Assembly: GCA_021789555.1 (NCBI GenBank)
Contig: JAJYJK010000016.1
Coordinates: forward strand, 1-48,588
DNA from: Nitrospirota bacterium
GTDB lineage: Bacteria > Nitrospirota > Thermodesulfovibrionia > Thermodesulfovibrionales > JdFR-88
Reading direction: 5' to 3'
Length of the DNA stretch: 48,588 nucleotides
Positions 1-48,588 of this stretch are shown one piece after another. Under the pieces are notes generated by a model. That model did no database searches. It worked only from the letters and a program-made list of their open reading frames with translations, and was not told the DNA's origin. The position numbers and the translations under genes were made by a program. Positions within the stretch are counted from its first letter, which is position 1. The number at the start of each line of letters is the position of its first letter.

Positions 1-2
1 TT

Positions 3-611
3 CGCGGCGTTGCTGAAATGACACTGACTGGCGGAGGAACAACTAATGAGTATGAGGCCATGGCAGCGAGCATCATAGAGGAGTGTGACCGCCTGTTGGG
101 AATAATCAATACGATGCTGGATATATCTGAGGCAGAAGCGGGCGTATCAAAACTTACTATGGAAGATATCGATATTACCCAATTAATTAAAGACGCCTGC
201 GAATTGTTTGACCCAGTAGCCGAAGATAAAGGTGTGGGTATTACAATGGAGGTGGCTGATTGCTTAAGAGTGATTGGAGACAAACAAAAACTTCAGCGCA
301 TGCTGGCCAATCTACTGGATAATGCCATTAAATATACTACGGCCGGTGGGTCGGTCACTCTATCTGTTTCCAGGGGAAATGCTCATGTTGTGATCTCCGT
401 CAACGACACAGGTGTCGGAATCTCCGACAGGGATCTGTCCCGTATCTTTGAGCGGTTTTACCGGGGCGATCAGAGCCGATTTCAGGCCGGCAGCGGTCTT
501 GGTCTCAGTCTATCAAGAGCTATTGTTCTGGCACACGGAGGCGATATTACCGTTACAAGTCTGCCGGGAAAGGGCAGCACATTTACCATAACCCTTCCCC
601 ATTCCTCTTAA
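3..611 (+). CDS. Sensor histidine kinase, 3' part only
   Basis: The gene runs off the left edge; the reading frame is open from base 3, so the N-terminus, sensor region and phospho-accepting histidine lie outside the window. What remains is the second helix of the dimerisation domain (EECDRLL...INTMLDISEAEAG) and a complete HATPase domain: N box NLLDNAIKYTT, G1 box DTGVGIS, F box IFERFYRG and G2 box GSGLGLSLS. The protein would autophosphorylate with ATP and pass phosphate to a response regulator, presumably encoded just upstream. It lies 233 bases before an RND metal-efflux operon on the same strand, so a role in metal-responsive control is a reasonable inference. The domain assignment is secure; the signal is unknown. 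Confidence 0.93.
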   Translation, partial: RGVAEMTLTGGGTTNEYEAMAASIIEECDRLLGIINTMLDISEAEAGVSKLTMEDIDITQLIKDACELFDPVAEDKGVGITMEVADCLRVIGDKQKLQRMLANLLDNAIKYTTAGGSVTLSVSRGNAHVVISVNDTGVGISDRDLSRIFERFYRGDQSRFQAGSGLGLSLSRAIVLAHGGDITVTSLPGKGSTFTITLPHSS

Positions 612-663
612 TTTTAATTCTGCACAATTATCTCCTTTGCAACATTACCAAAAAGTAATTCTC

Positions 664-691
664 AGATAATCTTCCGGTTAATCTTTTTTTA
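664..691 (+). terminator. Weak candidate intrinsic terminator
   Basis: An imperfect short hairpin (AGATAA ... TTAATCT with one mismatch) is followed by seven T residues, 53 bases after the kinase stop codon. The stem is weak, so this is only a candidate. The rest of 612-844 shows no ORF or clear promoter. Confidence 0.3.
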
Positions 692-844
692 TTATTCTAA
701 GGTGTCAGTTAAATTGCAGGTTCCGCTGAGGATGCCTCAAAAAAAGATGTTTTTGGGTAAAACTGGAAGCATATCTGGCATGGCTTAAAAACCAGACGGA
801 ATTCATTACCTGATAAAGATTATAAAGCTCGAAATAGGAGAATT

Positions 845-2302
845 GTGAGAAGTAAAGAACGCGTGAAATTATTTATTCCTTTGCTATTTCTTTCCCTGTT
901 TTTTGGTTGCGAGAGCTTTCATCCCAGGCCTATATCACAATCTGAGACGGCCTCGAAATTCGAGATGAGGACATTGCAAAGCAAAAAGCTCGAAAGTTTC
1001 ATTGAGAAAAATATTTATAAGAAAGAAATTGCGTGGCCGCCTGCATCATGGGATTTTAAAATGCTGTCTCTCGCCGCAGCCTATTACAGCCCGGCGCTTG
1101 ATGTGATGCGGGCCAAATGGGGTGTTGCCAATGCGGCCATTATCACAGCGGGAGGCATCCCAAATCCGAGCATAGGGCTTTTTGGAGAACACCATTCAAG
1201 CACGCCCGGTGGAATTTCACCCTGGGCATGGGGCCTATCGCTGGATATTCCCATAGAGACCGCCGGGAAAAGAGGGTACCGCATTAAACAGGCAAAACAC
1301 ATTTCCCTGGCAGCGCGGCTGAATATCGCCGAAACCTCATGGCAGGTCTGGAGCGGAGTAAGAAAGAGTCTTTTGGACCTTTATGCGGCAACTGAAAGGG
1401 AAAAATACCTGCTGAACCAGCTAAGGGCCCAAGAGGAGGTGGCAAAGCTGTTTGAAGAAAGGTTAACTGTAGGAGAGTCTTCCCAATTTGAAGTCACACA
1501 GTCCCGCCTAGCCCTGGATAAAACACGTCTTCTGCTTGCCGGGAATCAAAAAAAGAAGGCAGAGGCTTGCAGTGCGCTGGCAACAGCGCTTGGACTTCGG
1601 GCAAAGGCCCTTAACGGGATTCAGATATCCTTCGACATCTTTAATCAGATTCCCGGGCCGATTGACCTTAAGGATGTCCGCAAAAAAGCGCTTCTAGGCA
1701 GGGCGGATATATTGGCGGCCCTCCAGGAGTACCAGGCCTCCCAGTCCGCTCTGCAGCTTGAAATCGCCAAGCAGTATCCCGATATCCACATCGGGCCGGG
1801 CTATGAATGGGACCAGGGAGACAACAGATGGTCTTTGGGATTTTCCATCGTATTGCCTGCTTTCAATCAGAACCAGGGCCCGATTGCCGAGGCCAGGGCG
1901 CGCCGCAAAGAATTTGCTGCAAAGTTCGTGGCCCTTCAGGCCGGTGTTATAGGGCAGATAGACCAGGCAGAGGCGGCATATTCCGAATCTCTAAAGAATC
2001 TGCGGACCGCCGGTTCCCTTGTATCGGCGGAAAACAGCAATTTGAAGGCAATTCAGGCAAGATTCAATTCTGGAGAGGTCGGCCGCCTCGATCTCGAACA
2101 AGCAAAAATGGAACTGGCCCCCACAGAACTTTCCAGTTTTAATGCTCTCATTTTGGCGCAGACAGATATGGGAGAACTCGAAGACGCCGTACAAAGACCC
2201 CTGGGTAAAATGGAATTTTTCCAAGAAATGGCCACACCTTATGTACGGGCGGGGCGGCCGGGAGGAAAAAAGAGCATAAAGGGCAAGGGAGTTAAGAAAT
2301 GA
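845..2302 (+). CDS. TolC/CusC-type outer-membrane efflux channel lipoprotein
   Basis: 485 residues, GTG start preceded by AGGAG at 836-840. The N-terminus is a lipoprotein signal with lipobox LFFGC (Cys22), so the mature protein should be acylated and anchored in the outer membrane. The rest has the two long helical repeats of the outer-membrane efflux protein family (for example KLFEERLTVGESSQFEV and AIQARFNSGEVGRLDLEQA), which form the trimeric channel-tunnel. It is the first gene of a three-gene operon; its stop overlaps the next start by four bases (ATGA). With the adaptor and RND pump that follow it makes a complete tripartite exporter of the CzcCBA/CusCBA kind. Family is clear; the exported ion is not shown by the sequence. 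Confidence 0.93.
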   Translation: MRSKERVKLFIPLLFLSLFFGCESFHPRPISQSETASKFEMRTLQSKKLESFIEKNIYKKEIAWPPASWDFKMLSLAAAYYSPALDVMRAKWGVANAAIITAGGIPNPSIGLFGEHHSSTPGGISPWAWGLSLDIPIETAGKRGYRIKQAKHISLAARLNIAETSWQVWSGVRKSLLDLYAATEREKYLLNQLRAQEEVAKLFEERLTVGESSQFEVTQSRLALDKTRLLLAGNQKKKAEACSALATALGLRAKALNGIQISFDIFNQIPGPIDLKDVRKKALLGRADILAALQEYQASQSALQLEIAKQYPDIHIGPGYEWDQGDNRWSLGFSIVLPAFNQNQGPIAEARARRKEFAAKFVALQAGVIGQIDQAEAAYSESLKNLRTAGSLVSAENSNLKAIQARFNSGEVGRLDLEQAKMELAPTELSSFNALILAQTDMGELEDAVQRPLGKMEFFQEMATPYVRAGRPGGKKSIKGKGVKK

Positions 2303-3363
2303 ATTTTTTAACCGGACAAAAAAGAAAAAGATCAATGGCCGCATTCATACTTTTTGTAGCAGTTTGTATGGCTTTTCTGCCAGGTTGTGCAAAAAAGAAG
2401 GAGGGCGGAGAAAAGGAGTCAGCCGGTCTGAAAACAGCTCCTCAGCCTTCGGGTTATACGGTGACTGTAGGCGAAGATGAGCAGAGGACTGACGGCATGA
2501 TGACAATTGCGCTCAAGCCGGGCCTTTATCAAAAACATGTGGAAGCCTATGGAGAGGTCCTTGCCCCAGAAGAGCTAAGCGGAGTGTTTAAGGATTACAT
2601 CGCCGCAAGCTCGGCGCTCGAAAGGGCGAAGGCCCAAATGAAGGCATCAGAAAATGAATATGCCCGCCTGAAAACACTAAACGCAAGCAATAAAAATGTT
2701 TCGGACAAGGAGCTTCAGGCCGCTGCCGCACGGTTCAAGGCAGACCAGGCGGAAGAAGCAGCCGCAACCGGGACCATGACATCGGCAAAAAACACGATTG
2801 GCCTTAAATGGGGGCCGGTTATCTCAGAGTGGGTCTTCGGCTACAAACCCGCGCTAAGACGGGTCTTTGAAACAAAAGACGTGCTTGTGCAGATCACTGT
2901 ACCGCCATCCTTTTCATTGAAAGGAATTCCCGAACGCATCCCTTTAACTACCCCGGCGGGAATTAACCTTCCCGCACGGTTCGTATCCCGCGCAACCAGC
3001 ACCAACCCGTCGTTACAAGGATTGAGTTTTATCTATATTGCATCCTCCCATGATGGCTGCCTTGTGCCCGGAATGAATGTCACCGCTCAAATGCCCTCGG
3101 CCATGTCTCAGACCGGGTTTTTTATCCCGGCATCCGCGGTGGTCTGGCTGCAGGACAACGCCTGGGTATACGTCAAAAAAAGTGAGGCGGGCTTTTCCAG
3201 GATCGAAGTGCCAACCTCTTCGCCGGTTAAGGGCGGCTATTTCGTCTCCGGAATTTTTGCTCCCGGAGACCAGGTTGTGACCCGGGGAGCCCAGGCCCTG
3301 CTGTCTGCGGAAAGCACTCCAAAAACAACCGGTGGGGGCGGAGATGATGGAGACGACGATTGA
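2299..3363 (+). CDS. Periplasmic adaptor (membrane-fusion) lipoprotein of RND efflux system
   Basis: 354 residues, start overlapping the previous stop. The signal peptide ends in lipobox LPGC (Cys30). A helical hairpin follows (roughly residues 90-155, rich in Ala, Glu and Lys), then beta-rich sequence including GFFIPASAVVW and DNAWVYVKK, typical of the C-terminal half of CusB/CzcB adaptors. The protein should bridge the outer-membrane channel and the inner-membrane pump. It is short for the family, and I cannot find the usual first lipoyl half before the hairpin, so the hairpin/lipoyl region looks reduced. The C-terminus is a Gly/Asp-rich stretch. Function as an adaptor rests on both sequence and operon position. 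Confidence 0.87.
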   Translation: MNFLTGQKRKRSMAAFILFVAVCMAFLPGCAKKKEGGEKESAGLKTAPQPSGYTVTVGEDEQRTDGMMTIALKPGLYQKHVEAYGEVLAPEELSGVFKDYIAASSALERAKAQMKASENEYARLKTLNASNKNVSDKELQAAAARFKADQAEEAAATGTMTSAKNTIGLKWGPVISEWVFGYKPALRRVFETKDVLVQITVPPSFSLKGIPERIPLTTPAGINLPARFVSRATSTNPSLQGLSFIYIASSHDGCLVPGMNVTAQMPSAMSQTGFFIPASAVVWLQDNAWVYVKKSEAGFSRIEVPTSSPVKGGYFVSGIFAPGDQVVTRGAQALLSAESTPKTTGGGGDDGDDD

Positions 3364-3377
3364 GGGGAAAAACTGAA

Positions 3378-6300
3378 ATGGAACAAAAAAAACAAGAACA
3401 CGGAATTCTTGGGACGATAGTCCATTTTGCCCTTCGCCGTCGCGGCATAATCATTGCGCTTGCAGCGCTATTTCTGGGTTACAGCGTCTTTTCGCTTACG
3501 AAGGCCAGATACGACGTGTTTCCCGAGTTTGCTCCCCCACAGGTCAAGATACATACCGAGGCCCCGGGGTTCTCGCCCGCACAGACCGAGGCGCTCATTA
3601 CCCGCCCGGTGGAGACCGCCGTAAGCGGCGTGGGCGGAGTATCGGACGTCTTGTCAAAATCGATACAGGGGCTGTCGATCGTAAAAGTCAGGTTCAAAAC
3701 CGGCACGGACATCTACCTGGCCAGGCAAAAGATAGCGGAGCGCCTTTCCACGCTTGCAGGCCAGCTCCCAAAAGGCATTACGCCCGGGATGACTCCGCTT
3801 ACGTCCTCAACGGGAAATGTGATGGTGATCGGGCTGACTTCCGGAAAGCTCTCCCCGATGCAACTGAGGACCATCGCGGACTGGACGGTGAGGCCCCGCC
3901 TTCTTGCGGTGCCCGGGGTTTCGAAGGTGGCCATATTCGGCAGCCAGGACAAAGAGTTGCAGATACAGGTGCTGCCGGAGCGCCTGATAAAATACAACCT
4001 GTCCATGGAGGACGTAATAGCCTCGGCCAAGAAGGCAACCCGCCTCGAAGGGGCAGGCTTTATAGACGGGGCAAACCAGCGCGTAACGATCAGGAGCTCC
4101 GGGCAATCGCTGACGGCAAAAGAGCTTGCCGGCACAGTTTTCAGGCATATAGATGGTGCAAACGTGACATTGGGCGATGTCGCCCATGTGCTGGATGCCC
4201 CGGCGCCCCAGATCGGAGGGGCCCAGATAAACGGCAAGCCCAGCATCCTCCTGATAGCCGATGCCCAGTACGGGGCCAATACCCTTCAGGTGACAGCAGG
4301 GCTCGACAAAGCTATTTCGGAGCTCGCCCCGGCGCTCAAGGAGCAGGGTGTAACTCTGCATCCCGGTCTCTTCCGCGCCGCAAGTTTCATAGACACCGCG
4401 CTTCACAATGTAAACTCCGCCCTTATTCTGGGCGCTCTTTTAGTTGTAATCGTGCTTTTTCTTTATCTGTTTAACCTAAGGACCGCAGCCATATCTTGCA
4501 CGGCGATACCGCTTTCTCTGCTTGGTTCGGTTGTCATAATGGAGCACGTGGGCCTGAGCCTGAATACGATGACTATCGGCGGGCTTGCAATCGCCATTGG
4601 CGAGGTCGTGGACGACGCTGTAATAGACGTGGAAAACATCTTCAGGCGGCTAAGGGAAAACCGGCTTCTTGAAAACCCGAGCCCGGTGCTCCGTATGGTG
4701 TATGACGCATCTGTGGAGGTAAGGAGTGCGGTTGTTTACGCCACCTTTGCAGTGGTCCTTGTCTTCATACCCGTGCTCACAATGAGCGGGATTTCGGGCA
4801 GGTTTTTTGCGCCCCTTGGCCTTGCATATATATTTTCCATCCTCTGCTCCCTTCTGGTGGCGCTTACGGTGACGCCGGCCCTCTCGCTTATAATGCTGGG
4901 CGGCAAAAAACAGAAACTCAAGGGAGAAGACCCGCCTGTTGTACGCTGGACAAAAGAGCGCTATGTCAAGGTCATCCACACCGTGGAGAGACATCCGAAA
5001 ATGGTCATGACGGCGGCCGCTGTGCTTATTGCCTCCATGCTTATCATTATCCCGTTTTTAAAAGGGAAGCTTTTGCCGGAACTTATAGAGGGCAATTTCA
5101 TAATACACGTATCCAGCTCTCCCGGCACGTCGCTTAAAGAAACTCTGCGGACCGGCAAGCTTTTGGCGGATAAACTTACGGCTCTACCTTATGTGGTATC
5201 CGTCGCTCAGCGCGCCGGCAGGGCCGAACAGGGCGAGGAGGCAAGGGGGACAAACGCAAGCGAATTCGACCTTACGCTTAAACCGATGGGCAAGGCGAAA
5301 TTCGATATCGCAAAAAAACAGATTAGGGACATCGTCAAAAAATTCCCCGGCCTAACTACATCAATTGACACCTTTCTTACGGAAAGGATAAGCGAGACTA
5401 TTTCCGGTTACAGGGCGCCGGTTGTGGTAAACATATATGGAAACGATCTGTCCGTACTCGATCAAAAAGCCAGTCAGGCGGCGCAAATATTAAGCGGCAT
5501 CCGCGGGGCCGCCGGCGTGAGGCTTCAGGCGCCCCCATCGGCTCCGGAACTTCTCGTATCACTGGATAAGCGGAATCTGGCGCGCTGGGGGTTTAAGCCT
5601 GCGCAGGTGCTTGATGACGTGCATACTGCTTTTGCCGGAAAAACGGTGGGGCAGGTATTCGATGGAAACCGGGTCTTTAATGTTTCCGTCATTCTGGACC
5701 CGAAAAACAGGGTCAGTATCACTGATCTTGGGAACCTGCCTTTGAGAAACCCTGAGGGCACATATGTTAACCTTTCGCAGTTGGCAAATCTGAGAGAGAT
5801 GCCCTCCCGGTTCATCATACTGCACGACGGGGGAAGACGCGTCCAGACTATAACCTGCCGTGTACAGGGCCGAAGCCTAAGCTCTTTTGTCGCGGAGGCC
5901 CAAAAAACTCTTTCTGCCCGCCTACAGCTTCCGCCAGGTACCTATATTGATTTTGCAGGGGCGGCTCAGGAGCAGGCCCGTACAAAAAGGGATCTGTTTG
6001 TTCACTCTGCTTTAGCCGCGATCGGGATAATCCTGCTCCTTTCTATTGTGACGGTAAGCTACAAAAATCTTTTGCTTATACTACTTAACCTGCCTTTTGC
6101 TCTTGCTGGAGGCGTTTTTGTGGCGCTTGCCACAGGGGGCTTTCTTTCGATAGGCTCCCTCGTTGGTTTTGTGACCCTTTTTGGAATAACGCTCCGGAAC
6201 TCCGTTATGCTCATATCCCATTATGAACACCTTGTGAATGTGGAAGGCATGGAATGGGGACTTGAAACTGCAGTGCGGGGCGCATCGGAGCGGCTTGCCC

Positions 6301-6491
6301 CCATTCTCATGACAGCATCCGTCACAGCCCTTGGATTACTGCCTCTTGCAATAGGCAGCGGCGCGCCGGGGCGTGAAATAGAGGGTCCGATGGCCCAGAT
6401 AATACTTGGGGGTCTTGTGACATCCACCGCGCTCAACCTGCTAATAATGCCAACACTTGCGCTCAGGTTCGGGCGTTTCGAAAAGAGCTAA
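3378..6491 (+). CDS. RND heavy-metal efflux pump, inner-membrane subunit (CzcA/CusA family)
   Basis: 1037 residues from the ATG at 3378, which has GAGGGG ten bases upstream; a TTG at 3360 would add six residues and overlap the adaptor stop, and I consider it less likely. The protein has the RND layout: one N-terminal membrane helix, a large periplasmic loop, a helix bundle, then the same again. The fourth-helix proton-relay region reads AIGEVVDDAVIDVEN, with the Asp and Glu characteristic of the heavy-metal efflux (HME) branch. It uses proton influx to drive export of a metal cation through the adaptor and outer channel encoded upstream. Substrate (Cu/Ag, Co/Zn/Cd or Ni) cannot be assigned. 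Its stop overlaps the convergent phosphatase gene by four bases. Confidence 0.93.
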   Translation: MEQKKQEHGILGTIVHFALRRRGIIIALAALFLGYSVFSLTKARYDVFPEFAPPQVKIHTEAPGFSPAQTEALITRPVETAVSGVGGVSDVLSKSIQGLSIVKVRFKTGTDIYLARQKIAERLSTLAGQLPKGITPGMTPLTSSTGNVMVIGLTSGKLSPMQLRTIADWTVRPRLLAVPGVSKVAIFGSQDKELQIQVLPERLIKYNLSMEDVIASAKKATRLEGAGFIDGANQRVTIRSSGQSLTAKELAGTVFRHIDGANVTLGDVAHVLDAPAPQIGGAQINGKPSILLIADAQYGANTLQVTAGLDKAISELAPALKEQGVTLHPGLFRAASFIDTALHNVNSALILGALLVVIVLFLYLFNLRTAAISCTAIPLSLLGSVVIMEHVGLSLNTMTIGGLAIAIGEVVDDAVIDVENIFRRLRENRLLENPSPVLRMVYDASVEVRSAVVYATFAVVLVFIPVLTMSGISGRFFAPLGLAYIFSILCSLLVALTVTPALSLIMLGGKKQKLKGEDPPVVRWTKERYVKVIHTVERHPKMVMTAAAVLIASMLIIIPFLKGKLLPELIEGNFIIHVSSSPGTSLKETLRTGKLLADKLTALPYVVSVAQRAGRAEQGEEARGTNASEFDLTLKPMGKAKFDIAKKQIRDIVKKFPGLTTSIDTFLTERISETISGYRAPVVVNIYGNDLSVLDQKASQAAQILSGIRGAAGVRLQAPPSAPELLVSLDKRNLARWGFKPAQVLDDVHTAFAGKTVGQVFDGNRVFNVSVILDPKNRVSITDLGNLPLRNPEGTYVNLSQLANLREMPSRFIILHDGGRRVQTITCRVQGRSLSSFVAEAQKTLSARLQLPPGTYIDFAGAAQEQARTKRDLFVHSALAAIGIILLLSIVTVSYKNLLLILLNLPFALAGGVFVALATGGFLSIGSLVGFVTLFGITLRNSVMLISHYEHLVNVEGMEWGLETAVRGASERLAPILMTASVTALGLLPLAIGSGAPGREIEGPMAQIILGGLVTSTALNLLIMPTLALRFGRFEKS

Positions 6492-7033
6492 TTTTTCATG
6501 GGGATCCATGCAAGGAAAGCACGGTCCATTGCAATGGTCCCAGCAATGGGAATATGCCCGAAGCGGATAGAAAGCTGCCTATCGGCTTTTGATTTGGATT
6601 GCCCATCCACAGCCTCTTTCCACATCGCCGCGACCAGCCCCGATCTGTCAGCCCCCGATTTGCAATGTATCAGGATAGGCCGAGGCGCAGTCCTTAATAT
6701 CTTCATCAGTTCTTGCATCTGCCGGGCAGTTGGCTCCGATGTGGCGGACAAGCCTACATCGTAATGCGCTATTCCATTGGCCTTGCTGAACTCTATCTCT
6801 TTCCTGTACCAGTTGCTGCCTGGGTTCCTGCCGCGCAGGTTTATGATGCTTCGTATGCCGTAGGCCTTGAGGTAATGTTCAAGCTGATCGTAACCGGGTT
6901 GCGCGCACCTGTACGCCTCCCCGGGCGTTACCGTATGGAAGTTGCCGTCGCCGAATATGAGGAAATAATACCCCGACGGAATGAGAAGGATGACAAGGAC
7001 AACGACAAAAACCCTCTGCCCCGTTTTCTTCAC
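6488..7033 (-). CDS. Membrane-anchored dual-specificity/tyrosine phosphatase family protein
   Basis: 181 residues from a GTG. Residues 8-28 form a single hydrophobic anchor (VFVVVLVILLIPSGYYFLIF), so the catalytic domain probably faces the periplasm. The phosphatase signature is HCKSGADRSG, with nucleophile Cys124 and phosphate-binding Arg130, and the upstream SIINLRGRNPGSNWY segment is common in bacterial dual-specificity phosphatases. Substrate unknown; related proteins act on phosphoproteins or phosphorylated lipids and sugars. It is transcribed against the RND operon, sharing its last four bases, and divergently from the glycosyltransferase at 7209. No Shine-Dalgarno stands out before the GTG. 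Confidence 0.88.
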   Translation of the reverse strand: MKKTGQRVFVVVLVILLIPSGYYFLIFGDGNFHTVTPGEAYRCAQPGYDQLEHYLKAYGIRSIINLRGRNPGSNWYRKEIEFSKANGIAHYDVGLSATSEPTARQMQELMKILRTAPRPILIHCKSGADRSGLVAAMWKEAVDGQSKSKADRQLSIRFGHIPIAGTIAMDRAFLAWIPMKN

Positions 7034-7208
7034 CGCGCAAAATACTCCCGATGCATCTTTTTCGCCATAATGGTCACATTTCGAAACTGCTTGTTTATTC
7101 TAACTCATACCGCTATGGAAAAAATATGTCTCCAAGGACCTTTTAAATCGACGTCCTTGTTCATAAAGTGATTATGTGGGATGATGGGGAAAATGAGTCT
7201 ATAAGATT

Positions 7209-8555
7209 ATGAAAGAAGAGGCAATCCATTTTCTTTACAAGTCCATCGGTTCTTTTACCGGGAAATTCCCTCGTGCCGGGTCACGTATTATCGATACCTT
7301 GATCTTCACATTATTGGGGAATCCCCTGCCGGTCAACATAATCCGGATTATAAACCGTAACCGTCTGAAAACTGGAAATTTTCAAAAGATATGTGTCTTG
7401 TGTGATATGAATATCGGCGACGCCATAATAGTCCAGGGGGCCGTATTGGGCCTTAGACACTTTTTCCCCGATGCCCGGATCGATTATGTCATTAACCGGA
7501 CCGCAAGGGATCTCCTGGCGGAGAACCCGGAGATTTCCAATCTGTTTGCCGTCTATTCCGGCTCAACCATCCCGGCTGAAGATGATATACGGGCGATTAA
7601 TGAGGTCCTGGCACGCACGAAATACGACCTGGTGTTTAACTTCTGCCCATTCATTTCCGGCAGGGGAATTGCGATTTCCTCCGGGACAAAATTCATAAGC
7701 TACCATGGAGTTGCAACGGCCGTAATCCGAGCGGCTAAAGACCCCTGGGCTAAAAAACACATGCTGTATCAGACGCACCGGTTCATTGAGGGCCTGTTTT
7801 CCGATTCTAGAGGCAACGGGGAAAGAGATTTTCGGGGCGGTCATATTTACCTGCCGGCAAAAGCCGTAGATGAAGCGGCGCAGTTTTTGTACGGTTCGGG
7901 CCTGGACCCGGAACGGCTTAAGGTTTTTTTCAATCCCGACGCTTCGTGCCGCTTTACCAGGATGCCCCTTGATATCCAGGTTTCACTATTAAAAAGGCTG
8001 GCTAAACTGCCCATTGATATTTTACTGGGGGCCGGCCACTCAAAAAAAGGTATTGAATATTCAATCCTGAAGGCGTTGCCGGAAGAGGGACGCCGGAATA
8101 TAAAGGTGGTGTCTGCCGGCACATCCATAGATGTTTATGCCGCGATAATCGATTATTGCGACATTTATATCACCGGAGATACCGGCCCCCTGCATATTGC
8201 CGCCGCTCGGAAGCATTCAGCAGCGAAAGGCCATAAATTAAGGAATCAAACCGCTGTTTTTTCAATTTTCGGGGCGACACCTCCGCGCATATATGGCTAC
8301 GACTCTCGTTTGCCCGGTTTCTTTCCGGCTAACCAGGACGCCCCGTCCCACGTCTATGTCGCGCCCAGCCAATTCCGCAATATGGCCTGTATCGCAAAAA
8401 AGTTCATAACCTGCGATCCTGGCTGCTTTTTTGGTTCTCTCGACATTGGAGAAATAATTTCCGACATCCAGTCATATTTAAATATCGATGGGCAAATGAG
8501 GCAGCGAAGCGTTAACGCAATTACCGCCGGCCTAAATGCAAGTTTCCATGAGTAG
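7209..8555 (+). CDS. Glycosyltransferase family 9 (heptosyltransferase-like)
   Basis: 448 residues. The N-terminal half contains the GT9 Rossmann start with MNIGDAIIVQGAVLGLRHFFP, and the C-terminal half contains the donor-binding motif TGDTGPLHIAAA followed by FSIFGATPP. GT9 enzymes transfer heptose or related sugars from nucleotide donors to lipopolysaccharide core or other glycans at the inner face of the membrane. It is longer than WaaC/WaaF (about 350), with an extra N-terminal segment and a Cys-containing C-terminal region (FITCDPGCFFGSL). The start has no strong ribosome site. The next gene begins inside its last 20 bases, suggesting co-expression with the exporter and membrane protein that follow. 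Exact acceptor unknown. Confidence 0.87.
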   Translation: MKEEAIHFLYKSIGSFTGKFPRAGSRIIDTLIFTLLGNPLPVNIIRIINRNRLKTGNFQKICVLCDMNIGDAIIVQGAVLGLRHFFPDARIDYVINRTARDLLAENPEISNLFAVYSGSTIPAEDDIRAINEVLARTKYDLVFNFCPFISGRGIAISSGTKFISYHGVATAVIRAAKDPWAKKHMLYQTHRFIEGLFSDSRGNGERDFRGGHIYLPAKAVDEAAQFLYGSGLDPERLKVFFNPDASCRFTRMPLDIQVSLLKRLAKLPIDILLGAGHSKKGIEYSILKALPEEGRRNIKVVSAGTSIDVYAAIIDYCDIYITGDTGPLHIAAARKHSAAKGHKLRNQTAVFSIFGATPPRIYGYDSRLPGFFPANQDAPSHVYVAPSQFRNMACIAKKFITCDPGCFFGSLDIGEIISDIQSYLNIDGQMRQRSVNAITAGLNASFHE

Positions 8556-9201
8556 ATTTTTGTTTTTGTTTTCAGCTTACATTATGGGTTTCCTGACGGC
8601 CATCCCGATCGGGGCGACCCAGATCGAGATAGCAAAGCGCTCATTGAACAATCAACCGCAGGCGGCGTACATGGTCGCGCTCGGTTCTGTCTGCTCGGAT
8701 GTAATGTACGGTTTCATAGCAATGTTTGGAGTCGCTCCATTTTTGGAGAGCAGGACCGTCATGGCGTATTTTGGCTTGTTCGCGGCGGCAATACTCTGGG
8801 TGCTTGCGTTTTTTACCTTCAGAGACAGCGGGAAGGCAGACATGCAGGAGTTGAGCGTCACTATATTGAAAAGCAAAAGGCTGTCCTTTGCCATTGGGTT
8901 CACGCTCGCCGTGACAAATCCGATGATGATAGCCTGGTGGCTGATCGGTGAAAAATTCATCCGCGAGCTAGGACTGGTCCGAAATTTCACTACAGATGCA
9001 ACCCTTCTTTTTTTGGGCACCGGAGGGCTTGGGCTCTTTTCCTATTTATTCACTCTTTCAAACATTTTATATAAGACAAAAAAATTCATATCAAAGGAGA
9101 TAATGAAGAAAGTCAATTCTGGGTTGTGCATAGTGCTTGTGTTGTTGTCTTTTTATTTTTTAATAAGCTCGCTTCGCAGGATATTGCATTTTCATATATG
9201 A
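8536..9201 (+). CDS. LysE-family membrane transporter
   Basis: 221 residues with about six hydrophobic helices. The first helix contains MGFLTAIPIGATQIEIAKRSL, the position of the glycine/proline motif of LysE/RhtB exporters, and helix four begins after AVTNPMMIAWW, also typical. Such proteins export amino acids or other small solutes. A second ATG at 8548 (MSRFLFLF...) is an equally good start; both lie inside the end of the glycosyltransferase gene. The stop overlaps the next start (ATGA at 9198-9201). The substrate cannot be inferred. Confidence 0.8.
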   Translation: MQVSMSRFLFLFSAYIMGFLTAIPIGATQIEIAKRSLNNQPQAAYMVALGSVCSDVMYGFIAMFGVAPFLESRTVMAYFGLFAAAILWVLAFFTFRDSGKADMQELSVTILKSKRLSFAIGFTLAVTNPMMIAWWLIGEKFIRELGLVRNFTTDATLLFLGTGGLGLFSYLFTLSNILYKTKKFISKEIMKKVNSGLCIVLVLLSFYFLISSLRRILHFHI

Positions 9202-9725
9202 AGAAAAAAATATTTTCAAGTGCGAACATTAAGCAAATATTGCGGGCGGGCAAATTTCTTCATGAATCATTTCTTGTCACACTGGTCCTTAAGGGCATTT
9301 TTTCATTTCTGGAGATCATAGGCGGAGTCCTTCTGTTCTTCATCTCGCCCGCAATGATCAGCCGTTTTGTCAAAATACTTACCCAACACGAGCTTTCTGA
9401 AGATCCGCATGATTTTTTATTCAGTCACCTGGTTGCGTGGTCGCATCATTTTTCAGTGAATTCGGAAATGTTCGCCGCTATTTATCTAATTTCCCATGGG
9501 GCGGTAAAACTTTTCATAGTTGCCTCCCTTTGGAGAAGAAAATTATGGGCTTATCCCACTGGCATCGTTTTCTTTTTCATTTTTATTGCGTACCAAATTT
9601 ATAGATTTCAGCATACCCATGCCATTGGACTTATAGTCCTTACAGTATTTGATTTAATCCTGATTTATCTGACTTGGGTTGAATACAGGCGAGTAAAAAG
9701 GCCTTATAACACCGTTCCTGCTTAG
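9198..9725 (+). CDS. DUF2127-like integral membrane protein
   Basis: 175 residues from the ATG at 9198, chosen because it overlaps the upstream stop as ATGA. Four hydrophobic helices are visible. The features HESFLVTLVLKGIFSFLEI near the start, AIYLISHGAVKLFIVASLW in the middle and TVFDLILIYLTWVEY near the end fit the DUF2127 family of small membrane proteins, whose function is unknown. A charged loop with ELSEDPHDFLFSHLV separates helices one and two. It closes the small operon that starts with the glycosyltransferase. An 18-base perfect palindrome begins directly after its stop. Confidence 0.75.
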   Translation: MKKKIFSSANIKQILRAGKFLHESFLVTLVLKGIFSFLEIIGGVLLFFISPAMISRFVKILTQHELSEDPHDFLFSHLVAWSHHFSVNSEMFAAIYLISHGAVKLFIVASLWRRKLWAYPTGIVFFFIFIAYQIYRFQHTHAIGLIVLTVFDLILIYLTWVEYRRVKRPYNTVPA

Positions 9726-9743
9726 ATAGCATATATATGCTAT
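9726..9743. repeat. 18-bp perfect palindrome after the stop codon
   Basis: ATAGCATAT/ATATGCTAT is a perfect inverted repeat without spacer, starting at the base after the TAG of the DUF2127-like gene. It could be a protein-binding site or a weak transcript-end hairpin; no T-run follows. Confidence 0.5.
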
Positions 9744-10048
9744 TAGGCTGTTTCGTTACTTGGACCAGCCCTGGAATACCGCGTAGCCCAATTTCGACAC
9801 GGACAATTCCTCCGGCGCTCACGGATTAGCAGGCGCGTGGCAGATGATTCGGGATGGTAAAAATATAATAGAGATAATTATTCTGAGCTCATTTGCTCGC
9901 CTTTACCTTGTCCGATGTGTTATTCCGATCGTACTCTCGATATAATTTCGGCTTTCTGAAACTATCTGATTGAAGGGGTAATCTTCACAATTATCGATTC
10001 CGGGGGGCCCCGGTATTAATTCTGGCTGCGCCTTTTGAATTCGGATGT
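9744..10048. other. Intergenic stretch without a recognisable gene
   Basis: About 300 bases between the DUF2127-like gene and the bS21 gene. No ORF with family resemblance is present. TATAAT occurs near 9858-9865 (AAAATATAATAGAG), and the stretch ends with a plus-strand intrinsic terminator at 10049-10080, so a small plus-strand RNA is possible. Confidence 0.4.
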
Positions 10049-10080
10049 GGGGGGCGGGGCAAGCCCCCCTTTTTTATTTT
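10049..10080 (+). terminator. Strong intrinsic terminator, plus strand
   Basis: A seven-base-pair GC stem (GGGGGGC / GCCCCCC, loop GGGGCAA) is followed by TTTTTTATTTT. Oriented for plus-strand transcripts; on the minus strand the hairpin is not followed by T residues, so it does not serve the bS21 gene. Confidence 0.7.
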
Positions 10081-10088
10081 TTACGATT

Positions 10089-10301
10089 TCAGCTCCTGCC
10101 TGCCGTTGCCACAGGCCGTTTGCTGAATTTTACGGACTTGGCCCGTTTCCTCCGTGCCTCTCTCTGCTTGGTCTTGAGCTTTACAGAAGGTTTTTCATAG
10201 TAACGCTTTTTTTTGAAGTCTTTTAAGACCCCTTCTTTCTGGATCTTTCTTTTTAATAATTTAAGGGCCTTTTCAAGATCGCCCGCTACTCTTACCTCCA
10301 T
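10089..10301 (-). CDS. rpsU: 30S ribosomal protein bS21
   Basis: 70 residues, very basic. EVRVAGDLEKALKLLKRKIQ at the N-terminus and KKRYYEKPSVKLKTKQREA in the middle are the conserved core of bS21, which sits on the small-subunit platform next to the anti-Shine-Dalgarno end of 16S rRNA and assists initiation. It overlaps the end of the RRM gene by ten bases, so the two are co-transcribed. bS21 in an organism that seems to use many leaderless starts (see findings) is an interesting combination. Confidence 0.95.
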   Translation of the reverse strand: MEVRVAGDLEKALKLLKRKIQKEGVLKDFKKKRYYEKPSVKLKTKQREARRKRAKSVKFSKRPVATAGRS

Positions 10302-10621
10302 CTGCCAGGCCCTTTCCCTTTGCCAAAGGAAGGCCTCCCCTGGTTCGGTCTGCCCCCGCCACCGGGCCTTGTTGTCTGCGGCCGCGCTTCACTGACGTTC
10401 AGCGCCCTGTCCTTGAGCATCTTTCCATTGAACGAGGCTATCGCTTTTTCCGCTTCCTCGTTTGTGGCCATTTCGACAAATCCGAAACCCTTGGAGCGCC
10501 CGGACTCGTCATTTATTATCTTGACGGACTGGACATCCCCCGCCTCCCTGAACATATCACGCAAGTCATCCTCGCTGACCGAGTAGGAAAGGTTCCCAAC
10601 GTAAATCTTTTTCGATGCCAT
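10292..10621 (-). CDS. RRM-domain RNA-binding protein
   Basis: 109 residues from the ATG at 10621, preceded by AAGGA. One RNA-recognition motif fills residues 1-82: RNP2 is KIYVGNLSY and RNP1 is KGFGFVEM, with aromatic residues in the expected places. The tail (about 83-109) is rich in Gly, Arg and Pro (PGGGGRPNQGRP), a low-complexity RNA-binding extension. Such single-RRM proteins are cold-inducible or housekeeping RNA chaperones in many bacteria. Coupling with rpsU by a ten-base overlap supports a role in RNA or translation. The longer frame to 10699 lacks a better start. Confidence 0.93.
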   Translation of the reverse strand: MASKKIYVGNLSYSVSEDDLRDMFREAGDVQSVKIINDESGRSKGFGFVEMATNEEAEKAIASFNGKMLKDRALNVSEARPQTTRPGGGGRPNQGRPSFGKGKGPGRWR

Positions 10622-10646
10622 TGCATTTTTTCCTTTCTGTGCGTCG

Positions 10647-10922
10647 TTAATGGGTGGAATTGTAAAGGCCCTCGATATCGGGGGCAAGGTCAAAACCAAC
10701 CGGGCAGTCTTTTATGGGGCGCTGCAGATGAAAACAGGCGCTGCTGTTTGGGAACACGTTGATCGTGCGCCCCATGACAATGCGGCCCTTCCGGCCGTAA
10801 TAATACGTGGCCGGGCCGGTTATTTTCGAAACCCGGGGGAACTTTTCCGAGAGTAAACCGACATCTTGCCGTTTGGCCAGTTCAACCGCCCAGGCGCTTC
10901 CGGAAGTCTGCCTTCTCGCCAA
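10647..10922 (-). CDS. Doubtful small ORF upstream of the RRM gene
   Basis: A 91-codon frame from a TTG at 10922 (AGGGGAG only two bases before it) ends 25 bases before the RRM start. The product would contain ATYYYGRKGRIVMGRTINVF and three cysteines. I do not recognise the family, and the TTG start with poor spacing argues against it. It may simply be leader sequence of the rrm-rpsU transcript. Confidence 0.22.
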   Translation of the reverse strand: MARRQTSGSAWAVELAKRQDVGLLSEKFPRVSKITGPATYYYGRKGRIVMGRTINVFPNSSACFHLQRPIKDCPVGFDLAPDIEGLYNSTH

Positions 10923-11218
10923 TTCTCCCCTTTCCTTTTTCTTTTCCCACGGGAGCGATGGCGATTTCTGCCGTCCCTTCTATGGCTTTGTTAGAGGCGG
11001 CCCCCATGCGAAGACCGCTTTCCGGTTCTGTTACAGCTTCATAATATTCGTGACCTTGGGGGCCAGGCTGTCATAGAAGAAACCGCAACTGGAGACTTTG
11101 CTGACTCTAAATATAACAATAACTCCGATATCCCCGTGTATGTAACTGTGACACATTAAGAGTCAATTAGTCAAGAAGGAGAGTCAATTGTGTCAAGAAT
11201 ATCTGGGGGAGGGAGCAT
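10923..11218. other. Intergenic stretch with only short minus-strand frames
   Basis: Between the doubtful ORF and the atp terminator there are only short open frames on the minus strand (about 40 codons each, for instance one starting MCHSYIHGD near 11156 and ending with VTNIMKL), none recognisable. Two imperfect direct copies of GAGTCAATT...TCAAGAA lie at 11160 and 11181, with a 21-base period. Confidence 0.35.
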
Positions 11219-11258
11219 AGAAAAATCCCCGCCAGCCAAAGACCGCGGGGATTTTTCT
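11219..11258 (-). terminator. Terminator of the ATP synthase operon
   Basis: A perfect 14-base-pair stem (AGAAAAATCCCCGC / GCGGGGATTTTTCT) with a 12-base loop lies 50 bases past the atpC stop. Read on the minus strand it ends in a T-run; because of the symmetric A/T flanks it can also act on the plus strand. Confidence 0.85.
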
Positions 11259-11307
11259 GTTTAAAAACACCCCGGGTCCGCCTGCTTGCCCGCGGCCCGT
11301 TAATCCT

Positions 11308-11715
11308 CTACCTGTGCGCGTGCTCCTCGGCGACACGGATCCTTGCCACCGCCCTTTCCAGGGCCGACTGGGCGCGGACGAAATCCAGGTTCTCTATCTT
11401 TGCGAGCCTCTCCTCGGCGCGCTGTTTCGCCGCCATCGCCCTGGCCACGTCTATGTCCTCGGCCCGCTCCGCGCTGTCGGCGAGGATGATCATGCCTTTC
11501 CAGCTCACCTCGGCAAAGCCGGAGCCCACGAAGAAATAATTCGGCTTCCCGTCGGCCCTTGCGACAAGCGCGCCCACCCGGAGCATGGTCATCAGGGGGG
11601 CATGGCCGGGGAGCACGCCGAAGTCACCTTCGCTGCCGCTTGCGTGCACCTCTTCGACCTCGCCGCTGAACACGGCGCCGCGGGGGGTCACGATCTCCAG
11701 CTTCAATTTATCCAT
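11308..11715 (-). CDS. atpC: F1F0 ATP synthase epsilon subunit
   Basis: 135 residues. The N-terminal beta-sandwich carries LEIVTPRGAVFSGEVEEV and GDFGVLPGHAPLMTMLRVG, the family hallmarks; the C-terminal two-helix hairpin (AEDIDVARAMAAKQRAEERL onward) is complete. Epsilon belongs to the central rotor stalk and can inhibit ATP hydrolysis. It is the last gene of the operon, three bases after atpD, and is followed by the terminator at 11219-11258. Confidence 0.96.
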   Translation of the reverse strand: MDKLKLEIVTPRGAVFSGEVEEVHASGSEGDFGVLPGHAPLMTMLRVGALVARADGKPNYFFVGSGFAEVSWKGMIILADSAERAEDIDVARAMAAKQRAEERLAKIENLDFVRAQSALERAVARIRVAEEHAHR

Positions 11716-11718
11716 GGA

Positions 11719-14050
<2,332 letters not shown>

Positions 14051-14060
14051 TTTCTACCTA

Positions 14061-15569
<1,509 letters not shown>

Positions 15570-15572
15570 GGA

Positions 15573-16118
15573 TCACCCCTTTATAAGCTCTTCTTTCAAA
15601 ATTCTGAGCTGGCCCTTCAGGCTGCTGTCGAACATGGTGCTGTCCACCTTCACGAGCACGCCCCCCAGCACGGAGGGATCGCGCACATACTCTATATCAA
15701 CGTCCCTGCCCGTAAGCTTTTTCAATGAGCCCTTAAGCCGGCCCTCCAGCGGTCCCCCCGCGGGAAAGTCGACCGCCGAGATGACGACGGCCTTCGCGCG
15801 GCGGGCATAATCCAGATAGAGTTTTACCGCGTCCCCGGCAATGCCCTCCAGGAGGGCCATCGCCTCCTGCTCTATCACGTAATCGAAGAATTTGCGCGTC
15901 CCCTCCGAAATCGAGAGTCTTTTGCAAAATTCCTCCATCACGCCCTTTTTCTCGCCGACGGAAAACTGGGGGCCTTCCAGAAAACCTTTAAGCTCCGGGG
16001 TCTTCCCCACAAACTCCTTTACGGCCCCGAGTTCCTCGACCGCGGCAAAATTCTGCCTGCCCGCATGGTTCAGGAACTGCTTTGCGAACTGTTTTTCGAG
16101 CCTTTTGTTCTTCTTCAT
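15573..16118 (-). CDS. atpH: F1F0 ATP synthase delta subunit
   Basis: 181 residues of the OSCP/delta family. The N-terminal helical domain is followed by the conserved C-terminal region DPSVLGGVLVKVDSTMFDSSLKG, where the family motif GG-x-x-x-x-x-D-x-x-x-D-x-S is visible. Delta joins the top of the alpha/beta head to the b-type stator stalk. The gene lies between atpF and atpA with gaps of 1 and 3 bases, so it is translated as part of the same message. Confidence 0.95.
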   Translation of the reverse strand: MKKNKRLEKQFAKQFLNHAGRQNFAAVEELGAVKEFVGKTPELKGFLEGPQFSVGEKKGVMEEFCKRLSISEGTRKFFDYVIEQEAMALLEGIAGDAVKLYLDYARRAKAVVISAVDFPAGGPLEGRLKGSLKKLTGRDVDIEYVRDPSVLGGVLVKVDSTMFDSSLKGQLRILKEELIKG

Positions 16119-16119
16119 T

Positions 16120-16722
16120 TCAGCTCTTCGCCTCTAACTGGGATATCGCGTCCTCAATGAGCTTTTTTTGCACCTCGGGGGTCACCTTCCGAGGAAGTTT
16201 TTTCGCGGCAAGCTCGACGGCGAGTTCGGCCGCCTCTTTCCTTATGGCGTCTTTGGCCTTATTTAGCTCGAAGGAGACGTACGCGTCGGCGTGCTCGGCG
16301 ATCTTCTGGCTCATGCGCTCGGACTCCTTAATCAGCGCCTCCCGTTCTGCCTCGCCCGATTTCGTCGCGGTCCGGAGGATTTCCTCAAGCTCCTTGTCCT
16401 TGAGCCTCAGCCTCTCCTCGACTTCCTTAAGCGCCTTTTCCGCCGCCTCCCTGGCCACGCGGGCGTCCTCGATGCCCTTGGCTATGGCCGCGGTGCGGGC
16501 CTTCAGATAATCGGCGAGCGGTTTTTTGGCGAAATAGGCGAGGACCCCCACCAGTATGACGAAATTGATTATCTTCCAGAGCCATTCCTTCCACTGGCCG
16601 CCCGCCTCCGGAGAGCCCGCGGCCAGCGCGGCCTGCACCGGGACAAACCATGCCCAGAATAAAAGCGGGGCCCAGAATAAAAGCGATGCCCGGAAAAACA
16701 ATGACACCTTCAGTTTCTTCAT
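16120..16722 (-). CDS. atpF: F1F0 ATP synthase b subunit (second stator gene)
   Basis: 200 residues. Unlike typical b, it begins with a hydrophobic stretch (LLFWAPLLFWAWFVPVQAALA) that looks like a cleavable signal peptide, then a membrane helix (WKIINFVILVGVLAYFA) and a long charged coiled coil with E/K/A-rich heptads to the end. The signal-plus-anchor form is common in b subunits of Desulfobacterota and Nitrospirota. It would dimerise with the shorter b-type protein encoded upstream to form the peripheral stalk. Start overlaps the upstream stop by four bases. Confidence 0.94.
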   Translation of the reverse strand: MKKLKVSLFFRASLLFWAPLLFWAWFVPVQAALAAGSPEAGGQWKEWLWKIINFVILVGVLAYFAKKPLADYLKARTAAIAKGIEDARVAREAAEKALKEVEERLRLKDKELEEILRTATKSGEAEREALIKESERMSQKIAEHADAYVSFELNKAKDAIRKEAAELAVELAAKKLPRKVTPEVQKKLIEDAISQLEAKS

Positions 16723-17141
16723 GCCCTTACCAGCTTTTCAAGGATGCCGTCCGAGAATTTCTCCGCCTCGGCCCTCAATGCCTGCCTCGCCTTCGCGGCC
16801 TCGGCCTCAAGCTCCTGTTTTATCTTCTCGGTGCGCTTCATGGCCTCCTCATGCGCCTTCGCGAGCGCCAGCCGCTGGTTTTCAAGCCCCTCGGCCCTCA
16901 GCCCCTCGAACAGCTCCTTGGCCTTCGACCGCGCCAGCTCAAGCTCCCGCCTCATGGCGGCAAGTTCCCCTTCCCGCTTGTCGGCCATCTTCCTGGCGCT
17001 CTCCAGGGCGTCGTTTACGACCGCCCGCCTCTCATTCATCACTTTCAGGAACGGCCTGAAAAGTATAAGGTTCAGTATAAAAACAAGGACAAGAAAATTG
17101 ACCAGCAGGACGACAAACCATAAACCTTGAAATTCCAGCAT
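16719..17141 (-). CDS. atpF': F1F0 ATP synthase b' subunit (first stator gene)
   Basis: 140 residues: an N-terminal membrane helix (LWFVVLLVNFLVLVFILNLILF) followed by PFLKVMNERR, then an uninterrupted coiled coil. Shorter than its neighbour b and without the signal-like leader; the pair resembles the b/b' arrangement of photosynthetic bacteria and many Desulfobacterota. First gene of the seven-gene operon; strong ribosome site AGGAGG six bases before ATG, and a sigma70 promoter at 17187-17216. Confidence 0.92.
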   Translation of the reverse strand: MLEFQGLWFVVLLVNFLVLVFILNLILFRPFLKVMNERRAVVNDALESARKMADKREGELAAMRRELELARSKAKELFEGLRAEGLENQRLALAKAHEEAMKRTEKIKQELEAEAAKARQALRAEAEKFSDGILEKLVRA

Positions 17142-17186
17142 TGGTGCCTCCTCGGGTAAAAAGCAAAAGCATGTGAAAGCATGTGA

Positions 17187-17216
17187 ATACTATCAAATAA
17201 AAAAAAACCTTGTCAA
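17187..17216 (-). promoter_or_regulatory. Promoter of the ATP synthase operon
   Basis: On the minus strand TTGACA (17216-17211), an 18-base spacer containing a nine-T run, and TAGTAT (17192-17187). The start of transcription would lie near 17180, giving a leader of about 40 bases with the ribosome site AGGAGG. Two tandem copies of AGCATGTGAA overlap the predicted start. Confidence 0.75.
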
Positions 17217-17297
17217 GGCACATATGAATGAATAAAAATTATAAATAGCCTAAACCCTGATTTTGAGGCATTGTCCGAGGTGTTTGAAGGAAAAGAG

Positions 17298-18464
17298 GTG
17301 TTTGAAGAAAAAATCGAGAGGCTGCGCGCCATGGGGCTCTTACGGGAGTCCCGGGACAGGGGCTCCCCCCAGGGGCCGGGGATCGTCATAGACGGCAGGG
17401 CCCTAGTGAATTTCGCCTCGAACGATTACCTGGGGCTTGCCGCAAACGAGGCTCTCATCCTGGCCTCACAGAGGGCCTCGCGGGAGTTCGGCGCGGGGGC
17501 CGGGGCGGCAAGGCTGCTTGCCGGCGGCGCCCGCCTGCACGGCGAGCTGGAGCGCGAAGCCGCCTCGTTCATGGGGGCCCCCGGGGCCCTGCTCTTCAAC
17601 TCCGGTTACCACGCCAATACCGGCGCCATCCCGGCCCTCGCCGCCCGTGGCGACGCGATATTCAGCGACGAGCTGAACCACGCCAGCATCATAGACGGCT
17701 GCCGCCTGAGCAGGGCCGACACCTTCATATACCGGCATGCCGACGCGGCCCATGCAAGGCAACTGCTCGAAAAATCAGGGGACAAAAACAAAAGAAAGCT
17801 TATCATCACCGAATCCGTCTTCAGCATGGACGGCGACATTGCCCCCCTTGACGCCCTCCACGGGCTTGCCAAAGACCACGGGGCCATCCTCTATGTGGAC
17901 GAGGCCCACGCCGTCGGCGTGCTCGGGGGCGGCAGGGGCGGGCTTTCCCACTTCGGGCTTTCCGCGGAAACCGGAACAACCGGGGCTGCGATCATACGGA
18001 TGGGCACCTTCTCGAAGGCCTTTGGCTCCTATGGGGCGTTTGTCGCGGCCGGCACGGGCACTGTCGATTGGCTCAGGAACGCCGCGAGGACTTTCATATT
18101 CTCGACCGCCCTTCCGCCGGGGCCGGTGGGGGCGGCGCTGGCGGCCCTGAGACTGGTCGGCTCCGATGAAGGGCCGGCGCTCATTGCGAGGCTCTGGGAA
18201 AACAGGGAAATGCTCTTCCGGGGACTGAAGGAGGCGGGGTTCGAGACCGGTCCCACCCGGACGCCGATCATCCCCGTCTTTTTTGACGCCGTGGATGAGG
18301 CGCTACATGCCTCAGCGGACCTTTATGCGGCCGGCCTCTACGCGCCCGCCATAAGGCCCCCGGCCGTGGATAGGCCGAGACTCAGGCTCCAGGCGAGCGC
18401 CGCCCACAGCCCGGAGGATATAGAGGGCTTATTAGACGCGCTCAGAAGAATCCGCAAACAATAA
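17298..18464 (+). CDS. bioF: 8-amino-7-oxononanoate synthase (biotin synthesis)
   Basis: 388 residues from the GTG at 17298, which has GAAGGA six bases upstream; in-frame TTG 17271 and GTG 17280 are possible longer starts. PLP-dependent alpha-oxoamine synthase fold: NFASNDYLGLA near the N-terminus, FNSGYHANTGAIPALA, DELNHASIIDGCRLS, DEAHAVGVLG, and Lys in GTFSKAFGSYGAF that binds PLP. It condenses pimeloyl-ACP/CoA with alanine, releasing CO2. Glycine C-acetyltransferase (Kbl) is a close paralogue; the SNDYLGL form and length favour BioF, but no other bio genes are adjacent, so this is the main uncertainty. Confidence 0.85.
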   Translation: MFEEKIERLRAMGLLRESRDRGSPQGPGIVIDGRALVNFASNDYLGLAANEALILASQRASREFGAGAGAARLLAGGARLHGELEREAASFMGAPGALLFNSGYHANTGAIPALAARGDAIFSDELNHASIIDGCRLSRADTFIYRHADAAHARQLLEKSGDKNKRKLIITESVFSMDGDIAPLDALHGLAKDHGAILYVDEAHAVGVLGGGRGGLSHFGLSAETGTTGAAIIRMGTFSKAFGSYGAFVAAGTGTVDWLRNAARTFIFSTALPPGPVGAALAALRLVGSDEGPALIARLWENREMLFRGLKEAGFETGPTRTPIIPVFFDAVDEALHASADLYAAGLYAPAIRPPAVDRPRLRLQASAAHSPEDIEGLLDALRRIRKQ

Positions 18465-18563
18465 AAAATCAGATTCAGTTGAGCCGCCAGGCAATATATC
18501 TGCCCGCCCTTTCGTTCGGCCGCGCGGTTCCGGGCCTGCCTGGAGCATTGTTAAATAGTCTTT

Positions 18564-18600
18564 CTCCCTCTCCCGATGGGGGAGGGTTGGGGTGAGGGAC
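18564..18600. repeat. REP-like palindrome, copy 1
   Basis: CTCCCTCTCCC / GGGGGAGGG with a short loop, then TTGGGGTGAGGGA. Same family as copies near 21.8, 21.9, 28.4, 33.7 and 42.5 kb. Lies in the bioF-rsh gap. Confidence 0.75.
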
Positions 18601-18635
18601 GGGTTTATTAAAATCCCCTTTATTTCCAAAAATTC

Positions 18636-18650
18636 TATAATATTATTATG
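18636..18650 (+). promoter_or_regulatory. -10 element placing transcription start at the rsh ATG
   Basis: TATAAT at 18636-18641; the predicted +1, seven bases beyond its last T, is 18648, the A of the ATG. No ribosome-binding site precedes the ATG. No good -35 is visible. Confidence 0.5.
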
Positions 18651-20804
18651 GTTGTCGCAGGGGCCAAAGAGGTCCAGGGGATAGAGGAACTCATCCAGAA
18701 AGTGCGCTCCTATAATCCCGGGGCGGACCTGGAGTTCATCCGGCGGGCCTATTTCTTCTCCTTCGAGGCCCACGGCGAGCAGAAGCGCCAGGAGGGCTCG
18801 CCCTTCATAAGGCATCCGCTTGCCGTCGCCTCCATACTGACCGACATGAAGATGGACACGGTGAGCGTGGCGGCCGGCCTGCTGCACGACACGCTTGAAG
18901 ACACCCCCACCACGAAAGAGGACATCCAGAAACGCTTCGGCTATGAGCTTGCCTTCCTGGTGGACTCCGTCACGAAACTGGGCAGGATACAGTTCCAGTC
19001 CAGGGAGGAGGCCCAGGCCGAGAATTTCAGAAGGATGCTTTTGTCCATGGCCGAGGACATAAGGGTGATAATGATAAAATTCGCCGACCGGCTCCACAAC
19101 ATGCGCACCCTCCAATACCTGCCGAAGCACAAACGCCTGAAGATCGCCCAGGAGACGCTTGAAATCTACGCCCCGCTTGCCAACCGGCTGGGTATCGGCT
19201 GGCTGAGGGTGGAGCTTGAGGACCTCTCCTTCAGGCACCTGCTGCCGGACCTTTACGAGGACCTTGTGAAGAAGGTCGCGTTAAGACAGGAGGAGCAGGA
19301 AGGCTACATATCGGCGCTGCTGGATACGATCAAAAAAAGGCTCTCCGAAGAGGATTTCCGCGCCCAGGTGAAGGGGAGGATAAAGCACTACTACGGCATA
19401 TACCAGAAGATGCAGAGGCAGAAGGTCACGTTCGACCAGATATACGACGTCCTGGGCATAAGGATAATCACGGGCACGAAGGCCGAATGCTACGCGATAC
19501 TGGGCCTGATACACTCCCTGTGGAAGCCGATCCCGGGGAAGTTCAAGGACTACATAGGGGTGCCCAAGTCCAACATGTACCAGTCCCTGCACACGACGAT
19601 CATCGGGCCCGAGGGCAAACGGGTGGAGTTTCAGATACGGACGGAGGACATGAACAGGGTGGCCGAGGAGGGCATCGCGGCCCACTGGAGGTACAAGGAC
19701 AAGGGGCACATCAACCCGAAGGACGACAGGTATATAGCCTGGCTCAGAAATCTCATCCAGGAGTTCCAGGACATGCGCCAGACCCCGCGGGAGTTCATGG
19801 ACGCGGTAAAGGCCGAGGTCGTGCCGGACACCATATACGTCTTCACCCCGAACGGCGACATAAAGGAGCTGCCCGTCGGGGCGACCCCGGTTGACTTCGC
19901 CTACAGCATACACACGCAGGTGGGCCACAGGTGCACGGGGGCCAGGGTGAACGGCAGGATGGTGCCGCTTAAATACAGGCTCAACAACGGCGACACCGTG
20001 GAGGTGCTGACCCAGCAGAGCCACCTGCCCTCGCGTGACTGGCTCGGCTTCGTCGTCACCCAGCGGGCCAGGACGAGGGTTAAGCAGTGGATCAAGACCG
20101 AGGAGAGGAAGGAGTCCCTCGAACTGGGCACGAAGCTGCTGGAGGCCGAGATGAAAAAAAGGGGGCTCCACCTGCCGGCCCTGAAAAACGAACTGATGGG
20201 CGCGGCCGCCTCCGCCCTCGGCTTCGAGGACATCGAGGACATGCTGGTGGCCGTGGGCTACGGCAAGCTGCCCGTAAACCATGTGATAAACCGGCTTGCC
20301 CCTACAGGCCCCCAGGAGGAGCCCCAGCAGGCCAGGCACGAGAAGCCGCATAAGGCCCTCGAGGAAAAGGGCATCACCATCACGGGCATGAGCAATATCC
20401 TCTACCACGTCTCCAAATGCTGCTATCCGATTCCCGGAGACAGCCTGGTTGGGTTCATAACCAGGGGCAAGGGCGTGAGCATCCACAGAAAGAGCTGCCC
20501 CAACCTGCCCACCCTTGCCGCCGACGAGGAAAGGCTTATCTCCGTCCAGTGGAAGACAAGCGAAGGGGCCATGAGTTATGCCCGCATAGTGGTGGACACC
20601 ATCGATCAGCCGGGCGTCGTGGCCGATCTCTCTTCGGCCATCTCATCCCTGGACATAAACATCCACCATATGGAGGCGGTCGCCACAAGCCAGACCCGGA
20701 AGGCGAGGATATCGTTCGTCCTCGAGGTGAGGGACCGCGCGCAGCTGAACGCCGTCACCCAAAAACTCATGCAGGTGGAAGGCGTGATGAGCGTCAGGAG
20801 ATGA
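18648..20804 (+). CDS. Bifunctional (p)ppGpp synthetase/hydrolase, RelA/SpoT family
   Basis: 718 residues. Domains in order: HD hydrolase (about 45-200) with HPLAVA, GLLHDTLEDT and FADRLHNMRTL; synthetase (about 245-360) with GIRIIT, KPIPGKFKDYIGVPKSNMYQ and FQIRTEDMNRVAEEGIAAHW; TGS (about 395-460, IYVFTPNGDIKELPVGATPVDFAY); zinc-finger/helical region with SKCCYPIPGD; C-terminal ACT (about 640-718). Both active sites look intact, so it should make and degrade (p)ppGpp and be regulated by the ribosome through the C-terminal half. It is the only such enzyme in the window. Probably leaderless (see the -10 element at 18636). Confidence 0.96.
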   Translation: MVVAGAKEVQGIEELIQKVRSYNPGADLEFIRRAYFFSFEAHGEQKRQEGSPFIRHPLAVASILTDMKMDTVSVAAGLLHDTLEDTPTTKEDIQKRFGYELAFLVDSVTKLGRIQFQSREEAQAENFRRMLLSMAEDIRVIMIKFADRLHNMRTLQYLPKHKRLKIAQETLEIYAPLANRLGIGWLRVELEDLSFRHLLPDLYEDLVKKVALRQEEQEGYISALLDTIKKRLSEEDFRAQVKGRIKHYYGIYQKMQRQKVTFDQIYDVLGIRIITGTKAECYAILGLIHSLWKPIPGKFKDYIGVPKSNMYQSLHTTIIGPEGKRVEFQIRTEDMNRVAEEGIAAHWRYKDKGHINPKDDRYIAWLRNLIQEFQDMRQTPREFMDAVKAEVVPDTIYVFTPNGDIKELPVGATPVDFAYSIHTQVGHRCTGARVNGRMVPLKYRLNNGDTVEVLTQQSHLPSRDWLGFVVTQRARTRVKQWIKTEERKESLELGTKLLEAEMKKRGLHLPALKNELMGAAASALGFEDIEDMLVAVGYGKLPVNHVINRLAPTGPQEEPQQARHEKPHKALEEKGITITGMSNILYHVSKCCYPIPGDSLVGFITRGKGVSIHRKSCPNLPTLAADEERLISVQWKTSEGAMSYARIVVDTIDQPGVVADLSSAISSLDINIHHMEAVATSQTRKARISFVLEVRDRAQLNAVTQKLMQVEGVMSVRR

Positions 20805-20916
20805 AAGGCGATTCATCCATCAGTATTCACAGCCGTCCCGGCATAAGTTATCTCGAGGAGTCGAGCCCCCGGCTTTTAGCGCCCGATTCTCATTAAAAAC
20901 CTCCTCCTGAAACAGA

Positions 20917-21756
20917 TCATCTGCGCCTTGACTTCAGGGCTTCTTGCGTCGGCGGTTTTAACGCTCCCCTGTTAGACTGGATTTTATCAAGTGCGCGCGA
21001 CTGGGCATGGACGCTTCGGCTGGCTTCATTCGAAGGCCCCCTGGATAACGCCGTGGCCAGGCTTTGCAAATCGAACCGGACCTGGAAATCCGGGAGCGCG
21101 GGGGGTACCTGCGCCTCCTGCATGAGGGCGGTGACATCTATGTCAACGAAGTTCCCCTGGTCCGAGGAGAAGAAATCCAGTGACCTGAACGAAGTCGGGG
21201 TCAGCAGGGGCGTGTCGAAATCCGCGGCGGACAGGCCTTGGAAAGTATATTGCACGAGATCAAGGAACGCGGGGATGGTAGATGCAAAGTCCACCTGGCC
21301 GACGAAGACCTCGAGCGTCGCGGAAAGGATTGCCGCATCACTTGGGACGACTGGCTGCCCGGTAATACCGTCCAGAGGAAACGTCAGAAAGGTGCGGAAT
21401 TCCGGCAGATTGGCATTCGAGCTGTCCTCGCCGAAAAGAACCTCGGAAGGACTCGTAGTTACTGTAAAAGTATTCAAGACCGGATCGAATTCGATATCCC
21501 CGTCCGATGCGAGATCGCTAAAGATCTTTACAGTGGCGGAACCGGCTGCAGGCGGCGCATATGTCACGGTCAGAAGCGGCGCCGTAGAGGCAATCGTGTC
21601 GTCGATGCCAACCAGACCCGGGCCGGTGATGACTACAACTTGTCCCCCCCCGCCTCCACAGGAAGAAACCGCCCCCGTGACGGACAGGCAGATGAGGATG
21701 ATTTTCATTATCTGAAGAAAGCGGGATTTTTTCATGCCGGTTTGGACTCTTTTCAT
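20917..21756 (-). CDS. Secreted lipoprotein with DNRLRE-like beta domain, function unknown
   Basis: 279 residues from the ATG at 21756; ATG 21735 is a second candidate. The N-terminus has a hydrophobic stretch (IMKIILICLSVTGAV) and lipobox VSSC followed by five glycines, so it should be a lipoprotein. The middle (FRTFLTFPLDGI ... AILSATLEVFVGQ) resembles the DNRLRE/carbohydrate-binding-like domain of surface proteins, with alternating beta strands up to about residue 230. The last ~40 residues are basic, unlike the rest. No enzyme motifs. The ~80 bases upstream hold a REP-like palindrome, and the longer frame to 21864 is encoded partly by it, so I did not use it. Confidence 0.7.
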   Translation of the reverse strand: MKRVQTGMKKSRFLQIMKIILICLSVTGAVSSCGGGGGQVVVITGPGLVGIDDTIASTAPLLTVTYAPPAAGSATVKIFSDLASDGDIEFDPVLNTFTVTTSPSEVLFGEDSSNANLPEFRTFLTFPLDGITGQPVVPSDAAILSATLEVFVGQVDFASTIPAFLDLVQYTFQGLSAADFDTPLLTPTSFRSLDFFSSDQGNFVDIDVTALMQEAQVPPALPDFQVRFDLQSLATALSRGPSNEASRSVHAQSRALDKIQSNRGALKPPTQEALKSRRR

Positions 21757-21830
21757 GCCGGGTTCAGGCCCCAAGTCTCTAGTCCAAAAATAGCACAATG
21801 CGCCGGAGTTGTCGATAGGACGGTAAATCT

Positions 21831-21860
21831 GAAACCCTCCCCTTCCAAGGGGAGGGTTTC
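21831..21860. repeat. REP-like palindrome, copy 2
   Basis: Perfect 14-bp arms GAAACCCTCCCCTT / AAGGGGAGGGTTTC with a CC loop. Confidence 0.8.
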
Positions 21861-21889
21861 GCAAAAGGCACAGAGATATATTTTGGTTA

Positions 21890-21925
21890 AATCCCCTCCC
21901 TTAAGGGAGGGGATTAGGGGAGGGT
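21890..21925. repeat. REP-like palindrome, copy 3, inside the ispF 3' end
   Basis: Perfect 13-bp arms AATCCCCTCCCTT / AAGGGAGGGGATT followed by AGGGGAGGG. The repeat overlaps the last codons and stop of ispF. Confidence 0.8.
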
Positions 21926-22410
21926 GTCTCCCTCTGCTCGATCTCCATTAAAAGGCAGACGGCAAAGGCGGCAATCCCCTCGCCCATGCCCGTAAAACCC
22001 ATGCCCTCGTTTGTCTTTGCCTTGACGCTTACGTTTTCGCCCCCGGTCCGGAGCGCTTTTCCGAGGGCCGCGCGGATGGCTTCTATATAAGGGGCAAGGC
22101 GGGGGGCCTGGGCTATTACGGTCGAGTCCACCTGCGCCACGAAAAATCCCTTTTGCCTCGCAAGAAGGAGGGTCTTTTCCAGCAGGACGAGGCTGGAGAT
22201 CCCCTTCCAGACGGGATCGGTGTCCGGGAAGTGAGCGCCTATATCGCCCGCGCCGAGGGCGCCCAGCATGGCGTCTATAATCGCATGGATGAGCGCGTCC
22301 GCGTCGGAGTGGCCCTCGGGCCCCTTTTCAAAGGGTATCTCGACCCCGCCCAGCACAAATCTCCTGCCCGGCACGAGCCTGTGGCTGTCGTATCCAAACC
22401 CTATTCTCAC
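21901..22410 (-). CDS. ispF: 2-C-methyl-D-erythritol 2,4-cyclodiphosphate synthase
   Basis: 169 residues. Metal ligands are in GYDSHRLVPG and EGHSDADALIHAIIDAMLGA; AGDIGAHFPDTDPVWKG, SVKAKTNEGMGFTGMGEGIAA are also intact. The enzyme cyclises CDP-ME 2-phosphate in the non-mevalonate isoprenoid pathway. It overlaps ispD by four bases, so both act from one message. The normal protein ends near ...VCLLME; the extra tail ending ETPSPNPLP is encoded by a REP-like palindrome that has run into the gene (see findings). Confidence 0.97.
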   Translation of the reverse strand: MRIGFGYDSHRLVPGRRFVLGGVEIPFEKGPEGHSDADALIHAIIDAMLGALGAGDIGAHFPDTDPVWKGISSLVLLEKTLLLARQKGFFVAQVDSTVIAQAPRLAPYIEAIRAALGKALRTGGENVSVKAKTNEGMGFTGMGEGIAAFAVCLLMEIEQRETPSPNPLP

Positions 22411-23216
22411 CGCCCCCGCCTCTGCCCTTTCGGCCCCACCCGCCTCTGGTCCTTGGCCCCTAAAATTATCGCCTCCGAAACCATGATGTCCGCGGGGGTG
22501 GTGATCTTTATGTTCTCCGGAAGCCCCGGCGCTATCCTGACCCTGCCGCCCGCGGCCTCCACCAGGGCCGAGTCATCGGTTGCGTAAAAGCCGCGGGCCA
22601 TGGCCTTTTCGTATGCGGCAAAGAGGCTCTTGTACAAAAAGACCTGCGGGGTCTGAACGGCCACTAAAGACTCCCTCCTGAGGGTCGCCCTGACGGAGCC
22701 CTCCGCCGTAACCTCCTTTATCGTGTCCTTGGGCATGAGGCCGGGCACGACCGCGTCCCACCCGGCAACCGAGGGTGCGTGGGCGACATCGTTTTCATTA
22801 AGGGCCCCGATAAGCCCGCTTATGAAGGCGGGCGTGGCAAACGGCCGAACGCCATCATGCACCGCCACCGTCGTTGTGCCGCGCGCCACAAGCCGCAAGG
22901 CGTTCCAGACGGAATCCTGCCTCTCTTTGCCGCCCGGGGCGATTTTTTTCACCTTGGTTATCGCGTATTGCGAAAGATATTGCCGCAGGCGCCCGTGGTC
23001 TTCCTCCCGCAGGGCCGGGATGATCTCCGATATCAGCTCCACCCGCTCCAGGGCCTCGAGCGTCCTTATCAGGACGGGCTTGCCGTCCAGTTCGTAGAAG
23101 GTCTTTTTGACGCCGCCGCCGAACCTGCTGCCGATGCCGGCCGCGGGCACGATGGCCACAACCCCCCCTTCAACCACACCCCCCCCTTCAACCCCCCCTG
23201 CCGATACGTTTCCCAT
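22407..23216 (-). CDS. ispD: 2-C-methyl-D-erythritol 4-phosphate cytidylyltransferase
   Basis: 269 residues. Nucleotide-binding loop VPAAGIGSRFGGGVKKTFYEL, then VAVHDGVRPFATPAFI and VQTPQVFL; the family fingerprint is complete. It makes CDP-ME from MEP and CTP, the step before IspE/IspF. The annotated ATG lacks a ribosome site. Codons 6-20 are a Gly/Val repeat made by three near-copies of GTTGAAGGGGGG, each of which looks like a Shine-Dalgarno, so translation may begin at one of the internal GTG codons just before VVAIVPAAG. A short basic tail (GAKDQRRVGPKGQRRGR) is extra. Confidence 0.95.
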   Translation of the reverse strand: MGNVSAGGVEGGGVVEGGVVAIVPAAGIGSRFGGGVKKTFYELDGKPVLIRTLEALERVELISEIIPALREEDHGRLRQYLSQYAITKVKKIAPGGKERQDSVWNALRLVARGTTTVAVHDGVRPFATPAFISGLIGALNENDVAHAPSVAGWDAVVPGLMPKDTIKEVTAEGSVRATLRRESLVAVQTPQVFLYKSLFAAYEKAMARGFYATDDSALVEAAGGRVRIAPGLPENIKITTPADIMVSEAIILGAKDQRRVGPKGQRRGR

Positions 23217-23232
23217 CTACGGGAGCGGAAGA

Positions 23233-24240
23233 CTATTTTGCGGCCCGCAGTTCCTCACGCTCGTAGTCCTCCTTTGTCTTGGTGAATATCATCCTGCCGG
23301 CGGTCGTCTGCAGGACGGAGGTGACGGTGACGTCGACGTGTTTGCCGATGAGCTTTCTGCCGTTGTCGACGACGACCATCGTGCCGTCGTCGAGATAGGC
23401 GACACCCTGGTTTGCCTCCTTGCCTTCCTTTATGATGAAGACCTTCATGTACTCGCCCGGCAGCACGACGGGCTTTAGCACGTTTGCAAGCTCGTTTATG
23501 TTCAGGACGGAGACACCCTGCAGCTCGGCCACCTTGTTCAAATTGAAGTCGTTGGTGACTATCTTGGCCCCCATCATCTTGCCCAAAGCCACGAGCTTGG
23601 AGTCAACTTCTTTGATTTTTGGAAAATCCTCCTCGACTATCCTGATGTCGAGGTTCGTCATCTTCTGCATCCTGTGGAGGATATCGAGCCCCCTCCTGCC
23701 CCTGCCCCTTTTCAGCGGGTCGGGCGAATCCGCGATGTGCTGCAATTCCTGGAGTATAAATTGGGGGATGATGAAACTGCCCTCGATGAAGCCCGACTCG
23801 CAGATGTCCGCAATCCTGCCGTCTATGATGACGCTGGTGTCCAGGATCTTCAGGTTCTGCTCTTCCATCTCGCCCCGGAATATCCTGAAGAGGCCGGGGA
23901 CGGTCAGGTTATGGCCCTTCCCGATCCCGATCACAAGGCCCCCCCAGCCAAGGACCCCGTAAATGACGAATTCATAGACGCCCCTCATGCCGGCCGGGAC
24001 GATCCCCTTTACGGGCAGAAACAGGAGACTCGCAAACAGAAGCCCTATTGCAAGCCCAATCAGGCCGCCTATGATCGTCCCAAGCGAAATCCTTCTTGCG
24101 GAAAACTCGATCAGCAGCGCCCCCCCGCCGAAAACGAACCCGAGGATGAGGCCAGCCACCGGGTGGCCGAAACCGCCCCCCAGGAAAAACCCCGCTGCGG
24201 AGAATATGATTATTATCGCCAGTCTGAAAACCGCCAGCAT
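23233..24240 (-). CDS. PIN/TRAM-domain membrane protein (YacL family)
   Basis: 335 residues from the ATG at 24240, which has AGAGGTGGAG just upstream. The first ~110 residues form four membrane helices; then a PIN domain ([42 protein letters not shown] with conserved acidic residues of the RNase site) and a C-terminal TRAM segment ([16 protein letters not shown] ... [19 protein letters not shown]) for RNA binding. It is the Bacillus YacL type, and the yacL-ispD-ispF order is shared. A membrane-tethered ribonuclease role is plausible, not shown. Confidence 0.93.
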
Positions 24241-24290
24241 GTCTCCACCTCTTTTCCCGGTCTTTTTGATGTCACCCGAGCTTTTTGATC

Positions 24291-24411
24291 TTCCCTGCGG
24301 CAAGGGGACCAGTCCCCCCGCAGGGAATCTAATTGTAGGGAAATTTTTTCATATTCGCTCGCTTGACCCCGTGACAAATTTTTGTCCGCGGGGAATACGC
24401 TCGCTATCCAT
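24291..24411. repeat. Dispersed ~125-bp repeat, copy A
   Basis: Starts with inverted pair TTCCCTGCGG / CCGCAGGGAA, continues with an A/T-rich linker and a second hairpin region CCCCGTGACAAATTTTTG...CGCGGGG, and ends AATACGCTCGCTATCCA. It aligns along its whole length with copy B at 31455-31580. Sits between the PIN/TRAM gene and the protease gene. Confidence 0.85.
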
Positions 24412-24445
24412 TTAAATGGGATATCTTTAATTTTTATCTTTATCT

Positions 24446-25891
24446 TCAATCCTGTCTCAAAAGGACGTAAGACCTCTTGCCGGCCCGGTTCACCAGCAGG
24501 AGCACCGACTTCTGCATGCCGGAGGACCTCGACACCATTGCGTTGAAATCCGTCAGCGTCCTGACGGGCCTCCGCTCGATCTCCTCGATAACATCTCCCC
24601 TCCTGATGCCCGCCTCGCCGGAGGGGCTGCCCTCATCCACATCGGCCACGACGACCCCCTTTTCTGCCTGCGGCAGGCCCAGTTGCCGGACGATGTCTCT
24701 TGTGAGCTCCATCACGCCAAGCCCCGAAAAGACGCTCCTGGGGGCCTCCGGGCGCGGGGGCCTAGGTTCCGCCTGGCTCATGTCAGCCGGGTATTGCTCG
24801 ATATTGGCCCTCAGGCGCAATCTCTGCCGGCCCCTCAGGATGTCGACCGGGACCTCCTGGCCGGGGGTTGCCTCGGCGACCAGGTTTTTAAGCATCGCCG
24901 GACTGGCGACGGGCTTGCCGCCGAACCGGCCGATGATATCGCCCCTTTTTATTCCCGCCCTCCAGGCCGGCCCCCCTTTTGCCACGTCGCTTACAAGCGC
25001 GCCCTCGGGGGCGGCGGCTCCGAACTTCGCCGCCATCTCCGGCGTAAGGTCCTGCATGGTCACGCCGATCCAGCCCCTTATGACCTTGCCCCTCGTCTTA
25101 AGCTGCTTCATGATCTCCAGCACCATGTTGCTGGGCACCGCGAAACCGATGCCCTGGAAGCTGCCGCTCTTCGAAAAAATAGCGGTGTTTATGCCGATGA
25201 CATCTCCCCTTTCATCCACCAGGGGGCCTCCGGAGTTGCCCGGGTTTATGGCCGCATCGGTCTGTATGAAGTCCTCGTAATCCGCGATGCCCACGTTGGC
25301 CCTGCCGACGGCGCTGATGATGCCCATCGTGACGGTGTGGCTCAGGCTGAAGGGATTGCCTATCGCCAGCACGAACTCGCCCGCCTCAAGCGAATCGGAG
25401 TTGCCCCATCTCCCCACGGGCAGCCCCGAGGCGTCTATCTTCAGGAGGGCGAGGTCCGTCTTCGGGTCCGCCCCGATGACGTTGGCATCATAGGCCCTGT
25501 TGTCCAGCAGCGTTACCGTTATATGGTCCGCGTCCGCTATCACGTGATAATTGGTGATTATGTAGCCCTCCGGAGAGACGATCACCCCGGAGCCCAGGTT
25601 CTGTTCGCTCCATGTCCCGGCATCCGGGAAGGGATCATTATTATTGTCCCCGGCCGCGCCGTCGCCCTCCCTCCTCACGCGCTGGCTGGAGATGTTCACG
25701 ACCGAGGGCGAAACGGCCTTCACTATCCCGGTGAAATCGCTTGAGGCCCTCGCCAGGTGGATGCTGGCGGCGGGCGCTATCCCGAACCGCCTGCCCTGGA
25801 AAAAACCGGGGCCGCCGAAATAGGAAAAAACAAACCACCCCAGCATAAAACCCGCCAACAAAAGGCCGGCCGCGTAAAAGGTCTTCTTCAC
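24446..25891 (-). CDS. Do/DegP-type periplasmic serine protease
   Basis: 481 residues, GTG start. N-terminal membrane anchor/signal (AAGLLLAGFMLGWFVFSYF), trypsin-like domain with catalytic His116 (NYHVI), Asp146 (PKTDLAL) and Ser220 (GNSGGPL), then two PDZ domains (about 275-365 and 390-478; GWIGVTMQDL, GVVVADVDEGSPSGEAGIRRGDVI). It should degrade or refold misfolded envelope proteins. Both PDZ domains place it with DegP/DegQ rather than DegS. It is divergent from PBP1A, sharing a 160-base promoter region. The predicted start of transcription falls on the GTG itself. Confidence 0.95.
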   Translation of the reverse strand: MKKTFYAAGLLLAGFMLGWFVFSYFGGPGFFQGRRFGIAPAASIHLARASSDFTGIVKAVSPSVVNISSQRVRREGDGAAGDNNNDPFPDAGTWSEQNLGSGVIVSPEGYIITNYHVIADADHITVTLLDNRAYDANVIGADPKTDLALLKIDASGLPVGRWGNSDSLEAGEFVLAIGNPFSLSHTVTMGIISAVGRANVGIADYEDFIQTDAAINPGNSGGPLVDERGDVIGINTAIFSKSGSFQGIGFAVPSNMVLEIMKQLKTRGKVIRGWIGVTMQDLTPEMAAKFGAAAPEGALVSDVAKGGPAWRAGIKRGDIIGRFGGKPVASPAMLKNLVAEATPGQEVPVDILRGRQRLRLRANIEQYPADMSQAEPRPPRPEAPRSVFSGLGVMELTRDIVRQLGLPQAEKGVVVADVDEGSPSGEAGIRRGDVIEEIERRPVRTLTDFNAMVSRSSGMQKSVLLLVNRAGKRSYVLLRQD

Positions 25892-25927
25892 TCTTTTATT
25901 ATAATCTCAAGGGCGGAGGGTAAGCAA
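25891..25927 (-). promoter_or_regulatory. Promoter of the protease gene, start at the GTG
   Basis: On the minus strand TATAAT at 25903-25898 and a weak TTGCTT 18 bases upstream (25927-25922). The predicted +1 is 25891, the G of the GTG. No Shine-Dalgarno sequence. Confidence 0.55.
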
Positions 25928-26013
25928 TTTTTATCCCTTTTTTTAGAGGCTTACCGCGGGAGACATCCGGCGGGAAGGGCGGCGGGAAGGGCCCTTTTTT
26001 GTGACATGCGGCT

Positions 26014-26043
26014 TTGACAGAGTTTTCCCGCAAATTTTATAAT
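26014..26043 (+). promoter_or_regulatory. Consensus sigma70 promoter of PBP1A, two-base leader
   Basis: TTGACA at 26014-26019, 18-base spacer, TATAAT at 26038-26043: both hexamers match consensus. The predicted +1 is 26050, two bases before the ATG at 26052, and no ribosome-binding site exists. Confidence 0.75.
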
Positions 26044-26051
26044 CCTGTTGG

Positions 26052-28343
26052 ATGAGACTCTGGGCCATAGTCTTGATCATAATAATCCCCCTTGTGGCTG
26101 GCACGGCGGTTGGGGGATATCTTGGCGTCATAAAAGGCGCGCCCTCCATCGAGGAGCTGAAAAAGGGCAACCTGCCGGGCACCAAGATATACGCCGACGA
26201 CGACACGCTTGTAACCGAGATCAGCGCCTGCAAAAGCATTCAGGTGCCGTTCAGGCAGATACCCCGAAATCTCATAAACGCGGTGGTCTCTGTGGAGGAT
26301 TCCCGGTTCTACAAGCACAGTGGGATAGATTACATAGCCATAATCAGGGCGGCGCTGACGGACCTCTATTACCACAGGGTAAAGGAGGGGGGCAGCACCA
26401 TAACCCAGCAGCTTGCGAAGATCACCTTTCTCAGCCCCGAGCGGACACTGAAGAGAAAGCTGCGGGAGGCCGCCCTGGCCATAAAGATCGAAAAACACCT
26501 GACGAAGAACGAGATACTGGAGCTTTATCTTAACCGTGTCTATTTCGGCCACGGGGCCTTCGGCGTCGAGAAGGCGGCAAAACTCTACTTCGGGAAATCC
26601 ATCTCGCAGCTTACGCTGCCCGAGTGCGCGCTCATAGCGGGCCTCATAAAGGGCCCATCCGAATTCTCGCCTTTCATAAACCCGGCGAAGGCCAAGGAGC
26701 GGCAGACGTTCGTGCTCGAACGGATGCGCCATGAGGGCTATATAACGGCAGACCAGATGAGCCAGGCGGTCAGGACGCCCATAAGGCTCAGCTCCGTAAG
26801 GCCCCCTTCGGAGTCCTACGCCTATTTCATCGATTATGTGAAAAAATACCTTATCGACAAGTACGGCCCGGAAAAGGTCTACGGCGGCGGCCTGAAGGTT
26901 TACACCACCTTGCAGAAGGACTACCAGGTGGTGGCCCAGGAGGCGCTTAGGGAAGGGCTCCGGGAGCTTGACAAGCGGCGGGGCTGGCGCGGGCCCCTGA
27001 GGCACGTGGACCGCTTTAATGCACTGAAAACCAGGGCTGGCGTCCCCTCGGTGATGCCCCCCCGCTCCGAGATCACCGAGGCGACCGTGTTGGAGGTAAC
27101 GCCGGGGAAGGCCCTGGTCGATGTCGGCGGCTACACGGGCGTGCTGCTGAAACATGACGCCATGTGGGCCCAGAGGTTGCTTCTTCCCGGCGACAAGGCG
27201 AGGACCATCAGGAATTTCACCCTTGCCAAAATACTCCGCCCCGGCGACGTCATATTGGTCAGGGTGAAATCGGCCTCCAGGGGTTATCTCTCCGTCTCCC
27301 TGGAACAGGAACCCACGGTCCAGGGGGCGCTTGTATCGATAGACCCGAAAACGGGTTTCGTCAGGGCGCTCGTGGGGGGCTATGACTACCTCCTCAGTGA
27401 TTACGACCGCGCCCTCTACGCCAGGAGGCAGGCCGGCTCCGCCTTCAAGCCGCTCATCTACGGCGCCGCGATAAACGACGGCATACCGCCCTCCTACGTG
27501 ATAGACGACTCGCCCGTGACATTCCAGTGGCCCGGGGGCCAGTGGAGCCCCCAGAACTATGAGCACAAGTTTTACGGCCCCACGTCCCTCAGGGACGCTC
27601 TGGCCCATTCCAGGAACGTCGTCACAGTAAAGCTCCTGGACCACATCGGGGTCGCAAACGCCATAGCCTTCGCGCGCCAGATGGGGGTCGGGGAGACGAT
27701 GCCCCACGACCTTACGCTCGCCCTGGGCACCCTGAGCATAACGCCGTTAGACCTCCTGTGCGCCTATGCCCCTTACTGTAACGGCGGCACAAGGGTCAGG
27801 CCCATAATAATAAAATACATAACCGACTCCAGGGGACGGATACTGGAGGCCAACGAGCCCTCCACCCAAAGGGTCATAAGCCCCCAGGTGGCGTTTCTCA
27901 TGACCACCATGCTCGAAGACGTGGTAAGAAACGGCACGGGGTATCATGCCAGGGCGCTCGGGGGCGATGCGGCCGGAAAGACCGGCACCACAAGCGATTT
28001 CCGCGACGCCTGGTTCGTCGGCTACACGCCCGATTTGATGGCCGCCGTATGGGTGGGCTTCGACAATATGAAACCGCTTGGGCAGGGGGAGACGGGCGCG
28101 CAGGCCGCAAGCCCCATATGGGTGGATTTCATGAAATACGTCCTTGGGAAGTCCCCCTCCGATACCTTTGAGCCCCCGGAGGGCATCCTCTCTTACACGG
28201 TGGACTCCGCCACCGGCGCCATAGTGAACAATTCGCCGGCTCCCGCGGCGGGCCCGGAATATTATAAAGAATACTTCATCCAGGGGACCGAACCCCGCGC
28301 CGAAAAAGGTTTCAGGCCCCTGCAGCCCCGCGAGGGAGAGTGA
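26052..28343 (+). CDS. Class A penicillin-binding protein 1A
   Basis: 763 residues. One N-terminal membrane anchor (WAIVLIIIIPLVAGTAVGGYL), glycosyltransferase family 51 domain (EDSRFYKHSGID, GGSTITQQLAK, LELYLNRVYFGHGAFGVE), an OB-like insert, then the transpeptidase: SAFK with catalytic Ser463 and Lys466, SRN in HSRNVVTVK, and KTGTT at 643-647. The enzyme polymerises and cross-links peptidoglycan from lipid II. All catalytic motifs are present. It is transcribed divergently from the envelope protease. Gene symbol left open because PBP1A/1B naming differs between phyla. Confidence 0.96.
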   Translation: MRLWAIVLIIIIPLVAGTAVGGYLGVIKGAPSIEELKKGNLPGTKIYADDDTLVTEISACKSIQVPFRQIPRNLINAVVSVEDSRFYKHSGIDYIAIIRAALTDLYYHRVKEGGSTITQQLAKITFLSPERTLKRKLREAALAIKIEKHLTKNEILELYLNRVYFGHGAFGVEKAAKLYFGKSISQLTLPECALIAGLIKGPSEFSPFINPAKAKERQTFVLERMRHEGYITADQMSQAVRTPIRLSSVRPPSESYAYFIDYVKKYLIDKYGPEKVYGGGLKVYTTLQKDYQVVAQEALREGLRELDKRRGWRGPLRHVDRFNALKTRAGVPSVMPPRSEITEATVLEVTPGKALVDVGGYTGVLLKHDAMWAQRLLLPGDKARTIRNFTLAKILRPGDVILVRVKSASRGYLSVSLEQEPTVQGALVSIDPKTGFVRALVGGYDYLLSDYDRALYARRQAGSAFKPLIYGAAINDGIPPSYVIDDSPVTFQWPGGQWSPQNYEHKFYGPTSLRDALAHSRNVVTVKLLDHIGVANAIAFARQMGVGETMPHDLTLALGTLSITPLDLLCAYAPYCNGGTRVRPIIIKYITDSRGRILEANEPSTQRVISPQVAFLMTTMLEDVVRNGTGYHARALGGDAAGKTGTTSDFRDAWFVGYTPDLMAAVWVGFDNMKPLGQGETGAQAASPIWVDFMKYVLGKSPSDTFEPPEGILSYTVDSATGAIVNNSPAPAAGPEYYKEYFIQGTEPRAEKGFRPLQPREGE

Positions 28344-28413
28344 CCGGCGGCAGTGATGCCCGGTGGCCGTTCAGGCCGAATGGGTCTTTTGCTTTCTCAG
28401 GGATTAATGTGAA

Positions 28414-28436
28414 ACCCTCTCCCTTAGGGAGAGGGT
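28414..28436. repeat. REP-like palindrome, copy 4
   Basis: Perfect 11-bp arms ACCCTCTCCCT / AGGGAGAGGGT with a one-base loop, between the PBP1A and TPR genes. Confidence 0.75.
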
Positions 28437-28468
28437 GCCGCTTTGGACCGAAAGGAGGGTTTTACATC

Positions 28469-28840
28469 ATGTCTGAAAAAAGACACGCGATATCGGCCCC
28501 GGCCCTCATGGCCGCGTTTGTCGCGCTTTTGCTTGCAGGGTGGACGGGGTGGGCGGGGCGGGCCTTTGCGGCCTCCCCTTACGATGAGGCCCTCGCCGCC
28601 TATTCCCATGGCGGCTACGGGAAGGCGATAAAACTGCTCGGTGAATATGTGAAAAAGACCCCGTCGGCCGGCGCTTACTACCTGCTTGGCTACTCCAACT
28701 ACAAGCTGGGCAGATACAAAGAGGCCGCAGAGTATTTCAGCGAGGCCTATCTCATAGACCCGAATTTCAATTTCAGCCCGGCAGGAAGGACATGCCCGCC
28801 CGCGAAGACCGGCCCTGGAGGCGGGGCCGCTGCGCCTTAA
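28469..28840 (+). CDS. Secreted TPR protein, function unknown
   Basis: 123 residues from the ATG at 28469, with AAAGGAGG ten bases upstream; the frame is open back to 28340 but that part covers a REP-like palindrome. A signal peptide (LMAAFVALLLAGWTGWAGRAFA, cleavage near AFA-AS) is followed by about two tetratricopeptide repeats (YDEALAAYSHGGYGKAIKLL, AYYLLGYSNYKLGRYKEAAEYF). Such small periplasmic TPR proteins act as scaffolds; no partner is evident. The next gene starts on the base after its stop. Confidence 0.8.
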   Translation: MSEKRHAISAPALMAAFVALLLAGWTGWAGRAFAASPYDEALAAYSHGGYGKAIKLLGEYVKKTPSAGAYYLLGYSNYKLGRYKEAAEYFSEAYLIDPNFNFSPAGRTCPPAKTGPGGGAAAP

Positions 28841-30217
28841 GTGAGAGTCCCGGACCGGATATTCAGAGAGTACGATATACGCGGGGTCTGGGGCGTGGAC
28901 CTGACCGAAGAGACGGTCCGCGCGATAGGCAGGGCCTTCGCGGTCTGCCTGCGCGAGCAGTTTCCGGAGACGCCGGGGCTGACGATATCGATCGGGCGGG
29001 ACGTAAGGACGAGTTCGCCCGCGATGCTTGAGGCGCTGACCGGGGCGCTCCTTGAAAGCGGCATAGGGGTCGTGGATATAGGGATATGCCCGACGCCGCT
29101 CCAGTATTTTTCCCTTTTCAGGCTCCCCGTGCAGGGCGGCCTCATGATAACCGCAAGCCACAACCCGGCGGAGTTCAACGGGCTGAAACTCTCGCTGGGC
29201 ACCGCGACCATCTACGGCGAAAAGATACAGCAGATAAAACGCTACATCGAGGAAGGCAGGCGGATTGGGGGCGACGGGGGCAGCGGGAGTCTTGGCACAA
29301 GCGAGATCATCCCCGATTATATCGGGTACATGCGCGGCCAGTTCACGGCCTTTAGCGGCATAAAGGCCGTGCTGGACGCCGGCAACGGCGTGGCCGGCAT
29401 CGTGGCGCCGGCGCTCTTCAAGGAATTCGGGGCCGAAACCGTCCTGCTCTACTGCGACCCGGACGGCAGGTTCCCGAACCATCACCCGGACCCCGTGGTG
29501 GTTGAAAACATAAAAGACCTCATAAGCACGGTCAGAAGCGAAAAGGCCGACCTCGGCATCGGCTACGACGGCGACGGCGACAGGATAGGCGTCGTGGACA
29601 ATGACGGGGAGATAATCTGGGGCGACAGGCTGCTGGCCCTCTTTGCGAGGGACCTGCTGCTCCGGCACCCCGGAGCGACCATTATCGGGGAGGTAAAATG
29701 CTCACAGGGCCTCTACGACGATATAGAGGCCCACGGCGGAAGGCCCGTGATGTGGAAGACAGGCCACTCGCTGATAAAGGGCAAGATGAAGGAATCCGGG
29801 GCGCTCCTCGCCGGCGAGATGAGCGGCCATATCTTCTTCAAGGACAGGTATTTCGGCTATGACGACGCCATATACGCGTCGCTCCGGCTCATGGAGGCCC
29901 TGAAGAGAAACGGCCCCCCTTACTCGATAAAAAGGCTCCTGAGCGGCCTGCCCCGGCTGCACTCCACACCCGAAATCCGGATCGATTGCCCGGACGACAG
30001 GAAGTTCGCCGTCGTGGAGGGCATCAGGGAGCTGATGCGAAAAGACCATCCCATAATCGACATAGACGGGGTGAGGATCAGATATCCGGAGGGCTGGGGA
30101 CTCGTCCGGGCCTCGAACACTCAACCCGCGCTTGTGCTCAGGTTCGAGGCGGACTCCGAAGAGGCTCTCGAAAGGATACGGGGAGACGTCGAGGGAAGGC
30201 TCAGAGGGCTGCTTTAA
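28841..30217 (+). CDS. Phosphomannomutase/phosphoglucomutase
   Basis: 458 residues from a GTG directly after the TPR stop. Four-domain alpha-D-phosphohexomutase: catalytic serine loop TASHNPAEFNGLKL, metal loop GYDGDGDRIGVVD, sugar loop LLAGEMSGHIFFKD and the phosphate-binding C-terminal domain (RASNTQPALVLRFEA). FREYDIRGV at the start is typical of the PMM/PGM (AlgC) subgroup. It interconverts hexose 1- and 6-phosphates for nucleotide sugars and envelope polysaccharide, which agrees with the surrounding cell-wall genes. Mannose versus glucose preference cannot be read from the sequence. Confidence 0.93.
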   Translation: MRVPDRIFREYDIRGVWGVDLTEETVRAIGRAFAVCLREQFPETPGLTISIGRDVRTSSPAMLEALTGALLESGIGVVDIGICPTPLQYFSLFRLPVQGGLMITASHNPAEFNGLKLSLGTATIYGEKIQQIKRYIEEGRRIGGDGGSGSLGTSEIIPDYIGYMRGQFTAFSGIKAVLDAGNGVAGIVAPALFKEFGAETVLLYCDPDGRFPNHHPDPVVVENIKDLISTVRSEKADLGIGYDGDGDRIGVVDNDGEIIWGDRLLALFARDLLLRHPGATIIGEVKCSQGLYDDIEAHGGRPVMWKTGHSLIKGKMKESGALLAGEMSGHIFFKDRYFGYDDAIYASLRLMEALKRNGPPYSIKRLLSGLPRLHSTPEIRIDCPDDRKFAVVEGIRELMRKDHPIIDIDGVRIRYPEGWGLVRASNTQPALVLRFEADSEEALERIRGDVEGRLRGLL

Positions 30218-30224
30218 TTTCCCG

Positions 30225-30668
30225 CTATTTTAATTTCTTGTGCTTCATGGCCGACAGATATACGACACAGTCCTCGCAGATGCGACCCGTTGCGCGGTTG
30301 CATATCATGCGGTTTAATTCCCAGCAGGGTTTCGTTTTGTCTATATAGGCCGAGCAGCTCGCCTTGCGCTCTTCGGTGCAGTTGGTTATCTCCCAGCAGG
30401 GGGCATACTGCAACAGGCGCTTTATACCCTCTATGCTTATCTTCTTCTGGTGGATAAGCTCGCGGATGCACATGAGCCACTTGATGTCGTTTTCGGAGTA
30501 ATAACGGTTTTTGTTGCGCCTGGAGGGTTTCAGCAGACCGTGCTTTTCATAGAGCCTGAGGGTCTGGTCAGTTGTTCCTACAAGCTCGGAGACCACCCCG
30601 ATGGGATAAAGCGGCATGTCCTGCTTCTGTTTGCCCGAAAGCAATTCGCTGTTTCTGGCTCTTCTCAT
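30225..30668 (-). CDS. MerR-family regulator with two-CW-like cysteine tail
   Basis: 147 residues. N-terminal winged-helix of the MerR family (YPIGVVSELVGTTDQTLRLYE, KNRYYSENDIKWLMCIREL), closest to the HspR/GlnR-like branch. Where MerR proteins carry a dimer helix and effector domain, this has a short cysteine-rich segment: APCWEI, TNC, KASC, KPCWEL, MIC and RICEDC, seven cysteines in about 45 residues, with two CWE units. This matches the two-CW motif seen in several anaerobe proteins and may bind a metal or Fe-S cluster. The predicted transcription start coincides with its ATG; the inner ATG at 30617 is an alternative. Targets unknown. Confidence 0.85.
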   Translation of the reverse strand: MRRARNSELLSGKQKQDMPLYPIGVVSELVGTTDQTLRLYEKHGLLKPSRRNKNRYYSENDIKWLMCIRELIHQKKISIEGIKRLLQYAPCWEITNCTEERKASCSAYIDKTKPCWELNRMICNRATGRICEDCVVYLSAMKHKKLK

Positions 30669-30680
30669 TGAGTCATTTTA
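30668..30680 (-). promoter_or_regulatory. -10 element placing the merR-like start at the ATG
   Basis: TAAAAT on the minus strand at 30680-30675; predicted +1 is 30668, the A of the ATG. No Shine-Dalgarno; no clear -35. Confidence 0.4.
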
Positions 30681-30767
30681 ATAATTTAGAGTCTTCTTAA
30701 TAATCCTGAATTTAACTATTAAACTCTTTCCCGCCAAAAAAATCAACCGCGCCCCTCCGCGCCCCCC

Positions 30768-31415
30768 TCAGTCACGCCCCTGGCCCAGGGCCTCCAGCGC
30801 CTCCCTTGCGATCTGGCCGACCGTTTTTTTGGACAGGCTCCGCCCGTCGTAATAATCGATTACGGAGTCATCGCCGGCCAGAACGGCCATCGAGGGCGCA
30901 TAGGTGTCGTCCCTGAGATTTTTCATGATGAGCAGGGCGTTGGCCCTCAAAACCGGCTCTTCACTGTGCAGATAGAGAAAGGCCAGCTCCCGGTATGGCA
31001 TGACGATCTCCGGCCTTGCCGCGGCCAGGAGGGCGAGGGCGCGCAGGATGCCAGGCGCGAACATCCGCTCCTCGTGGAAGGAAACGAGCACCGGCACCAG
31101 GTGCGAGAAGGCCTCCGGGTTTTGCCTTATTATCTCCCCTATCATCTCGGGGGCGCTCCACGGGTTGCCGCCCGACTCATCCCGCATCATCGTAAAGAGC
31201 CTGTCTACGGCGTCAAGGGCCGGGCCCTGCCTCATGCCGGCCGCAAGCAGCCCCACGGCCTCTATGGCCCTCCAGCAGACAAGCTGGCCTTTATCATAGG
31301 TAAGCGATATGAGGAGCCTCAAAAGTCCCCTGCTCTTTTCACCCTCCGCGAGAAGCCCCTTGAAATCCCCGGCAAGCAGATACTCCACGACCTTTTGCCT
31401 GTTCGCGGAATCCAT
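30768..31415 (-). CDS. HEAT-repeat protein, DVU0298-like
   Basis: 215 residues made of helical pairs (HEAT-like): LLRLLISLTYDKGQLVCWRA, AIEAVGLLAAGM, PEEMIGEII-type and RALALLAAARPEIV blocks. The segments DESGGNPWSAPEMIGEII and LRDDTYAPSMAVLAGDD ... VIDYYDGRSL resemble the DVU0298 family, found mostly in sulfate reducers and relatives, without known function. Start at the ATG, with a weak GTGGGA site. Located near the MerR-type regulator and the oxidative-stress genes but on the opposite strand from the latter. Confidence 0.72.
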   Translation of the reverse strand: MDSANRQKVVEYLLAGDFKGLLAEGEKSRGLLRLLISLTYDKGQLVCWRAIEAVGLLAAGMRQGPALDAVDRLFTMMRDESGGNPWSAPEMIGEIIRQNPEAFSHLVPVLVSFHEERMFAPGILRALALLAAARPEIVMPYRELAFLYLHSEEPVLRANALLIMKNLRDDTYAPSMAVLAGDDSVIDYYDGRSLSKKTVGQIAREALEALGQGRD

Positions 31416-31454
31416 TGTGTCCCACCCCCGCCTTTCGAGCCTATAAAATTGACC

Positions 31455-31580
31455 TTCCCTGCGTCAAGGGGACTGGTCCCCAAGCCGCAGGGAATCTAAT
31501 GCAAGGAATTTTTTTCATCACATTCGCCCGCTTGACCCCGCGGCAAATTTTTGTCCGCGGGCAATACGCTCGCTATCCAT
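31455..31580. repeat. Dispersed ~125-bp repeat, copy B
   Basis: Aligns with copy A: TTCCCTGCG / CGCAGGGAA pair, A/T-rich linker, CCCCGCGGCAAATTTTTG...CCGCGGG hairpin, end AATACGCTCGCTATCCAT. It fills most of the gap upstream of the HEAT gene. Confidence 0.85.
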
Positions 31581-31626
31581 AAAAAACCCCTCTATCCAAT
31601 GATAACACGGGGAGCTTGGCATCGAC

Positions 31627-31654
31627 TTGACATCGGCCCCGGATGTGATAGCGT
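31627..31654 (+). promoter_or_regulatory. Possible promoter of the CBS-tpx-sod cluster
   Basis: TTGACA at 31627-31632 and, 16 bases on, TAGCGT at 31649-31654. The -35 matches consensus, the -10 is poor. It would give a leader of roughly 100 bases to the CBS gene. Confidence 0.4.
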
Positions 31655-31758
31655 TAAATAATCATAGAGATGCATTATGAGAAAAACCTATTTTAGACCC
31701 CGCTATCGCCGATAGAATCCTGACTGCGATGAAATCACGGACAAGGGAGGAGACAATA

Positions 31759-32211
31759 ATGACTGCAATGACGGCCAAAGACATCATGCACCCAAGGTTG
31801 AGCCTGCCCCAGAAGGAGCCGGGCCACTCGATGGTGAACAAGCTCCTGTCTTCCTATCCGGGCCTTCCCGTCGTCAACGAGGAGGACCAGGTAGTGGGCA
31901 TCGTCACGGAGTACGACGTCTTCGACGCACTCATGAACAACCGCACAGTCCACGAATTCAGCGCGGAGAGCATCATGGGCTGCGGCCACATGGAGCACGA
32001 GGGCGTCTGCAACGAGCCGCGCTGCGTCTCCCAGGACACGCCCGTCGACAAGGTCCTGGAGATCATGTACAAGGAGAAACTCTCCATCCTGCCCGTCGTG
32101 AAGGACGACAAGGGCCGGAAGCTCGTGGGGATAATCGCGAGGAAAAACATCATAAGCGCCCTGGCCGAGAGGAATTTCTGGCCGGAACACGAGTTCCAGA
32201 AGAGGGTCTAA
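31759..32211 (+). CDS. CBS-domain pair protein
   Basis: 150 residues from the ATG at 31759, which has GGGAGGAG eight bases upstream (an ATG at 31729 lies before this ribosome site). Two CBS motifs: AKDIMHPRLSL...GLPVVNEEDQVVGIVTEYDVFDAL and TPVDKVLEIMYKEKLSILPVV...VGIIARKNIISAL, which fold together and usually bind adenosine nucleotides. Between them is GCGHMEHEGVCNEPRC, with three cysteines and two histidines, possibly a metal site. A stand-alone regulatory module. It precedes tpx and sod on the same strand. Confidence 0.88.
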   Translation: MTAMTAKDIMHPRLSLPQKEPGHSMVNKLLSSYPGLPVVNEEDQVVGIVTEYDVFDALMNNRTVHEFSAESIMGCGHMEHEGVCNEPRCVSQDTPVDKVLEIMYKEKLSILPVVKDDKGRKLVGIIARKNIISALAERNFWPEHEFQKRV

Positions 32212-32260
32212 GGACGAAAGGGCGGACAAAAAACAAAAAAAACCTTGAGAGGAGTTTTGG

Positions 32261-32782
32261 ATGGCAAAAGAAAATATCACGTTCAAAGGCAATCCCGTAA
32301 AACTCTCGGGACGCATGCCGGAGGTCGGACAAAAGGCCCCTGATTTCCACGCGCTCAACCAGAATTTAAACGAGGTCTCCCTCGGGGATTTCAGGGGGAA
32401 GGTCAAGGTCATCAGCGTGGTCTTGTCCGTGGACACCCCCGTCTGCCACAAACAGCTCGTGAGGTTCAACGAGGAGGCGGCAAAACTCGGCCAGGACGTC
32501 GCCGTGCTCAATATAAGCATGGACCTGCCGTTTGCCATCGCCCGGTTCATAAAGGAGGAGTCGATAGAGCGGACCGTCGTCTTGTCCGACCACAGGGACG
32601 CCTCCTTCGGCAAGACCTACGGGCTTTTGATGGATGAGACGAGGCTGCTGGCCCGCTCGGTCATAATCATCGACCGGGACGAGACCATCAGGTATTTCCA
32701 GATCGTGCAGGAGCAGACCGACGAGCCCGATTACGGGCAGGCGATGAAGGAGCTGGAAAAACTGCTGGTCCGGGTAGTATGA
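32261..32782 (+). CDS. tpx: Thiol peroxidase (Tpx) without the resolving cysteine
   Basis: 173 residues, ribosome site GAGAGGAG. Peroxiredoxin fold with SVDTPVCHK: peroxidatic Cys62, with the conserved Thr three residues before it. In 2-Cys Tpx the resolving cysteine sits in LPF-x-x-x-RFC; here the same segment reads LPFAIARFI, and Cys62 is the only cysteine in the protein. So it should act as a 1-Cys enzyme, with an external thiol (or another protein) resolving the sulfenate. It lies between a CBS protein and superoxide dismutase, consistent with peroxide defence. Confidence 0.92.
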   Translation: MAKENITFKGNPVKLSGRMPEVGQKAPDFHALNQNLNEVSLGDFRGKVKVISVVLSVDTPVCHKQLVRFNEEAAKLGQDVAVLNISMDLPFAIARFIKEESIERTVVLSDHRDASFGKTYGLLMDETRLLARSVIIIDRDETIRYFQIVQEQTDEPDYGQAMKELEKLLVRVV

Positions 32783-32829
32783 TGGGGCCGGACGAAAAAA
32801 TCAATTTCAACTCAAGGAGGTAACGCAGT

Positions 32830-33438
32830 ATGCCTGTAAAAACGATGGCGTACCAGGCAAAGGACTATTCGGAACTCATCGGGATGGAAGGATTGTCCGA
32901 GGGGCTTTTAAACAACCACTTCAAACTCTACCAGGGCTATGTCAGCAACTCAAACAAGCTCCTGGAGCAGATAGCGGAGCTGCCGCCGGACGGGGCCGAC
33001 CCCAAATTCGCCGAGCTAAACAGGAGGCTCGGCTTCGAGTGGAACGGCATGCGCATGCACGAGTATTACTTCGAGTCCCTGGGGGGCGACGGAAAGATCG
33101 ACAAAAACGGGGCACTGGCGAAGAAGATATCGGAGGATTTTGGCAGCTTCGATTCCTGGCATAAATCCTTCAAGGCCACGGGTATGATAAGAGGGGTCGG
33201 CTGGGCCGCCCTCTACCTGGACCCGAACGCCAACCGGCTCATGAATTTTTGGATAGGCGAGCACCACGTCAGCCATCCCTCGAGCTGCCAGCTGCTGCTG
33301 ATAATGGACGTCTGGGAGCACGCCTTCATGCTCGACTACGGCCTGAACCGGAAAGACTACATCGAGGCCTTCGGCCGGAACATCGACTGGCAGGCCGCTG
33401 AACAGAGGCTCTCCGGAGGGATGAAGGCATGGAAGTGA
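32830..33438 (+). CDS. sodB: Superoxide dismutase, Fe/Mn type
   Basis: 202 residues, strong ribosome site AAGGAGG. Metal ligands: His30 (NNHFKLYQGYV), His77 (RMHEYYF), Asp160 and His164 (LIMDVWEHAFMLDYG). The first motif NNHFKLY is that of the divergent SOD branch of anaerobic and archaeal lineages, rather than the HHxxYV form of E. coli. It converts superoxide to peroxide, which Tpx upstream could remove. Fe versus Mn use cannot be decided from the sequence; the symbol is by family. Confidence 0.93.
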   Translation: MPVKTMAYQAKDYSELIGMEGLSEGLLNNHFKLYQGYVSNSNKLLEQIAELPPDGADPKFAELNRRLGFEWNGMRMHEYYFESLGGDGKIDKNGALAKKISEDFGSFDSWHKSFKATGMIRGVGWAALYLDPNANRLMNFWIGEHHVSHPSSCQLLLIMDVWEHAFMLDYGLNRKDYIEAFGRNIDWQAAEQRLSGGMKAWK

Positions 33439-33540
33439 AGCAGACGAGCCAAACACCACAGACTCCCGGGAGACCTTAACGAGGTCATGCTGAAGAGGGC
33501 CGCTATCTTCGTCACATAAGGCGGGCTTCGTCACATAGCC

Positions 33541-33584
33541 TTGAATTTTCGGGGCGCCCCGGTTGAATTTTCGGGCGCCGCTGT
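33541..33584. repeat. Short tandem repeat, 22-base period
   Basis: TTGAATTTTCGGG occurs at 33541 and 33563, each followed by a GGCGCC-type sequence. Within a 390-base gap that has no gene. Confidence 0.5.
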
Positions 33585-33591
33585 TCCCGTA

Positions 33592-33621
33592 GAGAGGCCA
33601 TGGCCACGGTCATGGCCTCTC
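33592..33621. other. Perfect GC hairpin without T-run
   Basis: 11-bp arms GAGAGGCCATG / CATGGCCTCTC, eight-base loop. About 150 bases past sod. It could stabilise the 3' end of that transcript, or be a rho-dependent end; it is not a canonical terminator. Confidence 0.5.
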
Positions 33622-33712
33622 CGCTTTCCGCCCCCTTCGCTACCTACAATTGCATTTTTATCGTATGAGTTGTATATTATTGAAGAATGTATAAATAATG
33701 TCCTGTTAACTC

Positions 33713-33757
33713 TACCCCTCACCCAACAGGAGAGGGGTGGGGTGAAGGGTGGGGGAA
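33713..33757. repeat. REP-like palindrome, copy 5 (degenerate)
   Basis: ACCCCTC / GAGGGGT arms around ACCCAACAGGA, then GGGGTGAAGGGTGGGGG. The arms are shorter than in other copies. Confidence 0.6.
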
Positions 33758-33828
33758 TTTAGGACATTAATTATGCAGGAATCAATAGTTGCACTTAAAA
33801 GCGGGCGCATGCAGGAGGGGCAAGGGGC

Positions 33829-34260
33829 ATGAAACGGGAGGGGGTTTTCTCCATACTCTTGGCTGCGGAGAACCTTTTTATCCATCATTATTTCTCCCGC
33901 ATCTTCGAGAGGCGGCATTCTCTCAGGATGACGGCTTCGGGAGGGGATGCGATAAGCGAGCTTTCAAAGAGGCGCTATGACCTCGTGTTCATAAACGAGT
34001 ATCTCCCGGACATGGGGACGGCCGAGCTGCTGGAGGCGGTCGGCAGATGCCGTCCGGACGCGAAATCCCCAAAAACGAAATCAATCGTGATGCTGACCCA
34101 CCGGGAAGACGCGGACCGCCTGATTTCAAGGCACGGGGCGGCCGGCGTGATGATAAAACCCTTTACAGTACTGGACATGCTGCGATTGGCCGACAGGGTG
34201 CTGCCGCCGGGGGCCGCTGAAAATCTCTTCTCCCCGGATGCCCTGAAACGCTTTCTATAA
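33829..34260 (+). CDS. Degenerate receiver-domain protein
   Basis: 143 residues with the receiver fold: beta1 SILLAAEN, beta3 YDLVFINEYLPDMG, beta4 SIVMLTHRED and beta5 GVMIKPFTVLDMLRLAD. Thr90 and Lys110 of a normal receiver are kept, but the phospho-acceptor Asp is Asn56 and the acidic pair at beta1 is reduced to Ala13-Glu14. It is therefore unlikely to be phosphorylated and may act as a pseudo-receiver, by protein contacts. No output domain. Start ATG with AGGGGCAAGGGG. No kinase adjacent. Confidence 0.78.
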   Translation: MKREGVFSILLAAENLFIHHYFSRIFERRHSLRMTASGGDAISELSKRRYDLVFINEYLPDMGTAELLEAVGRCRPDAKSPKTKSIVMLTHREDADRLISRHGAAGVMIKPFTVLDMLRLADRVLPPGAAENLFSPDALKRFL

Positions 34261-34340
34261 GGCCCTTGCCGCGGCCCACCGCCGCCTCCCTCAACCCGCC
34301 CCTCTCCCGAATCCCCGTTTCATATCCGGCGCATATGCGC

Positions 34341-34355
34341 TAGAATTTGGCTATG
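34341..34355 (+). promoter_or_regulatory. -10 element placing the MTH938-like start at the ATG
   Basis: TAGAAT at 34341-34346; the predicted +1 is 34353, the A of the ATG. No Shine-Dalgarno sequence and no strong -35. Confidence 0.4.
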
Positions 34356-34697
34356 GAGATAACGGGATACACATTCGGCAAGATAACGGTAGACGGAAAG
34401 GCCTACACCGGGGACCTGATAATCTACCCCGACAGGGTAGAGGCGTCCTGGTGGCGCAGGGAAGGACACCTGCTGCAGCCCGAGGACATCTCCGCCATCC
34501 TGACAGACCCTCCCGATGTCCTTATAATCGGCACCGGCCATGACGGGGTCATGCAGGTGTCGGGAAGGGTGCTGGATGCCCTTCGTGAAAAGGGCGTGGA
34601 GGTGCACGCCCTTAAAACGAGCGAGGCCGTTAAACTCTTTAACCGGCAGTGGGAAAGGGGCAAAAGGGCAGTAGCGGCCCTTCACCTCACCTGCTGA
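34353..34697 (+). CDS. MTH938/DUF498-domain protein
   Basis: 114 residues from the ATG at 34353 (a TTG at 34347 is also in frame). The single domain has ITGYTFGKITVDGKAYTGDL near the start, VLIIGTGHDGVMQVS in the middle and VHALKTSEAVKLFNRQ near the end, the fingerprint of the MTH938/AAMDC/NDUFAF3 family. Human NDUFAF3 assists complex I assembly; the bacterial role is unknown. Its last 11 bases overlap the end of endonuclease V on the other strand. Confidence 0.88.
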   Translation: MEITGYTFGKITVDGKAYTGDLIIYPDRVEASWWRREGHLLQPEDISAILTDPPDVLIIGTGHDGVMQVSGRVLDALREKGVEVHALKTSEAVKLFNRQWERGKRAVAALHLTC

Positions 34698-35673
34698 GGA
34701 GCCGTTCGATGACCAGGTATCCTCCGCAGGGTTTCCCCTTTGACGGGCCTGCCGTCCTGTATGGGCACCAGGTCGTCAGGAATTGGCACCTGCCGCAGGC
34801 AAGCCCTCTTATGACCTGATCCTGATCAAACGCGGCCCTTTCCGCCGGCCCCACGCCTTCTATCTCTCCCGCAGTCAGGACGCCGGAGAGGAAAAGGTAA
34901 GCCCCGCATTTGCGGGCCGACTTCTCCGGCCTGTAATAGGAGCAGTGCTTCTTGCAAACGGCTTCCGTGTATCTCTGTCTTTTTTTCTCTTCCATGGCCT
35001 TCTTAAGTCTTTTTGTTTCCATATCGGCCACCCTCGTGGGCTCGGGTATTCGAAAACCCCTGCCGCACGAAAGCGCCATCTCCACCGAACCCTCAAAATC
35101 TATCCTGTGGCCCGGCGAGATGAACACCGGCCTTACGCCGTCCTTCGTCCTGAGGACGGTCCCCGCCAGTTCCCCTTTATGAAAAAGCGGCGACCTCTGC
35201 CCCCTTTTTCTGCCGGGTTCGGCGTAGTCGCCTACAAGCCTCGATTTGGCGCACCCGATAGTGGGTATGTCCAGCAGGAGGCCGGCATGGGAGGCAATCC
35301 CCATCTTCGCCGGGTGCGCGACTCCCTGCCCGTCTATGAAAAGCAGATCGGGTTTTTGCATAAGTCCCCTTACCGCCCGGACAACCGCCGGGCCCTCGCG
35401 GAACCCAAGCAGGCCGGGGATATAGGGGAATGTCACTTTCATTACCACTGTTTTAATATCGATGAGCTCCATCTCCGGATAGGTAAAGAGACAGGCCACG
35501 GCAAGCACCTGGTCATCCAGGAATGCGGCATCCGCCCCGGCCACAAACCGGGGTTTTTTCCCGAGGGGGACAATCTTTATCCTGCCCGCCAGGACCCGCT
35601 GAAGCGCGCGGGCCTCCCCTGCGTTTTTTACTGCAAACCCCTTCTCTTCAGGCCCCTGCGCCTCTTGTGACAT
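34687..35673 (-). CDS. nfi: Endonuclease V with extra cysteine-rich C-terminal domain
   Basis: 328 residues from the ATG at 35673. Residues about 15-230 are a full endonuclease V: FVAGADAAF (catalytic Asp), FPYIPGLLGFREGPAV (PYIPG wedge and catalytic Glu), IDGQGVAHPAKMGIASHAG (catalytic Asp). It nicks DNA (or RNA) near deoxyinosine. Ordinary EndoV stops near 225 residues; this one has ~95 more with eight cysteines in two similar blocks, CKKHCSYYRPEKSARKCGAY and CGRCQFLTTWC...KPCGGYL, perhaps metal sites. Starts inside the end of cutA (26-base overlap). The symbol covers the catalytic part. Confidence 0.92.
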   Translation of the reverse strand: MSQEAQGPEEKGFAVKNAGEARALQRVLAGRIKIVPLGKKPRFVAGADAAFLDDQVLAVACLFTYPEMELIDIKTVVMKVTFPYIPGLLGFREGPAVVRAVRGLMQKPDLLFIDGQGVAHPAKMGIASHAGLLLDIPTIGCAKSRLVGDYAEPGRKRGQRSPLFHKGELAGTVLRTKDGVRPVFISPGHRIDFEGSVEMALSCGRGFRIPEPTRVADMETKRLKKAMEEKKRQRYTEAVCKKHCSYYRPEKSARKCGAYLFLSGVLTAGEIEGVGPAERAAFDQDQVIRGLACGRCQFLTTWCPYRTAGPSKGKPCGGYLVIERLLSR

Positions 35674-35977
35674 CCTCAAGCCAGGAAATATATTCGGGCA
35701 GCCCGTCGGCTATGGGCAAGGCGATCACCTCCGGCACCTGATAACTGTGGAGTTCCTTTACCCTCCGGCAGAGCCTCTCAAAAAGCTCTCTCCTCGTCTT
35801 TGCTATAAGCAGGCTCTCCGTCTCGTCCTCGACCCTGCCCTGCCACGAATATATGGACCTTATTGTCCGTATGATGTTTACGCAACCTGCCAGGGATTCG
35901 CCCACCAGCGCCCCGGCAATCCGGGCGGCCTCTTCCTCATTCGCCGCCGTTATGAATACAACAATGGGTTCAGACAA
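35648..35977 (-). CDS. cutA: CutA1 divalent-cation tolerance protein
   Basis: 109 residues from a TTG with AAGGGG upstream. Core motifs: VVFITAANEEEAARIAGALV, LAGCVNIIRTIRSIYSWQGR, DETESLLIAKTRRELFERL and LHSYQVPEVIALPIADG, typical of the small trimeric CutA1 fold. Originally linked to copper tolerance in E. coli; the true role is uncertain. It lies between the aminopeptidase and endonuclease V on one strand, with gaps or overlaps small enough for one transcript. Confidence 0.95.
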   Translation of the reverse strand: MSEPIVVFITAANEEEAARIAGALVGESLAGCVNIIRTIRSIYSWQGRVEDETESLLIAKTRRELFERLCRRVKELHSYQVPEVIALPIADGLPEYISWLEDVTRGAGA

Positions 35978-35992
35978 GTTTCCCCTTCCCTC

Positions 35993-37228
35993 TCATGGTC
36001 CCCCGCCTGACCCCGCCGGCAAGTTTTTATCCGATACATTTTTATCCGATACAGGGGTCCCCGGAAAACTTGTTTTCCGGGGCGGGGGCAATACGCCCGC
36101 CATCCATATGCCTTTCCTCATTATCACGCCCTTTTTGCCGCCGGCGATTGCCGTGAGCGTAGGGCGAAAAAAAACAAAGTCCTGGTGGAAAGGGGCCTTC
36201 ACACGGCCCCCAAACGTGTGGTTGTCGCCGAGCGCCACGTGGACCGTGCCGAGTATCTTCTCGGACTCCAGGATATTGTCCGGTCTTTTGGCCAGCTTGT
36301 TTGTGCCTATCCCAAGCTCCGCGATATTGGCGCACTCCGGGCACGCAGCCAGCCTGCCCCGCAGCTCCTCCGCAAAGGGCTCTTTCCCGAGCACTTCCGT
36401 CACAACGCCCCGGCTTACTAAAAGCGTCACCGGGGATTTCAGCTTTCTGGTGGGCGCCCATTCCAGGACGAGTCTGCCACTGGCCGTCCCCTCAAGCGGC
36501 GCGAGATAGACCTCACCGGCCGGCAGATTGCCCGCGGCCCCTGGTTTTCTGTAATCCCCGTTGTCCTGCCTCGCCCTCCTGCCGCCCTTCCTGAGCAGGA
36601 GTCTGGTGCCGTTGCCGGCGGTGATCTCAAGCCAGTCGGCCCCCCGGATTGCCCTTGCGACAGCGGAAGTGAGCCTTTTAAGCTCCCTGTAATCCACGCT
36701 CATCGGGCCGGAGAGCATCCCCGCGTCAAAAAGCGGCATGCTGGCATAGCGCGCACCCGCTCCGGTGAGGAGTTTTCTGAAGATGGTGTGCGTGGTGGAA
36801 TAATTGGAGAGGGCCATGACCGCATCGACCGCGTCTCTCTTGTGCCTCCTGATGATCCTGCCGGCCTCGCCGAGTCCCTCCGCGGAAACCCTTTTATTGA
36901 TTATCTCCTTTAAAAGCCCTTTCGAAGAGAGCGCGGCCACGCATCCCGCGCCGAAGGCGGCCGCCCAGAGGGTTTTTGGCGGCTCGACGGCGGGGGCCCC
37001 GGTCGCCGCGTACTGCCTGTAGATTATCTCCTTTGCAAGACCGCGCCCGGCCAGGGCCGCGGCGCGGCCTATCTCGAGCAGGCCGGCCCTCCTTTCAAGC
37101 TCCAAGGGCGGAAGCGGCCCTTCTTTTTTGGGTGAAACCTTGTCGGTGAAGACAAGCACCCGCTCGCGGCGCGTGACCCCGAGGTTCAGAAGGTATATAT
37201 TTTCCAGTGCCCCGATGTCCATTTGCAT
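35993..37228 (-). CDS. M29-family aminopeptidase with repeat-encoded C-terminal tail
   Basis: 411 residues. Metal and active-site segments of the M29 (AmpS/AmpT) family are seen in NLPAGEVYLAPLEGTASG, NIAELGIGTNKLA, ILESEKILGTVHVALGDNH and a final HQDFVFF. It should release N-terminal residues from peptides using a two-metal site; it shows an aminopeptidase II layout, though the N-terminal half is divergent. The native end is near IMRKGIW; beyond that ~35 residues, including VSDKN twice in tandem, come from a rearranged copy of the dispersed repeat. Start ATG 37228 or 37222. Confidence 0.8.
   Translation of the reverse strand: MQMDIGALENIYLLNLGVTRRERVLVFTDKVSPKKEGPLPPLELERRAGLLEIGRAAALAGRGLAKEIIYRQYAATGAPAVEPPKTLWAAAFGAGCVAALSSKGLLKEIINKRVSAEGLGEAGRIIRRHKRDAVDAVMALSNYSTTHTIFRKLLTGAGARYASMPLFDAGMLSGPMSVDYRELKRLTSAVARAIRGADWLEITAGNGTRLLLRKGGRRARQDNGDYRKPGAAGNLPAGEVYLAPLEGTASGRLVLEWAPTRKLKSPVTLLVSRGVVTEVLGKEPFAEELRGRLAACPECANIAELGIGTNKLAKRPDNILESEKILGTVHVALGDNHTFGGRVKAPFHQDFVFFRPTLTAIAGGKKGVIMRKGIWMAGVLPPPRKTSFPGTPVSDKNVSDKNLPAGSGGGP
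36003..36107. repeat. Dispersed repeat, rearranged copy C, inside the aminopeptidase ORF
   Basis: CGCCTGACCCCGCCGGCAAG and GGCAATACGCCCGCCATCCAT match the second half of copies A and B, but between them are two exact tandem 15-mers TTTTTATCCGATACA (36024-36053) and an 11-bp-arm hairpin CCCCGGAAAAC / GTTTTCCGGGG (36059-36082). Confidence 0.75.
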
Positions 37229-37249
37229 ATGGCTTTTTTTACTTATGTT

Positions 37250-38941
37250 TTATTTTAAACCTTCCGGGGCCCCTTTTGCATGTCTTGCATCTGATTTTTC
37301 CGGGGGCGGGGACGGCCAGAATTTTACCACGATATTATGCGGCCAAACGTAGATATATTTGTCCTCGAACTGTAAGACCTCCTCCGGCCTTCCGAAAAAC
37401 CGGGTTATGGTCTCCCGGGCCGAATAGAGCCTGTCAAAATCGGAGGACTGGCCGGATTTGGCCACTATCAGAAACGTGCGGCCTTCGTAACGGGACGGCT
37501 TGTACCAGTCCAGTTTCGCGTTCAGGACATAAAGTTTAAACTCATTTGATTTTGCCTTGTATGAAAGCGACCTCACCTTGACTGCGTCATTGGAAAACAG
37601 CGTAAGGACATCGGCGTTCCAGTAATCGGCGTACCCGTGGGAAAGCCCGTTTTGTTCGAGAAACCGCGATAATCTTATCCGGGCCTCATCCGGTTTATAG
37701 CCCGGTTTTTGCTGGAAACCCGTGCCGGCGCTATAGAGGGCGGACAAAAAGAAAAGCGCAAGAATGAGGGCCCGGCATTTCCATGGGAGGCGGCCCTCCC
37801 CGCCACCCCCGCCAACGCAAAGGGCGAAAAAAATGGAAACCGGGTAGAGCAGAGGCGCAAGGTATCTGGCCTGCTGCATATCCAGGACGACCTCCTGCTT
37901 GAATATGAAGGCAAGGCTCGCCAGGACCCAGACGCCGCAGAAAAACAGGAGGGCAAACCCCTTGCGGTCATCCTTCTCTTTCATGGTCAAAATGATTGCG
38001 CCGGCGGATACCGCAGCGAAGAGCAGGGCGTTTGAGGCCCGCAGCGCCGTCTCGTACCAGGGGAGGCCCTTTTCGAGCGCGTCCATGTTGAAAAGCCCGG
38101 CGCACAGCCGGCAATAATAGAGGAAATGTCCGGACACATCTTTCGCGTCCGTAAAACCAAAGGGGACGAGATGTCTTAAAAACGTGATATCGAGCGAGCC
38201 GGCCGCGGCATACAACAGCTTTACCGTCATCAACGCCGCCGCCACCGTGACAATCAGGGCGGCCTCCACGCCCCTGTCAAGCAGCCTGCTGCTCCTGAAG
38301 ACCCTCATGCCAAGATATGCGGCCGCCCCCGCGGCGACAAACAGCAGGGCATAGGGGTCGGAGAAAACGGCCAGCGATGTCGCCATGAAGACCACGGACA
38401 AAGGGAAAACGGCCCCCCTCCAGCCCCGTGCGCGCCCCTTCGCCCTGATCATCGAATCGACCGCGAGATATGCGGCAAGTGAAAAGATTATCGTCCCGAC
38501 GCGGGAGCCCTCGAAAGACCTCAGCGCAAACGAAGAAAAAAATGGCGAGGCCGCCAAAAAAAAACCGGCGCAATACAATGCCGTCCTCGCATCAAAAATC
38601 CGGTACGCGACACAGGACATCAGGATTATGCTCAATGCAAACAATATGAGGGCGCCGATTTTAAGGGTAAGCGCGCCCATGCCGAGGACGGGCCCGAGGG
38701 CCAGATATACAGGCAAGTCCGTAAACAAGAAGGAGTTCACGGCGAAATTCCAGAGACGCAGGGTAAAATTGTGGTCCTTGACAAGGTCGTAATAAACGAG
38801 CGCGGGCAGGCTGTTATCGCTGTTGATTGCCAGATGGAGGGCGGCCGACACCTTGCCCGCAGCGCTCAAAACGAGCACCGCAAAAAAGACAATATCAAAG
38901 GCCGAAAGGCGCTTGGTGGACCTTTTAAAATCTGCCTTCAA
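37250..38941 (-). CDS. Multi-spanning membrane protein, GT-C glycosyltransferase-like
   Basis: 563 residues from a TTG with AAGGG upstream. About ten to twelve hydrophobic helices fill residues 15-430 (for example IGALILFALSIILMSCVAYRI, CAGFFLAASPFFSSFALRS, VAAALMTVKLLYAAAG). A short N-terminal outer loop holds INSDNSLPALVYYDLVKDHN, with an acidic residue placed as in GT-C transferases; the soluble C-terminal part has WYKPSRYEGRTFLIVAKSG. Resembles lipid-linked-sugar glycosyltransferases without certain family match. Ends 21 bases before the aminopeptidase and is divergent from the IMPase gene. Confidence 0.6.
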   Translation of the reverse strand: MKADFKRSTKRLSAFDIVFFAVLVLSAAGKVSAALHLAINSDNSLPALVYYDLVKDHNFTLRLWNFAVNSFLFTDLPVYLALGPVLGMGALTLKIGALILFALSIILMSCVAYRIFDARTALYCAGFFLAASPFFSSFALRSFEGSRVGTIIFSLAAYLAVDSMIRAKGRARGWRGAVFPLSVVFMATSLAVFSDPYALLFVAAGAAAYLGMRVFRSSRLLDRGVEAALIVTVAAALMTVKLLYAAAGSLDITFLRHLVPFGFTDAKDVSGHFLYYCRLCAGLFNMDALEKGLPWYETALRASNALLFAAVSAGAIILTMKEKDDRKGFALLFFCGVWVLASLAFIFKQEVVLDMQQARYLAPLLYPVSIFFALCVGGGGGEGRLPWKCRALILALFFLSALYSAGTGFQQKPGYKPDEARIRLSRFLEQNGLSHGYADYWNADVLTLFSNDAVKVRSLSYKAKSNEFKLYVLNAKLDWYKPSRYEGRTFLIVAKSGQSSDFDRLYSARETITRFFGRPEEVLQFEDKYIYVWPHNIVVKFWPSPPPEKSDARHAKGAPEGLK

Positions 38942-39030
38942 GTTTCAGCCCTTTGAAAAAAGCGGAGCACCCCCCGGCTATTATACCCGGACGCCCGGCA
39001 AAAATCATGATGCCCCGCTTCTTTTCGTGT

Positions 39031-39059
39031 TGTGGCGGCCGCGGTATTTTCGTAAAATA
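39031..39059 (+). promoter_or_regulatory. Promoter with start at the IMPase ATG
   Basis: TTGTGG at 39031-39036, 17-base spacer, TAAAAT at 39054-39059. The predicted +1 is 39066, the A of the ATG; there is no Shine-Dalgarno sequence. Confidence 0.55.
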
Positions 39060-39065
39060 ATCTAG

Positions 39066-39869
39066 ATGAAAACCAAAGATATCAGGCGCATAGGCAGGCA
39101 AGTCTTTGAGAGGGTAAAGGACACCCGGGTGAAGGGGCAGCGCCCGCTTGAGCGGGGGGCGGGCGGGGACCGGATGTTCCCCGTCGACAGGCTCTCCGAG
39201 GAGATAATACTGGCGGGGCTCCGCGGCCTGGGGCAGCGGTTTCACATCGTAAGCGAAGAGGCCGGCCTCCTTGAAATGGAAGGGGAAGGGGAGGGCCTGG
39301 TTGTGGCCATAGACCCCGTGGACGGCAGCAAAAACGCGGTCGCCGGCATCCCCCTGTTTGGCGCCTCGATAGCCGTCTGCCGCGGCGGCGAGCTGGCAGC
39401 CGTGGAGATCGGCTATGTGATAAACCTCGTCACCGGCGATGAATTCTGGGCGGAGAAGGGACAAGGCGCATTTCAAAACGGGCGGCGGATACATTGCCAG
39501 CGCGGGGGGGAGCTGAAACTCGCCCTCTTCGAGGCCAGCACGCCCTCGACGCATCTGCGGCGGATACTGCCCCTGCTCGAAGGCGCAAACAAGACAAGAT
39601 GTCTTGGCTCCATCGCCCTGGACCTGGCGCTGCTGGCCTCGGGCGCGGCAAGCCTGCTTGTGAGCCCCGGGGCTTCCAGGAGTTTCGATTACGCCGCGGG
39701 CTTTCTGCTTGTGAAGGAGGCAGGCGGGCTCTTTACCGATATGGAAGGCAATGCCATCGATGGCGAAAAGATAGGGATGCAGAGGGGGGCGTCGCTGCTG
39801 GCCTCGGCCAATCCCGAAATCCACGGGACTGCCCTGAAGGCATTAGGCGGCGCGTACTGCAATGAATGA
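39066..39869 (+). CDS. Inositol-monophosphatase-family phosphatase
   Basis: 267 residues. Metal-binding motifs of the family: IVSEEAG (normally GEE), AIDPVDGSKNAVAGIPLFG (normally DPIDGT) and RSFDYAAGFLLVKEAGGLFTD. The sequence is nearer to the archaeal-type bifunctional FBPase/IMPases than to SuhB. It dephosphorylates a small sugar or inositol phosphate, not determinable here. The ATG appears leaderless. The next gene begins eight bases inside its end, tying it to lipid metabolism genes by position. Confidence 0.87.
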   Translation: MKTKDIRRIGRQVFERVKDTRVKGQRPLERGAGGDRMFPVDRLSEEIILAGLRGLGQRFHIVSEEAGLLEMEGEGEGLVVAIDPVDGSKNAVAGIPLFGASIAVCRGGELAAVEIGYVINLVTGDEFWAEKGQGAFQNGRRIHCQRGGELKLALFEASTPSTHLRRILPLLEGANKTRCLGSIALDLALLASGAASLLVSPGASRSFDYAAGFLLVKEAGGLFTDMEGNAIDGEKIGMQRGASLLASANPEIHGTALKALGGAYCNE

Positions 39870-42501
39870 AAACAAAAACCTGGCCCAGGGCTTTCTTCGG
39901 GCCGCAAGCAAATATAAGGCGAAGACCTTCTTTTACTACGAGACAAACGGCGTTGCCGAATCCCTCTCCTACGGAGAGTTCATAAAACGCGCGGAGGCGG
40001 TGGCGGGGCGGGTGCGGCCCAGGGTCTCGCCCGGCGCCAGGGTGGCGATACTGGCCACCTCATCCCTTGAGGACTCGGGCCTTTACTGGTGCCTTGCCTT
40101 CGTCGGCACGCTCCTTTCGGGCGCCGTCGCGGTGCCGCTTAACGAGGCCGCCCCGGAGGCCGAGCTGAAGGCCATTTTTGCGGACTGCCGGCCGGAGGCC
40201 GTTTTTGTAAACGGCCGGACAAGACATCTCTCCGGCCTCGCCCCTGGCGCAAAGACATTCGATCTGGACTCGCCCGAGTTTAAAGATATCACCTCACCCC
40301 CCCGCCCCGAAACTCCCGAAACGATAGAGGGCGGCCCGGGATTCCAACCGGGTGCCGGGGGGGGCCGGGGCGTCGATTACGGGTCTTCGGGCGGGCAGGA
40401 CACCGCCGTAATCCTCTACACCTCCGGCACCACCGGCATGCAGAAGGGGGTCATGCTCACGCACGGCAATCTGCTTTCGGACGTGGCGGGGGTGGCCGGG
40501 GCGAAGATAATCGACGAAAACGAGAACCTGCTTGCGGCCCTCCCCTATTATCACGCCTACCCGCTCATGGCCGGTCTTCTGGCGCCCTTTCTGATCGGGG
40601 CCAGCGTAACGCTTCTGCCCTCGATGAAGGAGCTTGCGCGCACCGTCAGAGAGCGCAATGTGACGGTCATCGTAGCGGTGCCCCAGATGCTTGAGCTTCT
40701 CCTGGGCACGCTCAAAAAGAAAATCCCGCCCTTCGCCGTTCCCCTAATTGCCTTATGCGGGCTCGTCAGGGAAAAAACCGGCATAAACCTTGGCCGTGCG
40801 GTCTTCAGCAAGGCGCACAGCGCCTTTGGCGGCAGTCTGCGGCTGCTGGCCTCCGGCGGCGCGAAGCTCGCCCCAAAAACCATGCGGGACCTTGAGGCCA
40901 TGGGCTTCACGGTCGTGGAGGGCTACGGCCTGACGGAGACCTCCCCGGTTGTCACCTTCAATCCGGTCAAAAAGAGAAAGCCGGGCTCTGCGGGAAAACC
41001 CATTCCGGCGGCCGAGGTGAAGATAGAGGCCCAAAGAAACCAGAAGGCCCAAAGAAACCAGAAGGAAGGAGAGGTGCTCGTCCGCGGCCCGATGCTGATG
41101 AAGGGATACTGGCAGAAGCCGGAGGAGACCGCGCGCGCGATTGAAAATGGATGGTTCCACACGGGCGACACCGGCTGGCTGGACAAGGAGGACTACCTCT
41201 ATATCACCGGGCGCAAAAAAGAGATCGTCGTGCTGTCCTCAGGCAAGAATATCTATCCCGAAGATGTGGAAAAACTCTACGGGGGAAGCCCGTTCATAAA
41301 GGAGATGGCCGTTTATGAGTCGGAGGGCGCGCTGAAGGGCGTTATCGTGCCCGATTTCGATTACGCCAGGCAACAGGGGATCTCGAACCTCAGGGAAGAG
41401 ATCAGATGGGAGCTTATGCGTCTGGGCCAGGACATCCCCACCTACATGCGCCTGAAAGGTTTCACGCTCACGCCAAACCCTCTGCCCAAGACGCCGCTTG
41501 GGAAGATAAAAAGATACAGGCTCGGGGAGCTTCTAACGGCGCCCGGAGGGCGGAAGGAGAGCGGCCCCGAGTTTTTGGACGGCTCGGGCAGGAAGGTCGC
41601 GCAGGCGCTCGCCGCGGCCATCGGGCGGCCTGTGCCAGTCTCAGCCGGCGACAACCTGGAGCTCGACCTCGGGCTGGATTCCCTGAAGAGGATTCAGCTT
41701 TTAAGCGCGCTCGAAGAGGAGTTCGGGCTGACTGAGGAAAGTCATCTCACCCTTCCCGAGGATTTCCTGATCGATGTCCAGAGCGCAGGCGAGCTTCTGG
41801 AAAAGATGAAGCGTCTCACAGGGGTGCAAGCCCCGGCCCCGCTTATTGAGACGGGGCCGGAGGCGGTAAGCGAGGGTAAAATCTCGTTCAGCCTGCCGGA
41901 GAGGGCGGCCAGCATGTGTTTGCTCCTCAAGATAAAGCTCCTTGTAAAAATACTCTTCAGGGCGAAAAGAAGCGGGGCGGAGCACATCCCGCCTCCTCCC
42001 TTCATCCTTGCCCCGAACCATTCGAGCCTTCTGGACGGATTTCTCATCGCGGCCCTTCTGCCACGCCCGGCGGTAAGGTCCATATTCTTTCTGGGATGGG
42101 AAAAATATTTCAGGGGGCCCGTTTCCCGCGCTTTGAAAATCCTCCATGTCATACCGATAAACCGGGAGCTGCTGCTTGGCAGCGCCCTCAGGAAGGGGGC
42201 GGAGGCGCTTAAGGAAGGCTACGCGCTATGCGTCTTCCCGGAGGGGGGCAGGTCATTGGACGGCAAGCTGATGGAGCTTAAGCCGGGGATTGCGGCGATG
42301 GCCGCCCGCGCCAAAGTCCCCATTGTGCCGGCCTGGATAGAGGGGGCGGCGAGGGCGCTGCCGCGCGGGGCGAAGATGATACGCCCGGTGGGTATTGAAG
42401 TGAGGTTCGGAAGGCCCCTTTATCCCGCGGATTTCGCCACTGAAGAGATGCTGCTTTCCGCCCTGGCCCAGGCCCTTAGGGAGCTTTCATCCAGGGGGTG
42501 A
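39862..42501 (+). CDS. Fusion of acyl-CoA/acyl-ACP ligase, acyl carrier protein and PlsC acyltransferase
   Basis: 879 residues. AMP-binding ligase (about 1-560): YTSGTTGMQKGVMLTHGN, VVEGYGLTETSPVV, GWFHTGDTGWLD, ITGRKKEIVVLSSGKNIYPED. Carrier domain (about 575-655) with LELDLGLDSLKR, Ser607 for phosphopantetheine. PlsC (about 690-879) with NHSSLLD (His720, Asp725) and FPEGGRS (Glu794). It should activate a fatty acid, hold it on the carrier and pass it to a lysophospholipid or glycerol phosphate, as E. coli Aas does with the opposite order and no carrier. An 18-base in-frame tandem repeat encodes AQRNQK twice near residue 395. Confidence 0.9.
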   Translation: MNENKNLAQGFLRAASKYKAKTFFYYETNGVAESLSYGEFIKRAEAVAGRVRPRVSPGARVAILATSSLEDSGLYWCLAFVGTLLSGAVAVPLNEAAPEAELKAIFADCRPEAVFVNGRTRHLSGLAPGAKTFDLDSPEFKDITSPPRPETPETIEGGPGFQPGAGGGRGVDYGSSGGQDTAVILYTSGTTGMQKGVMLTHGNLLSDVAGVAGAKIIDENENLLAALPYYHAYPLMAGLLAPFLIGASVTLLPSMKELARTVRERNVTVIVAVPQMLELLLGTLKKKIPPFAVPLIALCGLVREKTGINLGRAVFSKAHSAFGGSLRLLASGGAKLAPKTMRDLEAMGFTVVEGYGLTETSPVVTFNPVKKRKPGSAGKPIPAAEVKIEAQRNQKAQRNQKEGEVLVRGPMLMKGYWQKPEETARAIENGWFHTGDTGWLDKEDYLYITGRKKEIVVLSSGKNIYPEDVEKLYGGSPFIKEMAVYESEGALKGVIVPDFDYARQQGISNLREEIRWELMRLGQDIPTYMRLKGFTLTPNPLPKTPLGKIKRYRLGELLTAPGGRKESGPEFLDGSGRKVAQALAAAIGRPVPVSAGDNLELDLGLDSLKRIQLLSALEEEFGLTEESHLTLPEDFLIDVQSAGELLEKMKRLTGVQAPAPLIETGPEAVSEGKISFSLPERAASMCLLLKIKLLVKILFRAKRSGAEHIPPPPFILAPNHSSLLDGFLIAALLPRPAVRSIFFLGWEKYFRGPVSRALKILHVIPINRELLLGSALRKGAEALKEGYALCVFPEGGRSLDGKLMELKPGIAAMAARAKVPIVPAWIEGAARALPRGAKMIRPVGIEVRFGRPLYPADFATEEMLLSALAQALRELSSRG

Positions 42502-42528
42502 TTAGGGAATTGCAAATTTTTAAAGTTA

Positions 42529-42566
42529 AACCCTCTCCCTGTCAGGGAGAGGGTTGGGAGAGGGTG
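42529..42566. repeat. REP-like palindrome, copy 6
   Basis: Perfect 13-bp arms AACCCTCTCCCTG / CAGGGAGAGGGTT with a one-base loop, then GGGAGAGGGTG. Lies between the convergent fusion enzyme and kinase genes and may also end transcripts. Confidence 0.8.
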
Positions 42567-42573
42567 ACTTTCT

Positions 42574-43938
42574 TTACCGCTCGACTTGCGCCCTGGACGG
42601 CAGGGAGACCCTGAAGACCGAGCCTTCCCCAGGCGCGCTCTTCACGCTTATATTGCCGCCCATGATCTCGACGAGCTGCCTGGCTATGGCAAGCCCGAGC
42701 CCGAACCCCTTCGAATCCTTGCCCTTGTAAAACCTGTCGAAGATGCGATCGAGATCGTCCGGGGACATCCCTTCGCCCGTATCTTCCACCTCCACGTAAA
42801 ACATGGCCCCTTCCCTCCCGTAGCGCAGCGCCACGCCGCCCTGCCGGGTGTGGTTTCTCGCGTTTACCAAGAGGTTTCTGAGCACTTTTTCCAGTTTCTC
42901 GGGCTCGGTGAAGACGGCAAATTCCCGCTCCGGGGCAAGTTCGAGCGCAAGCCCCCTGTCCGTGAAAAGCGGCATCATGCCCAGTACGATGCCTTCGAGG
43001 AACTCCCGGAGGAGCACCTCCTCGGGCGGGTTTTTCTTGAAAAAACTGGCCTCGGCCTTGGTCAGGTCCTCTATGCCGCCGATAAGGCGCGTCAGCGAAT
43101 CGAGCTCCGCCCGGAGCGCTTCAAGCCCCTGGCGGTCGGCCTCTATGACGCCGTCGAGCATCGCTTCTATATTGGCCTTCATTATGGCAAGCGGGGTCCT
43201 CAGCTCGTGCGCCACGTTCGCGGTGAGCTGTTTTCTCAGGGAATCCTCCCTCTGAAGGGCCTCGGCCATGGCGTTAAAGGCGGCCTTGAGCCTGCCTATC
43301 TCATCCGGGCCCGTGCCGCCCAGCCGCACGGTGAGATTGCCCCTGGCCAGGGCCTCGGAGGCGTCCTTCAGCTCCCTGACCGGCCTCGATAAAAACTGGC
43401 TGAACACGACCGCAAGAAACAGCGCCCCTCCGCCGGCTATCGCAAAAGACAGGATTAAGAATTGGCGCCCCCTTTCCTTGAAGGCGCGCTCCTTCCTTCT
43501 GACCACGGAGTTTCCCGTCTGAATGTCCCTTACGGCAAGAAACCCTATCTGGCGGCCCATGCGGAAAAGAGGATAGCGCTCATAGGGGCCCTCGCCGGAG
43601 AGGCCCATTATCTGCATCTTCCTCTGCATCTCCTCGGAAAGACGGGAGACCACCTGGCTGGAGCTGGCTATCAGCCTGCCCGATTTGTCCTCCACCCGGC
43701 AGTCCAGCCGCAGCATCGCGGCCCATTGGAGGGAATCGTCGAGGGTCTTCATGTTCCAGCGGCCCTCATCATACCTGTAGCCGTTTTCGACCGAGTCCAG
43801 CAGCCAGTAGATATGGTCTTCCCTGGTGCCTTTCTCATAGGCCGCGAAGTCGCTCATGATCTTTTCGCCGAAAAAGAAGTTTGAAAAGAGGGCCAGCGCT
43901 ATGACGAGGAAAAAGGCAAAAAAAAGCTTACTCCTCAT
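42574..43938 (-). CDS. Two-component sensor histidine kinase (HAMP type)
   Basis: 454 residues. Membrane helix 1 (FFAFFLVIALALFSNFFF), periplasmic domain about 25-158, helix 2 (FLILSFAIAGGGALFLAVVF), HAMP (SRPVRELKDASEALARGNL), HisKA with NVAHELRTPL (His244), and HATPase with NLLVNARNH, EDTGEGMSPDDL, IFDRFYKGKDSKGFGLGL. Classic BaeS/EnvZ-like layout. Its start lies 11 bases inside the response regulator gene, so the two form one system. The signal is unknown; the periplasmic domain has a single Cys. Confidence 0.96.
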   Translation of the reverse strand: MRSKLFFAFFLVIALALFSNFFFGEKIMSDFAAYEKGTREDHIYWLLDSVENGYRYDEGRWNMKTLDDSLQWAAMLRLDCRVEDKSGRLIASSSQVVSRLSEEMQRKMQIMGLSGEGPYERYPLFRMGRQIGFLAVRDIQTGNSVVRRKERAFKERGRQFLILSFAIAGGGALFLAVVFSQFLSRPVRELKDASEALARGNLTVRLGGTGPDEIGRLKAAFNAMAEALQREDSLRKQLTANVAHELRTPLAIMKANIEAMLDGVIEADRQGLEALRAELDSLTRLIGGIEDLTKAEASFFKKNPPEEVLLREFLEGIVLGMMPLFTDRGLALELAPEREFAVFTEPEKLEKVLRNLLVNARNHTRQGGVALRYGREGAMFYVEVEDTGEGMSPDDLDRIFDRFYKGKDSKGFGLGLAIARQLVEIMGGNISVKSAPGEGSVFRVSLPSRAQVER

Positions 43939-44623
43939 CCTTTACGCCTATGAACTTGTAGCCCACTCCGTAGATGGTCTTTATGAAGATCGGGTTTTTG
44001 GGGTCGTCTTCTATCTTCTGGCGCAGGTTTTTGACGTGGGCGTCTATGGTGCGCTCGTAGCCCTCGAAATCGTATCCCTGCACCATATTCACAAGCTGGA
44101 GGCGCGACAGCACCCGGCCCGGCCTCTCGGAGAGGGAGACGAGTATGCCGAACTCCGAGGGGGTGAGCGTCAGCGGCTCGCCGTCCCTGATGACCTCGCG
44201 TTTAAGGACGTCTATCACCAGAGCGCCCCTGTTGAAAGACATCCTCGTGTAGGGTCTCTTGTGCCTCCGCAGCTGGGCCTTTATGCGCGCAAGGAGCTCC
44301 CCAGGGCTGAAAGGTTTGGTCACGTAATCGTCCGCGCCGAGGCTGAGGCCCTTTATTATGTCGTCCTCCCCGGTCTTCGCCGTGAGCATTATCACCGGGA
44401 TATCGGAGTTCTGCCTTATCATCGCGCAGAGGTCCTCCCCCTGGAGGCCGGGCAGCATGAGGTCCAGCACCACCAGGTCGGGGTTCTGCTTCAGGTGCCG
44501 CAGCGCCTCTTCGGCGGAGCCCGCCATGAGGGGCCTGAAACCCTCGCGCTCCAGGTAGAGCTTGACTATGTCGGAAATCTTTCTTTCGTCCTCGACCACG
44601 AGTATCGTCGACTTGCCGCTCAT
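43928..44623 (-). CDS. OmpR-family response regulator
   Basis: 231 residues. Receiver with acidic pair Glu11-Asp12-Glu13, phospho-acceptor Asp54 in VVLDLMLPGL, switch Thr in VIMLTAKTG and Lys in DDYVTKPFSPGELLARI; then an OmpR/PhoB winged helix with LTPSEFGILVSLSERPGRVLSR and ERTIDAHVKNLRQKIEDD, and VYGVGYKF-type end (IYGVGYKFIGVKDEE). It binds DNA when phosphorylated by the kinase encoded next. It follows the YkgJ protein by 12 bases, in a probable four-gene operon with the TGA-containing CXXC gene. Confidence 0.97.
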   Translation of the reverse strand: MSGKSTILVVEDERKISDIVKLYLEREGFRPLMAGSAEEALRHLKQNPDLVVLDLMLPGLQGEDLCAMIRQNSDIPVIMLTAKTGEDDIIKGLSLGADDYVTKPFSPGELLARIKAQLRRHKRPYTRMSFNRGALVIDVLKREVIRDGEPLTLTPSEFGILVSLSERPGRVLSRLQLVNMVQGYDFEGYERTIDAHVKNLRQKIEDDPKNPIFIKTIYGVGYKFIGVKDEE

Positions 44624-44635
44624 CGGGCAAAACCC

Positions 44636-45211
44636 CTAAATCTCATCGAAGTCCAGCTCCAGGGACATATCCATTATCATCTGGGCAGTGGTCTTCCTAA
44701 ACCTTTCCTTGAAGCCGAGCTGCTCCCTGAGGGCCTTCTCTATCAGGGCAAGCTCCGTATAGAAGGGCGTTCGGTCCAGGCTGGCCGTCGACTCGCCCTT
44801 CACCCTGTGGCACCCCCCGGCCGTCTTCCTGACGCCATCGGGCATGATGAAGAAATGGGGCAGGCCGTGGAGCCTGCATATCATCGGCCGCCAGTGGTAA
44901 AGGGCGCACTTCCCGTCAAAGTTCGCCGGGCACATGAGCTTGAATATCTCGCCGGCCTGAAGCTCGTGGACATAGCTTTCAACCACGATCCGCGCCCGCC
45001 TGACAATGGTCCGTTTCAGTTCGGCCGGGGCGGCCTTGAGCCCTTCCAGAAGATACAGGTATTCGGCGACCGTATGGTGATGGAACCTCTGGCTGCAGCA
45101 GTTTTCGTCGCAACCGCGGCAGGTAAGGCCATAGACGGCGGAGACCTTTTCGTACTCCAGGTCCATGCGGGCGTAAAGGTCCCCGAGTTTCTTCAGCTCG
45201 CCTTCAATCAT
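44636..45211 (-). CDS. YkgJ-type cysteine-cluster protein
   Basis: 191 residues. Cysteines arranged as in the zinc/iron-chelating YkgJ family: LTCRGCDENCCSQRFHHHT near the start, LMCPANFDGKCALYHWRPMICRLHGLPHF in the middle and TAGGCHRV later. The HHH and the CxxC-x3-CC cluster suggest metal or Fe-S binding; function unknown. Lies between the CXXC gene and the response regulator on one strand, with gaps of 39 and 12 bases. Confidence 0.9.
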   Translation of the reverse strand: MIEGELKKLGDLYARMDLEYEKVSAVYGLTCRGCDENCCSQRFHHHTVAEYLYLLEGLKAAPAELKRTIVRRARIVVESYVHELQAGEIFKLMCPANFDGKCALYHWRPMICRLHGLPHFFIMPDGVRKTAGGCHRVKGESTASLDRTPFYTELALIEKALREQLGFKERFRKTTAQMIMDMSLELDFDEI

Positions 45212-45250
45212 CCGGGAAGCCTTCGTTTGGCGGCCGCAGGCGTCATGCCT

Positions 45251-45418
45251 TCAGGCCCTGTCCGCGGGACGGCGTGAGATCTCCTCCCAGAGGGGCTCAT
45301 CGATCTCCTCCAGGTAGTCCCTGAGTTCGAAGACCCTGCCGCATCCCGTGCAGCGAAGCCTTACGGCCTTTCAGCCGAAAACTGCGCGCACTTCCGCGCG
45401 GCAAACCCTGCATTCCAT
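45251..45418 (-). CDS. Candidate small selenoprotein: dual CXXC protein with in-frame TGA
   Basis: Reading from ATG 45418 gives 55 residues if the TGA at codon 16 (45373-45371) is read through. Before it: ECRVC at residues 3-7 and VRAVFG; after it: KAVRLRCTGCGRVFELRDYL, then EIDEPLWEEISRR and a TGA stop at 45251. The two CXXC motifs, one on each side of the TGA in the same frame, and the absence of any start codon after it argue against two genes. It resembles, from memory, the dual-CXXC small (seleno)proteins of Desulfobacterota, in which a Cys or Sec stands between the two motifs. A stem of six pairs (GCCGTA / TGCGGC, 45367-45338) starts four bases after the TGA and could be part of a SECIS. 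First gene of the YkgJ-regulator-kinase operon. A pseudogene is the alternative. Confidence 0.62.
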
Positions 45419-45453
45419 AAGACGCCCCCCGCCCAAAAACGGACATTTTTCCT

Positions 45454-45459
45454 ATTGTA
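45454..45459 (-). promoter_or_regulatory. -10 element upstream of the CXXC gene
   Basis: TACAAT on the minus strand (45459-45454), with TTTCCA about 16-17 bases upstream as a weak -35. It would give a leader of about 30 bases including GCGGGGGG before the ATG at 45418. Confidence 0.4.
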
Positions 45460-45551
45460 CCTCAATCCGCCACCTGGAAACCAGAGACCCTTCTTCCCGG
45501 TAGTGCATCACTTTGATTCTGCCACCGCTAGATTCAAAAAATCCCCTATGC

Positions 45552-45566
45552 CATAATAGAAGTATG
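45552..45566 (+). promoter_or_regulatory. -10 element placing the KGG-protein start at the ATG
   Basis: CATAAT at 45552-45557; the predicted +1 is 45564, the A of the ATG. No Shine-Dalgarno sequence; no clear -35. Confidence 0.4.
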
Positions 45567-45794
45567 CCAAAAGGCCCGCAAGGACAAAAGAGACCTGCCG
45601 ATGCAATCGGCTGTGCTATCAAGGTCGCCAAGATTGCCACTGGCGAGATTGAGGAAAAGCCCGATCTGAAGGATTACGCCCGAAAGGGTGGCTTAAAAGG
45701 TGGCAAGTCTAGAGCCGTCAAACTCTCCTCCGAAAAAAGAAAAGAGATTGCCCAGAAGGCCGCACAGTCACGCTGGAGTAAAAAGACTTCTTAA
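45564..45794 (+). CDS. Small basic protein with KGGxKGG motif
   Basis: 76 residues from the ATG at 45564 (the frame is open to 45513 but begins better here). MPKGPQGQKRPADAIGCAIK is followed by RKGGLKGGKSRAVKLSSEKR and KEIAQKAAQSRW: the RKGGLKGGKARA...RKEIAKKAAxARW pattern is seen in many small bacterial proteins, probably nucleic-acid binding. pI should be very high. It sits at the edge of the AT-richer accessory patch. Function unknown. Confidence 0.72.
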   Translation: MPKGPQGQKRPADAIGCAIKVAKIATGEIEEKPDLKDYARKGGLKGGKSRAVKLSSEKRKEIAQKAAQSRWSKKTS

Positions 45795-46028
45795 TAGGTT
45801 TTTTCAGCTATCGCTTCCTTTCCTTCTGTTCAGAATATGTACAAAGGATTTTGGTTCAATCCCTAATGGCAGTTGCTCAATTATGCTCATTGGTAAAATT
45901 TTCTCTTTTTTTCTAAAATCACCCAACTTCCCCTTGACCGCCTAATAAGTTGTGTGCTTAAATAGACAAACGCCTCTTAGGCGGTTTGTAATAACTTTGG
46001 CCGAAAAGGCCGGAAGGGAGAAAAAGGG
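45795..46028. other. AT-rich gap with a bulged hairpin
   Basis: No ORF. Near 45966-45990, ACAAACGCC / GGCGGTTTGT forms a stem with one bulge, and GGCC-GAAAA-GGCC follows. The stretch just before 46029 provides the ribosome site (GGGAGAAAAAGGG) of the next gene. Confidence 0.4.
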
Positions 46029-46484
46029 ATGCCTGTTATAAATACGGATGAGCTTAAGAAAAAATTGCACGCCGAACGCGACCTATACCGGCAAAAGGTT
46101 GAAGAAATAGAAAACAAAATCCGGTATATCGAGGAATTGGAGCAAATGGCTGGGGTAACTATGGCAGCCGTGGCTATAAAGGCCAGTGCGCCTAAAAGTG
46201 GAGAACCCTCTTTGTCCGATGCCATAGTCGGCCTTTTAGAAGAACGGCGAGAGTGGCTCTCAACGGCTGAAATAGCGGAAGAGCTGTCCAGGCGGGGCTA
46301 TGAGGAAAAAAGCACTTCTGGTAATTTCAAGATGATGGTCCTGACTGCGGTTCCGAAGCTTTGGAAAAGAAGTAATCCCAAGATAGACCGTATTGATGGC
46401 CCTAATGGGATTAAATACGGGATGCTCGGTCTAAAGAAACCTGATGAACAAAAGGAGGATTCGCTATTGGCGAACAGGAATTAA
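46029..46484 (+). CDS. Winged-helix protein with N-terminal coiled coil
   Basis: 151 residues. Residues about 7-42 are charged heptads (ELKKKLHAERDLYRQKVEEI), predicted coiled coil; about 62-135 form a winged helix (SDAIVGLLEERREWLSTAEI, IAEELSRRGYEEKSTSGNF, then VPKLWKRSNPKIDRID). It looks like a small DNA-binding regulator of the wHTH (HARE/vHTH-like) kind, not a named family. Followed at once by a strong terminator. Its lower GC and neighbours suggest it came with the accessory patch. Confidence 0.65.
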   Translation: MPVINTDELKKKLHAERDLYRQKVEEIENKIRYIEELEQMAGVTMAAVAIKASAPKSGEPSLSDAIVGLLEERREWLSTAEIAEELSRRGYEEKSTSGNFKMMVLTAVPKLWKRSNPKIDRIDGPNGIKYGMLGLKKPDEQKEDSLLANRN

Positions 46485-46488
46485 AAAA

Positions 46489-46524
46489 GCGTATCGGTAG
46501 TTCGAGCTATCGATACGCCTTTTT
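46489..46524 (+). terminator. Strong intrinsic terminator after the winged-helix gene
   Basis: 12-bp stem GCGTATCGGTAG / CTATCGATACGC (one G-T pair), loop TTCGAG, then five T. Flanking A-run makes it usable in both directions. Confidence 0.8.
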
Positions 46525-46551
46525 AAAATACATGGGCCTTGATGGAAGGCC

Positions 46552-46596
46552 GTGTAACAAGTGTTACCGTTGATTCAAATACTACACTTGTTACAC
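46552..46596. promoter_or_regulatory. Perfect 12-bp inverted repeat, probable operator
   Basis: GTGTAACAAGTG (46552-46563) and CACTTGTTACAC (46585-46596), 21 bases between; the left arm with the next three bases also gives GTAACA-AG-TGTTAC. A weak promoter (TTGATT 46570-46575, 16 bases, TACACT 46592-46597) lies over the right half, so a repressor bound to both arms could block it. Confidence 0.55.
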
Positions 46597-46629
46597 TTCC
46601 TAAAGTCAAGGTCCTAAAGGAGGTGCGCA

Positions 46630-46701
46630 ATGGCTAAGCGAGCTAAGCGCAAAGGGCCTACTTTTCCTAAGCCCAAACCGCCGATAGTCTTAAGGCGATA
46701 A
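46630..46701 (+). CDS. 23-residue basic microprotein ORF
   Basis: ATG at 46630, preceded by AAAGGAGG seven bases upstream, one of the best ribosome sites in the window, which makes translation likely. The product MAKRAKRKGPTFPKPKPP... ends IVLRR: 10 of 23 residues are Lys/Arg and 5 are Pro. It stands between the inverted repeat and a perfect terminator hairpin, so it seems to be its own transcription unit (or a leader peptide). No family known to me. Too short for homology. Confidence 0.55.
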   Translation: MAKRAKRKGPTFPKPKPPIVLRR

Positions 46702-46708
46702 TTGGGTG

Positions 46709-46748
46709 AAAGAACGGCAGATGATCTAAAATTGTCTGCCGTTCTTTT
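46709..46748 (+). terminator. Intrinsic terminator after the microprotein ORF
   Basis: Perfect 13-bp stem AAAGAACGGCAGA / TCTGCCGTTCTTT, 13-base loop, ending in TTTT. Eight bases past the TAA of the microprotein ORF. Confidence 0.75.
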
Positions 46749-46765
46749 CAAATTGCAAATAATGC

Positions 46766-46794
46766 TTGGCACTCAAGCAAAAAGTTCATATACT
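46766..46794 (+). promoter_or_regulatory. Promoter of the transposase, start at the ATG
   Basis: TTGGCA at 46766-46771, 17-base spacer, TATACT at 46789-46794; each is one mismatch from consensus. The predicted +1 is 46801, the A of the ATG. No Shine-Dalgarno. Confidence 0.7.
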
Positions 46795-46800
46795 AGAATC

Positions 46801-47619
46801 ATGAACAAGTTAGATACTAAAAAGCGCGTTCAAATTCTCCAGATGCTTTGTGAAGGTTCGTCCATGCGCTCCATAGCCCGGATTATGGATGTATCCTTTA
46901 ACACGGTAGTAAAGTTGCTTATAGATGCTGGAAACGCTTGTTCTGAATATCAGGATAAGGTATTTCGCAATCTTCCCTGCAAACGCATTCAAGTTGATGA
47001 GATCTGGAGCTTTTGCTACTGCAAGGATAAAAATGTACCCGCAGCGCATGAAGGGGAGTTTGGCTTTGGGGATGTCTGGACGTTCACGGCAATTTGTGCG
47101 GACTCTAAGCTCGTCCCTTCATGGAGAGTCGGAAATCGGAATATCGAAGATGCAAAACCTTTTATAGCGGATTTAGCGAGCCGCCTTTCCAATCGCGTTC
47201 AGCTTACCAGTGACGGCCATAAAATGTACCTCGATGCAGTTGAAGGGGCCTTTGGTTCGGAAGTGGATTTTGCTCAGTTGCAGAAAATCTATGGTGTTGA
47301 GCGGGAAGACACAAAATACAGCCCGGCAAAGTGTTTGGGGGCTTCTAAGGTCACGATCAAGGGAAAACCCGATATGAAACAGGTCTCTACCAGCTATGTA
47401 GAGCGGCAAAACCTGAATATGTGCATGGGCATGAGGCGTTTTACCCGTTTAACCAACGCATTCTCGAAGAAAATCGAGAATCATATCCATGCACTTTCTT
47501 TGTATTTCATGTTTTACAATTTTGCACGGATTCATAAGACCCTAAGAGTACCCCCTGCAATGGAAGCTGGTATCGCTGACCATGTTTGGACTATTGAGGA
47601 AATATTAAATCTGGTTTAG
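46801..47619 (+). CDS. IS1-like transposase
   Basis: 272 residues from the ATG at 46801; the frame is open to 46702 but that part covers a terminator and promoter. N-terminal helix-turn-helix (KRVQILQMLCEGSSMRSIAR, VSFNTVVKLLIDAG), then an IS1-type DDE domain: IQVDEIWSF (Asp), VQLTSDGHKMYLDAV (Asp), STSYVERQNLNMCMGMRRFT (Glu), and HALSLYFMFYNFARIHKTLR. The catalytic residues are in place. Such IS1-like ORFs occur widely as single copies without obvious terminal repeats, as here: I find no flanking inverted repeats. Its stop overlaps the next gene, on the other strand. Confidence 0.86.
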   Translation: MNKLDTKKRVQILQMLCEGSSMRSIARIMDVSFNTVVKLLIDAGNACSEYQDKVFRNLPCKRIQVDEIWSFCYCKDKNVPAAHEGEFGFGDVWTFTAICADSKLVPSWRVGNRNIEDAKPFIADLASRLSNRVQLTSDGHKMYLDAVEGAFGSEVDFAQLQKIYGVEREDTKYSPAKCLGASKVTIKGKPDMKQVSTSYVERQNLNMCMGMRRFTRLTNAFSKKIENHIHALSLYFMFYNFARIHKTLRVPPAMEAGIADHVWTIEEILNLV

Positions 47620-48218
47620 GGTTTCTGTTCGGCCGGGGCGTGTTTATCAACATCAGAGATAGGCAAGCCCTTCAGGCTCAATACACGATCCCGCAATAAA
47701 ACTCCAAACACAGCCATGATATCTTCAACTAGAAGGCCACGATTGTATGCCTCTTGTTTCACAGTGGCCAGTTCTGGCTCATTAAGCATGGTTACCATCT
47801 GACCCTTCACTACTTTCATGGATGCCATTTGGATATCGTATGCATTCTTCGGACTTTCTGCTTCAACCTCCTTGGTCAACCTAGAGGCATATTTTCCCAA
47901 TATGGTTTGTGCTTGTATTTTCTCTGCTATTTCCCTGCCAACATCGGTCAAGCCTATAGGGCTATGCGCCGCTACCGTCCTTCTGGGCCCCAATGTATTT
48001 TCATAAATAAGGTCAATTTTTGTTTCCATTTTAACTACTTTATCGGCAAGGCCTTCTACTTTTACTATCTTATCGTCATGATGCTTAAATTTGGTTGACC
48101 ACACCCCTATAAGATAAGAAATTTTATGAATGCCCCAGCCAATGACCACCAAAATAGCCAATAAAACAAACACGCTACTATTTAATTGGTCGATTAGCTT
48201 TCCTATAATCGCTTCCAC
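47616..48218 (-). CDS. Single-pass membrane protein of unknown family
   Basis: 200 residues from a GTG. One membrane helix (SVFVLLAILVVIGWGIHKISY) near the N-terminus, then a charged, coiled-coil-like segment (KFKHHDDKIVKVEGLADKVVKMETKID), then GPRRTVAAHSPIGLTDVGREI, and a mixed helical C-terminus. Tail-to-tail overlap of four bases with the transposase suggests the two may travel together. GGGG ten bases upstream of the start could be a ribosome site. Function unknown. Confidence 0.62.
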   Translation of the reverse strand: MEAIIGKLIDQLNSSVFVLLAILVVIGWGIHKISYLIGVWSTKFKHHDDKIVKVEGLADKVVKMETKIDLIYENTLGPRRTVAAHSPIGLTDVGREIAEKIQAQTILGKYASRLTKEVEAESPKNAYDIQMASMKVVKGQMVTMLNEPELATVKQEAYNRGLLVEDIMAVFGVLLRDRVLSLKGLPISDVDKHAPAEQKP

Positions 48219-48498
48219 AATAAATTACCCCGCACACTTTTTTGTTGGCTTTAATCTCATTATAAGCAGAAGTCCTTTATTTATCAATTTTTTTCTGGCC
48301 TCCAAAGGCATATTCTCTTATCGGAATTTTTTATATGGTTATTTAATGGTGGCATATGATCCTTACTTAAAATGCTAAACTTTAACAACAGTCCTGTTCC
48401 GCTGACACACTTCACAAAATTACTTTCGTTGAGAATTATAAAAAACTAAACTGTAACATTACCGTTAAAAAATTCAAACTGATGCACCACCTTCTTCC
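48219..48498. other. AT-rich intergenic region
   Basis: No supported gene. A run of plus-strand codons (48130-48378) overlaps the membrane-protein gene and lacks family features. GC is clearly below that of the main part of the window. Confidence 0.5.
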
Positions 48499-48588
48499 CT
48501 ATGTGCTGCGCCCGATGCCCAGGAGTTTCAGCCTGATGTAAAAGGCCGTGTCCCCGGGCTTTTTGCTGAAGACAAAGTCCATGCCCCA
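48499..48588 (-). CDS. 3' end of a gene, possibly an outer-membrane beta-barrel protein
   Basis: 29 codons to a TAG at 48499; the rest is beyond the right edge. The end reads SKKPGDTAFYIRLKLLGIGR, an alternating polar/hydrophobic strand as found at the C-terminus of LptD-like and other beta-barrel proteins. High GC, like the main part of the window, so the accessory patch ends between 48219 and here. Identity uncertain. Confidence 0.45.
   Translation of the reverse strand, partial: WGMDFVFSKKPGDTAFYIRLKLLGIGRST

Follow-up and report, generated by a model that had tools for sequence, protein, structure and literature searches.

The selenoprotein locus

The window analyzed here is a stretch of 48,588 nucleotides from a Nitrospirota genome (GenBank assembly GCA_021789555.1, 2.85 Mb in 108 contigs, 98.8% complete; contig JAJYJK010000016.1). 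On its minus strand, a 55-codon frame interrupted by an in-frame TGA (45251..45418) is followed by genes for a putative metal-chelating protein of the YkgJ-like CxxCxxCC type (44636..45211), an OmpR-type response regulator (43928..44623; PF00072 and PF00486, both above cut-off) and a sensor histidine kinase with HAMP, HisKA and HATPase domains recognized by Pfam (42574..43938). Translated with TGA as selenocysteine (Sec), the frame starting at 45418 reads MECRVCRAEVRAVFG-U-KAVRLRCTGCGRVFELRDYLEEIDEPLWEEISRRPADRA and ends at a terminal TGA (45253-45251). The internal TGA (45373-45371) is codon 16 and is flanked by two CXXC motifs (C3xxC6, U16, C23xxC26).

The original prediction of this gene, made from the letters of the window, had described a 55-codon frame with ECRVC before a TGA at codon 16, RCTGCG after it and a stop at codon 56; both the coordinates and the translation agree with this description. 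As also predicted, none of the start codons ATG, GTG and TTG occurs in frame between the internal TGA and the stop, and standard gene calling misses the gene, the list of open reading frames for the region being devoid of the selenoprotein frame. A 49-aa open reading frame at 45446-45297 was set aside because the conserved product is encoded in the other frame.

A member of the NF041197 family

The product of TGA readthrough scores 53.6 bits with the NCBIfam model NF041197, "dual CXXC motif small (seleno)protein", for which the curated cut-off is 40 bits, residues 3-54 being aligned with positions 1-52 of the 53 in the model, and it contains the two CXXC motifs with Sec between them, the position that holds either Sec or Cys in this family. 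The original prediction had likewise pointed to small dual-CXXC proteins of anaerobes with Cys or Sec between the motifs. In a Pfam search, no family passed the cut-off for this product. A 2026 review equates NF041197 with OS_HP3, a known selenoprotein family with Sec for which Zhang and Gladyshev 2007 is cited, and gives the same accession to the hypothetical protein DW (PMC13188914). OS_HP3 is the only known selenoprotein that deep-Sep missed in its 20 test genomes, and the hypothetical selenoprotein DW was predicted by deep-Sep in Desulfosarcina on the basis of its UGA, of homologues with Cys and of a SECIS-like structure (PMC12013277).

The window member has the same length as the NF041197/OS_HP3 proteins, the two CXXC motifs and the Sec/Cys position in the linker, but lacks the C-terminal Cys, with RPADR in place of the RPCNR found in most relatives. 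DW, which we liken to it by accession and description (PMC12013277; PMC13188914), comes from Desulfosarcina, whereas the host of the gene analyzed here belongs to Nitrospirota. The family is already catalogued, and the window gene is a further member of it rather than a new kind of system.

Conservation of the UGA codon and its replacement by Cys

Among the 101 sampled genomes of the order, the source genome included, 89 carry the gene; the Sec codon is TGA in 84 of these and TGC or TGT in the remaining 5, and neither TAA, TAG nor a third residue was found at this position among the order matches that cover the codon. Six homologues from Desulfobacterota (Desulfobulbaceae, Desulfocapsa and others) have Cys in the Sec column, such that the comparison with homologues called for in the original prediction returns Sec or Cys at position 16 throughout. 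A scan of genome contigs with the single protein recovered 8 relatives, the closest copies belonging to two Nitrospirae MAGs, which apparently correspond to the contigs of G001 and G002. Given that same-genus genomes share the identical TGA, it is not a sequencing error. Downstream of the TGA, the differences at codon positions 1/2/3 number 2/2/7 to G002 and 5/0/12 to G001, i.e., as judged from these alignments, substitution in the two same-genus genomes is protein-like and favors third positions.

If the TGA were a true stop, as standard bacterial gene callers treat it, with no such open reading frame listed, the locus would be a pseudogene or encode a peptide of only 15 residues, with no translation beyond it. 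We consider this highly improbable: the TGA is kept in 84 genomes and never exchanged for TAA or TAG, protein-level conservation extends past it, and Cys replaces it in five genomes, mostly where selA has been lost. Judged by the profile score of 53.6 bits to NF041197 and by TGA at the same codon in 84/101 genomes, the conservation of the frame is far beyond chance.

The Cys forms are enriched in genomes in which selA is missing or broken (3/5, compared with 6/84 TGA genomes; Fisher p = 0.005-0.007, without correction for phylogeny). Of the 6 TGA-form genomes without a full selA match, one retains only a fragment, and for the remaining ones the apparent lack of selA may reflect draft gaps. In the genome G083, selA is represented by short fragments with a stop (G083:C105:4711-5083) and the NF041197 gene has Cys, so this organism has likely lost Sec decoding. 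In the broader phylum sample, an NF041197 match is present in 71/198 genomes, nearly always with one TGA.

A conserved hairpin downstream of the UGA

A SECIS-like hairpin with the stem GCTGCA/TGCGGC and the loop CGGGA (45338..45354, minus strand) starts 16 nt after the TGA. In the 85 ungapped TGA sequences used for the hairpin analysis, with 500 column shuffles as the control, this stem with its 5-nt loop is paired in 96% of cells, compared with 18-53% for slid versions of the stem. At the closing pair, G-C is replaced by A-U in 4 sequences and by C-G in 2, and U-A occurs once at the second pair; altogether there are 7 double-change cells, against a shuffle mean of 0.4, a count that was reached by 0/500 shuffles. 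Thus, a covarying SECIS-like hairpin is located just 3' of the UGA, as is characteristic of bacterial selenoprotein genes. The stem named in the original prediction, GCCGTA/TGCGGC, did not survive this analysis: it is paired in 64% of cells in the relatives, the same as in shuffles, and was rejected as the SECIS stem, its 3' arm TGCGGC pairing instead with GCTGCA in the conserved hairpin. The selenoprotein reading itself stands, with the pairing corrected.

Because the stem overlaps the second CXXC, part of the pairing is explained by protein conservation, and most informative are the third codon positions of Gly27 and of the Cys residues. The Cys codons within the hairpin are biased toward TGC (81:4 and 73:12, compared with 59:24 at the Cys codon nearest the N-terminus). 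The same overlap with the CXXC codons accounts for the five Cys-form genes still keeping 5-6 of the 6 hairpin pairs. The folding signal in single sequences is modest: compared singly with synonymous recodings, the TGA-form regions are the better folded, with a mean z of -1.4 (Cys forms -0.9, n = 5), and the window sequence alone folds mildly better than its recodings (p about 0.12). A search of Rfam yielded no match to a SECIS family.

A second, divergent and shorter UGA-containing paralogue was detected in a single-contig genome of the order (L137:4001-4117; G067:C1:1672647-1672763), in which the hairpin is poorly preserved, with 3/6 pairs.

Selenocysteine machinery in the source genome

The search for the Sec machinery suggested in the original prediction recovered all four components in the same genome as the gene: selA (584 bits), selB (361 bits), selD (333 bits) and selC, the tRNA-Sec, with a UCA anticodon (73 bits); SelB and SelA are each present as one full-length copy. 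Together with the comparison of homologues and the TGA shared by same-genus genomes, this means that none of the three refuting conditions given in the original prediction applies. Furthermore, selD of this genome (L015:1501-2427) itself contains an in-frame UGA at the usual Sec site of SelD (SGCAGU), and Sec is therefore the expected reading of UGA in this organism.

The genome also encodes a 94-nt tRNA-Cys with a GCA anticodon (L007:1501-1594, on contig C101 of G000), which reaches 47.8 bits with the tRNA-Sec model and so exceeds the gathering score. Going by this score and length, it is probably a selC*-type tRNA-Cys of the kind known from Nitrospirae, where some members have a UCA anticodon (PMC7609411). 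The presence of such a long, tRNA-Sec-like molecule raises the possibility that a suppressor of this type inserts Cys (or Trp), rather than Sec, at UGA. With its GCA anticodon, however, this tRNA reads UGC/UGU, which rules it out as the UGA reader; the tRNA with the UCA anticodon is the tRNA-Sec, and full-length SelB and SelA are present, so that decoding by a suppressor appears most improbable. The internal TGA of the 55-residue Nitrospirota gene is almost certainly read as selenocysteine, and we put the probability that the gene encodes a genuine selenoprotein at about 0.95, a reading that is secure on computational grounds.

Predicted fold

In an AlphaFold2 model built from eight sequences (mean pLDDT 82), residues 9-14 and 19-23 of the selenoprotein form a two-stranded hairpin, which is accompanied by one more strand and by a helix at the C-terminus. 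Sec occupies the turn of this hairpin (residues 15-18), and the Cys knuckles lie where the strands end. The model suggests that the product is a zinc ribbon of small size; by analogy to other zinc ribbons, Sec would be situated away from the metal site. The closest structural neighbors are zinc ribbons, namely RPB9/RPC10, aIF2-beta, ZifS and NrdR, albeit with weak similarity (Z <= 4, Foldseek E above 0.001). ZifS (8yoz), the N-terminal ribbon of RPC10/RPB9 and the ribbon of aIF2-beta (1k81) share the CXXC-hairpin-CXXC arrangement with the predicted fold; to our knowledge, none of these ribbons has Sec in the hairpin turn.

Given that these neighbors are transcription and translation zinc ribbons, and that a two-component system is found next to the gene in one family, the selenoprotein could be a structural or regulatory ribbon (e.g., one that binds nucleic acids or a polymerase), in which Sec would serve only as a sensor. 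Low Z-scores and the many functions served by zinc ribbons weigh against this possibility, and Sec is normally retained for catalysis or redox; we therefore view such a role as possible but rather unlikely.

Most relatives carry a Cys close to the C-terminus (RPCNR), and this residue might pair with Sec16 in a selenylsulphide. The window protein has Ala at this position, so the resolving Cys, if one is needed, would have to come from elsewhere.

Gene neighborhood

Between the selenoprotein frame and the YkgJ-like gene (45211-44636) there are 39 nt, and a further 12 nt separate the YkgJ-like gene from the response regulator gene downstream, which overlaps the histidine kinase gene. The original prediction placed the gene at the head of an operon, which is a reasonable reading of this gene layout. 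The YkgJ-like protein scores just below the PF03692 gathering threshold (20.6 vs 23 bits), hence we denote it only YkgJ-like.

The YkgJ-like protein, the response regulator and the histidine kinase are all present in 12/12 genomes of the family to which the window belongs. The YkgJ-like gene adjoins the selenoprotein gene in 21 loci, 12 in this family and 9 in other families of the order, whereas the two-component pair is found in 3 loci outside the family (15 linked loci for the regulator and the kinase). Because there are only three PF03692 matches in the source genome, the adjacency of the YkgJ-like gene is not expected by chance, although the loci are not independent of one another, owing to shared ancestry. 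In six members of the family, a gene for a YacP-like NYN protein is located between the YkgJ-like gene and the regulator, and in about 10 genomes, a second type of Cys-rich protein (cluster 3) is encoded divergently upstream of the selenoprotein gene; comparison of this cluster with the YkgJ-like group gives an HHalign E of 0.0008 but a probability of only 24%. In the rest of the order the neighbors vary, including ribosomal protein S20 and, as identified by eye, multiheme cytochromes, UbiD and others, and therefore the operon does not define the function. These patterns hint weakly at a functional partnership of the selenoprotein with its operon neighbors.

Upstream of the gene, the open reading frames 45513-45794 and 46029-46484 have no relatives near the gene in other genomes and no Pfam match above cut-off, and scans for promoters and terminators gave counts not usefully above those in shuffles. 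In seven relatives belonging to the family of the source genome, the gene immediately upstream of the selenoprotein gene is LptD-like (named by eye). The corresponding place in the window (45513-47619, plus strand) is occupied by small unrelated open reading frames and an IS1-like transposase (DDE_Tnp_IS1, just under the cut-off), suggesting an insertion or rearrangement.

Proposed role and implications

We propose that the UGA at codon 16 would be decoded by tRNA-Sec(UCA) that is brought by SelB and aided by the hairpin that starts 16 nt downstream, yielding a cytosolic mini zinc ribbon of 55 residues. In this protein, the CXXC cysteines, four in total, would most likely coordinate Zn(II) or Fe(II), and the turn of the beta-hairpin would hold Sec16 as a reactive selenol. 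The most likely role would be in thiol/selenol redox or the handling of soft metals, jointly with the YkgJ-like Cys-cluster protein, which is probably co-transcribed, and the adjacent two-component system would control, or be fed by, this pair. Metal binding, redox chemistry and the partnership with YkgJ and the two-component system are what we infer from the motifs, the model and the gene order; for the redox or metal role, which the original prediction had put forward as redox or metal sensing, we consider the odds to be about even. More speculatively, and with a lesser likelihood, the Sec-containing zinc ribbon and the YkgJ-type Cys-cluster protein, joined in some genomes by the YacP-like NYN protein and the two-component system, might form a single conserved, as yet undescribed metal- or redox-responsive module of Nitrospirota.

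A gene that is missed by standard callers is now placed in NF041197, one of the smallest selenoprotein families, which occurs in nearly every sampled genome of an order of Nitrospirota and has kept its Sec there. The function of this orphan family is opened to testing by a UGA that is nearly fixed, by the appearance of Cys upon the loss of selA and by the recurring YkgJ-like neighbor.
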